Source: a virus. From it: a stretch of 37,628 bases of DNA. The position numbers were made by a program, and so were the translations under genes. Positions 1 through 37,628 of this stretch are shown piece after piece. The stretch's first letter is position 1. The number at the start of each line of letters is the position of its first letter. Below the pieces are notes generated by a model. The model made no database searches. It was not told the DNA's origin and worked only from the letters and a program-made list of their open reading frames with translations. Where the stretch lies: IMG/VR virus record IMGVR_UViG_3300035388_000009, positions 1 to 37,628 of that record; one strand, written 5' to 3'.

Positions 1-30
1 TTCACTTTTACTGAATTTAGACTACAATTA

Positions 31-58
31 ATTATACACTAATTTTAAGATAATACAA
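31..58 (-). promoter_or_regulatory. possible leftward sigma-A-type promoter
   Basis: On the minus strand a consensus -10 box TATAAT (31-36) sits 16 bp downstream of TTGTAT (53-58), which matches the first three bases of a -35 box. It points off the left edge. The -35 match is poor and AT-rich DNA makes chance hits common, so this is only a candidate. Confidence 0.25.
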
Positions 59-89
59 GAATTTAATGCAAATTCTACTGCTATCACTG

Positions 90-115
90 CATTTAATAAT
101 GTTCATTATTAAATG
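90..115. repeat. 26-bp palindrome (12-bp arms)
   Basis: Two perfect arms, CATTTAATAATG and its reverse complement, are separated by TT. Neither strand has a T-run directly after it that would make an intrinsic terminator. It could be a protein-binding site or a chance AT-rich palindrome. Confidence 0.5.
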
Positions 116-287
116 TTTCCTTGAAATATTCCCGTTTTTTAGCATCATCTTCAAGATCCAATAATTGTGATTTTTTGTAAAATAAAAATCACCCTGGAAT
201 ATCCAAAGTGATTTTATAAATGGTGCGGGTGGGCGCACTCCAATACAGACACCACACCCACTGATTTGTTCTGGACTAAGAAAGTTG

Positions 288-305
288 AGTTCCTTAAAAA
301 GAACT
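288..305 (-). terminator. weak hairpin after the giant gene
   Basis: Arms AGTTCTT and AAGGAACT (7 bp including one G.T pair, 4-nt loop) start about 14 nt past the giant gene's stop codon. No clear U-run follows (CAACTTTCTT), so termination activity is doubtful. Confidence 0.25.
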
Positions 306-318
306 TCCCAAACAAGAT

Positions 319-3300
319 TTAACGCTTGTTTTCTTTGTAATATTCTAATGCGTCATCCGCTAAATCAATTATTGATTTTCTGTAGTCTCTAATTAATCCT
401 TCTTTTTCTGCCACTGTGTAACCGCTGTTCTTTTCCGCTGCTCTTATCATATCCCAATACTTATTTATTCTACTGTAATTAAACTTGAATTTATTTTGAA
501 TTGATGGATTATAATCTTTGGTCTTAATTCCATCAGAATCATACACATTCTTAGCTTCATTTAACTTTTCCTTTATTTCATAGAAATCATTAATTGAATC
601 GTTGCTATAAATTGGGTCTGCTGTAATTCTATTCAGTAGAATTTTTTTAAGTGGATCTTCCGATGGTGTTGTCATTGGAAGAATAACATCACCTATGATT
701 CCTGTTAATTGGTCAATCATATAATCAATGTTCTTTGGTGATGAATAAACTCCCAAGGCATTAGGAATAACTTTTGCTACAGCAACAGCTAACCTGCTCG
801 TTTTGTCATCATACTGATAATCAACTGGTTTTGCAGCTAAGTTGTACGGAACTATTGGAGCGCCAGTCCATGACTTGTTCATTGCCACTTCTGCAATCGC
901 CCATCCTACAGGCTTAACAGGTGGTACAAATACATTCAAGAAAGTTTTATCCAGTTTTGCAAAGGGATCATCCTCTCCTGCAAAGTATCTAAACATCCTA
1001 TCTTCTAATGTAGAGAAAATAAAAGCAAGTTCCCTAGGTTTTGGTGTTCTCCAAAACATGTTTGTACCTGGTATCTTAATTAACCAGTAATTGTCTCTAA
1101 TGTTCTTGGCTATCTTCTTGTAATCGTCATCATCCCTATAATGCCAAGCAAGGGCCAATGTAGGTAAAGTCAGAGTTAAAATACCCTTGGTTATAGCTTC
1201 TTTCCTGGTTTCTTTATTCTGTGCCATTCTTCCCAATTTATCCAGTCCTTGAAGTCCTGCATTCAGAAAAGGTACAACCTGGGCTATTGGATAGTTCATT
1301 ATCAAGCCTTTTCTCAGGAAGTTAAGTGTTACATCTCCCGACTCATAAAGAGCTTCCATAGTTGCATCGTGATGACTCCAACCTTCTGCTATTTTCTTGT
1401 CATAAATCTTATAGAATTCAACCTGTCTTGGTGCAGACTCAATTGCATCGTTGAAGTGTTCAATGGCTTGTAGTACCTTGTGCATCTTGCCTTCTTTTTC
1501 AAAACCAAACTGACTCCTAACTTCTTTCATCATGTTCTTTTGGTTTCCAGACATACGAGTACCAAATCCACCGCCAACAGTTCTGTATTCTTGATTCTTT
1601 TCATCGTGCGTTATTACTGACTTAAAACTCTTACCGAGTCCATAAGCATACTTGACTGGATTGTTCTCATGGCCCTGGATAAATCCAGTTGGAATATCAC
1701 GAGGTAAGTTTGATAACAGTCCGAATATGATGTTCTTGGAGGTGATAACATTAGTAAACATTACCCTAAGTTTTATCAACGCCTTAAACACGCTGTCAAC
1801 CTGAACCGGCGACATTCCTGCCAATGCTTCATGCAGGAAGATATCATTAATCTTATAGAAATGGACCTTGTTGTCTCTATCGATAACTGTTAAAACTTCA
1901 CTGTCTTTACTATAACTACTTGCGGTAAACCATTCTATAGTATCGTCAACATATCTTTCCATTATGTCTATTGGTGAGTAGTCTCCATCGAGGAAATCTT
2001 CCAAGACTTCGTGTATCTCTGTATCTTCATCAAAGTTTTCAGTGATATAATCCTTAACACCATCCAGTATCTTGTCAACATTTTCCATATCAACACCTTC
2101 ACTCATTAGTTGCTCAGATACCTTTTTCTTAGTTCTCTCAGTTCCAAACAACAACGATGATAGGTGCTTGTCGGTTAGCTGCAGTCCATATGTCTTTGTG
2201 AAGTAATCGTTTAGGAATCCTATAGCCATAGATGTTTTCATTTCCCTGGCATCATAACTATGATATTCCATCGGTCTATTAATCTTGTGGTAAAACTCTC
2301 CAACACCGTCGGCTCCTTTCTGGTGAAGGTCGTGCATTGACAACATAACTTCTCGCTTAAGCTGTGCATCAACAATTTTGAACACCTGAGTAATCATGCT
2401 TTCTAATGGGTTGTACGTATTCATTCCATTACCTGATTGACTCAATCTGTTAATAGGAGCAGACTGGTTACCAATGCTACTTTTATTCCTAACTTTGATG
2501 AAGTCACCATTAGGACCTATTGTATAGCCTTCGTTTACTCTAAGCATAGGAACATAATGAGGATATTTTTCAAGCATCTTTTCCCAGGATTCCTTGCTTA
2601 TGAATCCGGTATCAACCATCCACGCCTTCATAAACTTGTTCCACCATTGGTATAATTCTTCTGCAGTTTCTTTAAACTCAGGATGAAGTTCTTCCATAGC
2701 TTCTACTTCTTCCTTTACCATATCTAATGTAAGTTGTGGTGAATACACCCTATGACCTATTCGCATAAGGTCGTAAGCATGTTTATTCTTAAGGTAGATG
2801 ACAAATTTTTCTTCGTTTTCAACAACGTCCTTCAATACATCGATGAAAGTTTTTCCATCTATTATGTTTGAATAAGGATCACTTAATCCTGTTTTAATAC
2901 CTGATTTAACTCCACCCAACATACCTGAAGCAATTGATTGTGCTTTTAATGTTCTTCCTGCCAATCCGGAAGGGTCGTTACTTGGCTTTAAACTTTCTCC
3001 GTTTATCTTTTCTGCAAACCTAGAAAGGTTCGCTAGTCCCAAGTTGCCCTCAAACAGAAGTGCATATAGTCTCATTTTAAGGTACTTGGCTTTATCTTTG
3101 AAATTTCTACCATCACTATTTTCTGTATGACTTACAATCGTACTACCGAACATCTCAGTTCTACTAGCTTTAGTGAAATCAGACATATCCTTTTGTGTTT
3201 TCTGCACTGCTTTCAAATCTGTCTTGTCAAGCAAACCTTCAAATATGTCATAAAACTGTGAACCGAAAGTTTCTGCAGCTTTAGGATCAACGATATACAT

Positions 3301-6300
3301 TTTAAAGAATTCTGCTATGGCTTCTCCTGGAAGCAAGTTCTCTTTATAGTTCTTCTTGAAATCATCCGGAAGATTATCAACCATTTCCTCAACTGCAACA
3401 TCGTTACTTTCCTGTAAATCATACTTACTATCCAGGTGATGGCCTATCTCGTGCATAACAACTTCAATGTCATTGTCAAACTTAATCCTTACAGTCTTTG
3501 GAACCAACTCATAATAGCCAGTTGCTTTCCTTTTCCTGAATCCTCTTGTATCAACAGGTAGTTTGAAGTGACTTGCAAGTTCTGAAATCATTCTGTTGAA
3601 ACTTTTAATTTTCTTCTTCTTGTCACCTGCAACAATCCCTTCTATAACACTGTGGAAAACAGACTTTCCAGAAGAACCATAGTTGTTTCTTATTTCGTCT
3701 TGTTTAACTTTTTCGCTGTTTCCAAGTTCCTTGTCCACTTGTTTGCTAGTGAACTTTGTTCTGATTGCGTCAATGTTCTTGAGCTTTTGGAGCTGCTTTG
3801 CTTCACCTTCTGTGAGTTCATTGATTGATTCATCTATCACACCTCTTTCTTTTAGTTCTGTTTCGAGTGCAGCCATGCCGAATTTTTCATTTAACATTGT
3901 CTTGGTATCTTCTGTCACATTAAGATTGTTTCCATTCTTTGATTGAGACAATGTGACAACATCAACAACTATACCACCGTTATCTTCAATGAACTTCTTC
4001 ATTTCATTAATGGTACTTCCCATGGTAAACACATCATCTGTTATGATATATTCTCTTCCAGGAACAACAAGGCCTGTGAATATCGGTTTATCTGCAATCC
4101 TTTCAATGGCACTCATTTTAGAATCTTTATGCGAGTTCTCTTTAATAATGTTCAAGTCAAGCTCAAGTCCTGAATACTTAGATACTGCATTAGAATAGGC
4201 TACTGGTATAGAATTATTAATGTTATCTGCATCTATAACAGGTGCGATGTAAGCGTGTGGATATTTGACTGCAAGCTGCTTCATGCTATCTTTGTCGATG
4301 TTTTGGTCCACAAGTCTTACGGCTGCGTTTAAATTGCCACTTCTAGCCTTCTCATAAGTTGCTACGTCCTTCTTGACCTCTGTAATATCCTTGCTTGAAT
4401 TGACAAGGTTGTTGAATGTGTTTGATTCTACTTTGTTGAATGAGTTTGTGTTGTCAACTTTTGAAGTCATTCCTTTGAAACCATATTTATCAACTAACTT
4501 CTGAGTAATGTCAACAGCCGTATTCGTAGGAATAAAATACCTTGCCCTATATTGTATCATTTCCTTGAATATACCCATTTTTTTCAAGTTGGCTTCGTGC
4601 TTATAAATATCATCCCCAATTAATTCAAGCCTATTTTCATTAGATACTCTTTTCTTTGTAACTCTCCATCCATTGCGTTTGAACATTAAAAAGTTACCTG
4701 TGTCCATAATATCTTGCAGAGCATCTTTGATGTTCACCTGTTCCTTTTGTGTATTGGTGCGGTTCTCGGTAACATCAACGTCCAAGGCTTTCAATGTAAG
4801 ATTAAGTTCCTTTTCTCTTACAACTCTACCTAGGAATTGTTCTCCGCTATCTGTGACAGTTCTCATGATCTTGAATTTAGAAGTAGGAAGTCTTTTCCAT
4901 ATCGGCAACAATGCACCTGTTATCATATGCACTTCTTTATACTTCATTTCAGGAACACTATTAAGGCCTTCTTTCCAAATCGACTCAGCTTTATCTTTGT
5001 CTTTGAGTTCCGACCAGTTTTCATTGGCCTCAAATTCTGTTTTCCCTGCGACGGTATTTTGATAATCAGCTTGCCCTTGGATTTTAATTCTTTCGACCTG
5101 GTTTCCGTTGCCATCTGTTTTTACAATGCCAGTTCTAAATACAGCTCTTACATTACCACTTATCTTATTAACATAAAAACCCATGAATTTCTTTTGCTCG
5201 TGGTCTATTTCTTCAAATGCTATTTTTTTCACAACGCTTCCTGTTTTAAGTTTTACATAATCAGTCGTTGCGTCCATTCCGGGATATGTCTTAGCAACAA
5301 TTTTACTTTCGACTTCAACGCTATCAGCTTTAAGGTTTTCCATTCCCTTGTCAAAAGTTCCGTCCTTCAAAGCTCTTTCTATAAAGGTGTCCATTCTGCT
5401 TTCAAACTCCTGGAACAATTTGTTTTGAAATGATACCGGTGTAGCAAGAACTCTATTCAAGAATTTTGATATTTTACGGAGATCATCTCCACTCTCTGGG
5501 ATGTTGCCGTTTTCATCTAACATATTAGACATTCCAAGTTTCTTGAAAGTTTCTTCTTTTTCAAACCCTGCAACCCTATCGTTCGCCAAATCTTTATATA
5601 ATTGATGCAAGGCATCTTTCGCATAGTCACTCTCGATATTATCAGTTGCGTTAAATACACCAGTGCTTCCAGTTTGTCTTTGTCCTTTTGTCAAAGCTCC
5701 TAATTGGTCAAGTCTCTTTGCTATTGTTGAAATGAATCTTTTCTCTCCCGCAATGTTTGTAGTTACAAGAAGATAATAAGGAGGTATTCTCTCAAAACTT
5801 CTATGAGTACGTCCAAATCCTTGAATCGCATCATCGGCAGAATAACCACCTTCCATTAATATATGGACTCTTTTTTCTTGGTTTTTGAACTTCAAACTAG
5901 CATGAAAACTAAACCCTGTTCCTCCGGCTTTTGTAAATAGCAAAATTCTTTTTCTACCGCTATTGAATTGGTCAGCATCATTCTTACTTGCATTCTTCCC
6001 ACGTTTACGGAGTTCTCTTTTTTTATTACCATATTCATCAACTACACTTACGACTTGTCTCTTTCTTCCAGATACTTCGGCAATGTTTTCATAACCCAAT
6101 TCATCGTACAACATTGTCAATGGATCTTCTGGGACAGGTAGTGTTGCTAAATCTTCTATTAGTTTATCTCTTCTTGCTACCGATTCTGGATTAACAACAT
6201 CATTTCCTTTACTATCTTTGACAGGTTGCATTCTGATATTTCCGTGTTCATCCTCGATTGGTTCGTATTGAGTTACCGGGAATGATTTTTCAAGATAGTT

Positions 6301-9300
6301 TATCAACATATCTCTTGGAGATAAGTCTAAATCATCAAGATCCATTCCTTCGTATGCTTTTGCTATCTTCCTATTTGTAGAAGCTTCAAAGGTTCCTATT
6401 GTTTGTAGGACAACTGAGTTCCCTTTTTCTAACTGTTCTTTAGCTTCGGCTATAATAGTAGGCATTTTAAATGAAGTTACTATCTGATTAAAGAATCTTT
6501 GATTGTATCCCCAGAAAGCAGACAAAGCACTTGATTTCTGTGAACTTCCACCCTCTGTTTCCTCAATCGCTGCATATACATTATCAAGCACAATTCCCCA
6601 AGCTTCGGCCATTTTGTCATAAACTTTATTTTGTGTATTGGTCAATTTATGTTCTTTTCTTCCGTATTGAACACCATCATAACTTAAAGCCCTGGCAATA
6701 TACACACCCATAGCCTTCATATCTCTAGCAACAAGTTCCATTGCAGGTATGCCACCTTTTTCAAGTTCTTCTATGAATTCATGGACAGTTTCAAAGTTTG
6801 TATCTCCACCCCATAACCCTAGTCTTTGCGCATATCCAAGGTTGCTTACTTCTGTAGCTCCGGTTGCAGATACATACACAATCCTAGCTTTTGGGAATAA
6901 CTCATTTAAAATAAGTCCAGTTCCACCTATGTCAGAAGCTTTGGTTTTCCCTCTTGTACCTTTTGGCGGTACTGCTGTTTTCATTTTATGCGCTTCATCA
7001 AATGCTATTACACCATCATAGTCTGGTCCCAACCAATCATAGAGCTGTTTTATTCTGTTTCTTTCAGCGAACTGAGGATTAGAATATTTTCCTTCTTCTA
7101 AAGAAACTTCTTTCTTGTATTGGTCGGATAAAGTTCCGTAAGTGGTAAGAAGTACACCTTCTGTTTCTGTTATTTTAGTACCTTTTTTATTATCACTTAT
7201 TTTTATGACATTGGATGGATAATTAAGATCGTTCAAATCCCTTGCTGCATCATCGAAAAGTCCCTGATTAGGAGTTATCCAAACAGCTTTCTTTCTACCT
7301 TTGGCAAAGTTGTCAAGAATTATGCCTGTGATTTCTCTACCTTTACCAACTCCTGTACCGTCACCTATGAAGAATCCTTTTCTGATTCCATCTTTTAACA
7401 TTTGCAAGTGAGCTTGTCCGGCATAAACGATAGCTTCTAATTGTGGCAAAGATAATGCCCCGGTCTTGATAAGTTTTTTATCAATAGACGGAGCATAAGT
7501 TACATCTGGTGGATCAACCGCACTCATGGCCGCACTTTCTGCAAGTACAGATGGATGGTCTTTCGCACCTTCGATTTTCAATTTTACCGGAACATAGTTT
7601 TCAAATATGGACTCTGTTAAATCCTTGCTACTTGTTTTTTTATTCTTCTTTTTCTTGTTAGTGGTTTTTATTTCAGATTCTTTTCCCACCACTCCTTTTC
7701 CCTTGGTAGCATTTCCAGATCTTCCATCTGATTTAGTAGGTGACTTGTCAATAGTTCCGTCATTTCTTCCTTGGTCTTGCACATCTGCAGCTCTTCCATC
7801 GTCAACGCCATTTCCTCGTTGTCCGGTCTCAGAAATACTGCCATCGTTTTTTCTGGAACCCACATTGCTTCCATTTCTTCCATTATCGGAATCATCTGTT
7901 TTTCCGTTGCTGATTCCATCACTATTTGCAGAAGTGGAACCGCTCTCCAAATCATTTCTCCCCTGAACATCTTCATTGCTTCCAGATTCATTGGGTGATC
8001 CATTACCTTCATTAATCTTTTGTGCATCGTTAGTTGGTATTCTTCTTTCATCTCTTATTCCCCCTAAATCATCTATCAGTTTGTTAAGATTTTGATAAGT
8101 ACCTGTCTTGGTCCTTTCGGTTGTTGGTCCTATTTTATCTATGACAATTAATTGAATATCATATTGAGTACCATACTTCTTATAATTCTTACCATCAACA
8201 GTTACATTGGCTTTTACATCATACTCTGCCTTGATTTCTTTCCACCAGGCATAGAATGACTTTTTCTGTTCTGCCATTCCGTTTCCAGTAAGAACTATCA
8301 ATCTTCCGTTTGGCTCTAACCTTTTAAGAGCTTGTTCAATATGTTTCTTGGCATTTGCGGTCGCATTCTTGCTCATACGAGTTGTAGCACTAAAAGGTGG
8401 GTTCATAACAACCACACTAGGTTTAACATCTGCAGGAAGAATATTATTAATCTGCTCTGCATTTTCAGTGAAGTATCTATCAAAAGGCAATTGATGGAGA
8501 ACTTCATTCCTTCTATCACTTATCTCGTTCACATAAACCTCTGCCCCTGCTTTCTTGCCCCATATAGCAAGACTACCAGTTCCGGCACTTGGTTCAAGGA
8601 CCTTATCATTAGTTGTAATATTTGCAAGCCAGTTTACCACATATGCTATATTTGGTGGTGTTGAGAATTGTTGCAGCTTAACCATATCGTCTGTTCTCTT
8701 GGTCTGAGTAGGGATTTTATCAAGCATAAACTCAATATGTTGAAGGACCAGTTTGGCATCGTCTATGTTGGAAGTGAATTCATAACCGCCAAATTCAAGT
8801 ATGTATTGATTAACCGCAAGCTCCATAGCATCGTATAGATCCTTAATGTTATAAACATTATCGCTCATTGTACCACCGAATATATCGTTAGCACTCTTGT
8901 AAAGATTTGATATATTTACTTTCTCTTTAGCTCTAAGTTTTTCAAGAACAATATCTGCTAATTGTTGATATTTATTAACATCCTTAGAGGATTCTTCCTT
9001 CTGGGGTTTAACTCCCATCAACTCATAATCATCAATATCCTTGTCGCTCAATTCCTTGTCATACTCAACATAACCCCATGCTTCACGACCTATCTCGTCA
9101 ACAAACTGTCTCTGGTCAAAAGCTACTACCTTAGTAGTCCCTTTAGGATGTGTACCCATTGAAGGTGGTCTTTGAGTTAAGTAGTATTTATGAGGACCTT
9201 TCTTTGCTTCAATTATATCACTTTCTGAATCTGTATTCAAATTAGCATCAGCCTTCTCTTCTTTCTTAACTTCTTTTTTATCCTTGGCCGCCTTATCCTT

Positions 9301-12300
9301 TTTCCCCGCCTTGTAGATTTCATCCAGTACAAATGGTGGGAATTCAATTTCTAACTCGCCTTGCTCCATAGTGGTATATATTCTTTCTCCACTCAAACCT
9401 CGGTCATAATACTTATTGAATAGTTTAATCCAGTTTTGGGTGTACTCACTTTCCAAGTTGTTGATGTCTGCATTTATATATTCATTGCCAGACCATTTCT
9501 TGAATGCTGCATTACCAGCTCTCCCGAACTTGGTGTTGAGTTCTTCTGTTTCTTTTTTAGTTTCAGTAAGTTCCTTAACCTTGTTAGTTTCTTCTACTTG
9601 TCCGCTTGTGACTTCGACAATAGCATTTACAACATCGTCAATCTGTTTCATCAACGGTTTTAAACTCTTGCCAAATGGTGAATTTTCGTTATCGTTAGCC
9701 AGTGATACCGCATAATCATATTCTCCCCACAACTCAGAGGGAGCATCTGTACCTTGAATAAAATCATTATACAAGTCTTTATGGATATTGACTTTGTTTT
9801 GTTCTCCCCAAACGATACTAGATTTTTGCGTTTTCAACATTCTTCTTAAGGAATTTTCAACAACTCGTCTGCCCACAATCCATTCGTTTGAATCTTCTTC
9901 AAATGTAAGCTTACCTAAGATTGTATTTACAAGTTCGTCGTTTTCATTACGCTCAAATTCATCTCTGAAATCCACAAGGGAATCCATTTTAGACTGTTCT
10001 TCGGGTTCTAACTCACTATTGATAAGCTTATCAACAAACTCTTTTTCACCATATTTCTCAGAAAGTTCATCTTCAAAATCATCAATAGAATTTTGTGCAT
10101 CTTGATAGGAAGTGTATGGATTTTCTTTTGCTTTGGGTTCTGGAAGTTCTTTCGCCCCTTCGTTCTCGGTCTTAGAGGTCGATTCTTCTTTATTTGTCTC
10201 CTTTGAATAATCCGATATAGCAAGGTCCGCTACTGCTATCTTCTGCTTCAAATCATCAGTTACAAGGCCGTCAAGTGCCAACACCCCTTGATTACCTAGC
10301 TTCATAATTGATTTATTTTCCCTACCATTAGTCATCCAGTAAACCAATTTGCCACGATAAATTTCCCTGGTTAATAAAAGTTCTTCATATGTTTGTTCAG
10401 AAAAATGTTTATCGGTTCCAAGTTTTCCAGTCTGCTTGAAATCAACATCATTAAGCCTTATTGCTAAATCAGCTACCCTTTCATCATCACCTCTCCAAAC
10501 AAGGTCTACGGCTTCATATGTGTGCCCAACTTCTGGAACAACATTAACACCTCTTAAGTTTTCTGGGATGTAAAGCTTAGTGCCAGAATACTGAGCATAA
10601 CCATTTTGTCTTAATACACTTTTTATAAGAGAGTGTGGATTGCCGTCAAACTTGAGTTCAAACCCATTTCCTTTTTTAGTCTTTGTAACTTTCGCATCAT
10701 TTATAGAGTTCTTTGTTATTTTCTTGAAAGCGTTAATGACCTTACTTCCTTCTTCAACCATCTTGTCAAAGAGTTCTTTTGCTTTTGTTTTACCTTCCTC
10801 TTTTTTAGCAAGATATTTCTCATCGTTCTCAAACTCTGTCACAGAATTTTCTTCTGGTCTTGCATCAATCTCTTCTTGCACTTTTTTAGCAATTAAATCA
10901 TCTAGCTCGTCAATTCTTTTGTTTGTTTCTGCAATGTTTTCTTTATCTCTGACCACCGTATAATTAATAAGATCTTTCAGTAATTCTTTTCTTTCTGCAT
11001 CAAGTTCATCTAAAGTAGAAGTTTCGTCTACTTTCGTGGTATTTTTTTTATTAAGTATATCTAACCGAGCGTCAATATGCTTGATCATCTTATCAATATA
11101 AGCTAATTTATCAGGGTTTGCAGTTTCCTTGTCTTTTAGAAGTTCTTTCCTTTTTACTTTAAGGCTTTCTACTGTATAGTCGCCTAATTCGTTTTCAATC
11201 CCACTAGCAATTGAATCATCAAGGCTTTCAAGCTCGGAAGATGTTTCTCCAAGTTTTTCGTGATTATTTTGCTTTTGGTGTTTTTCTAGCTTTTTAACAA
11301 GTTTTTCTCTTTCAGAAACAAGAGTGTCCACTGTTTTAGTATTTGTCTCTTTAGCTTTAACATCCGCAACCTTCTTGCCAGTCATCTTCTCAAACAACTT
11401 CCTACCGATTTCAAGCTCTGCGCCACCAGAAGTTTTAACCTTAACCTTGGAAGGGTCCGTATCGTCAACAACCTGTATGTCTCCGTATTTTTTAGTGTTG
11501 ATCCAACCTTCTGCGGCTTTCTTCTCTGTTTCTTCCTCTACAGTAGCTTCTTCTATAACTGCACTCGCTGTTTCAGAAAGTTCAAGAGCTTCTTGTTTCC
11601 TTTTCTTTTCAGCATTATTTATTGCAGTTTCAATCTCTGGGCTAGTTTCAACCTTCTTATTATCGACAACCATATCATCAAGAGACTTAAGGATTCCTTC
11701 AAATAAGTAGATATCCTTCTTATAGGTTTCTGCCTTGCTTTCATCGGCTTTGAATTCATCTATAATAAGTTGTCCTGCTTCCTGCATTTCAATCAATTCA
11801 TCACTAATGAGGTTTATATCATTATCTCTAACGACATCGTGGATCTCTCTTCCATAGCTTGTAAGCTGCGAAACATTGACCTTATCAATTCCATCAAGTG
11901 CAATAGTTTCTATATTCTTCACATCTGTCTTTTTTGCAACTTCTTGCAATTGTATTATGAATTCTTTATTTGCATCCGTTCCAATGTTTCCTGGTAGAAC
12001 TGAATTAACAGCTAGAACCTCACTGATATTCTTGGTGAGTTCTCCTTCTGTTTTCTTAATTTTATAATCCTTATTAAGAGTAGATCCAGTTTGCATTACA
12101 TTACCAGGACCAACTATTATAGGCATAGCCTTCAAAGTTTGAACCGCTGTTTGAAGAAGTCTGTTTCCATGTTCTGCAGTTAATATTTTGGCTTCATTGC
12201 CTGATATTTTTTGTGCAGTGATTTCACCAGTCATAGTAACTACTTCCTGTGCAACCTCTTCACCAACTTCGGAAGCTATATCCTTGGAATATTCTTTCAA

Positions 12301-13548
12301 GCCAGACAATATAGTTTTCCCTGTATTGTTTCTGATATACTTCTGAGCTATTTCTTCTGCTCCTTCATTGAGTCCTGTTCTTAGCAGTTTCCCAACTACT
12401 GGCATTTTCTTCATAATAGTTCCCAACTGTACAACTTCTATTCCTGCATTGGCAAGTCCTACATAATTTGCAATAGTCGATGCAAGTTCGGGATCAATAC
12501 CTTGTTCAATCATATCTGCATATGCAAAACCACTCTCTACCTCATAACTGGTCATTGCAGAACCCATAGTTGAACCAATCTTGAAACCTGCTGCAGCTGC
12601 TCCCGGAACCGTATATATTTCCTCCGGTGTCATAACCTGGGGTCCCATTTGTCCAATTGTACCTGCTGCAGTACCGAAACCTATGGCCCCTGCTAGACCT
12701 TTTTCAAATCCACTCTTGGTAGTTTCTGCCATGAAAGGAAGCATCTCAGCCGTAGCAAGTCCCATCTGTCCCAAAAGCCCTACATCTTCCTGGTCGAATA
12801 TCTCAGGGTGGAGCTGTGCATAAGCTTCAACCTGGGCTTTTATCTCTACCATGCTGTTATCCTGTCCGTTCATTGCCTTGTTAGCTTCTCGGGCATAGGA
12901 TATATTCAATCTATTAAAAGCATAAGAATTTTTCAGTTTATCTGCATAAGAAATCTCTGCATTATATGCCATAGCTGCATTTTTAAAAGCAGGAGAAGCG
13001 TCTTGATGTTCTTCTATATTAACTTTAGAAGTATCTACCCCAGTAAAAGCATCATATCCGGCATAACTTGCATCTGATACGGCTTGTTCGTTGTTGACTG
13101 TTGGCTGCTGTTGTTCAGCTGCTTTTTGAACATTGGTCTGTCCGTACTTCTGCATTATAGCATCTGATAAAGACGGCCCATCTCCACCTGTATTAACGCT
13201 GCTTATTCCCGCTAAGCCTTTGTCTATGTCATATTTAGGTCTTTCGCCTGATTCACTAGCACTTCCAAGTTCTATACCAGAAACTTTATCCTTAATAGAA
13301 CCTGCTACATTCGACACTGTATCTTTAAACTTGTCTAAAAAACCGGCAGGTTCCTCAACCGCCGGTTTTGGTGTTGCATATTTTTCATAGCCTTGTGGAA
13401 GGTCTACATTGTATGTTTCGCAATAATCAACAAGGGCATCAAGTCCCTTTTGCGTAACCTTGGAACCAGACTTCTCAACGTGTCCTGTCCTGATTGCACT
13501 CAAGACTTGTGATCCTGGATGATTATTATAATTATATTCCGTACTCAT
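319..13548 (-). CDS. giant polyvalent protein: methyltransferase, DarB-like helicase, PRTase and peptidase motifs (4409 aa)
   Basis: Unbroken 4409-residue frame, last gene of the late cluster, with a GGTGG ribosome site before ATG. Visible in order: Gly/Ala-rich hydrophobic stretch (about 265-335); long charged coiled-coil region (about 650-1000); conserved antirestriction-type module with YYLTQRPPSMGTHPKG (about 1447-1510); N6-adenine methyltransferase with EPSAGTG (about 1652) and NPPF (1716-1719); Gly/Asn/Ser/Asp-rich linker (about 1836-1970); superfamily 2 helicase with Walker A GDGTGVGKG (2062-2070), FDEAH (2183-2187) and QGFGRTHR (2576-2583), like P1 DarB/strawberry-notch; phosphoribosyltransferase-like IITDDVFTMGST (about 3168); zinc-peptidase HEIGH (3366-3370); C-terminal region (about 3850-4200) resembling the large polyvalent-protein-associated domains. 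Proteins of this architecture are known in phages and conjugative elements and are thought to enter the host with the DNA and protect it. Virion packaging is inferred from position behind the tail genes and another predicted internal protein. Domain names rest on motifs, not on a search. Confidence 0.85.
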   Translation of the reverse strand: MSTEYNYNNHPGSQVLSAIRTGHVEKSGSKVTQKGLDALVDYCETYNVDLPQGYEKYATPKPAVEEPAGFLDKFKDTVSNVAGSIKDKVSGIELGSASESGERPKYDIDKGLAGISSVNTGGDGPSLSDAIMQKYGQTNVQKAAEQQQPTVNNEQAVSDASYAGYDAFTGVDTSKVNIEEHQDASPAFKNAAMAYNAEISYADKLKNSYAFNRLNISYAREANKAMNGQDNSMVEIKAQVEAYAQLHPEIFDQEDVGLLGQMGLATAEMLPFMAETTKSGFEKGLAGAIGFGTAAGTIGQMGPQVMTPEEIYTVPGAAAAGFKIGSTMGSAMTSYEVESGFAYADMIEQGIDPELASTIANYVGLANAGIEVVQLGTIMKKMPVVGKLLRTGLNEGAEEIAQKYIRNNTGKTILSGLKEYSKDIASEVGEEVAQEVVTMTGEITAQKISGNEAKILTAEHGNRLLQTAVQTLKAMPIIVGPGNVMQTGSTLNKDYKIKKTEGELTKNISEVLAVNSVLPGNIGTDANKEFIIQLQEVAKKTDVKNIETIALDGIDKVNVSQLTSYGREIHDVVRDNDINLISDELIEMQEAGQLIIDEFKADESKAETYKKDIYLFEGILKSLDDMVVDNKKVETSPEIETAINNAEKKRKQEALELSETASAVIEEATVEEETEKKAAEGWINTKKYGDIQVVDDTDPSKVKVKTSGGAELEIGRKLFEKMTGKKVADVKAKETNTKTVDTLVSEREKLVKKLEKHQKQNNHEKLGETSSELESLDDSIASGIENELGDYTVESLKVKRKELLKDKETANPDKLAYIDKMIKHIDARLDILNKKNTTKVDETSTLDELDAERKELLKDLINYTVVRDKENIAETNKRIDELDDLIAKKVQEEIDARPEENSVTEFENDEKYLAKKEEGKTKAKELFDKMVEEGSKVINAFKKITKNSINDAKVTKTKKGNGFELKFDGNPHSLIKSVLRQNGYAQYSGTKLYIPENLRGVNVVPEVGHTYEAVDLVWRGDDERVADLAIRLNDVDFKQTGKLGTDKHFSEQTYEELLLTREIYRGKLVYWMTNGRENKSIMKLGNQGVLALDGLVTDDLKQKIAVADLAISDYSKETNKEESTSKTENEGAKELPEPKAKENPYTSYQDAQNSIDDFEDELSEKYGEKEFVDKLINSELEPEEQSKMDSLVDFRDEFERNENDELVNTILGKLTFEEDSNEWIVGRRVVENSLRRMLKTQKSSIVWGEQNKVNIHKDLYNDFIQGTDAPSELWGEYDYAVSLANDNENSPFGKSLKPLMKQIDDVVNAIVEVTSGQVEETNKVKELTETKKETEELNTKFGRAGNAAFKKWSGNEYINADINNLESEYTQNWIKLFNKYYDRGLSGERIYTTMEQGELEIEFPPFVLDEIYKAGKKDKAAKDKKEVKKEEKADANLNTDSESDIIEAKKGPHKYYLTQRPPSMGTHPKGTTKVVAFDQRQFVDEIGREAWGYVEYDKELSDKDIDDYELMGVKPQKEESSKDVNKYQQLADIVLEKLRAKEKVNISNLYKSANDIFGGTMSDNVYNIKDLYDAMELAVNQYILEFGGYEFTSNIDDAKLVLQHIEFMLDKIPTQTKRTDDMVKLQQFSTPPNIAYVVNWLANITTNDKVLEPSAGTGSLAIWGKKAGAEVYVNEISDRRNEVLHQLPFDRYFTENAEQINNILPADVKPSVVVMNPPFSATTRMSKNATANAKKHIEQALKRLEPNGRLIVLTGNGMAEQKKSFYAWWKEIKAEYDVKANVTVDGKNYKKYGTQYDIQLIVIDKIGPTTERTKTGTYQNLNKLIDDLGGIRDERRIPTNDAQKINEGNGSPNESGSNEDVQGRNDLESGSTSANSDGISNGKTDDSDNGRNGSNVGSRKNDGSISETGQRGNGVDDGRAADVQDQGRNDGTIDKSPTKSDGRSGNATKGKGVVGKESEIKTTNKKKKNKKTSSKDLTESIFENYVPVKLKIEGAKDHPSVLAESAAMSAVDPPDVTYAPSIDKKLIKTGALSLPQLEAIVYAGQAHLQMLKDGIRKGFFIGDGTGVGKGREITGIILDNFAKGRKKAVWITPNQGLFDDAARDLNDLNYPSNVIKISDNKKGTKITETEGVLLTTYGTLSDQYKKEVSLEEGKYSNPQFAERNRIKQLYDWLGPDYDGVIAFDEAHKMKTAVPPKGTRGKTKASDIGGTGLILNELFPKARIVYVSATGATEVSNLGYAQRLGLWGGDTNFETVHEFIEELEKGGIPAMELVARDMKAMGVYIARALSYDGVQYGRKEHKLTNTQNKVYDKMAEAWGIVLDNVYAAIEETEGGSSQKSSALSAFWGYNQRFFNQIVTSFKMPTIIAEAKEQLEKGNSVVLQTIGTFEASTNRKIAKAYEGMDLDDLDLSPRDMLINYLEKSFPVTQYEPIEDEHGNIRMQPVKDSKGNDVVNPESVARRDKLIEDLATLPVPEDPLTMLYDELGYENIAEVSGRKRQVVSVVDEYGNKKRELRKRGKNASKNDADQFNSGRKRILLFTKAGGTGFSFHASLKFKNQEKRVHILMEGGYSADDAIQGFGRTHRSFERIPPYYLLVTTNIAGEKRFISTIAKRLDQLGALTKGQRQTGSTGVFNATDNIESDYAKDALHQLYKDLANDRVAGFEKEETFKKLGMSNMLDENGNIPESGDDLRKISKFLNRVLATPVSFQNKLFQEFESRMDTFIERALKDGTFDKGMENLKADSVEVESKIVAKTYPGMDATTDYVKLKTGSVVKKIAFEEIDHEQKKFMGFYVNKISGNVRAVFRTGIVKTDGNGNQVERIKIQGQADYQNTVAGKTEFEANENWSELKDKDKAESIWKEGLNSVPEMKYKEVHMITGALLPIWKRLPTSKFKIMRTVTDSGEQFLGRVVREKELNLTLKALDVDVTENRTNTQKEQVNIKDALQDIMDTGNFLMFKRNGWRVTKKRVSNENRLELIGDDIYKHEANLKKMGIFKEMIQYRARYFIPTNTAVDITQKLVDKYGFKGMTSKVDNTNSFNKVESNTFNNLVNSSKDITEVKKDVATYEKARSGNLNAAVRLVDQNIDKDSMKQLAVKYPHAYIAPVIDADNINNSIPVAYSNAVSKYSGLELDLNIIKENSHKDSKMSAIERIADKPIFTGLVVPGREYIITDDVFTMGSTINEMKKFIEDNGGIVVDVVTLSQSKNGNNLNVTEDTKTMLNEKFGMAALETELKERGVIDESINELTEGEAKQLQKLKNIDAIRTKFTSKQVDKELGNSEKVKQDEIRNNYGSSGKSVFHSVIEGIVAGDKKKKIKSFNRMISELASHFKLPVDTRGFRKRKATGYYELVPKTVRIKFDNDIEVVMHEIGHHLDSKYDLQESNDVAVEEMVDNLPDDFKKNYKENLLPGEAIAEFFKMYIVDPKAAETFGSQFYDIFEGLLDKTDLKAVQKTQKDMSDFTKASRTEMFGSTIVSHTENSDGRNFKDKAKYLKMRLYALLFEGNLGLANLSRFAEKINGESLKPSNDPSGLAGRTLKAQSIASGMLGGVKSGIKTGLSDPYSNIIDGKTFIDVLKDVVENEEKFVIYLKNKHAYDLMRIGHRVYSPQLTLDMVKEEVEAMEELHPEFKETAEELYQWWNKFMKAWMVDTGFISKESWEKMLEKYPHYVPMLRVNEGYTIGPNGDFIKVRNKSSIGNQSAPINRLSQSGNGMNTYNPLESMITQVFKIVDAQLKREVMLSMHDLHQKGADGVGEFYHKINRPMEYHSYDAREMKTSMAIGFLNDYFTKTYGLQLTDKHLSSLLFGTERTKKKVSEQLMSEGVDMENVDKILDGVKDYITENFDEDTEIHEVLEDFLDGDYSPIDIMERYVDDTIEWFTASSYSKDSEVLTVIDRDNKVHFYKINDIFLHEALAGMSPVQVDSVFKALIKLRVMFTNVITSKNIIFGLLSNLPRDIPTGFIQGHENNPVKYAYGLGKSFKSVITHDEKNQEYRTVGGGFGTRMSGNQKNMMKEVRSQFGFEKEGKMHKVLQAIEHFNDAIESAPRQVEFYKIYDKKIAEGWSHHDATMEALYESGDVTLNFLRKGLIMNYPIAQVVPFLNAGLQGLDKLGRMAQNKETRKEAITKGILTLTLPTLALAWHYRDDDDYKKIAKNIRDNYWLIKIPGTNMFWRTPKPRELAFIFSTLEDRMFRYFAGEDDPFAKLDKTFLNVFVPPVKPVGWAIAEVAMNKSWTGAPIVPYNLAAKPVDYQYDDKTSRLAVAVAKVIPNALGVYSSPKNIDYMIDQLTGIIGDVILPMTTPSEDPLKKILLNRITADPIYSNDSINDFYEIKEKLNEAKNVYDSDGIKTKDYNPSIQNKFKFNYSRINKYWDMIRAAEKNSGYTVAEKEGLIRDYRKSIIDLADDALEYYKENKR

Positions 13549-13570
13549 GGTTCAACACACCACCTTTAAA

Positions 13571-14875
13571 TTATTTACTTAGCAGGCCATCATCGTATGA
13601 AGATGAGTAACCCGATGAAGAACTTGTATAGTCTTTGATATATCTTTCAATCATTCCGTAGAATTCATTTCTGATATCTTCGCTACCAGTTCCTTTAAGT
13701 GCAGAACTTAGCATTTCTTGGTCATACATTCCTGTCATGAACTCCAAAGCTTTATCATAGGCTTCGCCATAGATATTAGCCTTGTACTCGCTTTCAGAAC
13801 TTGCATTGGCTTTCTCTTGTGCAGCTTTATCATTGGATATCTTTGTCCATCCCTGAGAAATATCAGCATCAATTTGCTGTTTTTTCATGGTAGGCATACC
13901 ATTATATACACCTGTCAAATCTGCTTCCGCTAAAGCCGTATCTGTCTCAAGTTTCAAGTCCGCTCTGTCCTGATCTCTCTTATCATTTTCAATATTGTTC
14001 ATAGTATTTGCCTTATTAAGTGCATTGTTATCAACATTGACATAAGAGTTTACTGCAGTAGAAAGCATATTTGCTCTTTGATTTCTTTCATTTACTGAAT
14101 TGTTGTAATCTGCCTGAGCTGCATCCCTGGAATCAGTAACCATATCACCTGCATACTGATTTATTGACTGTTGCTTACTAGCTTCAATCTCTGCTGCCGC
14201 ATTTGCCTTTAGTTGTTCAGTTGGCAACTGTCCATAGAATCCACTTCTTAAGGCATTCTTGTCAAGGGTCCTCGTGGTTTCATCCATTTCCTTATTGTAA
14301 GCACCATTAAAGTTATCCCTTGCCCTGGCATTTGCTTCACCTTCACTCATGACATGGCCCATCTCAATGTTTTCATTCATGATTTCCATGAACTGATCGT
14401 AAACTTCCGATGAATTCTTTCCGCCACTTTGATTTAACAATGAGTTTATTACATTTTCAGCAACATTTACAGTTTCCGTTGGATCTGTAACAGGAGCTTC
14501 TTTTGTAGCTCCACCGGTATCTTTGCTTACCACATCTTTGTTTATGGTAGGCGAGCTTCCACCCCCGGATGGTGTTGTTGTCGGTGCAGGATTGCTTGCT
14601 TTCTCATAAGTGTTCTTAACTGCATCCACTAATGGATTAAATGCCGCTTTATTGGCATCAATAAATGGTTTGGCTATTTTCTTGTTAATGTCAACGAAAC
14701 TTCCTAACAAGTTTGAACCAGAAGTGCTACTTTCGGGAACTGTTTCTTTTTCCGGGATCTTTGCAAGAGCTGGGTCAAGTTGTTCGTTTATCTTCTTCAA
14801 TTTATCAGTAATCGAAGTGGGATAAAAGCTCTGTTTCACATTGGTTGTTTCATCTGGTAATTTCAGCAATGCCAT
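13571..14875 (-). CDS. predicted internal virion/ejection protein (434 aa)
   Basis: 434 residues, very strong ribosome site (GGAGGTGA, spacing 7). The composition is Ala/Asn/Gln/Asp-rich with a low-complexity Pro/Thr/Gly/Ser linker (about 95-125) and long predicted helices after residue 150. There are no cysteines, transmembrane segments or enzymatic motifs. It lies just upstream of the giant polyvalent gene and downstream of the tail genes, the place where podoviruses keep internal (ejection) proteins. I recognise no family. The role is inferred from composition and position; another structural role is possible. Confidence 0.55.
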   Translation of the reverse strand: MALLKLPDETTNVKQSFYPTSITDKLKKINEQLDPALAKIPEKETVPESSTSGSNLLGSFVDINKKIAKPFIDANKAAFNPLVDAVKNTYEKASNPAPTTTPSGGGSSPTINKDVVSKDTGGATKEAPVTDPTETVNVAENVINSLLNQSGGKNSSEVYDQFMEIMNENIEMGHVMSEGEANARARDNFNGAYNKEMDETTRTLDKNALRSGFYGQLPTEQLKANAAAEIEASKQQSINQYAGDMVTDSRDAAQADYNNSVNERNQRANMLSTAVNSYVNVDNNALNKANTMNNIENDKRDQDRADLKLETDTALAEADLTGVYNGMPTMKKQQIDADISQGWTKISNDKAAQEKANASSESEYKANIYGEAYDKALEFMTGMYDQEMLSSALKGTGSEDIRNEFYGMIERYIKDYTSSSSGYSSSYDDGLLSK

Positions 14876-14890
14876 GTTAGATCACCTCCT

Positions 14891-15046
14891 TTATTCAATA
14901 TATCCCAAGTCCCTTGCCATCTCTTCAAATATATCCCACTTCTCCGATGCTTTCATCTTGTCAAAAGATTTAGTCTTAATTTTCTTCTCTTTTTTCTTAA
15001 TACCTTTCTTGTCCATGTATTTCTTGAGCTTCTTATATTTCTCCAT
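14891..15046 (-). CDS. small Lys-rich protein (51 aa)
   Basis: 51-residue frame starting MEKYKKLKKYMDKKG and ending in MARDLGYIE. The N-terminal half is strongly basic, followed by a short acidic helix (EKWDIFEEMARDLG). Its ATG overlaps the stop of the upstream gene as TAATG, the usual sign of translational coupling, and the next gene's ribosome site follows its stop. The tight packing supports a real gene. Function unknown; small tail-assembly helper proteins occur in this position in other phages. Confidence 0.6.
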   Translation of the reverse strand: MEKYKKLKKYMDKKGIKKKEKKIKTKSFDKMKASEKWDIFEEMARDLGYIE

Positions 15047-15408
15047 TACCACACCACTCCTTTATCTGCAAGTATCTGGATTAACTCATCGACAACCCCT
15101 TCCAACTCTTGTTTATCCAACTCCAACCTCTCGATTTTCTGTCTTTCTGTTTCAGGAGGTGTTTCCAATTCTTTCTCCCTAGCTTTCTGTATCCAACTTT
15201 CGTAATTCGACTGCAGGCTTTCCATGAGATTGGGTCTTCCTTTTATCCCGTCAAGCCTATAATAGTCATACTCGTATTTCATAGTTTCCCCTTCGTCCGT
15301 TAGAGGAACTTCCATTACATTCTCAAAAAACTCAATATCAACCTTGTTATCAGGTTTTAGAGTCAATTCATATGGCGCAATTGGCATTACTGTACTTTCT
15401 GCTTTCAT
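15046..15408 (-). CDS. tail-accessory protein, possible assembly chaperone (120 aa)
   Basis: 120 residues. There is a clear ribosome site (AGAGGTGAT) and the first 41 nt overlap the 3' end of the reverse transcriptase gene. The N-terminal half is beta-like with many acidic residues; the C-terminal third (from about residue 85, ETERQKIERLELDKQELE) is a coiled coil ending in ILADKGVVW. Coiled-coil C-termini of this kind are common in small proteins next to tail-fibre genes in Gram-positive phages. I considered the DGR accessory protein Avd because of size and position, but Avd is a basic four-helix bundle and this is not. Role inferred. Confidence 0.5.
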   Translation of the reverse strand: MKAESTVMPIAPYELTLKPDNKVDIEFFENVMEVPLTDEGETMKYEYDYYRLDGIKGRPNLMESLQSNYESWIQKAREKELETPPETERQKIERLELDKQELEGVVDELIQILADKGVVW

Positions 15409-16576
15409 TACTGATCACCTCTTTTATTTTTTTGAAATTAATTTTATCTTTAATGTGTTTGTTGTAAAAATTAAAGGAATTGCTGTGCCGTAGCCACCCG
15501 GCCCTCGATATGAAAGACCTAGCCATTCTGACCGATAGTTTCTTGGACTTGAATATTTTAGCTGCCTGCCTTTTTAAGGTTAACGCAATACGCTTCCTGA
15601 GAATTATCTTGTCTCTAAAGAACCTAAAGCCAAGGAAATCTATGTCCCTGCCTCTTCGATTTCCATTCTTGTCGAAATAGTCGAACCTGAACACCTGCCA
15701 GTTGTCTTTTAACTTTAATTCCATGCTTTTTAGATAATCCCCTATGCTATCGACCGCTTTGTGCAATGACTTCTTGTTTGGACCAAAGAAAACCATATCA
15801 TCCATATATCTCACATAGTGTTTAATGTGCAACTTCTCTTTGATTAGATGGTCCAGTGGTGTTAAATGGAAATTGCAAAACCATTGACTAGTCGAATACC
15901 CTATTGGCAACCCATGTTTAATTCCATTTACATCCCCATCGAAATAACTGTCGATAACCGAATCAGTTAACCAAAGGAATAACTTTCCCCTGAACTTCTT
16001 TCTAAGTTGTCCTTTCAAACTCTCGTGAGATATACTAGGATAACATTTCTTAATATCTAACTTTGCCACATACTTTATTTCCGACTTGTCGTTCTTTGAG
16101 TGCCTATCGATAGTCTTCTTTATGCACCTCATACCTTTGTGAATGCCACCTCCGGGCATACTTCCACAACTGTACTCATACATGCTTTTCATCATTACAG
16201 GCTTTGCCACCGCAATAATTAACTGATGGATTATCTGGTCAGGGTAAAGAGGTACGCTCGTTATGGTTCTTGATTTCCTACTGGACCCATCTTTGATCTC
16301 AAAAGACTCGCACTTTCTTGGGCTATAAGCCATCTTGTTTATGTCGCTTGGTACTTCGATTCCCTGTTCTTCCATTGCTGCTTTAATCTCAAAACTCTCC
16401 ATCAAGTCAAGGACCCTATCAGTGTACTCATCTACATGTTGTAAAATATACTGGGCCTCTTTGTATTTTCTATTTGTTCCAGCGTTTTTCTTTCTTTTGC
16501 TTTTGCAGGTTTTAATTATGGCCTGCACAATCATTTTTCTGTCTTTTAATTTATCGTCTACATTGTATGATTTCAT
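15368..16576 (-). CDS. diversity-generating retroelement reverse transcriptase (402 aa)
   Basis: Copies the TR RNA with errors at adenines so that the cDNA can replace the VR in the tail-protein gene. Reverse transcriptase landmarks: LDIKKCYPSI (about 173-182, catalytic Asp174), GLPIGYSTSQ (222-231) and RYMDD (256-260, Asp259-Asp260). The IGxxxSQ form of motif 4 is the established signature separating DGR enzymes from group II intron and retron enzymes (usually QGxxxSP). There is no maturase or endonuclease domain, and length fits DGR enzymes. The start ATG overlaps the stop of the open frame through TR (ATGA) and has a weak ribosome site of its own, so expression may depend on coupling or on low-level initiation. 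Order target-VR, TR, RT matches known DGRs. Confidence 0.95.
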   Translation of the reverse strand: MKSYNVDDKLKDRKMIVQAIIKTCKSKRKKNAGTNRKYKEAQYILQHVDEYTDRVLDLMESFEIKAAMEEQGIEVPSDINKMAYSPRKCESFEIKDGSSRKSRTITSVPLYPDQIIHQLIIAVAKPVMMKSMYEYSCGSMPGGGIHKGMRCIKKTIDRHSKNDKSEIKYVAKLDIKKCYPSISHESLKGQLRKKFRGKLFLWLTDSVIDSYFDGDVNGIKHGLPIGYSTSQWFCNFHLTPLDHLIKEKLHIKHYVRYMDDMVFFGPNKKSLHKAVDSIGDYLKSMELKLKDNWQVFRFDYFDKNGNRRGRDIDFLGFRFFRDKIILRKRIALTLKRQAAKIFKSKKLSVRMARSFISRAGWLRHSNSFNFYNKHIKDKINFKKIKEVISNESRKYSNANCAI

Positions 16577-16732
16577 TCGGTCTTTATGTCTCCACTTTCG
16601 GTCTTTTTTATAGTCTCAGGGGCTTTGAGCATGTTATCCATCTTACTAACCCCTGCCGTTGCGACAATTTCTGCCAAGGGGCAAGGAAAAGAACAGGCGT
16701 AAAATATTATTGTCTTTGTCATCACTATAAAT

Positions 16733-16845
16733 AGGCGCGCAAGGCGATTGATGTTCGAGTTCGACGGATGAATGTTGCAGTTGAAGTAAACAGGCGAACA
16801 ATTACGCCCATTGTTCCAGTTGCCGCCGACGAAGACCACGCACAC
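16733..16845 (-). ncRNA. DGR template repeat (TR)
   Basis: Pairs with the VR at a constant offset of 208 nt and no gaps. Across these 113 bp there are 15 differences, and at all 15 the coding-strand base in TR is adenine; no G, C or T of TR differs. Allowing three more adenine mismatches, the match can be stretched to 16726-16846. The TR reads in the same frame as VR with many AAY codons (e.g. GGNWNNGRN), the usual design that lets adenine mutagenesis reach most amino acids without making stops. The GC-rich CGCCTTGCGCGCC at its 3' end is shared with VR and fits the initiation-of-mutagenic-homing element. Transcript ends cannot be read from sequence. Confidence 0.95.
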
Positions 16846-16897
16846 TGCCTGTCCAGTCCCTGTAAATATTTTCATGAAACTATTTAACTTATCTTAT

Positions 16898-16910
16898 GGG
16901 TGTTGCACCC
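16898..16910 (-). other. hairpin downstream of VR
   Basis: Inverted repeat GGGTG-CAA-CACCC about 12 nt beyond the target gene's stop and about 31 nt beyond the VR, flanked by G-runs on the minus strand. In Bordetella phage BPP-1, a DNA hairpin/cruciform just after VR promotes retrohoming. This short stem sits in the equivalent region but is smaller and farther away, so the role is inferred. It lacks a U-run and is not a good terminator. Confidence 0.4.
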
Positions 16911-16921
16911 CCAAACCCCCG

Positions 16922-18361
16922 CTAATCACGGCTTACAAAAAGGCGCGCAAGGCGAAAGAAGTCCGAGTGCGACGGAGGAAGGCTGCAGCTGAAGTAAACA
17001 GGCGAACAAGTACGCCCAGCGGTCCAGCAGCCGCCGACGAAGACCACGCACACATCGTATCGAGGGTAGTAGTAGTATCCAGATAGATAAGTAGTTGACG
17101 AAGCACCTATGACATCAGTTAATCCCACTATCGGGTTGCCTCCATCTTGACCTAAGCTAGTTGCGTATCCATCACTGGTAGGCAAGATGAAGTCAAGAAC
17201 TTCATAATCTCCTGTTATTACCCCTGCCGCATAATTCCTTGGGTCATTAATGAGGTAAGGTGTATATGTATAGTTGCCTTCCGTTCCGCTTCTTTGTATG
17301 AGTATGTCACAAAGTCCGGAGTAGGCGTTGGCCCAGGGGTCTACCTTGCCTCTCCATTTGCAAGGGTACTTACCACTGGTATTGTCTCCAGGAGAGCCAG
17401 ATGATGCAACAACTATGTCCGTAGCTCCGTTTATCCATGCTCTCGATGACAGAAAATAACCTATCGAGATGTCTTTGGCATCACCCGAAAAAGATATTGC
17501 CTTGTTGCTTGCGTCGTAGTCATTAATGGCCGTGATTTGCACATTGTTTGCAATGTCGCTGCCGTTTTGAGTAGTCCCTATGACAATAGTCTGTCCGACA
17601 ACATATTTTCCTGCTATAGCGTTAGCTACTACGACTCTGTTGACCCCTGTTTCGGCCGCGGTAACTAAATCACTTGAGCCGTTATATGAAAGGCTGCTTG
17701 CTCCCATCATTACTGTCTGCAGGTCTTTTGTCGCAAATTCTACAAGCTGTAGTACGTATTCGCACATATGCACCACGAGTGTTTCAGTATGAGCATTGGA
17801 GTTATATGTCCTTGCTGCATCCACCCCAGTGTTTGCCGAGTAATTGCCCGGTATGGTTCCTGTCCTGGATGTAGCTTTACCATCCACCGTTGCCATCCAA
17901 TAAGATGGCAAGTAGACCTTGTCATAACCATTCTTGAACATAGGTGCGAGTTCTAGTTCGTCTAGGTCATATGCCGATACTATCGGTTCTTCGAAGCTCT
18001 TGTTCCAGTAGAACGGCGTGCACTCATAGAACACTTCTCCGTTGGATCCATCTCTCTTGAAGTCCGGGTCCCCATCATACGCAAGTACAGTAGGTTCTCC
18101 CGTTGTTGCATCAAACTCCACATTGCACTCGGATCTGTCGAATATGTTTATGTCATCGAAGTTGTTGACCACTGCTTCGCCATCCACTGCAACATTGGCT
18201 GAAAGTCCTACCGCATCATAGATTCTGGTACCAATAGGATTGGAGCCAGAGAATGTGACGCCGTACTTGTTTAATTTGCTTTCAAGAGCTGTAACTCTGC
18301 CTTCTACTCTGCCGAACCTTTTAGGCGATTTCATCGCTAATAATCTTGCTAGTCCATCCAA
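16922..18361 (-). CDS. DGR target: C-type-lectin-like tail tip/receptor-binding protein (479 aa)
   Basis: Predicted receptor-binding tail protein whose C-terminus is rewritten by the DGR. The start is TTG, directly after the upstream stop and 6 nt behind GGAGGTGG. The N-terminal region (1-35) is a short helix (VEGRVTALESKLNKYG) likely to trimerise or attach to the tail; the middle is beta-rich with YECTPFYWNKSF and YLPSYWMA. The C-terminal domain (about 330-479) ends in a CLec-type pattern, VCVVFVGGxWxxGRxC...RLARLF. VR covers residues 437-474. Comparison with TR marks 12 diversified residues: 445, 447, 448, 451, 458, 460, 461, 462, 465, 467, 468 and 469, mostly Asn in TR. CLec assignment is by pattern and by the known preference of DGRs for this fold. 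Confidence 0.9.
   Translation of the reverse strand: MDGLARLLAMKSPKRFGRVEGRVTALESKLNKYGVTFSGSNPIGTRIYDAVGLSANVAVDGEAVVNNFDDINIFDRSECNVEFDATTGEPTVLAYDGDPDFKRDGSNGEVFYECTPFYWNKSFEEPIVSAYDLDELELAPMFKNGYDKVYLPSYWMATVDGKATSRTGTIPGNYSANTGVDAARTYNSNAHTETLVVHMCEYVLQLVEFATKDLQTVMMGASSLSYNGSSDLVTAAETGVNRVVVANAIAGKYVVGQTIVIGTTQNGSDIANNVQITAINDYDASNKAISFSGDAKDISIGYFLSSRAWINGATDIVVASSGSPGDNTSGKYPCKWRGKVDPWANAYSGLCDILIQRSGTEGNYTYTPYLINDPRNYAAGVITGDYEVLDFILPTSDGYATSLGQDGGNPIVGLTDVIGASSTTYLSGYYYYPRYDVCVVFVGGCWTAGRTCSPVYFSCSLPPSHSDFFRLARLFVSRD
16941..17053 (-). repeat. DGR variable repeat (VR)
   Basis: The 113-bp recipient of TR-derived sequence inside the 3' end of the tail-protein gene. Codon changes relative to TR include AAC to TGC, AAT to GCT, AAT to TTT, CAT to CCT and ATC to TTC: 15 nucleotide and 12 amino-acid changes, all nonsynonymous, all from template A. 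The last 15 bp on the coding strand (3' side) are nearly identical in the two copies, as expected at the homing-initiation end. Confidence 0.95.
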
Positions 18362-18580
18362 TTAGACCACCTCCCACCAATGATTAGAAGTTACAGGGTT
18401 AACATCGTTTTCGTCGTAGATGTATGAATCTCCTGTATCTTTTTCATAGAATGTAGACCCACTGCCTATCCTATAACTCACTCCATCGCTTTCATTTGCC
18501 ACTGGCTTAACATCTACACTTAAACCAATGAACTCCTTTACGTCTCCAAGATCAGCCTTTCCTATTTGTGATACTGCCAT
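18362..18580 (-). CDS. small protein next to the tail-tip gene (72 aa)
   Basis: 72 residues, beginning MAVSQIGKADLGDV and ending NPVTSNHWWEVV, with an AGGAGC ribosome site. Predicted beta-rich, no membrane segment. Its stop codon abuts the TTG start of the DGR target gene, and the target's ribosome site lies within its last codons, so the two are probably co-translated. A tail-tip or fibre accessory role is likely from context; no family recognised. Confidence 0.6.
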   Translation of the reverse strand: MAVSQIGKADLGDVKEFIGLSVDVKPVANESDGVSYRIGSGSTFYEKDTGDSYIYDENDVNPVTSNHWWEVV

Positions 18581-18595
18581 TTTAAATCAGCTCCT

Positions 18596-18946
18596 TTACA
18601 TTTCTTCAATTTCATCCATATCAATAGCCTTGAACAACAATTCCGATGCCTTGCTAATCTCGTATACGGCAGCTTCAATCATTGCATCAAGTTCTTGTTC
18701 AGTTATAGTTATTCCTTTGGACTTTAAAATATCCAGTACATACTCCTTCTTCTTATCACCCATCTTGGATTCTTTAAATAATTGTTCTGCTGCTTTCACG
18801 GCAATTAGAACCCACTTTTCGGCATCTTGTATCTTTTGTTCGCTCACCTTTCCTTTAAGCCAAGGGACCAGGCAGTAAGTTAGCAATACCCCCAAGAGAG
18901 ATATCAACAAAGGTGTCATTTGTGTAAACAGTTCTGTGTAATCCAT
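18596..18946 (-). CDS. LLH-family phage holin (116 aa)
   Basis: One N-terminal transmembrane segment (about residues 11-30, LLISLLGVLLTYCLVPWL) is followed by a charged helical tail of about 85 residues (KVSEQKIQDAEKWVLIAVKAAEQLF). This layout and the A-E-x-W-V-x-x-A-V-x-A-A-E-Q pattern match the holin LLH family of Clostridia/Bacilli phages. It has a strong AGGAGG ribosome site and sits directly behind the amidase. Holins permeabilise the membrane to release endolysin; with another holin-like gene before the amidase, one of the two may instead act as antiholin or pinholin. Confidence 0.75.
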   Translation of the reverse strand: MDYTELFTQMTPLLISLLGVLLTYCLVPWLKGKVSEQKIQDAEKWVLIAVKAAEQLFKESKMGDKKKEYVLDILKSKGITITEQELDAMIEAAVYEISKASELLFKAIDMDEIEEM

Positions 18947-18957
18947 GATTTTTCCTC

Positions 18958-19740
18958 CTAAAATTCTTTTTTAATCATTCGCTTCATGATGATTGTGTTC
19001 AGCCATGCAAGTTCATGAGATGACAAGGTTTTGTTTTCTGCCTTTTTCTGCCAGGAATCATCTTTCAAGACACCTTCTTTCTTCATATCAGCAAAGGCAA
19101 CTTCCAACATTTCCCATTGCCATTCGTGTTCTAATACTAAGTTTTCCAAGATTTCGCACCTCCCATAAACCAATGCTTTGAATTTAACCCACTCTTCCGG
19201 ATTGTAAATAAACCACCTGTGACAATCCTTCCATCCTACGACTTCTTGATGCAGCCACAATGGTCTAGGTGTTCCAACCAGGTTGAATTTCTTCATTAAA
19301 AAAAAACACCTTTCTACAAGTGTGTTGTATGTTTCTGCTGTCATTTCACCGTCATATCCTATGTGAGTGCATTCAATGCCGTATGTGCAGTCATTGGGGT
19401 AATCACTTAGATACTTAAGGGCATCGTCTGTATAAGGTTCCGGACTTCCTACATTATAAGAAAGTTCATCATCTGGAAGGCATTTGATTACATTACCGTC
19501 AAGGCCTATAATTTCATGTGCTGATCCGTAACCTGTCTTTCCGTACTTCCTGTTCTCGAAAAAGTTTCTATTTGCCAGAGCTGTGCTGTTTCTATTGGCA
19601 ACCCAATGAACAACAATACCTTTTATCGGCTGCTTGACAACGTGTTTCTCGCCATTCTCGCCTATCCAAACTTCTTTACCAGGTCTTGAATACTGATTGA
19701 ATGTTAATAACTTTTCTATTACCTTATACGAGTTTGTCAT
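18958..19740 (-). CDS. N-acetylmuramoyl-L-alanine amidase endolysin (260 aa)
   Basis: Cleaves the bond between N-acetylmuramic acid and L-alanine in peptidoglycan at the end of infection. Residues about 38-190 form an Amidase_2 domain: IVVHWVAN (His45), GYGSAHEIIG, IECTHIG and LWLHQEVVGWKDCH (His164, Cys173). His45, His164 and Cys173 correspond to the zinc ligands of T7 lysozyme. The C-terminal 60 residues are helical and probably bind the cell wall, but match nothing I know. No signal peptide, so export depends on the holins. The start overlaps the upstream holin gene by 17 nt. Confidence 0.85.
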   Translation of the reverse strand: MTNSYKVIEKLLTFNQYSRPGKEVWIGENGEKHVVKQPIKGIVVHWVANRNSTALANRNFFENRKYGKTGYGSAHEIIGLDGNVIKCLPDDELSYNVGSPEPYTDDALKYLSDYPNDCTYGIECTHIGYDGEMTAETYNTLVERCFFLMKKFNLVGTPRPLWLHQEVVGWKDCHRWFIYNPEEWVKFKALVYGRCEILENLVLEHEWQWEMLEVAFADMKKEGVLKDDSWQKKAENKTLSSHELAWLNTIIMKRMIKKEF

Positions 19741-20287
19741 AATCCTTCACTCTTTCTCTTTTGACATCAATATCATTATGTATTGTTGTTGTGCCTTGTG
19801 TAGTCGCTGCAGCCACCGTCGAATTAGCATCTAATATCTGGCCTTCTTTCTTCCTAGACCACATGAGAAGCCACCCAAGGTCCGCTCCTGATTCATTCAG
19901 GTTTTCAACTATGGACTGAACTTCTCGCAAAAAAACAACAGTATATATAACCGTTGCTAAAAAAATACTTACCTGTTTGAAAAATGTCACCTGATACGAT
20001 AGCCCTGCAACCAGGAATATTATCGCATAGGAGTATATCTTGATGCTCGTCCCCTTCCACAATGCGTTGGAAGAAATCTTCTTGCTTTTTACCGCAGCCC
20101 TGTAACCATCGTTCTGATTAGCTATGGCCACATACTTTGTGAATATATCCAGTAAAATCATTATTCCTACTGCAATAGCTGCAGTTTCAAAGCACTTCTC
20201 CGGGAACATCCAGTAATGCATGAGTCCCAGTATCGTGCCTATCAACGGCTTGTGATCTGTTGTTAGTTTTATGAAGTAGTCTGGCAT
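19724..20287 (-). CDS. phage holin, Cph1/TcdE-like family (187 aa)
   Basis: 187 residues from the ATG behind AAAGGAGGAAAT; the longer frame to 20314 has no such site. Hydrophobic segments lie at about 20-50 (GTILGLMHYWMF, IAVGIMILLDIFTKY) and 80-130 (YSYAIIFLVAGLSYQV, IFLATVIYTVVFL), followed by REVQSIVENLNESGADLGWL and a polar C-terminal tail. The LDIFTKY and WKGTSIKIYSYA stretches fit the Phage_holin_4_1 (Cph1/TcdE) family. It forms the first gene of the lysis cassette holin, amidase, second holin. Confidence 0.8.
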   Translation of the reverse strand: MPDYFIKLTTDHKPLIGTILGLMHYWMFPEKCFETAAIAVGIMILLDIFTKYVAIANQNDGYRAAVKSKKISSNALWKGTSIKIYSYAIIFLVAGLSYQVTFFKQVSIFLATVIYTVVFLREVQSIVENLNESGADLGWLLMWSRKKEGQILDANSTVAAATTQGTTTIHNDIDVKRERVKDYDKLV

Positions 20288-20297
20288 ATTTCCTCCT

Positions 20298-21692
20298 TTA
20301 CCACGTAATATCATAAATAACTTTTAGCACTTGGTCTGTTGCTTTTGTTACTGTTGAGGGTAGGTTGTTTATGGTGGCAAGTGGATTAGGTAACATGTGC
20401 GTTATAAAACCACTACCCACATCATCACCGTACGCCGTCACCTTGGCAGAAATAACTAAAGGCTCATCTACCAACAAGCTTGATCCCCACGCCATATACC
20501 TGTCGTTACTGCCGTAATCATAAGAATGTACACTGTAACGGCCCTCACCCCAGACATCACCAGTGAGATAATTTATATAGGCCATCTGCTTGTCTGTAGT
20601 ATTATAGCTGCTTGTATTCGTAACCGCCAGTATGGTGTTTGAGTATTTTGTTGAAAGCCCCATACCTCGCATGTTAAGACTGAATGGGCTTGCAGTAACA
20701 ACCTCGTTCAAGGTGGAAATGTTAAGTGAGTTTATTGTAGTGTCGTTAATCCACACTAGATAACTTCCGTCAAACTTGAACCTTGCCGGCGAATTAGTGT
20801 ATGCGAAATCATAAGTCAATTCATCTACATACAGTCCAGTCGACAAGCTGTACCTGTGAAGCTTGAATCCAACACCCGAGAGATAATAAAGAACGTAAAA
20901 ATAATCATTATCAATAGCAGGATACGAACACCTGTTGTAACTGGTTTCTACAGTTTCTATAAGTACAGTCGGCGTCGCTTCCAGTGTAAACTCTATTGCA
21001 AAATCATCAGCATAACTTCTCGGATCAGTCGTTTTTGAACCAAATGCATACAAGGGAATATTTGAATGATAATGCAGCTTGGCTGAATTAAATGGAATTA
21101 TGAAAAAGTTGCCATATTGAAAATTGTTATACGAGTCTTCGTCCCAAAAATAAAGAGCATAGTCATCTGTTATATCCGCAAGGTAATATCCATCTCCATA
21201 GCTACTCGCCCAACCACTTATAGCTTTCTGATAGTCACACCCCGAACCAACGCTACCCAAATCGTGGATATCGTAACTACCGCCCTCTGCGCTTGTCAAA
21301 GAAATCGCATTTATGTCTCCTATGGCTATCCCAGTACCAAAATCCCATACTTTCCTATAGCCATTCTCAATATCTCCACTCTCAAGGTTGTTTAGCGAAC
21401 CTCTTTTGACATCGTCGCCTGAATATACATCATAGGCATAGCCTATTGCCACATCACCATCCCTTGGATAGTAACAATCGCTAGTAGGCATAGCATCATC
21501 AAACAATATAACCCCCTGCATAATGTCGCTGTACTTAAGGTCCCTTCCCTGTCCTATGTTGCAACAATGATACTTCTGTATCTTGGAATAGTATTGATCC
21601 ATTATGTCCGTGATGTAGTTTTCGCTTTTTATTTCCTTCTCTAATTTTCCCGTCTTGCCGTTAAACAATTGTATCGTAGTCGTTCCCTTCAT
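20298..21692 (-). CDS. virion tail/appendage protein (464 aa)
   Basis: 464 residues, strong AAGGAGGA site. It opens with MKGTTTIQLFNGKTGKLEKE and continues as a Tyr/Asp/Ser-rich beta-strand protein with repeating short-strand stretches (NDRYMAWGSSLLVDEPL, IDNDYFYVLYYLSGV), suggestive of a beta-propeller or beta-helix. It lies between other tail proteins and the lysis cassette, fitting a tail fibre, tailspike or hub protein. No catalytic motif seen. Family not recognised; role inferred from place and composition. Confidence 0.55.
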   Translation of the reverse strand: MKGTTTIQLFNGKTGKLEKEIKSENYITDIMDQYYSKIQKYHCCNIGQGRDLKYSDIMQGVILFDDAMPTSDCYYPRDGDVAIGYAYDVYSGDDVKRGSLNNLESGDIENGYRKVWDFGTGIAIGDINAISLTSAEGGSYDIHDLGSVGSGCDYQKAISGWASSYGDGYYLADITDDYALYFWDEDSYNNFQYGNFFIIPFNSAKLHYHSNIPLYAFGSKTTDPRSYADDFAIEFTLEATPTVLIETVETSYNRCSYPAIDNDYFYVLYYLSGVGFKLHRYSLSTGLYVDELTYDFAYTNSPARFKFDGSYLVWINDTTINSLNISTLNEVVTASPFSLNMRGMGLSTKYSNTILAVTNTSSYNTTDKQMAYINYLTGDVWGEGRYSVHSYDYGSNDRYMAWGSSLLVDEPLVISAKVTAYGDDVGSGFITHMLPNPLATINNLPSTVTKATDQVLKVIYDITW

Positions 21693-21702
21693 AGCATCCT
21701 CC

Positions 21703-22299
21703 TTATTCTAGTAACGTCTGAACTGTACCTTCCGAAAGGTTGTTGGTTAGATTGTAAGTAACTTTAGTCAAAGTCTGTCCTGATATATCCTCACTCAAAC
21801 CCGATTCCAAAGGTGTTTTCAAGAAACTGCTAATACTTTCAGACAGTACGTTTGTCAATGATATGTCCGCCTGTATGGTCAACATATCATCAATAGTCTC
21901 CTGTAAATATATAACAACAGGTACACCGTCAGGCTCATAAGGTACCGTAAAGTTCGGAACGTTATCTATGCTTCCGAGTAACTTGTTGTAGGCAATCAGT
22001 ATGGTTCCGTTACAGGAGAAATAATCCTCAAGCAGAAACTTGATTGTCGTTCCATCAACCCTCTCCCATCCCAGTATGTCAAGGCCCGACTGTTCGTCCG
22101 CAAAGGTCTTGATGAAATACAAGGCGTTTATGTAATCGTTTAAATTTATATCAGGTATTGCCCTTCCAAAATTTATAGTCACAGAAGCCGTATCGTCATT
22201 AGAAACCGACTCGGGCTGCCACGAATAATACTTTCCATAAGGCAGGCCCTTCATTGATAGCCCCATTATTAAACCATTATTATAATCTTGTGCTGACAT
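21703..22299 (-). CDS. predicted tail protein (198 aa)
   Basis: 198 residues with a GGCGGTGA ribosome site. The first 110 residues are mixed alpha/beta (MSAQDYNNGLIMGLSMKGLP at the start); the last 60 contain repeated units of the form LSE/LSESI separated by about 12 residues (TNVLSESISS, SGLSEDISG, NNLSEGTVQ), a small beta- or coil-like repeat. It is a member of the tail gene series. No family recognised. Confidence 0.5.
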   Translation of the reverse strand: MSAQDYNNGLIMGLSMKGLPYGKYYSWQPESVSNDDTASVTINFGRAIPDINLNDYINALYFIKTFADEQSGLDILGWERVDGTTIKFLLEDYFSCNGTILIAYNKLLGSIDNVPNFTVPYEPDGVPVVIYLQETIDDMLTIQADISLTNVLSESISSFLKTPLESGLSEDISGQTLTKVTYNLTNNLSEGTVQTLLE

Positions 22300-22310
22300 T
22301 CAATCACCGC

Positions 22311-23153
22311 CTATGGCATATTGCCTGATATCTTGGAAACTGTTATTTCATCCAGTGTTTCCTTATCTGTAATTTTTGAAATATAGCCGTTCCCATCGTA
22401 TGCAACATCATAGGACCTGGATGATTCTCCCTTCCATTTTGCAATGAAACCATCATCGTATATCTTAAGGTCCTCAAGGTTGATCCCATTAGCAAATGGA
22501 AGAAAAGATATTCCGTCATCAGTCATGGATATTTGAACAAGTTCTCCGGTATTCTGTTTGTGATACTTCAAATACAATCCATCAGTGTCTTTATGAATAA
22601 ACACCTTTCCGCTCTCGGCAAGAACACCATCACCTTCTCCAAGTTGTATCATTGGCGTGTTGTAAGTTCCATCATTAATGAAAGCAAACTGCATCTTAAC
22701 ATCTTTGTCATACTGATAAACCATGACAGGATAAGAAGTAGCTTCCGTTGAAAAGGCAATCTTTGTATCATCTGTCCAATAAAGAAGTTCATCTAAATAG
22801 TTCGTATACTGTACCTGTGGTTCCGCATCAAGTCTTGTAGCTTCGATGAACTTAATGTATTGATCCTCAATTTCTATGTAGTACAAAACTGCTGCACCAT
22901 CAATAACATCAGCCGTTCTCAGCTTATTAACCCTTAAGTCTGCAATATCACCATAGTTCGCATATAGATTGTTGGTAATAACAGTATTTGATACTACTGC
23001 ATTGGCTAGAATGTAATCCTTAAGTCCTAGCATGTTCTCAGGTGGAAAATTCACTATAGAATCATACATCACTTGATTGGCAATCTTTATACTATATACA
23101 GGAATAATCCTCTTTTTATTGTAGGCATCTTGCACATAAATCTTTTTAGGCAT
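22311..23153 (-). CDS. predicted tail/appendage protein (280 aa)
   Basis: 280 residues, GGGCGGTGA ribosome site. The N-terminus (MPKKIYVQDAYNKKRIIPVY) and a following stretch of regularly spaced hydrophobics (LANAVVSNTVITNNLYANYG, DIADLRVNKL) look like a triple-stranded fibre shaft leading into a beta-rich head. It sits directly downstream of the nozzle-like protein, so it may be a fibre or adhesin attached to the tail. Function inferred, family not recognised. Confidence 0.5.
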   Translation of the reverse strand: MPKKIYVQDAYNKKRIIPVYSIKIANQVMYDSIVNFPPENMLGLKDYILANAVVSNTVITNNLYANYGDIADLRVNKLRTADVIDGAAVLYYIEIEDQYIKFIEATRLDAEPQVQYTNYLDELLYWTDDTKIAFSTEATSYPVMVYQYDKDVKMQFAFINDGTYNTPMIQLGEGDGVLAESGKVFIHKDTDGLYLKYHKQNTGELVQISMTDDGISFLPFANGINLEDLKIYDDGFIAKWKGESSRSYDVAYDGNGYISKITDKETLDEITVSKISGNMP

Positions 23154-23167
23154 ACTATTTCACCGCC

Positions 23168-25156
23168 CTATACAAGCAAGTCACTGACCGAAACTGAGTT
23201 CGGAGTCTTTGCCCTCGTTTTTTCATAGTTCATTCCAAGTCCTGCAATGGAAACCTTGTCGTCAACCGTGCTGTTGTAAAGCCTAATCTTGAAATAATCT
23301 GATACCATGGTCACGTTGATAATTCTTTCTATGTTCATATTGTCAGTTGCAACCAGGCCCTTTGATAAATCAATATCGGTTATGGTTTTCTTACTATCTC
23401 CTGCAATGATATCTAAATTGATACTTGAAACTGCATGATCTTGTTTGTTTGCAATTATTTTCAAGAACCTCATAAGCTTATCGATAAGAGGTGTACCCAT
23501 ATCAACATACCTCAGTTGAACATCAAAGTTTATAGCAGTAGAATTACCTGTTAAAATGTCTATATCGTGATATCCTTGATAAGCCTTAAGCACATACTTG
23601 TCAGATATGAAGTATAATTCTCCATCCTTGGATTTAAGCCACTTGTCAACTCTCCAACCACTAATAACAGTAAAGCCGTCATTATCAAGGCTATATTCCA
23701 GGACCTTGTTGTTTATTCCGCTCTCTAAATCGCTGTATGCTAAAAGGTACTTGTTGTTGTGAAATATACCTTCAACATCTGTAGCATTCTTAATAGAAGC
23801 TATGGTTTTCATAACCTTATCTTTTGCAGTGTTCTTTATAACACTCTTGGTGCTTACCATCGTTGTATCTTCGCCTATAATACTTGCACTTACTTTGAAT
23901 AATCCATCATCTGATAAATACATGAATGAATACGGCGTTAGAGCAACACAATCATTGTTTACGGCTTCATTAGGAAGTGATATAGCTTTCCATTCCGCAT
24001 CTTCTCCAACTTCGATACCTCTCCACTTATACCATTGAGTCTTGAAACTCAAAAGAACTGCATCGTGAATATTTATCATAGCCAAAATGCTTCCTTCTCC
24101 CTGGATAGGAACCAGTCTGTTGATAGATGAAAAGTATGTAGGATTTCCAATATCGCTATAATACAATCTATCTGGATCATCTGGATTACCTGCTGCAAAC
24201 ACCCTCATTGATGTAGGATGAACAAGAAACATTGTGCATTTGTTAATAGGTGTCAAATCATTGTCATCGGGCTGTCCGTTTGTCTCAGTGACCATGTAAC
24301 TGTAAACACAAGTATCTTTAGGATCAAAATAACCATTACTCTTAAGCTCTGCAACATCGGCCGTGAAAATAACCGTATTTCCATCTCTGGTAACTGTCCA
24401 CCCCGAGAAGCTTGTTGCAATGATTTTATCCACAATTGTATCCACATCATCCCCTGCAACAACATCAACCGTAAATTCAATGTCATCAAGGAATATGCTT
24501 AATGTTCCAGATTCTTCACAGCCGTCAAATATTTCAAGAGTTGATACTTCATGTACCTTACCGTTATAGTCCTCTACATTCCTTACAACACTTGAATTCT
24601 TTCCTGCAACTTCTGTTACATCTTCCCAATAGAGGATGTCTGAGTAATCCTCTGTTCCAAGAACTTTCCCTGTAAAAGTACCTTTTGCTTGATAGAAATG
24701 GTCCTCTATTCCACCACCAGTAGAACCAAGGTTTAGAACAATTTCTTCGTCGGAAATATCCACGGTACCCGATTCAGAAGTGTAATCATAATCTCCCCAA
24801 ACCATATACTTTACTCCATCAGTAAAATACAAACGGTTATTAAAGTAAAACTCATATATCCTGGAAGCATTAAGTCCGGTCTTTCTTTCTACAAGAGATC
24901 CACCATCAAGCTTGTACAATATATTGTTTGACACAACATACTTGATTAATTCACCACCTGCCATAAACTCACCAGTATGAGTTAGAGCATTTGTAAATGG
25001 TCCGGCATGTATAGAATTGCCTTTTCTTGTTTGAAATCCTTTAACAACGGAAATAATGTCTACATTCTCCGCTTTCAATAGTTCATTGTTGCCTATGTTT
25101 AGCGGTGATAAAGTATCGTTGTACCCACCTTTGAAGTTGTTATACAAAATATCCAT
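23168..25156 (-). CDS. tail nozzle/stabilisation-like protein (662 aa)
   Basis: 662 residues, AGGGTGATG ribosome site. It opens MDILYNNFKGGYNDTLSPLNIGNNELLKAENVD, a pattern typical of podoviral tail-tube/nozzle proteins (P22 gp10 and T7 gp12 type): GGYN...SP at the N-terminus, then NV/QTRKG, followed by repeated beta-propeller-like blades (IYEFYFNNRLYFTDG, RLYYSDIGNPTYFSS, SILAMINIHDAVLLSFKTQWYKWRG). Placed right after the adaptor-like gene, as expected for a protein that extends the portal channel. Family assignment is by pattern and order. Confidence 0.65.
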   Translation of the reverse strand: MDILYNNFKGGYNDTLSPLNIGNNELLKAENVDIISVVKGFQTRKGNSIHAGPFTNALTHTGEFMAGGELIKYVVSNNILYKLDGGSLVERKTGLNASRIYEFYFNNRLYFTDGVKYMVWGDYDYTSESGTVDISDEEIVLNLGSTGGGIEDHFYQAKGTFTGKVLGTEDYSDILYWEDVTEVAGKNSSVVRNVEDYNGKVHEVSTLEIFDGCEESGTLSIFLDDIEFTVDVVAGDDVDTIVDKIIATSFSGWTVTRDGNTVIFTADVAELKSNGYFDPKDTCVYSYMVTETNGQPDDNDLTPINKCTMFLVHPTSMRVFAAGNPDDPDRLYYSDIGNPTYFSSINRLVPIQGEGSILAMINIHDAVLLSFKTQWYKWRGIEVGEDAEWKAISLPNEAVNNDCVALTPYSFMYLSDDGLFKVSASIIGEDTTMVSTKSVIKNTAKDKVMKTIASIKNATDVEGIFHNNKYLLAYSDLESGINNKVLEYSLDNDGFTVISGWRVDKWLKSKDGELYFISDKYVLKAYQGYHDIDILTGNSTAINFDVQLRYVDMGTPLIDKLMRFLKIIANKQDHAVSSINLDIIAGDSKKTITDIDLSKGLVATDNMNIERIINVTMVSDYFKIRLYNSTVDDKVSIAGLGMNYEKTRAKTPNSVSVSDLLV

Positions 25157-25167
25157 ATCATCACCCT

Positions 25168-25707
25168 CTAATCATTAAATGCAGCCTTAATATGTCTAGG
25201 CTTCCTTGTTGTTATCATTGCTGCAGCCGATTTTACATCACTGTAATACATCTTGTAAAAAGCACCTGTGTCTGAATGGCTAGAACCATAAAGTCTCAAA
25301 GCTTCCTTATAAGATACAAAGGCTGCTATTGCTCTGTGGAACTGTCTTGGTATGTCAGGTGTGCTTGTTTCCACGGTCAACGCATCCGGGTACTTCCTGT
25401 ACTTAACAGTAAAGGTATCCTTATAATCCATCTTGATAGTATCGTTCTCAACTGCATAACTCTTACTGTTAATCCATCCACCAGAGCTGTTATAAACTCC
25501 AACAACTTTAACCATATCGGCATCAAGCTCATAGTAATCATCATAATCAGTGACCGCTATTGACTTTGTGGCAATCTTGCCTGCCTTTTCTTTATAGGAC
25601 TCAACAATCTTTTCAACTGCTTCATTTAAATATTTAAGTGAAACCGCACTATTTATAGTGACTCCAAGGTTAAGTTGTGCTGCTTCCCTTATTTCCGCTC
25701 CTGTCAT
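25168..25707 (-). CDS. head-to-tail adaptor-like protein (179 aa)
   Basis: 179 residues. The start (MTGAEIREAAQLNLGVTIN) follows GGTGAAAGATA and overlaps the upstream gene by 38 nt. Helical N-terminus (AVSLKYLNEAVEKIVESYKEKAG), a central beta part and a helical C-terminus (RQFHRAIAAFVSYKEALRLYG) match the arrangement of P22 gp4/HK97 gp6-type adaptors that ring the portal. Adaptors normally lie between capsid and nozzle genes, as here. Assignment by structure-like pattern and position. Confidence 0.6.
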   Translation of the reverse strand: MTGAEIREAAQLNLGVTINSAVSLKYLNEAVEKIVESYKEKAGKIATKSIAVTDYDDYYELDADMVKVVGVYNSSGGWINSKSYAVENDTIKMDYKDTFTVKYRKYPDALTVETSTPDIPRQFHRAIAAFVSYKEALRLYGSSHSDTGAFYKMYYSDVKSAAAMITTRKPRHIKAAFND

Positions 25708-26158
25708 TATCTTTCACCGCCTTTTTAATCTTAGGCATTACATGGGTGTGCTTGTAGCCTTGATGAAGTTCGTCAATTTCTTTTGCCCTAATCAACGGAC
25801 CTGCTGAATCAAGACTGGCATCTTCCATTCTCTTTCTATTTTGTTTTTCTTTTTCTTCATCAATCATTTTATTGTAAGCATCCATTTCATCAATATCATC
25901 TCCGTGGTATGCAACAAAGGTTTGTCTCAGTTTCTTTATCACTCTTCCGTCAAGCTTGTCAAAAGTCATACATAAGCTTGTGCCTATATTATTTAGATTG
26001 TGAACCTCAAATTTATAAGGTTCCTTTCTCTTATTTATAAACACTCTATATCCATCATCCAGACCTTCACGGAGTCCTTTTTCTGTGTAGCAAACATCGT
26101 GCGGATAATGGGCCAACCAGGGTTTTTTACCTCTGATTTCATTAATTGTAAAAGACAT
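25670..26158 (-). CDS. uncharacterised protein between capsid and adaptor (162 aa)
   Basis: The start is the ATG 7 nt behind AAGGGGA; the longer frame to 26218 would run through the terminator stem and has no ribosome site. 162 residues: an alpha/beta N-terminal half (MSFTINEIRGKKPWLAHYPH, GLREGLDDGYRVFIN) and a highly charged helical C-terminal half (DEEKEKQNRKRMEDASL) ending in Ser/Gly/Thr. Position suggests a minor capsid or connector protein. Not recognised. Confidence 0.55.
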   Translation of the reverse strand: MSFTINEIRGKKPWLAHYPHDVCYTEKGLREGLDDGYRVFINKRKEPYKFEVHNLNNIGTSLCMTFDKLDGRVIKKLRQTFVAYHGDDIDEMDAYNKMIDEEKEKQNRKRMEDASLDSAGPLIRAKEIDELHQGYKHTHVMPKIKKAVKDNDRSGNKGSSTT

Positions 26159-26182
26159 TTTCATTCCCCTTTCGCTGAAAAT

Positions 26183-26229
26183 TTCTAAAAAAAAGGCAAC
26201 ATGCTTAATAAAAAACATGCTGCCTTTTT
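26183..26229 (-). terminator. rho-independent terminator after the capsid gene
   Basis: 14-nt arms (AAAAAGGCAGCATG and CATGTTGCCTTTTT, one mismatch) with a 12-nt loop, followed by a run of T on the minus strand. Because both arms end in A/T runs, the hairpin can terminate either strand. It lies 15 nt behind the major capsid stop codon and probably lowers expression of downstream genes relative to capsid. Confidence 0.85.
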
Positions 26230-26243
26230 GTATTCAAATACTC

Positions 26244-27452
26244 TTAGTAGTTCTTAATGTTCGTGATTCTTCCCTGTGCAGAAGGCATGAAGTTAAGAAG
26301 GTTCATGTAACCAATCAAGAACGCTTCATAGATTGGCTTTCTGTCTAACTGCTTAAGAAGAGTTCCACCCTCTCTGTTCATCCAGTCAAAAGGCTTACTT
26401 CCTAGGTAGGCAAGCTTGAAGTGTTCAGTTGACAAGAAGTCCATTGTGTTTGGCTTAGCAAGTGGCTCTTTAGTAATAACTACGTCACCATACTTGATAA
26501 CTCTTCTACCTGCTACGAAATCTTGTGTGTTGACATTTACATTGTATCTTCTCAATGTCTCAACATAGTTTCCTACTGGTCCTTTTTGACCGTGGATATA
26601 GTCAACCTTTTGTCCAAACAGTTCATCGATATCATCTATCATTGAATCAAAGTCTGCCAAACTTAGGTCTGTAACTGAATCTCCAAGAGAAGTAACAAAA
26701 GGATTCATGAAGCTGTAAGTGTCATCTGATCTATCAATGTCATAGATAGTGCTATCCGCAGTCATGATGTCCTCTAGTCCAGTCATTTCTATTCCTGCAG
26801 AACCTTCTATAACAACCTTGTCTGCTGCTTCTGTAGTCACAACCGCACCATCAATAGTTATTTTCTTAGCAGCTCTGTCTATGCCTGTAATTTCTCTTGA
26901 ATCCGCAATAACTGTATCGGAATCACTTTCATCAAGAATATCTATTACCATTCCTCTTCTGAATTTGTTCATGTTCGTATCAGAAGCAAGTACAATAAGG
27001 TTTGCTGCAGAAGTAACACCAGTTGTTGCAATAACACCTGTTTTGCTTCCGAACATTTGTCTTCTCATTTGGAATCTAAAGTCCTTAGACAAATCTTCCA
27101 TTTGATTAGTAAGGGCATCAACAATAGATCTCTTAGTGTTCTTAGTAGCACTTATAGCCTTGTCAGTGATTGCAAAAGGTGCGCCCATGTTTATAACGGA
27201 CAGTTTAGCTTGCTTGTACTTTCTTCCACCTGCAGTACCAAAAGTACCATCTTCTGCCATGTTTTTAATTCCTGCAGAAGAACCGTATTTCATAAACCAA
27301 GTGAATTCATCATTATTAGGCATTGCGTGGTTACCCTTAGTTATCATCTGATAAAAAGGACCTGCATTATCATTGATGAACTCAATAAGTTCCTCAAGAT
27401 AGTTTGTTTTTAGTGCTTGTGACAATACTGCTAAAGTAGTTGTTCCTACCAT
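26244..27452 (-). CDS. major capsid protein, HK97-fold (402 aa)
   Basis: Builds the phage head shell. 402 residues with a ribosome site AGAGGAATG. Landmarks typical of HK97-fold coat proteins: N-terminal arm (TNYLEELIEFINDNAGPFYQM), a glycine-rich E-loop-like part (GTFGTAGGRKYKQAKLSVINMGAPFAIT), spine helix (SIVDALTNQMEDLSKDFRFQMRRQMFG) and C-terminal domain with PLAKPNTMDFLSTEHFKLAYLG. The central stretch (about 150-245) is Asp/Ile/Thr-rich and may be an inserted domain. Directly follows portal and scaffold, and is followed by a terminator, the standard capsid layout. Confidence 0.85.
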   Translation of the reverse strand: MVGTTTLAVLSQALKTNYLEELIEFINDNAGPFYQMITKGNHAMPNNDEFTWFMKYGSSAGIKNMAEDGTFGTAGGRKYKQAKLSVINMGAPFAITDKAISATKNTKRSIVDALTNQMEDLSKDFRFQMRRQMFGSKTGVIATTGVTSAANLIVLASDTNMNKFRRGMVIDILDESDSDTVIADSREITGIDRAAKKITIDGAVVTTEAADKVVIEGSAGIEMTGLEDIMTADSTIYDIDRSDDTYSFMNPFVTSLGDSVTDLSLADFDSMIDDIDELFGQKVDYIHGQKGPVGNYVETLRRYNVNVNTQDFVAGRRVIKYGDVVITKEPLAKPNTMDFLSTEHFKLAYLGSKPFDWMNREGGTLLKQLDRKPIYEAFLIGYMNLLNFMPSAQGRITNIKNY

Positions 27453-27476
27453 ATTAAATCATTCCTCTCTATTTTA

Positions 27477-28460
27477 TTAGGAATCAAGCGCTCTTAGAAG
27501 TTCTTCGCCTGCTCCTTTGAAGCCACCTCTTTTTTTCTCGCCTTTTCCAACTGGTGATGATCCATCACTGTTAGATATTGACTTGGGAGGTTTTCCATCT
27601 GCTATACCCTTAAGGTATTGTGAAACTATTTGATCTTGTAGATTGTCATTACCTACAAGTTGCTTCAATGATTCTTCGTCACCTAAAAATTCATCAAGTG
27701 TCTTTTTATTTACATCTGGTTCATTGCTTCTTTGGCTTTTAGCCTTCCAATATGCAATTTCAAGGTTCTTTGGGTCCATCCCCATTTTTTCAGAATCAAG
27801 GATTTTCGCCATGTCTTGTGCATACTCTTTGAAATCTTCTGTCTTGTTTGCGAATTCATCTACATATTCCGTAGCTGTTACCTTTTCTTGTTCTGTCTGC
27901 TGCTTTTCTTCTCTTTCTTTAATCATAGGTTCAAGTTTAGGTAACAATTCTTTCAACTGTTCCTGTACTCCTGCCTTTACTAATGTGTCCATGGTTTCTT
28001 TTGCATTCTCGAAAATCTTGTCCCTGAATTCATCCTCGGGTAAGTTTCTCAAATCTTCTGCCTGTTTCATCAAATCGTCAATAGGATTACTTTCCACTTC
28101 ACCTTCTTCACCATCCGTAGGATTAGTTTCTGGCTTTGTTTCCTGGGGTTCGCTTCCTTCTTTAATCTTTGCGAATATACTCTCTTTGAGAGCTTCCAAA
28201 TCTTCTTTTGAAATTTGATTTGTCTCTACTGTCTTTGAATCATCTTCATTTACAACCGGAGTACCTTCATCAACAGGATTACCGTCTGCATCTTTAGATT
28301 CATCATCACTTGCAGCATCGTCAATATTTACATCATCACTTGCAGCATCATCTGTTGCCGGTGTTTCTGTTACTTCGCTTTCGCCTGAATCGGTTTCAAT
28401 TCCTTCATCAACGGAATTCAAACTCTCCATCAAGCCCTCGCTTAAATCGCTAAAACTCAT
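27477..28460 (-). CDS. capsid scaffold protein (327 aa)
   Basis: Guides head assembly and is lost from the mature particle. 327 residues, extremely acidic in the first 110 (runs of Asp/Glu/Ser/Thr, with a DDAASDDVNIDDAASDD repeat), then long coiled coil (about 130-260, EEKQQTEQEKVTATEYVDEF), ending in a basic Gly/Lys tail (GKGEKKRGGFKGAG) of the kind that binds coat protein. Lies between portal and coat genes. Family identified by composition and place. Confidence 0.8.
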   Translation of the reverse strand: MSFSDLSEGLMESLNSVDEGIETDSGESEVTETPATDDAASDDVNIDDAASDDESKDADGNPVDEGTPVVNEDDSKTVETNQISKEDLEALKESIFAKIKEGSEPQETKPETNPTDGEEGEVESNPIDDLMKQAEDLRNLPEDEFRDKIFENAKETMDTLVKAGVQEQLKELLPKLEPMIKEREEKQQTEQEKVTATEYVDEFANKTEDFKEYAQDMAKILDSEKMGMDPKNLEIAYWKAKSQRSNEPDVNKKTLDEFLGDEESLKQLVGNDNLQDQIVSQYLKGIADGKPPKSISNSDGSSPVGKGEKKRGGFKGAGEELLRALDS

Positions 28461-28472
28461 ATTTCCCCCTTA

Positions 28473-30539
28473 TTATCTAGCTGCAGGTGCAGTTTGCCCA
28501 CTTTGTACTTGTGGTTGAGCTGACATACTAGCCGTGGTTTTTTTTGCCATGTTGCTCATATGAGCGCTTACATGAAGATTAGCCATTTCGTTAATCATTG
28601 GATTAACTTTAACCATCTCTTCGTACTCAACTGCCAACATCCATTTAATATGTTCTGTTATATGCACAACATCATCATCAATACTCTTCGGTTGAACAGG
28701 TTCCAGTTTCGCCATTGCTGCATTTTCTCTCTTAGCTTTACTGAGCTGCAGGGCATCTTCATTATCAAAGTTTTCCCAGTCTCCCATTTCGAGCATTTCA
28801 AGAATCTTAGCTCTACCTTCTCTGGATATGTTGCCCTTTTCGGGATCGTTGAAAAATCCACCATTAAGCATTTGAATTATAAACGCTTTTCTTTGTGCAT
28901 ATGTTTCTGATATCTCGTTTACAGCTTCTATGAAAACCTCAAAGCTCGAAATATCATCACCTCTAAATGCGACGATATCAACACTATCATCTTCACCAAA
29001 ATATTTTATATACCTATCATAAGAAACCATGTTCTTATAGTAGATTAGCCATTTCATACCAACTGACATCAAGGTTTTCTTGATGTTATTGGCCGTTAAT
29101 CCCATCCTGGTATCATCCTGCTCTGCAAGTGCGCCTATGGCAACACCCGAGTCAACACCCGATGGAACAACTGATTGCTTACTGAATTCCGATACCCCTG
29201 AAAGTCTCGAAAAATCTTTCAATAGTTTATCTTCCTCATTATCAAGTCCTGCAGGCCACGTTGGCATAGTTAAATACTTTGGTGCATCTGTACCTACAGT
29301 GTGTTGAATGACTCTTCCAGGTGCGATTCCTTCTTCTTCCAGATCTTCTATATCTTGTATGCTGTTGGTTTCTGCTGTTAAAACACCTATTGTTATACGG
29401 TTTATATACTCTCTTTTCCTGTTTTTTATGGTATTGTATGCTCTTTGTACAGGAATAAGCCTTGAAACAACCGTATCTCCAAAAAAATAATCCAACTTAT
29501 TAATGCTCTTTTGAACATCAAATGGTAGGACATATTCGCCATCATTTTTTAAATAATCTGGCAAAGGACTATTGTTTATCATTTTTTTATCAGTGCAAAT
29601 TACCCATCTTCCTTCGGGATATCTTCTTGTAGGTAGTCCAAACAATTCATATACAAGTACAGAGTTTTCCTTTGAGGATTTATAAGCTTTACCTTCAAAA
29701 GTCTTACTTCCTGCATTACCAACCGGATAAGATGAATGAGTCATTGAGAAAACATCATTCGAGGAACCCTTGTCGATTATTCCGAAATTCTCATAAAGCT
29801 CATCAACTGAAAATACCTTTACATGCATAATACTTCGGTTTTTCGATTTATAAGGATCTTCCGGGAATATTTCAAAAGGACTTATAACCTCAGTGTCGGG
29901 CCAACCTTCTTTCAATACTCTCGTCAATGGAAGGTCGCCACTTTCAGCTAATTCCCTTTCATACTCTTCTAGGTTTTCTTCTTCGTAAATCTTATCTTCG
30001 TTGATGACACCTATGGTTTTACCCATTGTGCTGTTCCATACAGTCTTGTATACTGCTGCACCGGTTATCTCGGTCCAACTGTTAGCAACTTCTTGTTTCT
30101 CGGACATTCGCAACATGACCTGTGTTCCTGCTAATATCTTGTTTGATAATTTTGCTTTCTTTTCCGATTCAACATCAGCATTTGGCGGCGTTCTTGTCTT
30201 TAGTTGATTCTTCAACCTTGACAACTTCGCAAGCCTGGTTTCGACTATTGGAGCAATTTGATTATAAACTTGCCTTTCTTCAAAGTAATACAAAGGAGCT
30301 GTTTCAAATAACTTGCCTGTCATTGTTTCTTTGGCTACATATTGATTTCCTTCATAAAAGTTAATATTAATCAACCATTGAAGTTCAATAAGCTTTCTTA
30401 AGTCTGCTCTTTCTTTGAATGATTGCTTAATTTCTTTTATAATCGCTTTATTATGCTTTTCAAGTCTCTTATCTTTGCTTTTATCAATGCCTACCGAATC
30501 TCGGAAATTGTTCATTGCATTTCTGACAATCTCAGACAT
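28473..30539 (-). CDS. portal protein (688 aa)
   Basis: Forms the ring at the head vertex through which DNA is packaged and ejected. 688 residues, ribosome site GGAAGGTGAAAG. Portal-like stretches: LQWLININFYEGNQYVAKE, RQVYNQIAPIVETRLAKLSR, PFEIFPEDPYKSKNRSI, FFGDTVVSRLIPVQRAYN, and SGVDSGVAIGALAEQDDTRM near residue 470. Length and motifs resemble P22-like podoviral portals, larger than siphoviral ones. The C-terminal tail is Gln/Ala/Ser-rich (QPQVQSGQTAPAAR), perhaps a barrel extension or disordered. Confidence 0.85.
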   Translation of the reverse strand: MSEIVRNAMNNFRDSVGIDKSKDKRLEKHNKAIIKEIKQSFKERADLRKLIELQWLININFYEGNQYVAKETMTGKLFETAPLYYFEERQVYNQIAPIVETRLAKLSRLKNQLKTRTPPNADVESEKKAKLSNKILAGTQVMLRMSEKQEVANSWTEITGAAVYKTVWNSTMGKTIGVINEDKIYEEENLEEYERELAESGDLPLTRVLKEGWPDTEVISPFEIFPEDPYKSKNRSIMHVKVFSVDELYENFGIIDKGSSNDVFSMTHSSYPVGNAGSKTFEGKAYKSSKENSVLVYELFGLPTRRYPEGRWVICTDKKMINNSPLPDYLKNDGEYVLPFDVQKSINKLDYFFGDTVVSRLIPVQRAYNTIKNRKREYINRITIGVLTAETNSIQDIEDLEEEGIAPGRVIQHTVGTDAPKYLTMPTWPAGLDNEEDKLLKDFSRLSGVSEFSKQSVVPSGVDSGVAIGALAEQDDTRMGLTANNIKKTLMSVGMKWLIYYKNMVSYDRYIKYFGEDDSVDIVAFRGDDISSFEVFIEAVNEISETYAQRKAFIIQMLNGGFFNDPEKGNISREGRAKILEMLEMGDWENFDNEDALQLSKAKRENAAMAKLEPVQPKSIDDDVVHITEHIKWMLAVEYEEMVKVNPMINEMANLHVSAHMSNMAKKTTASMSAQPQVQSGQTAPAAR

Positions 30540-30560
30540 AGGCTTTCACCTTCCTAATTA

Positions 30561-30815
30561 TTAATCTACAAAACCACGTTTCATCAAGTTTTCCATTTCC
30601 CTTTGTGCCGGGTCCTTGGTTTTGGCTTTTGCTTGTGGCTTTTTATCTACCTGTGTTAGTTTTATATAGTCGTTTGAATCCTTTGCGAAAATTCTGTTCA
30701 AGAGTTCTTTTCTTTCCTTTTGCTGCACCCTCATTGACACAACAAGAGCAATTACTAATGAGAAGCTTATAGCTAATAAAAAAATAATTATGAGCATTAA
30801 AATGTTGGTATCCAT
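30561..30815 (-). CDS. small membrane protein upstream of portal (84 aa)
   Basis: One transmembrane helix at residues about 4-29 (NILMLIIIFLLAISFSLVIA), then a charged cytoplasm-like tail with KAKTKDPAQREMENLMKRGF. Ribosome site AGGGGAA. It lies between small virion genes and the portal. Could be a virion membrane-interacting protein or a regulator of lysis or entry; no family recognised. Confidence 0.6.
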   Translation of the reverse strand: MDTNILMLIIIFLLAISFSLVIALVVSMRVQQKERKELLNRIFAKDSNDYIKLTQVDKKPQAKAKTKDPAQREMENLMKRGFVD

Positions 30816-30836
30816 ACTATTCCCCTTTCAAATCAA

Positions 30837-31076
30837 TTAATCGAACTTAGCATTACCAAGATCAACTGCATTTGCTGCATCGTCTGCAGTAGTCACATTT
30901 GTAACATCTGCGGAATTGTGAGCTGTTGCATCTGCACAATGTGCGTCATGTTGAGCTTTGATGTCATTTGCCAGTGTTACGATCAAATCAAGAGCCGTGT
31001 CAATCTCTTTCAATACCGCCACTATTGGTTCTGTCTTGAAAAAATTCTGTGCCGCTTTTAAATCTCTATCTGCCAT
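30837..31076 (-). CDS. small helical virion-like protein (79 aa)
   Basis: Starts at the ATG 8 nt behind GGTGG (MADRDLKAAQNFFKTEP), overlapping the upstream gene by 11 nt. The first half is helical; the second has a pattern (AHCADATAHNSADVTNVTTADDA) seen in tail-fibre and decoration segments of clostridial phages. Small size and place just before portal suggest a structural or assembly role. Function not recognised. Confidence 0.55.
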   Translation of the reverse strand: MADRDLKAAQNFFKTEPIVAVLKEIDTALDLIVTLANDIKAQHDAHCADATAHNSADVTNVTTADDAANAVDLGNAKFD

Positions 31077-31455
31077 CTGTGTTACCACCTTTCAAAAATT
31101 TTAGGCTTTTGCCTATTAAGTCACTCTTTATATCATCTTCCTTGTACTCGATGTTCAGACAATCAAGAATGCCATACAAAATATTATTATTGAACTTGTC
31201 ACCTTGTTTCTCAATCAAATCTACCAATATCGACTGATATAGTTCCGTTTGCTTCTGAGGATCATCATCTCCAACCATATTGGCATTGAATACTGACCTC
31301 AGTTGTTCGTAAACCTGTTTTGCATGTTTCTCGCATAGAAAAATACTATCTATGTCGAACCTTGGATCACCAACCGCCAATTCAACTTTATCGTGGCAGC
31401 CATAAATTTTACATTGTGCATAATTGTTGATTTTGTATACTTGGACTTTCGCCAT
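31066..31455 (-). CDS. zinc-binding-like protein downstream of terminase (129 aa)
   Basis: Start chosen at ATG (MAKVQVYKINNY); a TTG two codons upstream is better spaced from GGGGGA and could be the true start. Cysteines C15 and C20 with CEKH (C41, H44) make a likely zinc site in the N-terminal part; the rest is helical and acidic. It follows terminase exon 2 by 23 nt, in the small-virion-gene series. Function unknown. Confidence 0.6.
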   Translation of the reverse strand: MAKVQVYKINNYAQCKIYGCHDKVELAVGDPRFDIDSIFLCEKHAKQVYEQLRSVFNANMVGDDDPQKQTELYQSILVDLIEKQGDKFNNNILYGILDCLNIEYKEDDIKSDLIGKSLKFLKGGNTDGR

Positions 31456-31478
31456 TTTCAATCATTCCCCCTTTCACG

Positions 31479-31622
31479 TTACCTTCTTCTTCCATTTCTG
31501 CGTTGTGCCTTAAGCAAGGATGCTTTGTGTCTAGCAATCTCCGACTTTTCTTCTGCCGGAGGTCTTGTTCCAGTGCTGTAAATCATCCTGTTCAAAGCTT
31601 GTGTTGTACTGTCAACCATATC
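31479..31622 (-). CDS. terL: terminase large subunit, exon 2 (47 aa)
   Basis: Starts with GAT ATG GTT GAC, reading DMVDSTTQALNR, the C-terminal nuclease motif III of phage large terminases (normally HDDxVD followed by TxQAL). There is no start codon or ribosome site at its head, and it joins exon 1 in frame at a codon boundary. The last 25 residues are basic (KAQRRNGRRR), as usual for terminase tails. The second Asp of the catalytic pair is encoded here, so without splicing the nuclease would be dead. Confidence 0.9.
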   Translation of the reverse strand, partial: DMVDSTTQALNRMIYSTGTRPPAEEKSEIARHKASLLKAQRRNGRRR

Positions 31623-32568
31623 CAATATGTTCCGATTAAGTTCGCTACACCTAACCTTCTTATGCTTTCACATAAGTTCAGACTATATCTTCAGCCTTAG
31701 CCGCCCTGCTTTTCCATCTGCTTAGATGTACTCTCTTGCGAGATAGTCGTTGAACACCATATCTTATTTTTGAACTCTTCAAACGATATCAAACTCTTAG
31801 AAGCTTTTTCTTTGTTTTCCAACATAGAAACAATCCTTAAATTTCCAGGCCTTGAAATAACCATGACCGGTACTTTGTTGTCAAATCCATCTTTAACAGA
31901 AAAGATGTGATCTATTTCACAACCACTAGGAACCTCTTGGTCATACACGCAGTAAGCAACGTGCCTTGCTGCTTTAGAATAGGTTTTATAGCTAACATCA
32001 ACCCAGTCCGAATATTTGTTGGTAAAGTTACGGGTGCGTGCTTGCATAGCTTTTTTATGGCCCTCTTCACAATATGGATTGTTTTCTTTTAACATTTCTG
32101 ATTGCTTAACTCTTTGGGCTTTATGGTTCTGAAAATTATACTTACCGCCAATAGCTTTCTTAATCGTAGACCTTGAGACTCCGTATTCCCCACATATGTC
32201 TTTTATCAACATTCCGCAGCCTACAAGTTCTTTGATTTTATCAGCCGTTAAATCTGTTTTCCTTAAATGAGCTACCGCATCTTTGGCTGTACGCCTTGGG
32301 ATATCGTACTTTTTTAGATAATAGGTTACATTTTTTCTACTACAGCCATAAATGTCCGCAATTTCTTGTTGGGTTTTTTTCTCTTCTGAATAAAGTTTGA
32401 TTAAGTCGTTCTTTTCTATCATTTCTCACCTCTAAGATATAATGCTGCTGATTGCCCAATCTTCTTATTTTCAAACATTCGCATTTGCCGTTACCGGCTC
32501 TGCTGTAGTTAAGAAGCTCTAAGGGGTTTCCAGCAATTAACAGAATTTAGACACGACAATGTTGGTCT
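31623..32568 (-). ncRNA. group I self-splicing intron in terL (946 nt)
   Basis: Conserved elements in order on the minus strand: P1, where exon end ACACGAT pairs with the guide GTCGTGT (32551-32557) leaving the U.G wobble exactly at the splice site; P element AATTGCTGGAAAC (32526-32538); Q element CAATCAGCAGC (32444-32454); R element GTTCAACGACTA (31744-31755); S element AAGATATAGTCTGAAC (31676-31691); P9 hairpin with a GAAA tetraloop (31659-31676). The last intron base is G, as required. R and S pair through GACTA/TAGTC (P7). Removal restores the terminase frame. An HNH endonuclease gene fills the region between Q and S. Confidence 0.93.
31697..32422 (-). CDS. HNH homing endonuclease in the group I intron (241 aa)
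   Basis: Predicted to cut intronless terL alleles so that the intron is copied in. Ribosome site GAGGTGAGAA. Two N-terminal helix-turn-helix segments (TQQEIADIYGCSRKNVTYYL, about 18-37, and LIKDICGEYGVSRSTIKKAI, about 72-91) for target recognition, then an HNH-type region around 165-210: CEIDHIFSVKDGF, SRPGNLRIV, MLENKEKASKS. The last 20 codons (TTISQESTSKQMEKQGG) run over the intron's R element, so protein and ribozyme share sequence. HTH plus HNH architecture is common among phage homing endonucleases. Confidence 0.88.
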   Translation of the reverse strand: MIEKNDLIKLYSEEKKTQQEIADIYGCSRKNVTYYLKKYDIPRRTAKDAVAHLRKTDLTADKIKELVGCGMLIKDICGEYGVSRSTIKKAIGGKYNFQNHKAQRVKQSEMLKENNPYCEEGHKKAMQARTRNFTNKYSDWVDVSYKTYSKAARHVAYCVYDQEVPSGCEIDHIFSVKDGFDNKVPVMVISRPGNLRIVSMLENKEKASKSLISFEEFKNKIWCSTTISQESTSKQMEKQGG

Positions 32569-34014
32569 ATCGTGTGTACCTTGTGGAAAACTTGCATGTT
32601 GTTCTATATAATCAAGTACCCATGGACATAATTCTGGAATAGGAATAAACACGTTCCCGGATTCAACAGCTCCAAGGATTGCATTCGCTCTTGCTACTTT
32701 TCCACCATCCGGTGTAATCGCAATTAAGCCAGGTACTTTGTTACGCAACAATCTTATAACTGCAGGTCCATTAGCTTTATCCTCAACCAGTTTGATTAAA
32801 GACTTCGGCCATTTCTGCGACATATTCTCAATAGCCTTCATGGTATTGATAATATCCATTCTCTCGTTGATTAAGTCCAAGAGGTAATAATAACCACCTT
32901 GTCGGCCCCAAACTGTACCACAAACATAGTCGCTTGACTCTTCATCTTTGAAAGCACAATCCCAAGACTGCATAACTTCATCGAAATACTTCGGCATATC
33001 AAGTAATGGGTCATAGTATTTCCAATAATGCCTTTTGAACATGTTTCCTTCTTGAGCTGTTGGTCTACCCTGATAGAGCGAATCCCAGGACCTTTTACCT
33101 TCTGTATCTCCATGCGCTCTTTTTTTCTTTTCAAGCCACTTCTTATCCTTTCCAATTTCAGGAAATAAAGGTTCTCCAACTGCTCTACCGATTAGGTCGC
33201 CTTCTTCTGCTTCACATGGAAGGTTTAAATAGAAGTAATCTTGCAAGCCAAGTTTTTCTATTCTTCCGATTAGATCATCTTCATGCCACCTGGTCATAAT
33301 TACTATTATCTTTCCATTTGCAGAAAGCCTGGATAAGAGTGAGTCTCTATATTCATTGAATATTTTGTCTCTTATCTTTTGTGATTCAGCTTCTTCCCTG
33401 TTTTTTATGGGGTCATCGACTATTATTAAGTCTGCAGACTGCCCTGTAACACCTGCTCCAATACCTCTTGAAAGGATACTTCCGTTCTCAGAAGTAAATA
33501 TGTCAGTATCGCTATCTCTCACCAGGTCAAATTCTTGGAATAACACTTGTTCGTTATCCTTAAGCTTCTGTTTATTCCTGCGGCCAAATCTTCGGGCAAG
33601 GTCATCACCATAAGAAACAACAATCGCTCTATTTGTAGGGTTAAATCCTACATACCAACTCGGCAAAGTCTCTGTTATTCCCATCGATTTTCCGTGCTGC
33701 GGCGGCCAGGATAGCATTAATACCTCTGCAGGTTGAGTGGGATCGTTCTGACTCTTCAACCTATCTTCTAAAAACAACTGGATAATGTCACAAGTGAACT
33801 TGATATGCTTACCCATTATGAAGTTTTCACCGTTTACATCTGAATCTTCAACATAATTTGAATAACTATGTTTGAGTGATTCTACATACTCTTTTTCCTT
33901 GTATCGCATATATAAGGAAAATTCTTCATCAGTTAAGCACTTCCAGTTATCCGGAACTTTAACAGATGGTTGTCTTACAAGTTTTACTTTATTCTTTGCT
34001 TTTTTTCGGGCCAT
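32569..34014 (-). CDS. terL: terminase large subunit, exon 1 (482 aa)
   Basis: ATP-driven DNA packaging motor and nuclease. 482 residues before the intron, 529 after splicing. ATPase: Walker A PPQHGKS (104-110), Walker B LIIVDD (196-201), coupling motif TRWHEDD (241-247). Nuclease: WDCAFK with Asp352, LVEDKANG, and the start of motif III, THD, at the exon end. The unspliced frame continues for 19 intron-coded residues to a stop at 32509. The translation start ATG lies behind AAGGGG with long spacing. Small terminase is not obvious; one of the small genes at 34.8-35.2 kb is a possibility. Confidence 0.93.
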
Positions 34015-34035
34015 GCTGTATCATCCCCTTATTAA

Positions 34036-34073
34036 AAGCAGCCATGCAGGGGGAATGTCTGACATGGCTGCTT
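34036..34073 (-). terminator. 11-bp hairpin upstream of terL
   Basis: Perfect arms AAGCAGCCATG and CATGGCTGCTT around a 16-nt loop, followed on the minus strand by TTAATAAG. The stem is strong but the T-run is short, so it could be an intrinsic terminator, an attenuator separating the small-gene cluster from late genes, or an RNA stability element. It lies 22 nt before the terL start. Confidence 0.6.
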
Positions 34074-34112
34074 AATATATATAAACCTATGGAGGTCTAT
34101 AGCTTGTTAAGC

Positions 34113-34295
34113 CTACAGCAATTTAACGTCTGTAGGTTGTATGTAAAACTCGTTGTTATCTCCCTTTACTCTTACCGCAGGTTTATTGATTATTTTCAAT
34201 ATATCGAATCCAACAATTGTCCCAACTTCATTGTAATGAGGGTGATTCTCGTTTTTCACATGCACCTTTCTTCCCATCAATTCTTCTTTCGTCAT
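34113..34295 (-). CDS. small SH3/KOW-like protein (60 aa)
   Basis: 60 residues from MTKEELMGRKVHV; upstream ATGs at 34307 and 34325 are alternatives and no start has a strong ribosome site. The pattern GRKVHVKN...YNEVGTIVGFD...KPAVRVKGDNNEFYIQPTDVKLL is a small beta-barrel of KOW/SH3 type, often nucleic-acid or protein binding. It begins just at the stop of the Acb2/Tad1-like gene, so the two may be coupled. Function unknown. Confidence 0.55.
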   Translation of the reverse strand: MTKEELMGRKVHVKNENHPHYNEVGTIVGFDILKIINKPAVRVKGDNNEFYIQPTDVKLL

Positions 34296-34299
34296 AGGA

Positions 34300-34662
34300 T
34301 TACTTCTCATTAGTTCCAAGAACATTTCTTTCGATTCTGTCCTCTACTCTTCTATTTAACCACATAAGAGCTTCTTCAACATGTGTTAGTGCAACAGCGT
34401 TATAGCGACTAGCAAATGGCCCTGCTTGAAAACTGATTAGTCTGTCTCTAACTATTTCTAATAGGTCTGGGTCTAATACTCCATATTGAGAATCAGGATC
34501 TTTTCTTGGGCCTTTCTGGAACATTATCCTGGTACTTGTTTCATGGCCGGCATTAGTAAGCATTACCACTTCATATTCGTGATATGCCCCACCTGGTCCT
34601 TCTTCACCATTTCTTTCTACAGTATTCAACTTCTCTCTTTTCTGAATTGTGCTTAATTCCAT
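34300..34662 (-). CDS. Acb2/Tad1 hairpin-family protein, predicted nucleotide sponge (120 aa)
   Basis: 120 residues, ribosome site GGAGGAAACA. N-terminal part [16 protein letters not shown] and [11 protein letters not shown] (about 18-56) is beta-rich; the C-terminal part [38 protein letters not shown] and [20 protein letters not shown] (61-120) is a helical hairpin. This exact pattern (FQxGPF-x-RxNAxALTxxEEALxWLxxRxxxR, ending GTxxK) marks a widespread phage family long misnamed 'ABC transporter ATPase' and now linked to the Acb2/Tad1 hairpin domain. Acb2 binds cyclic nucleotides of CBASS and Tad1 binds the gcADPR signals of Thoeris. The ligand of this protein is not predictable here; it has no ATPase motif. 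Confidence 0.75.
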
Positions 34663-34682
34663 TGTTTCCTCCTTAGATTTTT

Positions 34683-34856
34683 TTAATACCAGTCAAGCTC
34701 TGCGCTTTTCCTGGCATAGCCTTCTTTTTTCTTCGTAATTATTTCTCCGCATTTCTCACAATAGAACTGATCTACTCTTGTGAACTTGTCATTAAAACCC
34801 TCGGACGTTCTATACTTCTTTACATCCATATGAATAAGTTTGTGCTCACAATCCAT
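34683..34856 (-). CDS. zinc-ribbon protein (57 aa)
   Basis: 57 residues: [19 protein letters not shown] at the start, [10 protein letters not shown] in the middle, SAELDWY at the end. C3/H5 and C33/C36 form a likely zinc site (a CxH/CxxC ribbon). Strong ribosome site AGGAGGAAATC 9 nt after the previous gene's stop. The gene is short but has perfect signals. Nucleic-acid or protein binding is possible; no family recognised. Confidence 0.8.
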
Positions 34857-34865
34857 GATTTCCTC

Positions 34866-35120
34866 CTATTTATCATGACTCATTCTTTCTACAAAAATAA
34901 AAGATACATCAATGTTTTCATCGTTGTATCCTTCTTCTATCTCGTCCTGGATAGTATCAACATTCTCTTGTATCTGGTCCTGAATCTTCTCTATTTTCTC
35001 CCGGTTGTCTTTTCCGTTTACTGTCATTTCTTCTAACAAACTTCTTTGCTGCATTGTAAGGTTTAAATTTCTTTCCATTAGAGCCTTTAGTGTTGCGGCC
35101 TTTCTTTTGCTTACGTGCAT
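34866..35120 (-). CDS. acidic coiled-coil small protein (84 aa)
   Basis: 84 residues, mostly helical: basic start MHVSKRKAATLKALMERNLN, then EKIEKIQDQIQENVDTIQDEI and an acidic end. GGAGG lies 9 nt before the ATG. It is in the +1 frame relative to the overlapping ORF at 34957-35217. Either a gene with its own start, or the C-terminal part of that upstream ORF joined by a frameshift. Coiled coil and position just before terminase genes leave small terminase as a weak possibility, but no helix-turn-helix is clear. Confidence 0.55.
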   Translation of the reverse strand: MHVSKRKAATLKALMERNLNLTMQQRSLLEEMTVNGKDNREKIEKIQDQIQENVDTIQDEIEEGYNDENIDVSFIFVERMSHDK

Positions 35121-35217
35121 CGGGGTTTACCTCCATTAACATATATTCAAGCCAATCGCGTTGACTCTTCTCAAAATTACAATTAACACCTTTTGCATTG
35201 TTATTCTTTCTTGGCAT
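34957..35217 (-). CDS. small ORF overlapping the coiled-coil gene (86 aa)
   Basis: The first 35 residues (MPRKNNNAKGVNCNFEKS, RDWLEYMLMEVNPDARKQKK) look like coding sequence, with AGGTGA before the ATG (a GTG at 35226 is an alternative). The last 50 residues, where it overlaps the other gene, are a monotonous Lys/Arg/Asn/Gly string typical of an out-of-frame reading. The real product may be the N-terminal part fused to the other frame, or two overlapping genes. Confidence 0.4.
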   Translation of the reverse strand: MPRKNNNAKGVNCNFEKSQRDWLEYMLMEVNPDARKQKKGRNTKGSNGKKFKPYNAAKKFVRRNDSKRKRQPGENREDSGPDTREC

Positions 35218-35779
35218 CGCCTTCACCTACCATCTTCATTTCTGTATCTTGCTGCGTTTTAAACTTATCTTTCACCCATTGATTAAGGTGTGGATCTAGC
35301 TGTGCTTTGAATAAGTTATACAAGGTGACATTAACCCTCTTTCCACTATGAAAGTACAAAGGGTTAATATAATACTGTATCTGTCTCTTGCCACGGCCAC
35401 ATCTAATTGTAACCTCGGCTATTATCCCTTCCTTGACAAGTTTGTTGAAGAAGTTTATTCCTCTTCTTGATTGATAGTTCAAGGCATTTATTATATCGGC
35501 CTTTGTCATTGCCTTTTGTCCATCCCTAGACCTCTTACACAACATGTTACTATTGTATTGAATATGATTCTTAAGGCGAAACAACTTGCCGACTTCCGCA
35601 TCTGAAAATGTCCCAGGAAAATCTATGTATTGAAATACTCTGGCACTTCCTTTTCTCACCATGAACAAATAGCCATCTTCGTTGAAATAGTTTATACCCT
35701 CCGCTTCTCGGCTTTGGACTATCTCTCCTGTGTCTCTGTCTATTCGCTGTATTCTTAAAATATCATTACCTTTAGACAT
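35201..35779 (-). CDS. RepL-like winged-helix DNA-binding protein (192 aa)
   Basis: Start MSKGNDILRIQRIDRDTGEI behind GGGAGC; the longer frame to 35881 lacks a ribosome site and would cross a large inverted repeat. Residues about 75-150 form a winged helix-turn-helix (AMTKADIINALNYQSRRGIN, FFNKLVKEGIIAEVTI, GKRQIQYYINPLYF). The ending 'YYINPLYF...KRVNVTLYNLF' and overall layout resemble Firmicutes plasmid/phage RepL proteins and other replication or regulatory wHTH proteins. Could initiate replication or regulate early genes; not enough to decide. Confidence 0.55.
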   Translation of the reverse strand: MSKGNDILRIQRIDRDTGEIVQSREAEGINYFNEDGYLFMVRKGSARVFQYIDFPGTFSDAEVGKLFRLKNHIQYNSNMLCKRSRDGQKAMTKADIINALNYQSRRGINFFNKLVKEGIIAEVTIRCGRGKRQIQYYINPLYFHSGKRVNVTLYNLFKAQLDPHLNQWVKDKFKTQQDTEMKMVGEGDAKKE

Positions 35780-35812
35780 GTGATGCTCCCTTGATATATA
35801 TTGTTCCAGTAA

Positions 35813-35890
35813 AGGCAGGGCTTGGTAAAAGGAGGGTATTAAATGAAAATAACAATTTATGAAGTATGATAATGCCACCAAACCCTGCCT
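35813..35890. repeat. 14-bp inverted repeat around a plus-strand mini-ORF
   Basis: Arms AGGCAGGGCTTGGT (35813-35826) and ACCAAACCCTGCCT (35877-35890) match at 13 of 14 positions. The 50-nt loop on the plus strand carries AAAGGAGGG, then ATG 6 nt later and only eight codons (MKITIYEV) before TGA-TAA. On the minus strand it lies in the leader of the winged-helix gene. It could be a leader/attenuator, a protein-binding site, or the remnant of a gene start. Confidence 0.6.
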
Positions 35891-35933
35891 GGTAATTTCT
35901 TATTTAACTTGCATAGTTGATTCCTGGTGAAAG

Positions 35934-36389
35934 TTAGAGTTTCTTTATTCCGCCAACGCCACACTGCAGCAAGAACCCTAACAAGTGCCATATCCTATCC
36001 TCTATCTTCTTCTTGCATATTTCCTCGCCAATCTCCATATCGAAGTTCGCAGGATCTACACAACTTGAACTCTCTGTTATAACGAATCCATTAACCAAGG
36101 TGGCATGTACAACCGTTGTCTTGTCCTTCCATCGCTCTACTTCGTAAGACTGAACAAAGTTATCCACATTGTCCTGGGTAATTGTTATGTTATCCCCAAC
36201 CTGCATGTATGCTCTCTCGAATTGCTCTTTAGGACTCCAACTCTCGTAACCGTCTGGGTAGACAACCAAGTATCCTTTATCTTCTGGATTCTCATTCTCA
36301 GGTATTGTCCAACCCCTGTAGAGGTTATAGTCTCCCCTGGTCTTTTCTTCTGCTCTTAATAACTTGACTCCAACATAATTCTCTAACAT
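35934..36389 (-). CDS. N4 gp49/Sf6 gp66-family protein (151 aa)
   Basis: The C-terminal half (about 78-145, VERWKDKTTVVHATLVNGFV, TESSSCVDPANFDMEIGEEI, IWHLLGFLLQ) matches the phage Gp49-like family known from coliphage N4 and Shigella phage Sf6. Its molecular function is unknown. The N-terminal part (GVKLLRAEEKTRGDYNLYRG, YPDGYESWSPKEQFERAY) is a second module often found before it. Ribosome site GGGGAATG. A good clue that this end of the window is the junction between early and late genes. Confidence 0.8.
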   Translation of the reverse strand: MLENYVGVKLLRAEEKTRGDYNLYRGWTIPENENPEDKGYLVVYPDGYESWSPKEQFERAYMQVGDNITITQDNVDNFVQSYEVERWKDKTTVVHATLVNGFVITESSSCVDPANFDMEIGEEICKKKIEDRIWHLLGFLLQCGVGGIKKL

Positions 36390-36410
36390 CTTTCATTCCC
36401 CTAGAATAAT

Positions 36411-36620
36411 TTATTTTGAATCAGCTTCTTCGCTGCGTCCAATCACTTCTAAAACATTGTATTCCTCTATAATCTCTCCAAGGTAATAACACTTGCCTGG
36501 CTGCCATTCAACTTTCAATCTGCCATCTATGGTCTTATCTTTCACAATCCCCTCGACAGGCTTCAATACATTAACTGGAACAAACATGATTCTGTCTCCT
36601 TTTCCTACAACTTTACTCAT
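36411..36620 (-). CDS. small SH3-like beta protein (69 aa)
   Basis: The start is the ATG directly behind GGAGGTCAT; the frame to 36665 has no signal there. 69 residues, MSKVVGKGDRIMFVPVNVL, PVEGIVKDKTIDGRLKVEW, YYLGEIIEEYNVLEVIG: repeated short beta strands of an SH3-like or OB-like barrel. First gene after the operator-like region, so it may be under its control. Function unknown. Confidence 0.6.
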   Translation of the reverse strand: MSKVVGKGDRIMFVPVNVLKPVEGIVKDKTIDGRLKVEWQPGKCYYLGEIIEEYNVLEVIGRSEEADSK

Positions 36621-36733
36621 ATGACCTCCGTTTAAATGTTTGATAACCCCCGGGTGTCTTTTCACACCTTTATTTCCTATATTGACGCATCAAACGCTCT
36701 ACACCCTAGTCATCGACTATCTTATAGAGTTTC

Positions 36734-36750
36734 GTACTTTGAAAAAGTAC
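36734..36750. promoter_or_regulatory. inverted repeat GTACTTT-GAA-AAAGTAC
   Basis: 7-bp perfect arms with a 3-nt centre, 12 bp left of the first TGTAAC operator-like site. As RNA it is a small hairpin in the leader of the leftward transcript; as DNA it may be another protein site. Confidence 0.4.
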
Positions 36751-36762
36751 CCGTGTAAAAAA

Positions 36763-36780
36763 TGTAACATTCGTGTTACA
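36763..36780. promoter_or_regulatory. operator-like site 1, TGTAAC-N6-GTTACA
   Basis: 18-bp inverted repeat TGTAACATTCGTGTTACA. The same format recurs 32 bp away (centre to centre), about three helical turns, so two dimers would bind the same face. The cognate regulator is not in the window or not recognised. Confidence 0.65.
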
Positions 36781-36794
36781 AATCGACCTCTAAA

Positions 36795-36812
36795 TGTAAC
36801 GCAAATGTTACA
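36795..36812. promoter_or_regulatory. operator-like site 2, TGTAAC-N6-GTTACA
   Basis: 18-bp inverted repeat TGTAACGCAAATGTTACA, same arms and spacing as site 1 but a different centre, which argues for selection on the arms rather than recent duplication. Confidence 0.65.
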
Positions 36813-36868
36813 CGCCAAAATCGGGGTTTGATTGCATTTTTCAATGCTTTCAGCGATTTGGCTGTGAC

Positions 36869-36897
36869 GAGACATATTATATAAGTATATATGTCTC
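36869..36897. promoter_or_regulatory. inverted repeat GAGACATAT-N11-ATATGTCTC
   Basis: 9-bp perfect arms around an AT-only centre holding TATATAAG, with ATA/TAT able to extend the pairing. It may be a promoter region overlapped by a regulator site, or a hairpin. Confidence 0.45.
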
Positions 36898-36965
36898 AAC
36901 ATTACGAACTTTCTAGGTTCAAGGTCGTTTAGACCAAAGGACCTCTTCTGAACATTGTCTGCCTA

Positions 36966-37163
36966 TTAATAATTCTCTGGATATACTTTCTTTCGCTTCT
37001 TCACAAACACAACCCCATCGTCTAGTTTGTTATACAAGTTTCTCCACTTACTCTTGGACTCCTCATCATTACTTATACCTTCTAGTATCTTAAGTCCTGT
37101 TTTGATCTGGTCGCACTCTTTACTCGTTAAGTTGATTTTCTTTGCCACTTCAATCATCTCCAT
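36966..37163 (-). CDS. small charged protein (65 aa)
   Basis: 65 residues, MEMIEVAKKINLTSKECDQ at the start and KKRKKVYPENY at the end, predicted mostly helical (SKECDQIKTGLKILEGIS). The ribosome site is poor for the first ATG; the second ATG (MIEVAK) has GGAG immediately before it. It lies alone between the operator-like region and the group II intron. Not recognised; reads like a genuine small phage gene. Confidence 0.5.
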   Translation of the reverse strand: MEMIEVAKKINLTSKECDQIKTGLKILEGISNDEESKSKWRNLYNKLDDGVVFVKKRKKVYPENY

Positions 37164-37506
37164 TTATTTAAGCCGCCCTATGGGATTTTTTTATTTTTTG
37201 GAACGGCATGTGCTCTTTATTTGAAGCCCGGAAATTAGGTACCCCCCACCTTCGAAGCCGTAAGAAAGCGATTGGGTGATAGTGTGTAGGTGAGTATAAA
37301 GGTAAAACTGGCGAGGTCGGGTAGTTCCCGCCTACCCCCCACCCCCTTCCTTCCTTTATCACCATGAGCCTGCGGAATCAGGAGATCCTTAGAAAAATGA
37401 AAATCCCAGGGCCAATTCAAAAACCCCCTTTCATATAAGAAGGGGACCACCCAGAATCACACCAAAAATCCTTCAATAAAATAGTTTTGTCGCAAAACTT
37501 TAATTG
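37164..37506. other. spacer between the small gene and the group II intron
   Basis: No convincing CDS: minus-strand ORFs 37168-37365 and 37235-37450 lack ribosome sites and look non-coding. The minus strand has long G-runs at 37320-37345 (G5-T-G6-TA-GG-C-GGG) that may form a G-quadruplex. At 37483-37499 an AGTTTTG/CAAAACT hairpin with a 3-nt loop and a TTTT tail on the minus strand lies 8 nt after the intron end, perhaps a weak terminator in the 3' exon. Confidence 0.45.
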
Positions 37507-37628
37507 ATCGAGTAGCTAGAAAGTTGGTAATCAAACCAACTTTCTTTGCTCTCACAGAACCGGACTTACGTTTGCCGTATCCGGCTCCTGAAATTTCTCT
37601 CCGAATTAATAATAGTTCGACAATAACC
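37507..37628 (-). mobile_element. group II intron, 3' end only (domains V and VI)
   Basis: The minus strand shows domain V at 37587-37557: outer stem GAGCCGGAT with GTCCGGTTC, containing the catalytic AGC triad, a two-base AA bulge and an inner stem capped by GCAAA (31 nt against the usual 34, so its upper stem is shortened). Domain VI follows: GAGAG...GAAAGTTGGT pairs with ACCAACTTTC...CTACTC, with a single bulged adenine at 37513, seven bases from the predicted 3' end GAT (AY-type). The rest of the intron and any maturase gene would lie to the right of the window. Host gene or site cannot be seen. Confidence 0.72.

Follow-up and report, generated by a model that had tools for sequence, protein, structure and literature searches.

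A diversity-generating retroelement in a podovirus-like late region

The window analyzed here is the whole 37,628-nucleotide stretch of IMG/VR virus record IMGVR_UViG_3300035388_000009. Its minus strand carries a diversity-generating retroelement (DGR) in the order target gene, VR, TR, RT-18 RNA, and reverse transcriptase (RT). The neighborhood encodes a holin, an amidase, a P22-type portal, an SU10-type adaptor, a major head protein, and a terminase; given the portal, adaptor, and terminase, the podovirus-like late region proposed in an earlier note on this DNA is a reasonable description. The main features of the locus are:

16922..18361, minus strand: target gene, 479 aa from TTG (ATG at residue 10), a CLec-type tail protein by its model, TaqVP match, and phrog_5302
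16934..17053, minus strand: VR, with 17 of 25 TR adenines altered and nothing else altered
16941..16954, minus strand: IMH-like, GC-rich 3′ end of VR, CGCCTTGCGCGCCT, without adenine and the same in TR
16726..16845, minus strand: TR, mismatched to VR only at A; the earlier-noted 16733-16845 is its inner part
16603..16683, minus strand: RT-18 structured RNA (RF03021), 58.6 bits against a cut-off of 41.3
15368..16576, minus strand: DGR RT, 402 aa (PF00078, phrog_1423, IGYSTSQ, YMDD)

The 113-bp ungapped alignment of TR (16733-16845) with VR (16941-17053) contains exactly the 15 differences that had been claimed for it, all of them at coding-strand adenines of TR and together producing the 12 amino acid changes previously counted. 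The chance that 15 randomly placed mismatches would all fall on the 22 adenines among these 113 positions is p = 9e-14. The adenine-only match reaches 120 bp (16726-16845 against 16934-17053), with 17 changes among 25 adenines, the extension adding one silent and one I-to-V change. TR and VR thus differ exclusively at TR adenines (15 of 15 over 113 bp, 17 of 17 over 120 bp), which supports well the past adenine-specific homing suggested earlier. By analogy with BPP-1, the segment 16941..16954 would serve as the IMH. A 100-aa ORF that covers TR (16573-16875), and whose stop overlaps the RT start, was rejected as a gene; its sole family match is the VR domain, and the related locus L013 has a different, non-overlapping ORF at that place.

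The RT matches Pfam RVT_1 (E 1.6e-18) and a PHROG reverse transcriptase family (E 1.7e-80), and it carries the motifs reported for it from the sequence, IGYSTSQ (IGxxxSQ, within the DGR pattern [IVL]GxxxSQ) and YMDD (YxDD). Among solved structures, its closest relative is found in entries 8ub7-8ube, an RT that we take to be the BPP-1 enzyme. Between TR and the RT lies the RT-18 RNA, absent from the earlier list of features, whose covariance-model score exceeds the Rfam gathering cut-off. RT-18 matches also occur at the equivalent place in relatives with a TR found. A search of 391 Clostridia and 399 Bacilli genomes yielded four loci beyond the two seeds, all in Clostridia, and all four have TR/VR pairs and also carry the paired purine tracts described below. 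Because of this position and the TR/VR pairs at all four extra loci, RT-18 is best interpreted as belonging to the DGR template RNA, in the window to its 3′ part. The Rfam entry names no DGR, the assignment being made here from position; by the same positional argument, RT-4 and RT-17 are assigned to DGR template RNAs too. RNA folding of the TR-RT spacer gave no excess stability (z 0.26).

No PF05635 (Avd) match was found, control genomes giving none either, and Avd is likely absent from the window DGR. Avd is common but not universal, with about a quarter of DGRs lacking it (PMC7290462). The retroelement had been described as complete, and this can be upheld for the kind without Avd, as TR/VR, RT, RT-18 RNA, and a CLec-type target are all present; it is practically certain that the locus is a DGR of a podovirus-like phage in which no Avd was found. 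The BPP-1 DGR (NC_005357; L182) resembles it in having a target gene with VR, a TR, an RT, and a structured RNA between TR and RT (Rfam Phage_DGR), but differs in possessing Avd. The crAssphage LMMB DGR has the same target gene-VR-TR-RT order, no avd, and a tail-collar fibre target, though it belongs to another phage group, and neither a hairpin nor a purine tract after its VR is mentioned (PMC7290462). Taken as a DGR, the window locus is unremarkable and of a known kind; what sets it apart is the mirror purine element that follows VR.

The target protein and the activity of the DGR

VR lies at the 3′ end of its target gene, whose product is of the CLec type, one of the two types (CLec or Ig) by which DGR targets were recognized. 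Structure prediction of the target protein gave a pLDDT of 28 with four sequences and a mean pLDDT of 93.8 with 58 relatives in the input. The sole significant solved-fold match of the latter model is TaqVP, the Thermus aquaticus DGR variable protein (5vf4; E 7e-8), a partial match with 12% identity and TM-scores of 0.38/0.46. The model and this match together support the CLec-like fold that had been put forward. The protein also matches the phrog_5302 tail protein, and tail collar fibre protein is the annotation of many of its viral matches. The DGR is predicted to diversify a CLec-type tail protein at its C-terminal tip.

Active tropism switching, which the earlier note drew from the adenine changes, does not follow, a receptor-binding role of the target being presumed and the pyrimidine arm of the window target hairpin being mismatched relative to the close relatives L103 and L105. 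No second VR allele of the window phage was found. Among relatives, L003 and L004 come from two samples and have identical TRs, while their VRs differ at 20 of 26 TR-adenine positions and at 0 of 76 others, a zero that arises largely by construction, as loci were picked by adenine-only extension, and so gives no independent proof. These allelic VRs suggest that DGR activity is visible in relatives.

A purine element next to VR

One base past the target gene stop codon begins a short element composed of two purine tracts and a pyrimidine tract:

16898-16920, minus strand: target-site element GGGGG-TTT-GGGGG-TGCAA-CACCC, from the sequence
16916..16920, minus strand: R1, GGGGG, the first purine tract and proposed third strand, from conservation and mirror symmetry in relatives
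16913..16915, minus strand: linker TTT from R1 to R2
16908..16912, minus strand: R2, GGGGG, the second purine tract and 5′ arm of the target hairpin
16903..16907, minus strand: hairpin loop TGCAA
16898..16902, minus strand: Y, pyrimidine arm CACCC, imperfect (A for C); intact CCCCC in L103 and L105

R2 and Y would form either GGGGG/CACCC with a TGCAA loop or, since the mismatch in Y lets the best stem slide to GGGTG:CACCC, a 5-bp stem with a CAA loop. The hairpin lies at a place equivalent to that of BPP-1-type hairpins but departs from their form (a 7-10 bp GC-rich stem with a 4-nt GRNA loop). R2:Y corresponds to the GC-rich target hairpin that follows VR in BPP-1 (PMC3240598). BPP-1, however, has a plain 8-bp hairpin with a GAAA loop and no R1 tract, and R1 is not described in the paper on that hairpin (PMC3240598). 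A hairpin at this place is already known, and the new part is the R1 mirror purine element after VR. DNA folding of the hairpin is unremarkable in the window, L013, and L003, and better in L006 (z -2.5); because folding programs do not score triplets, the signal of the element rests on covariation.

The comparison was made with 162 non-redundant DGR loci, gathered through relatives of the RT and unevenly sampled, and a FastTree RT tree. In most relatives of the window RT, VR is followed by the layout R1-linker-R2-loop-Y, with R2 complementary to Y. Butyrivibrio phage Arawn (laboratory host DSM 3071), which has a relative of the RT, likewise shows a TR-like repeat and the element. A hairpin with a purine arm occurs after VR in 96 of the 162 loci, after TR in 2, and in about 2 in shuffles. 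To score triplex motifs, up to 100 nt of sense strand after VR were scanned by the stem, loop, and mismatch rule of PMC4666352, with the added demand that G make up at least half of R1. Class I motifs follow VR in 40 of 162 loci (0 after TR, 0 on the antisense strand, and 0.05 in dinucleotide shuffles), whereas a class II motif follows it in 1 of 162. With a relaxed rule (stem of at least 5, longer loops), 75 loci have the motif after VR against 0.15 in shuffles. The motifs cluster on the RT tree, one side of which has them in 74 of 131 rows and the other in 1 of 30, and the core type of the element changes nine times on that tree. The window copy, with a stem of 5 and one mismatch, falls outside the class I rule (stem of at least 6 and the published mismatch rule), its Y being CACCC.

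Several variations accompany this layout. Some loci have an extra hairpin inserted between R1 and R2 with R1 kept, others have two tandem elements of different sequence, and pairing of one or two bases of the linker with those beyond Y is frequent. The second VR in L165, which no hairpin or element follows, and the imperfect Y of the window both speak against a triplex.

Mirror symmetry of the two purine tracts

Where the tracts hold an interior A, R1 usually mirrors R2. Examples with 3-nt linkers are AGGGAGG-TTT-GGAGGGA (L024), AGAGGG-TTT-GGGAGA (L138 and L214), AGGGGAGG-AAC-GGAGGGGA (L139), and GAGGGGG-AAC-GGGGGAG (L137), and linkers of 6 and 5 nt are seen in AGAGGGG-TTCTAA-GGGGAGA (L158) and AGAGGGA-TTATA-AGGGAGA (L038). 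An initial mirror test with rigid spacing, scoring 290 of 342 for the mirror and 271 for the direct repeat, both above permutations, told the two arrangements apart poorly, as the stem may take in linker bases, and a freer test was used instead. For elements with a short linker and an interior A (n = 16), the mirror wins over the direct repeat in 11, loses in none, and ties in 5, and the observed sum is attained in 0 of 3000 permutations. When linkers of every length are admitted, unique interior-A pairs (n = 27) divide 15 to 3 in favor of the mirror, with 9 ties. An interior A in R2 is accompanied by one in R1 at 26 of 26 loci, whereas R1 holds such an A without one in R2 at 8 of 75. Phylogenetically independent pairs mostly divide 5 or 6 to 0, with a median p of 0.03 for all elements and 0.06 for short linkers, so that the phylogenetically corrected covariation test is only marginal. 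As a sequence pattern the mirror purine element appears well supported, and it is very probably real and under selection.

A purine-motif intrastrand triplex is recognized in sequence by two mirrored purine tracts accompanied by a complementary pyrimidine tract, and the mirroring of R1 to R2 is a need of a triple helix, not of a plain hairpin. The same arrangement, two mirror purine tracts 3 nt apart and a complementary pyrimidine tract on one strand, defines the bacterial intrastrand triplex motifs known with BoxC and PIT elements (PMC4666352). The E. coli motif belongs to class II (Y-R-R), lies between genes, has not been seen in phages, and has no known function (PMC4666352), whereas the DGR element is of class I (R-R-Y) and tied to VR ends. 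The E. coli motif, with its 3-nt linker, folds in vitro and has a published triplex-type NMR imino spectrum, while in vivo DMS protection was not seen, which counts against a triplex (PMC4666352). A partial search of the literature returned nothing relevant on triplexes, H-DNA, or mirror repeats in connection with DGRs. From the pattern of the tracts, the reading of the mirror purine element as a triplex is moderately supported, and folding on the sense strand is the somewhat favored expectation.

Alternative readings of the element

The element could instead be only the known DGR target hairpin or cruciform (R2:Y), with R1 a G-rich neighbor such as a protein-binding tract and the likeness of the tracts due to shared purine bias. 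BPP-1 uses a plain hairpin (PMC3240598), and a triplex is thus not needed for homing in general; linker-stem pairing lengthens the hairpin, and linker bases paired past Y may compete with a triplex; and the phylogenetically independent test contains few pairs. Purine bias nevertheless fails to explain adenines kept in mirror register, given the permutation result and the co-occurrence of interior A at 26 of 26 loci, nor does it explain why the tandem elements of L137 and L139, which differ in sequence, are both mirrored. This explanation is considered unlikely, though it deserves more weight than the others that follow. If R1 were a second copy of the 5′ arm, competing for Y through slipped Watson-Crick pairing, all-G tracts would suit it, as R1 and R2 are then identical and could swap partners. 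Such slippage requires direct repeats, against which the mirror leads 11 to 0 in the short-linker test. In a scan of viral contigs, moreover, the direct-repeat control string occurs in none, whereas one mirror string occurs in four: two are DGRs already in the set, and two share one sequence and have no visible DGR. Slipped pairing is therefore very improbable.

An action in RNA, whether to terminate transcription of the target gene or to stop the RT on the 5′ flank of the TR RNA, would be in keeping with the position of the element between VR and TR, where a read-through transcript would carry it. Yet the element adjoins VR even where TR is about 690 nt away (L034) or where TR and RT are absent (L014), a T run after Y is mostly missing (mean of 2 T in 8 nt), and RNA is reported not to form purine-motif triplexes (PMC4666352), which leaves this reading slightly less credible even than slippage. 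Least credible of all is a G-quadruplex. The tracts are G-rich, and in principle a quadruplex is open to the E. coli triplex sequence as well (PMC4666352), but each element offers two G tracts and a complementary pyrimidine arm, and its mirror-placed A residues are nothing that a quadruplex requires. The account from DGR through to triplex folding is, on balance, rather probable.

A proposed role in target entry

A 2026 study still regarded the route by which DGR cDNA enters its target as unknown (PMC12875486). As in other DGRs, the RT would copy the TR RNA and misread A, and the antisense cDNA would then replace VR. For this the cDNA must pair with the sense strand, on which the proposed knot would sit just 3′ of VR. 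It is proposed that, when the sense strand is single-stranded, R2 and Y form a duplex to which R1, folding back in antiparallel orientation to R2, adds the third strand of a purine-motif triplex (G.G:C and A.A:T). A lagging-strand polymerase would meet this triplex before VR, its synthesis would be stopped or delayed, and VR would stay single-stranded and open to cDNA annealing. Purine-type triplexes can arrest polymerases (PMC4666352), BPP-1 homing works best with the sense strand as lagging-strand template (PMC12875486), and the authors of that study suggest that the BPP-1 stem-loop prolongs the open state. A role of the element as a replication roadblock is conceivable, with a likelihood a little below even. 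More tentative still is the full proposal, in which a whole branch of phage DGRs marks its target with a sense-strand intrastrand triplex, acting as a strand-specific roadblock that opens VR for cDNA.

Outside VR, the main DNA signal known so far is the hairpin that follows it, and a purine tract that mirrors a hairpin arm through evolution offers a testable structural hypothesis for cDNA entry. If this is true, the bacterial intrastrand triplex motifs, on whose function there is so far no agreement, would gain a defined job, and the missing step in DGR target entry would be supplied.

Forms and Distribution of the Element

In four of the DGR loci compared with the window (L137, L139, L274, and L275), VR is followed by two tandem copies of the purine-pyrimidine element that differ from each other in sequence, and in L137 and L139 both copies are mirror-like, with R1 reversed relative to R2. 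In five others (L148, L176, L319, L335, and L342), an additional hairpin lies between R1 and R2 after VR, often preceded by TGAA, and R1 is still present. A second VR in L165 (255-326), which carries 13 adenine changes, has neither a hairpin nor a purine element downstream. The public record of Lactobacillus phage LBR48 (L184, approximately 518-545) passes from within the target gene directly to the pyrimidine arm CTTTCCCCCGGG, such that VR and both G tracts present in L240 and L243 are absent; perhaps the element caused the sequencing or the assembly to fail at this point.

The element also occurs where no RT was found. In L014 (7280-7385) and L015, a relative of the window target gene (58% identity) is followed by an intact element, AAGGGGG-TTT-GGGGGAA-CC-TTCCCCC, and RT was not found anywhere in the 35-kb contig. 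The next gene in L014 resembles the window gene that comes after RT, an arrangement that looks as though the TR-RT cassette is absent. Contigs L357 (5874, reverse strand) and L358 have in common a single mirror element, GGGAGG-TTT-GGAGGG-CTT-CCCTCC, and no DGR is visible in either.

Other Features of the Window and the TR-RT Interval

Three further features were recorded in the window:

319-13548, minus strand, polyvalent protein, a single chain of 4409 aa
16573-16875, minus strand, 100-aa frame with an ATG start, passing through TR
37518-37589, minus strand, match to an Rfam group II intron in the domain V-VI region (score 40.9 bits against a cut-off of 40)

The polyvalent protein contains DarA_C, methyltransferase, Strawberry-notch-type helicase, and LPD38 domains. 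Because the intron match lies at its right edge, the contig apparently ends within a group II intron.

The stop of the 100-aa frame overlaps the start codon of RT, and the frame is probably incidental, a consequence of TR being a copy of a coding frame. Between TR and RT, where the window has the Rfam RNA RT-18, the families RT-4 and RT-17 are located in L006, L007, L041, L042, and L010. From this position, RT-4 and RT-17 look like DGR template RNAs as well, as does RT-18.
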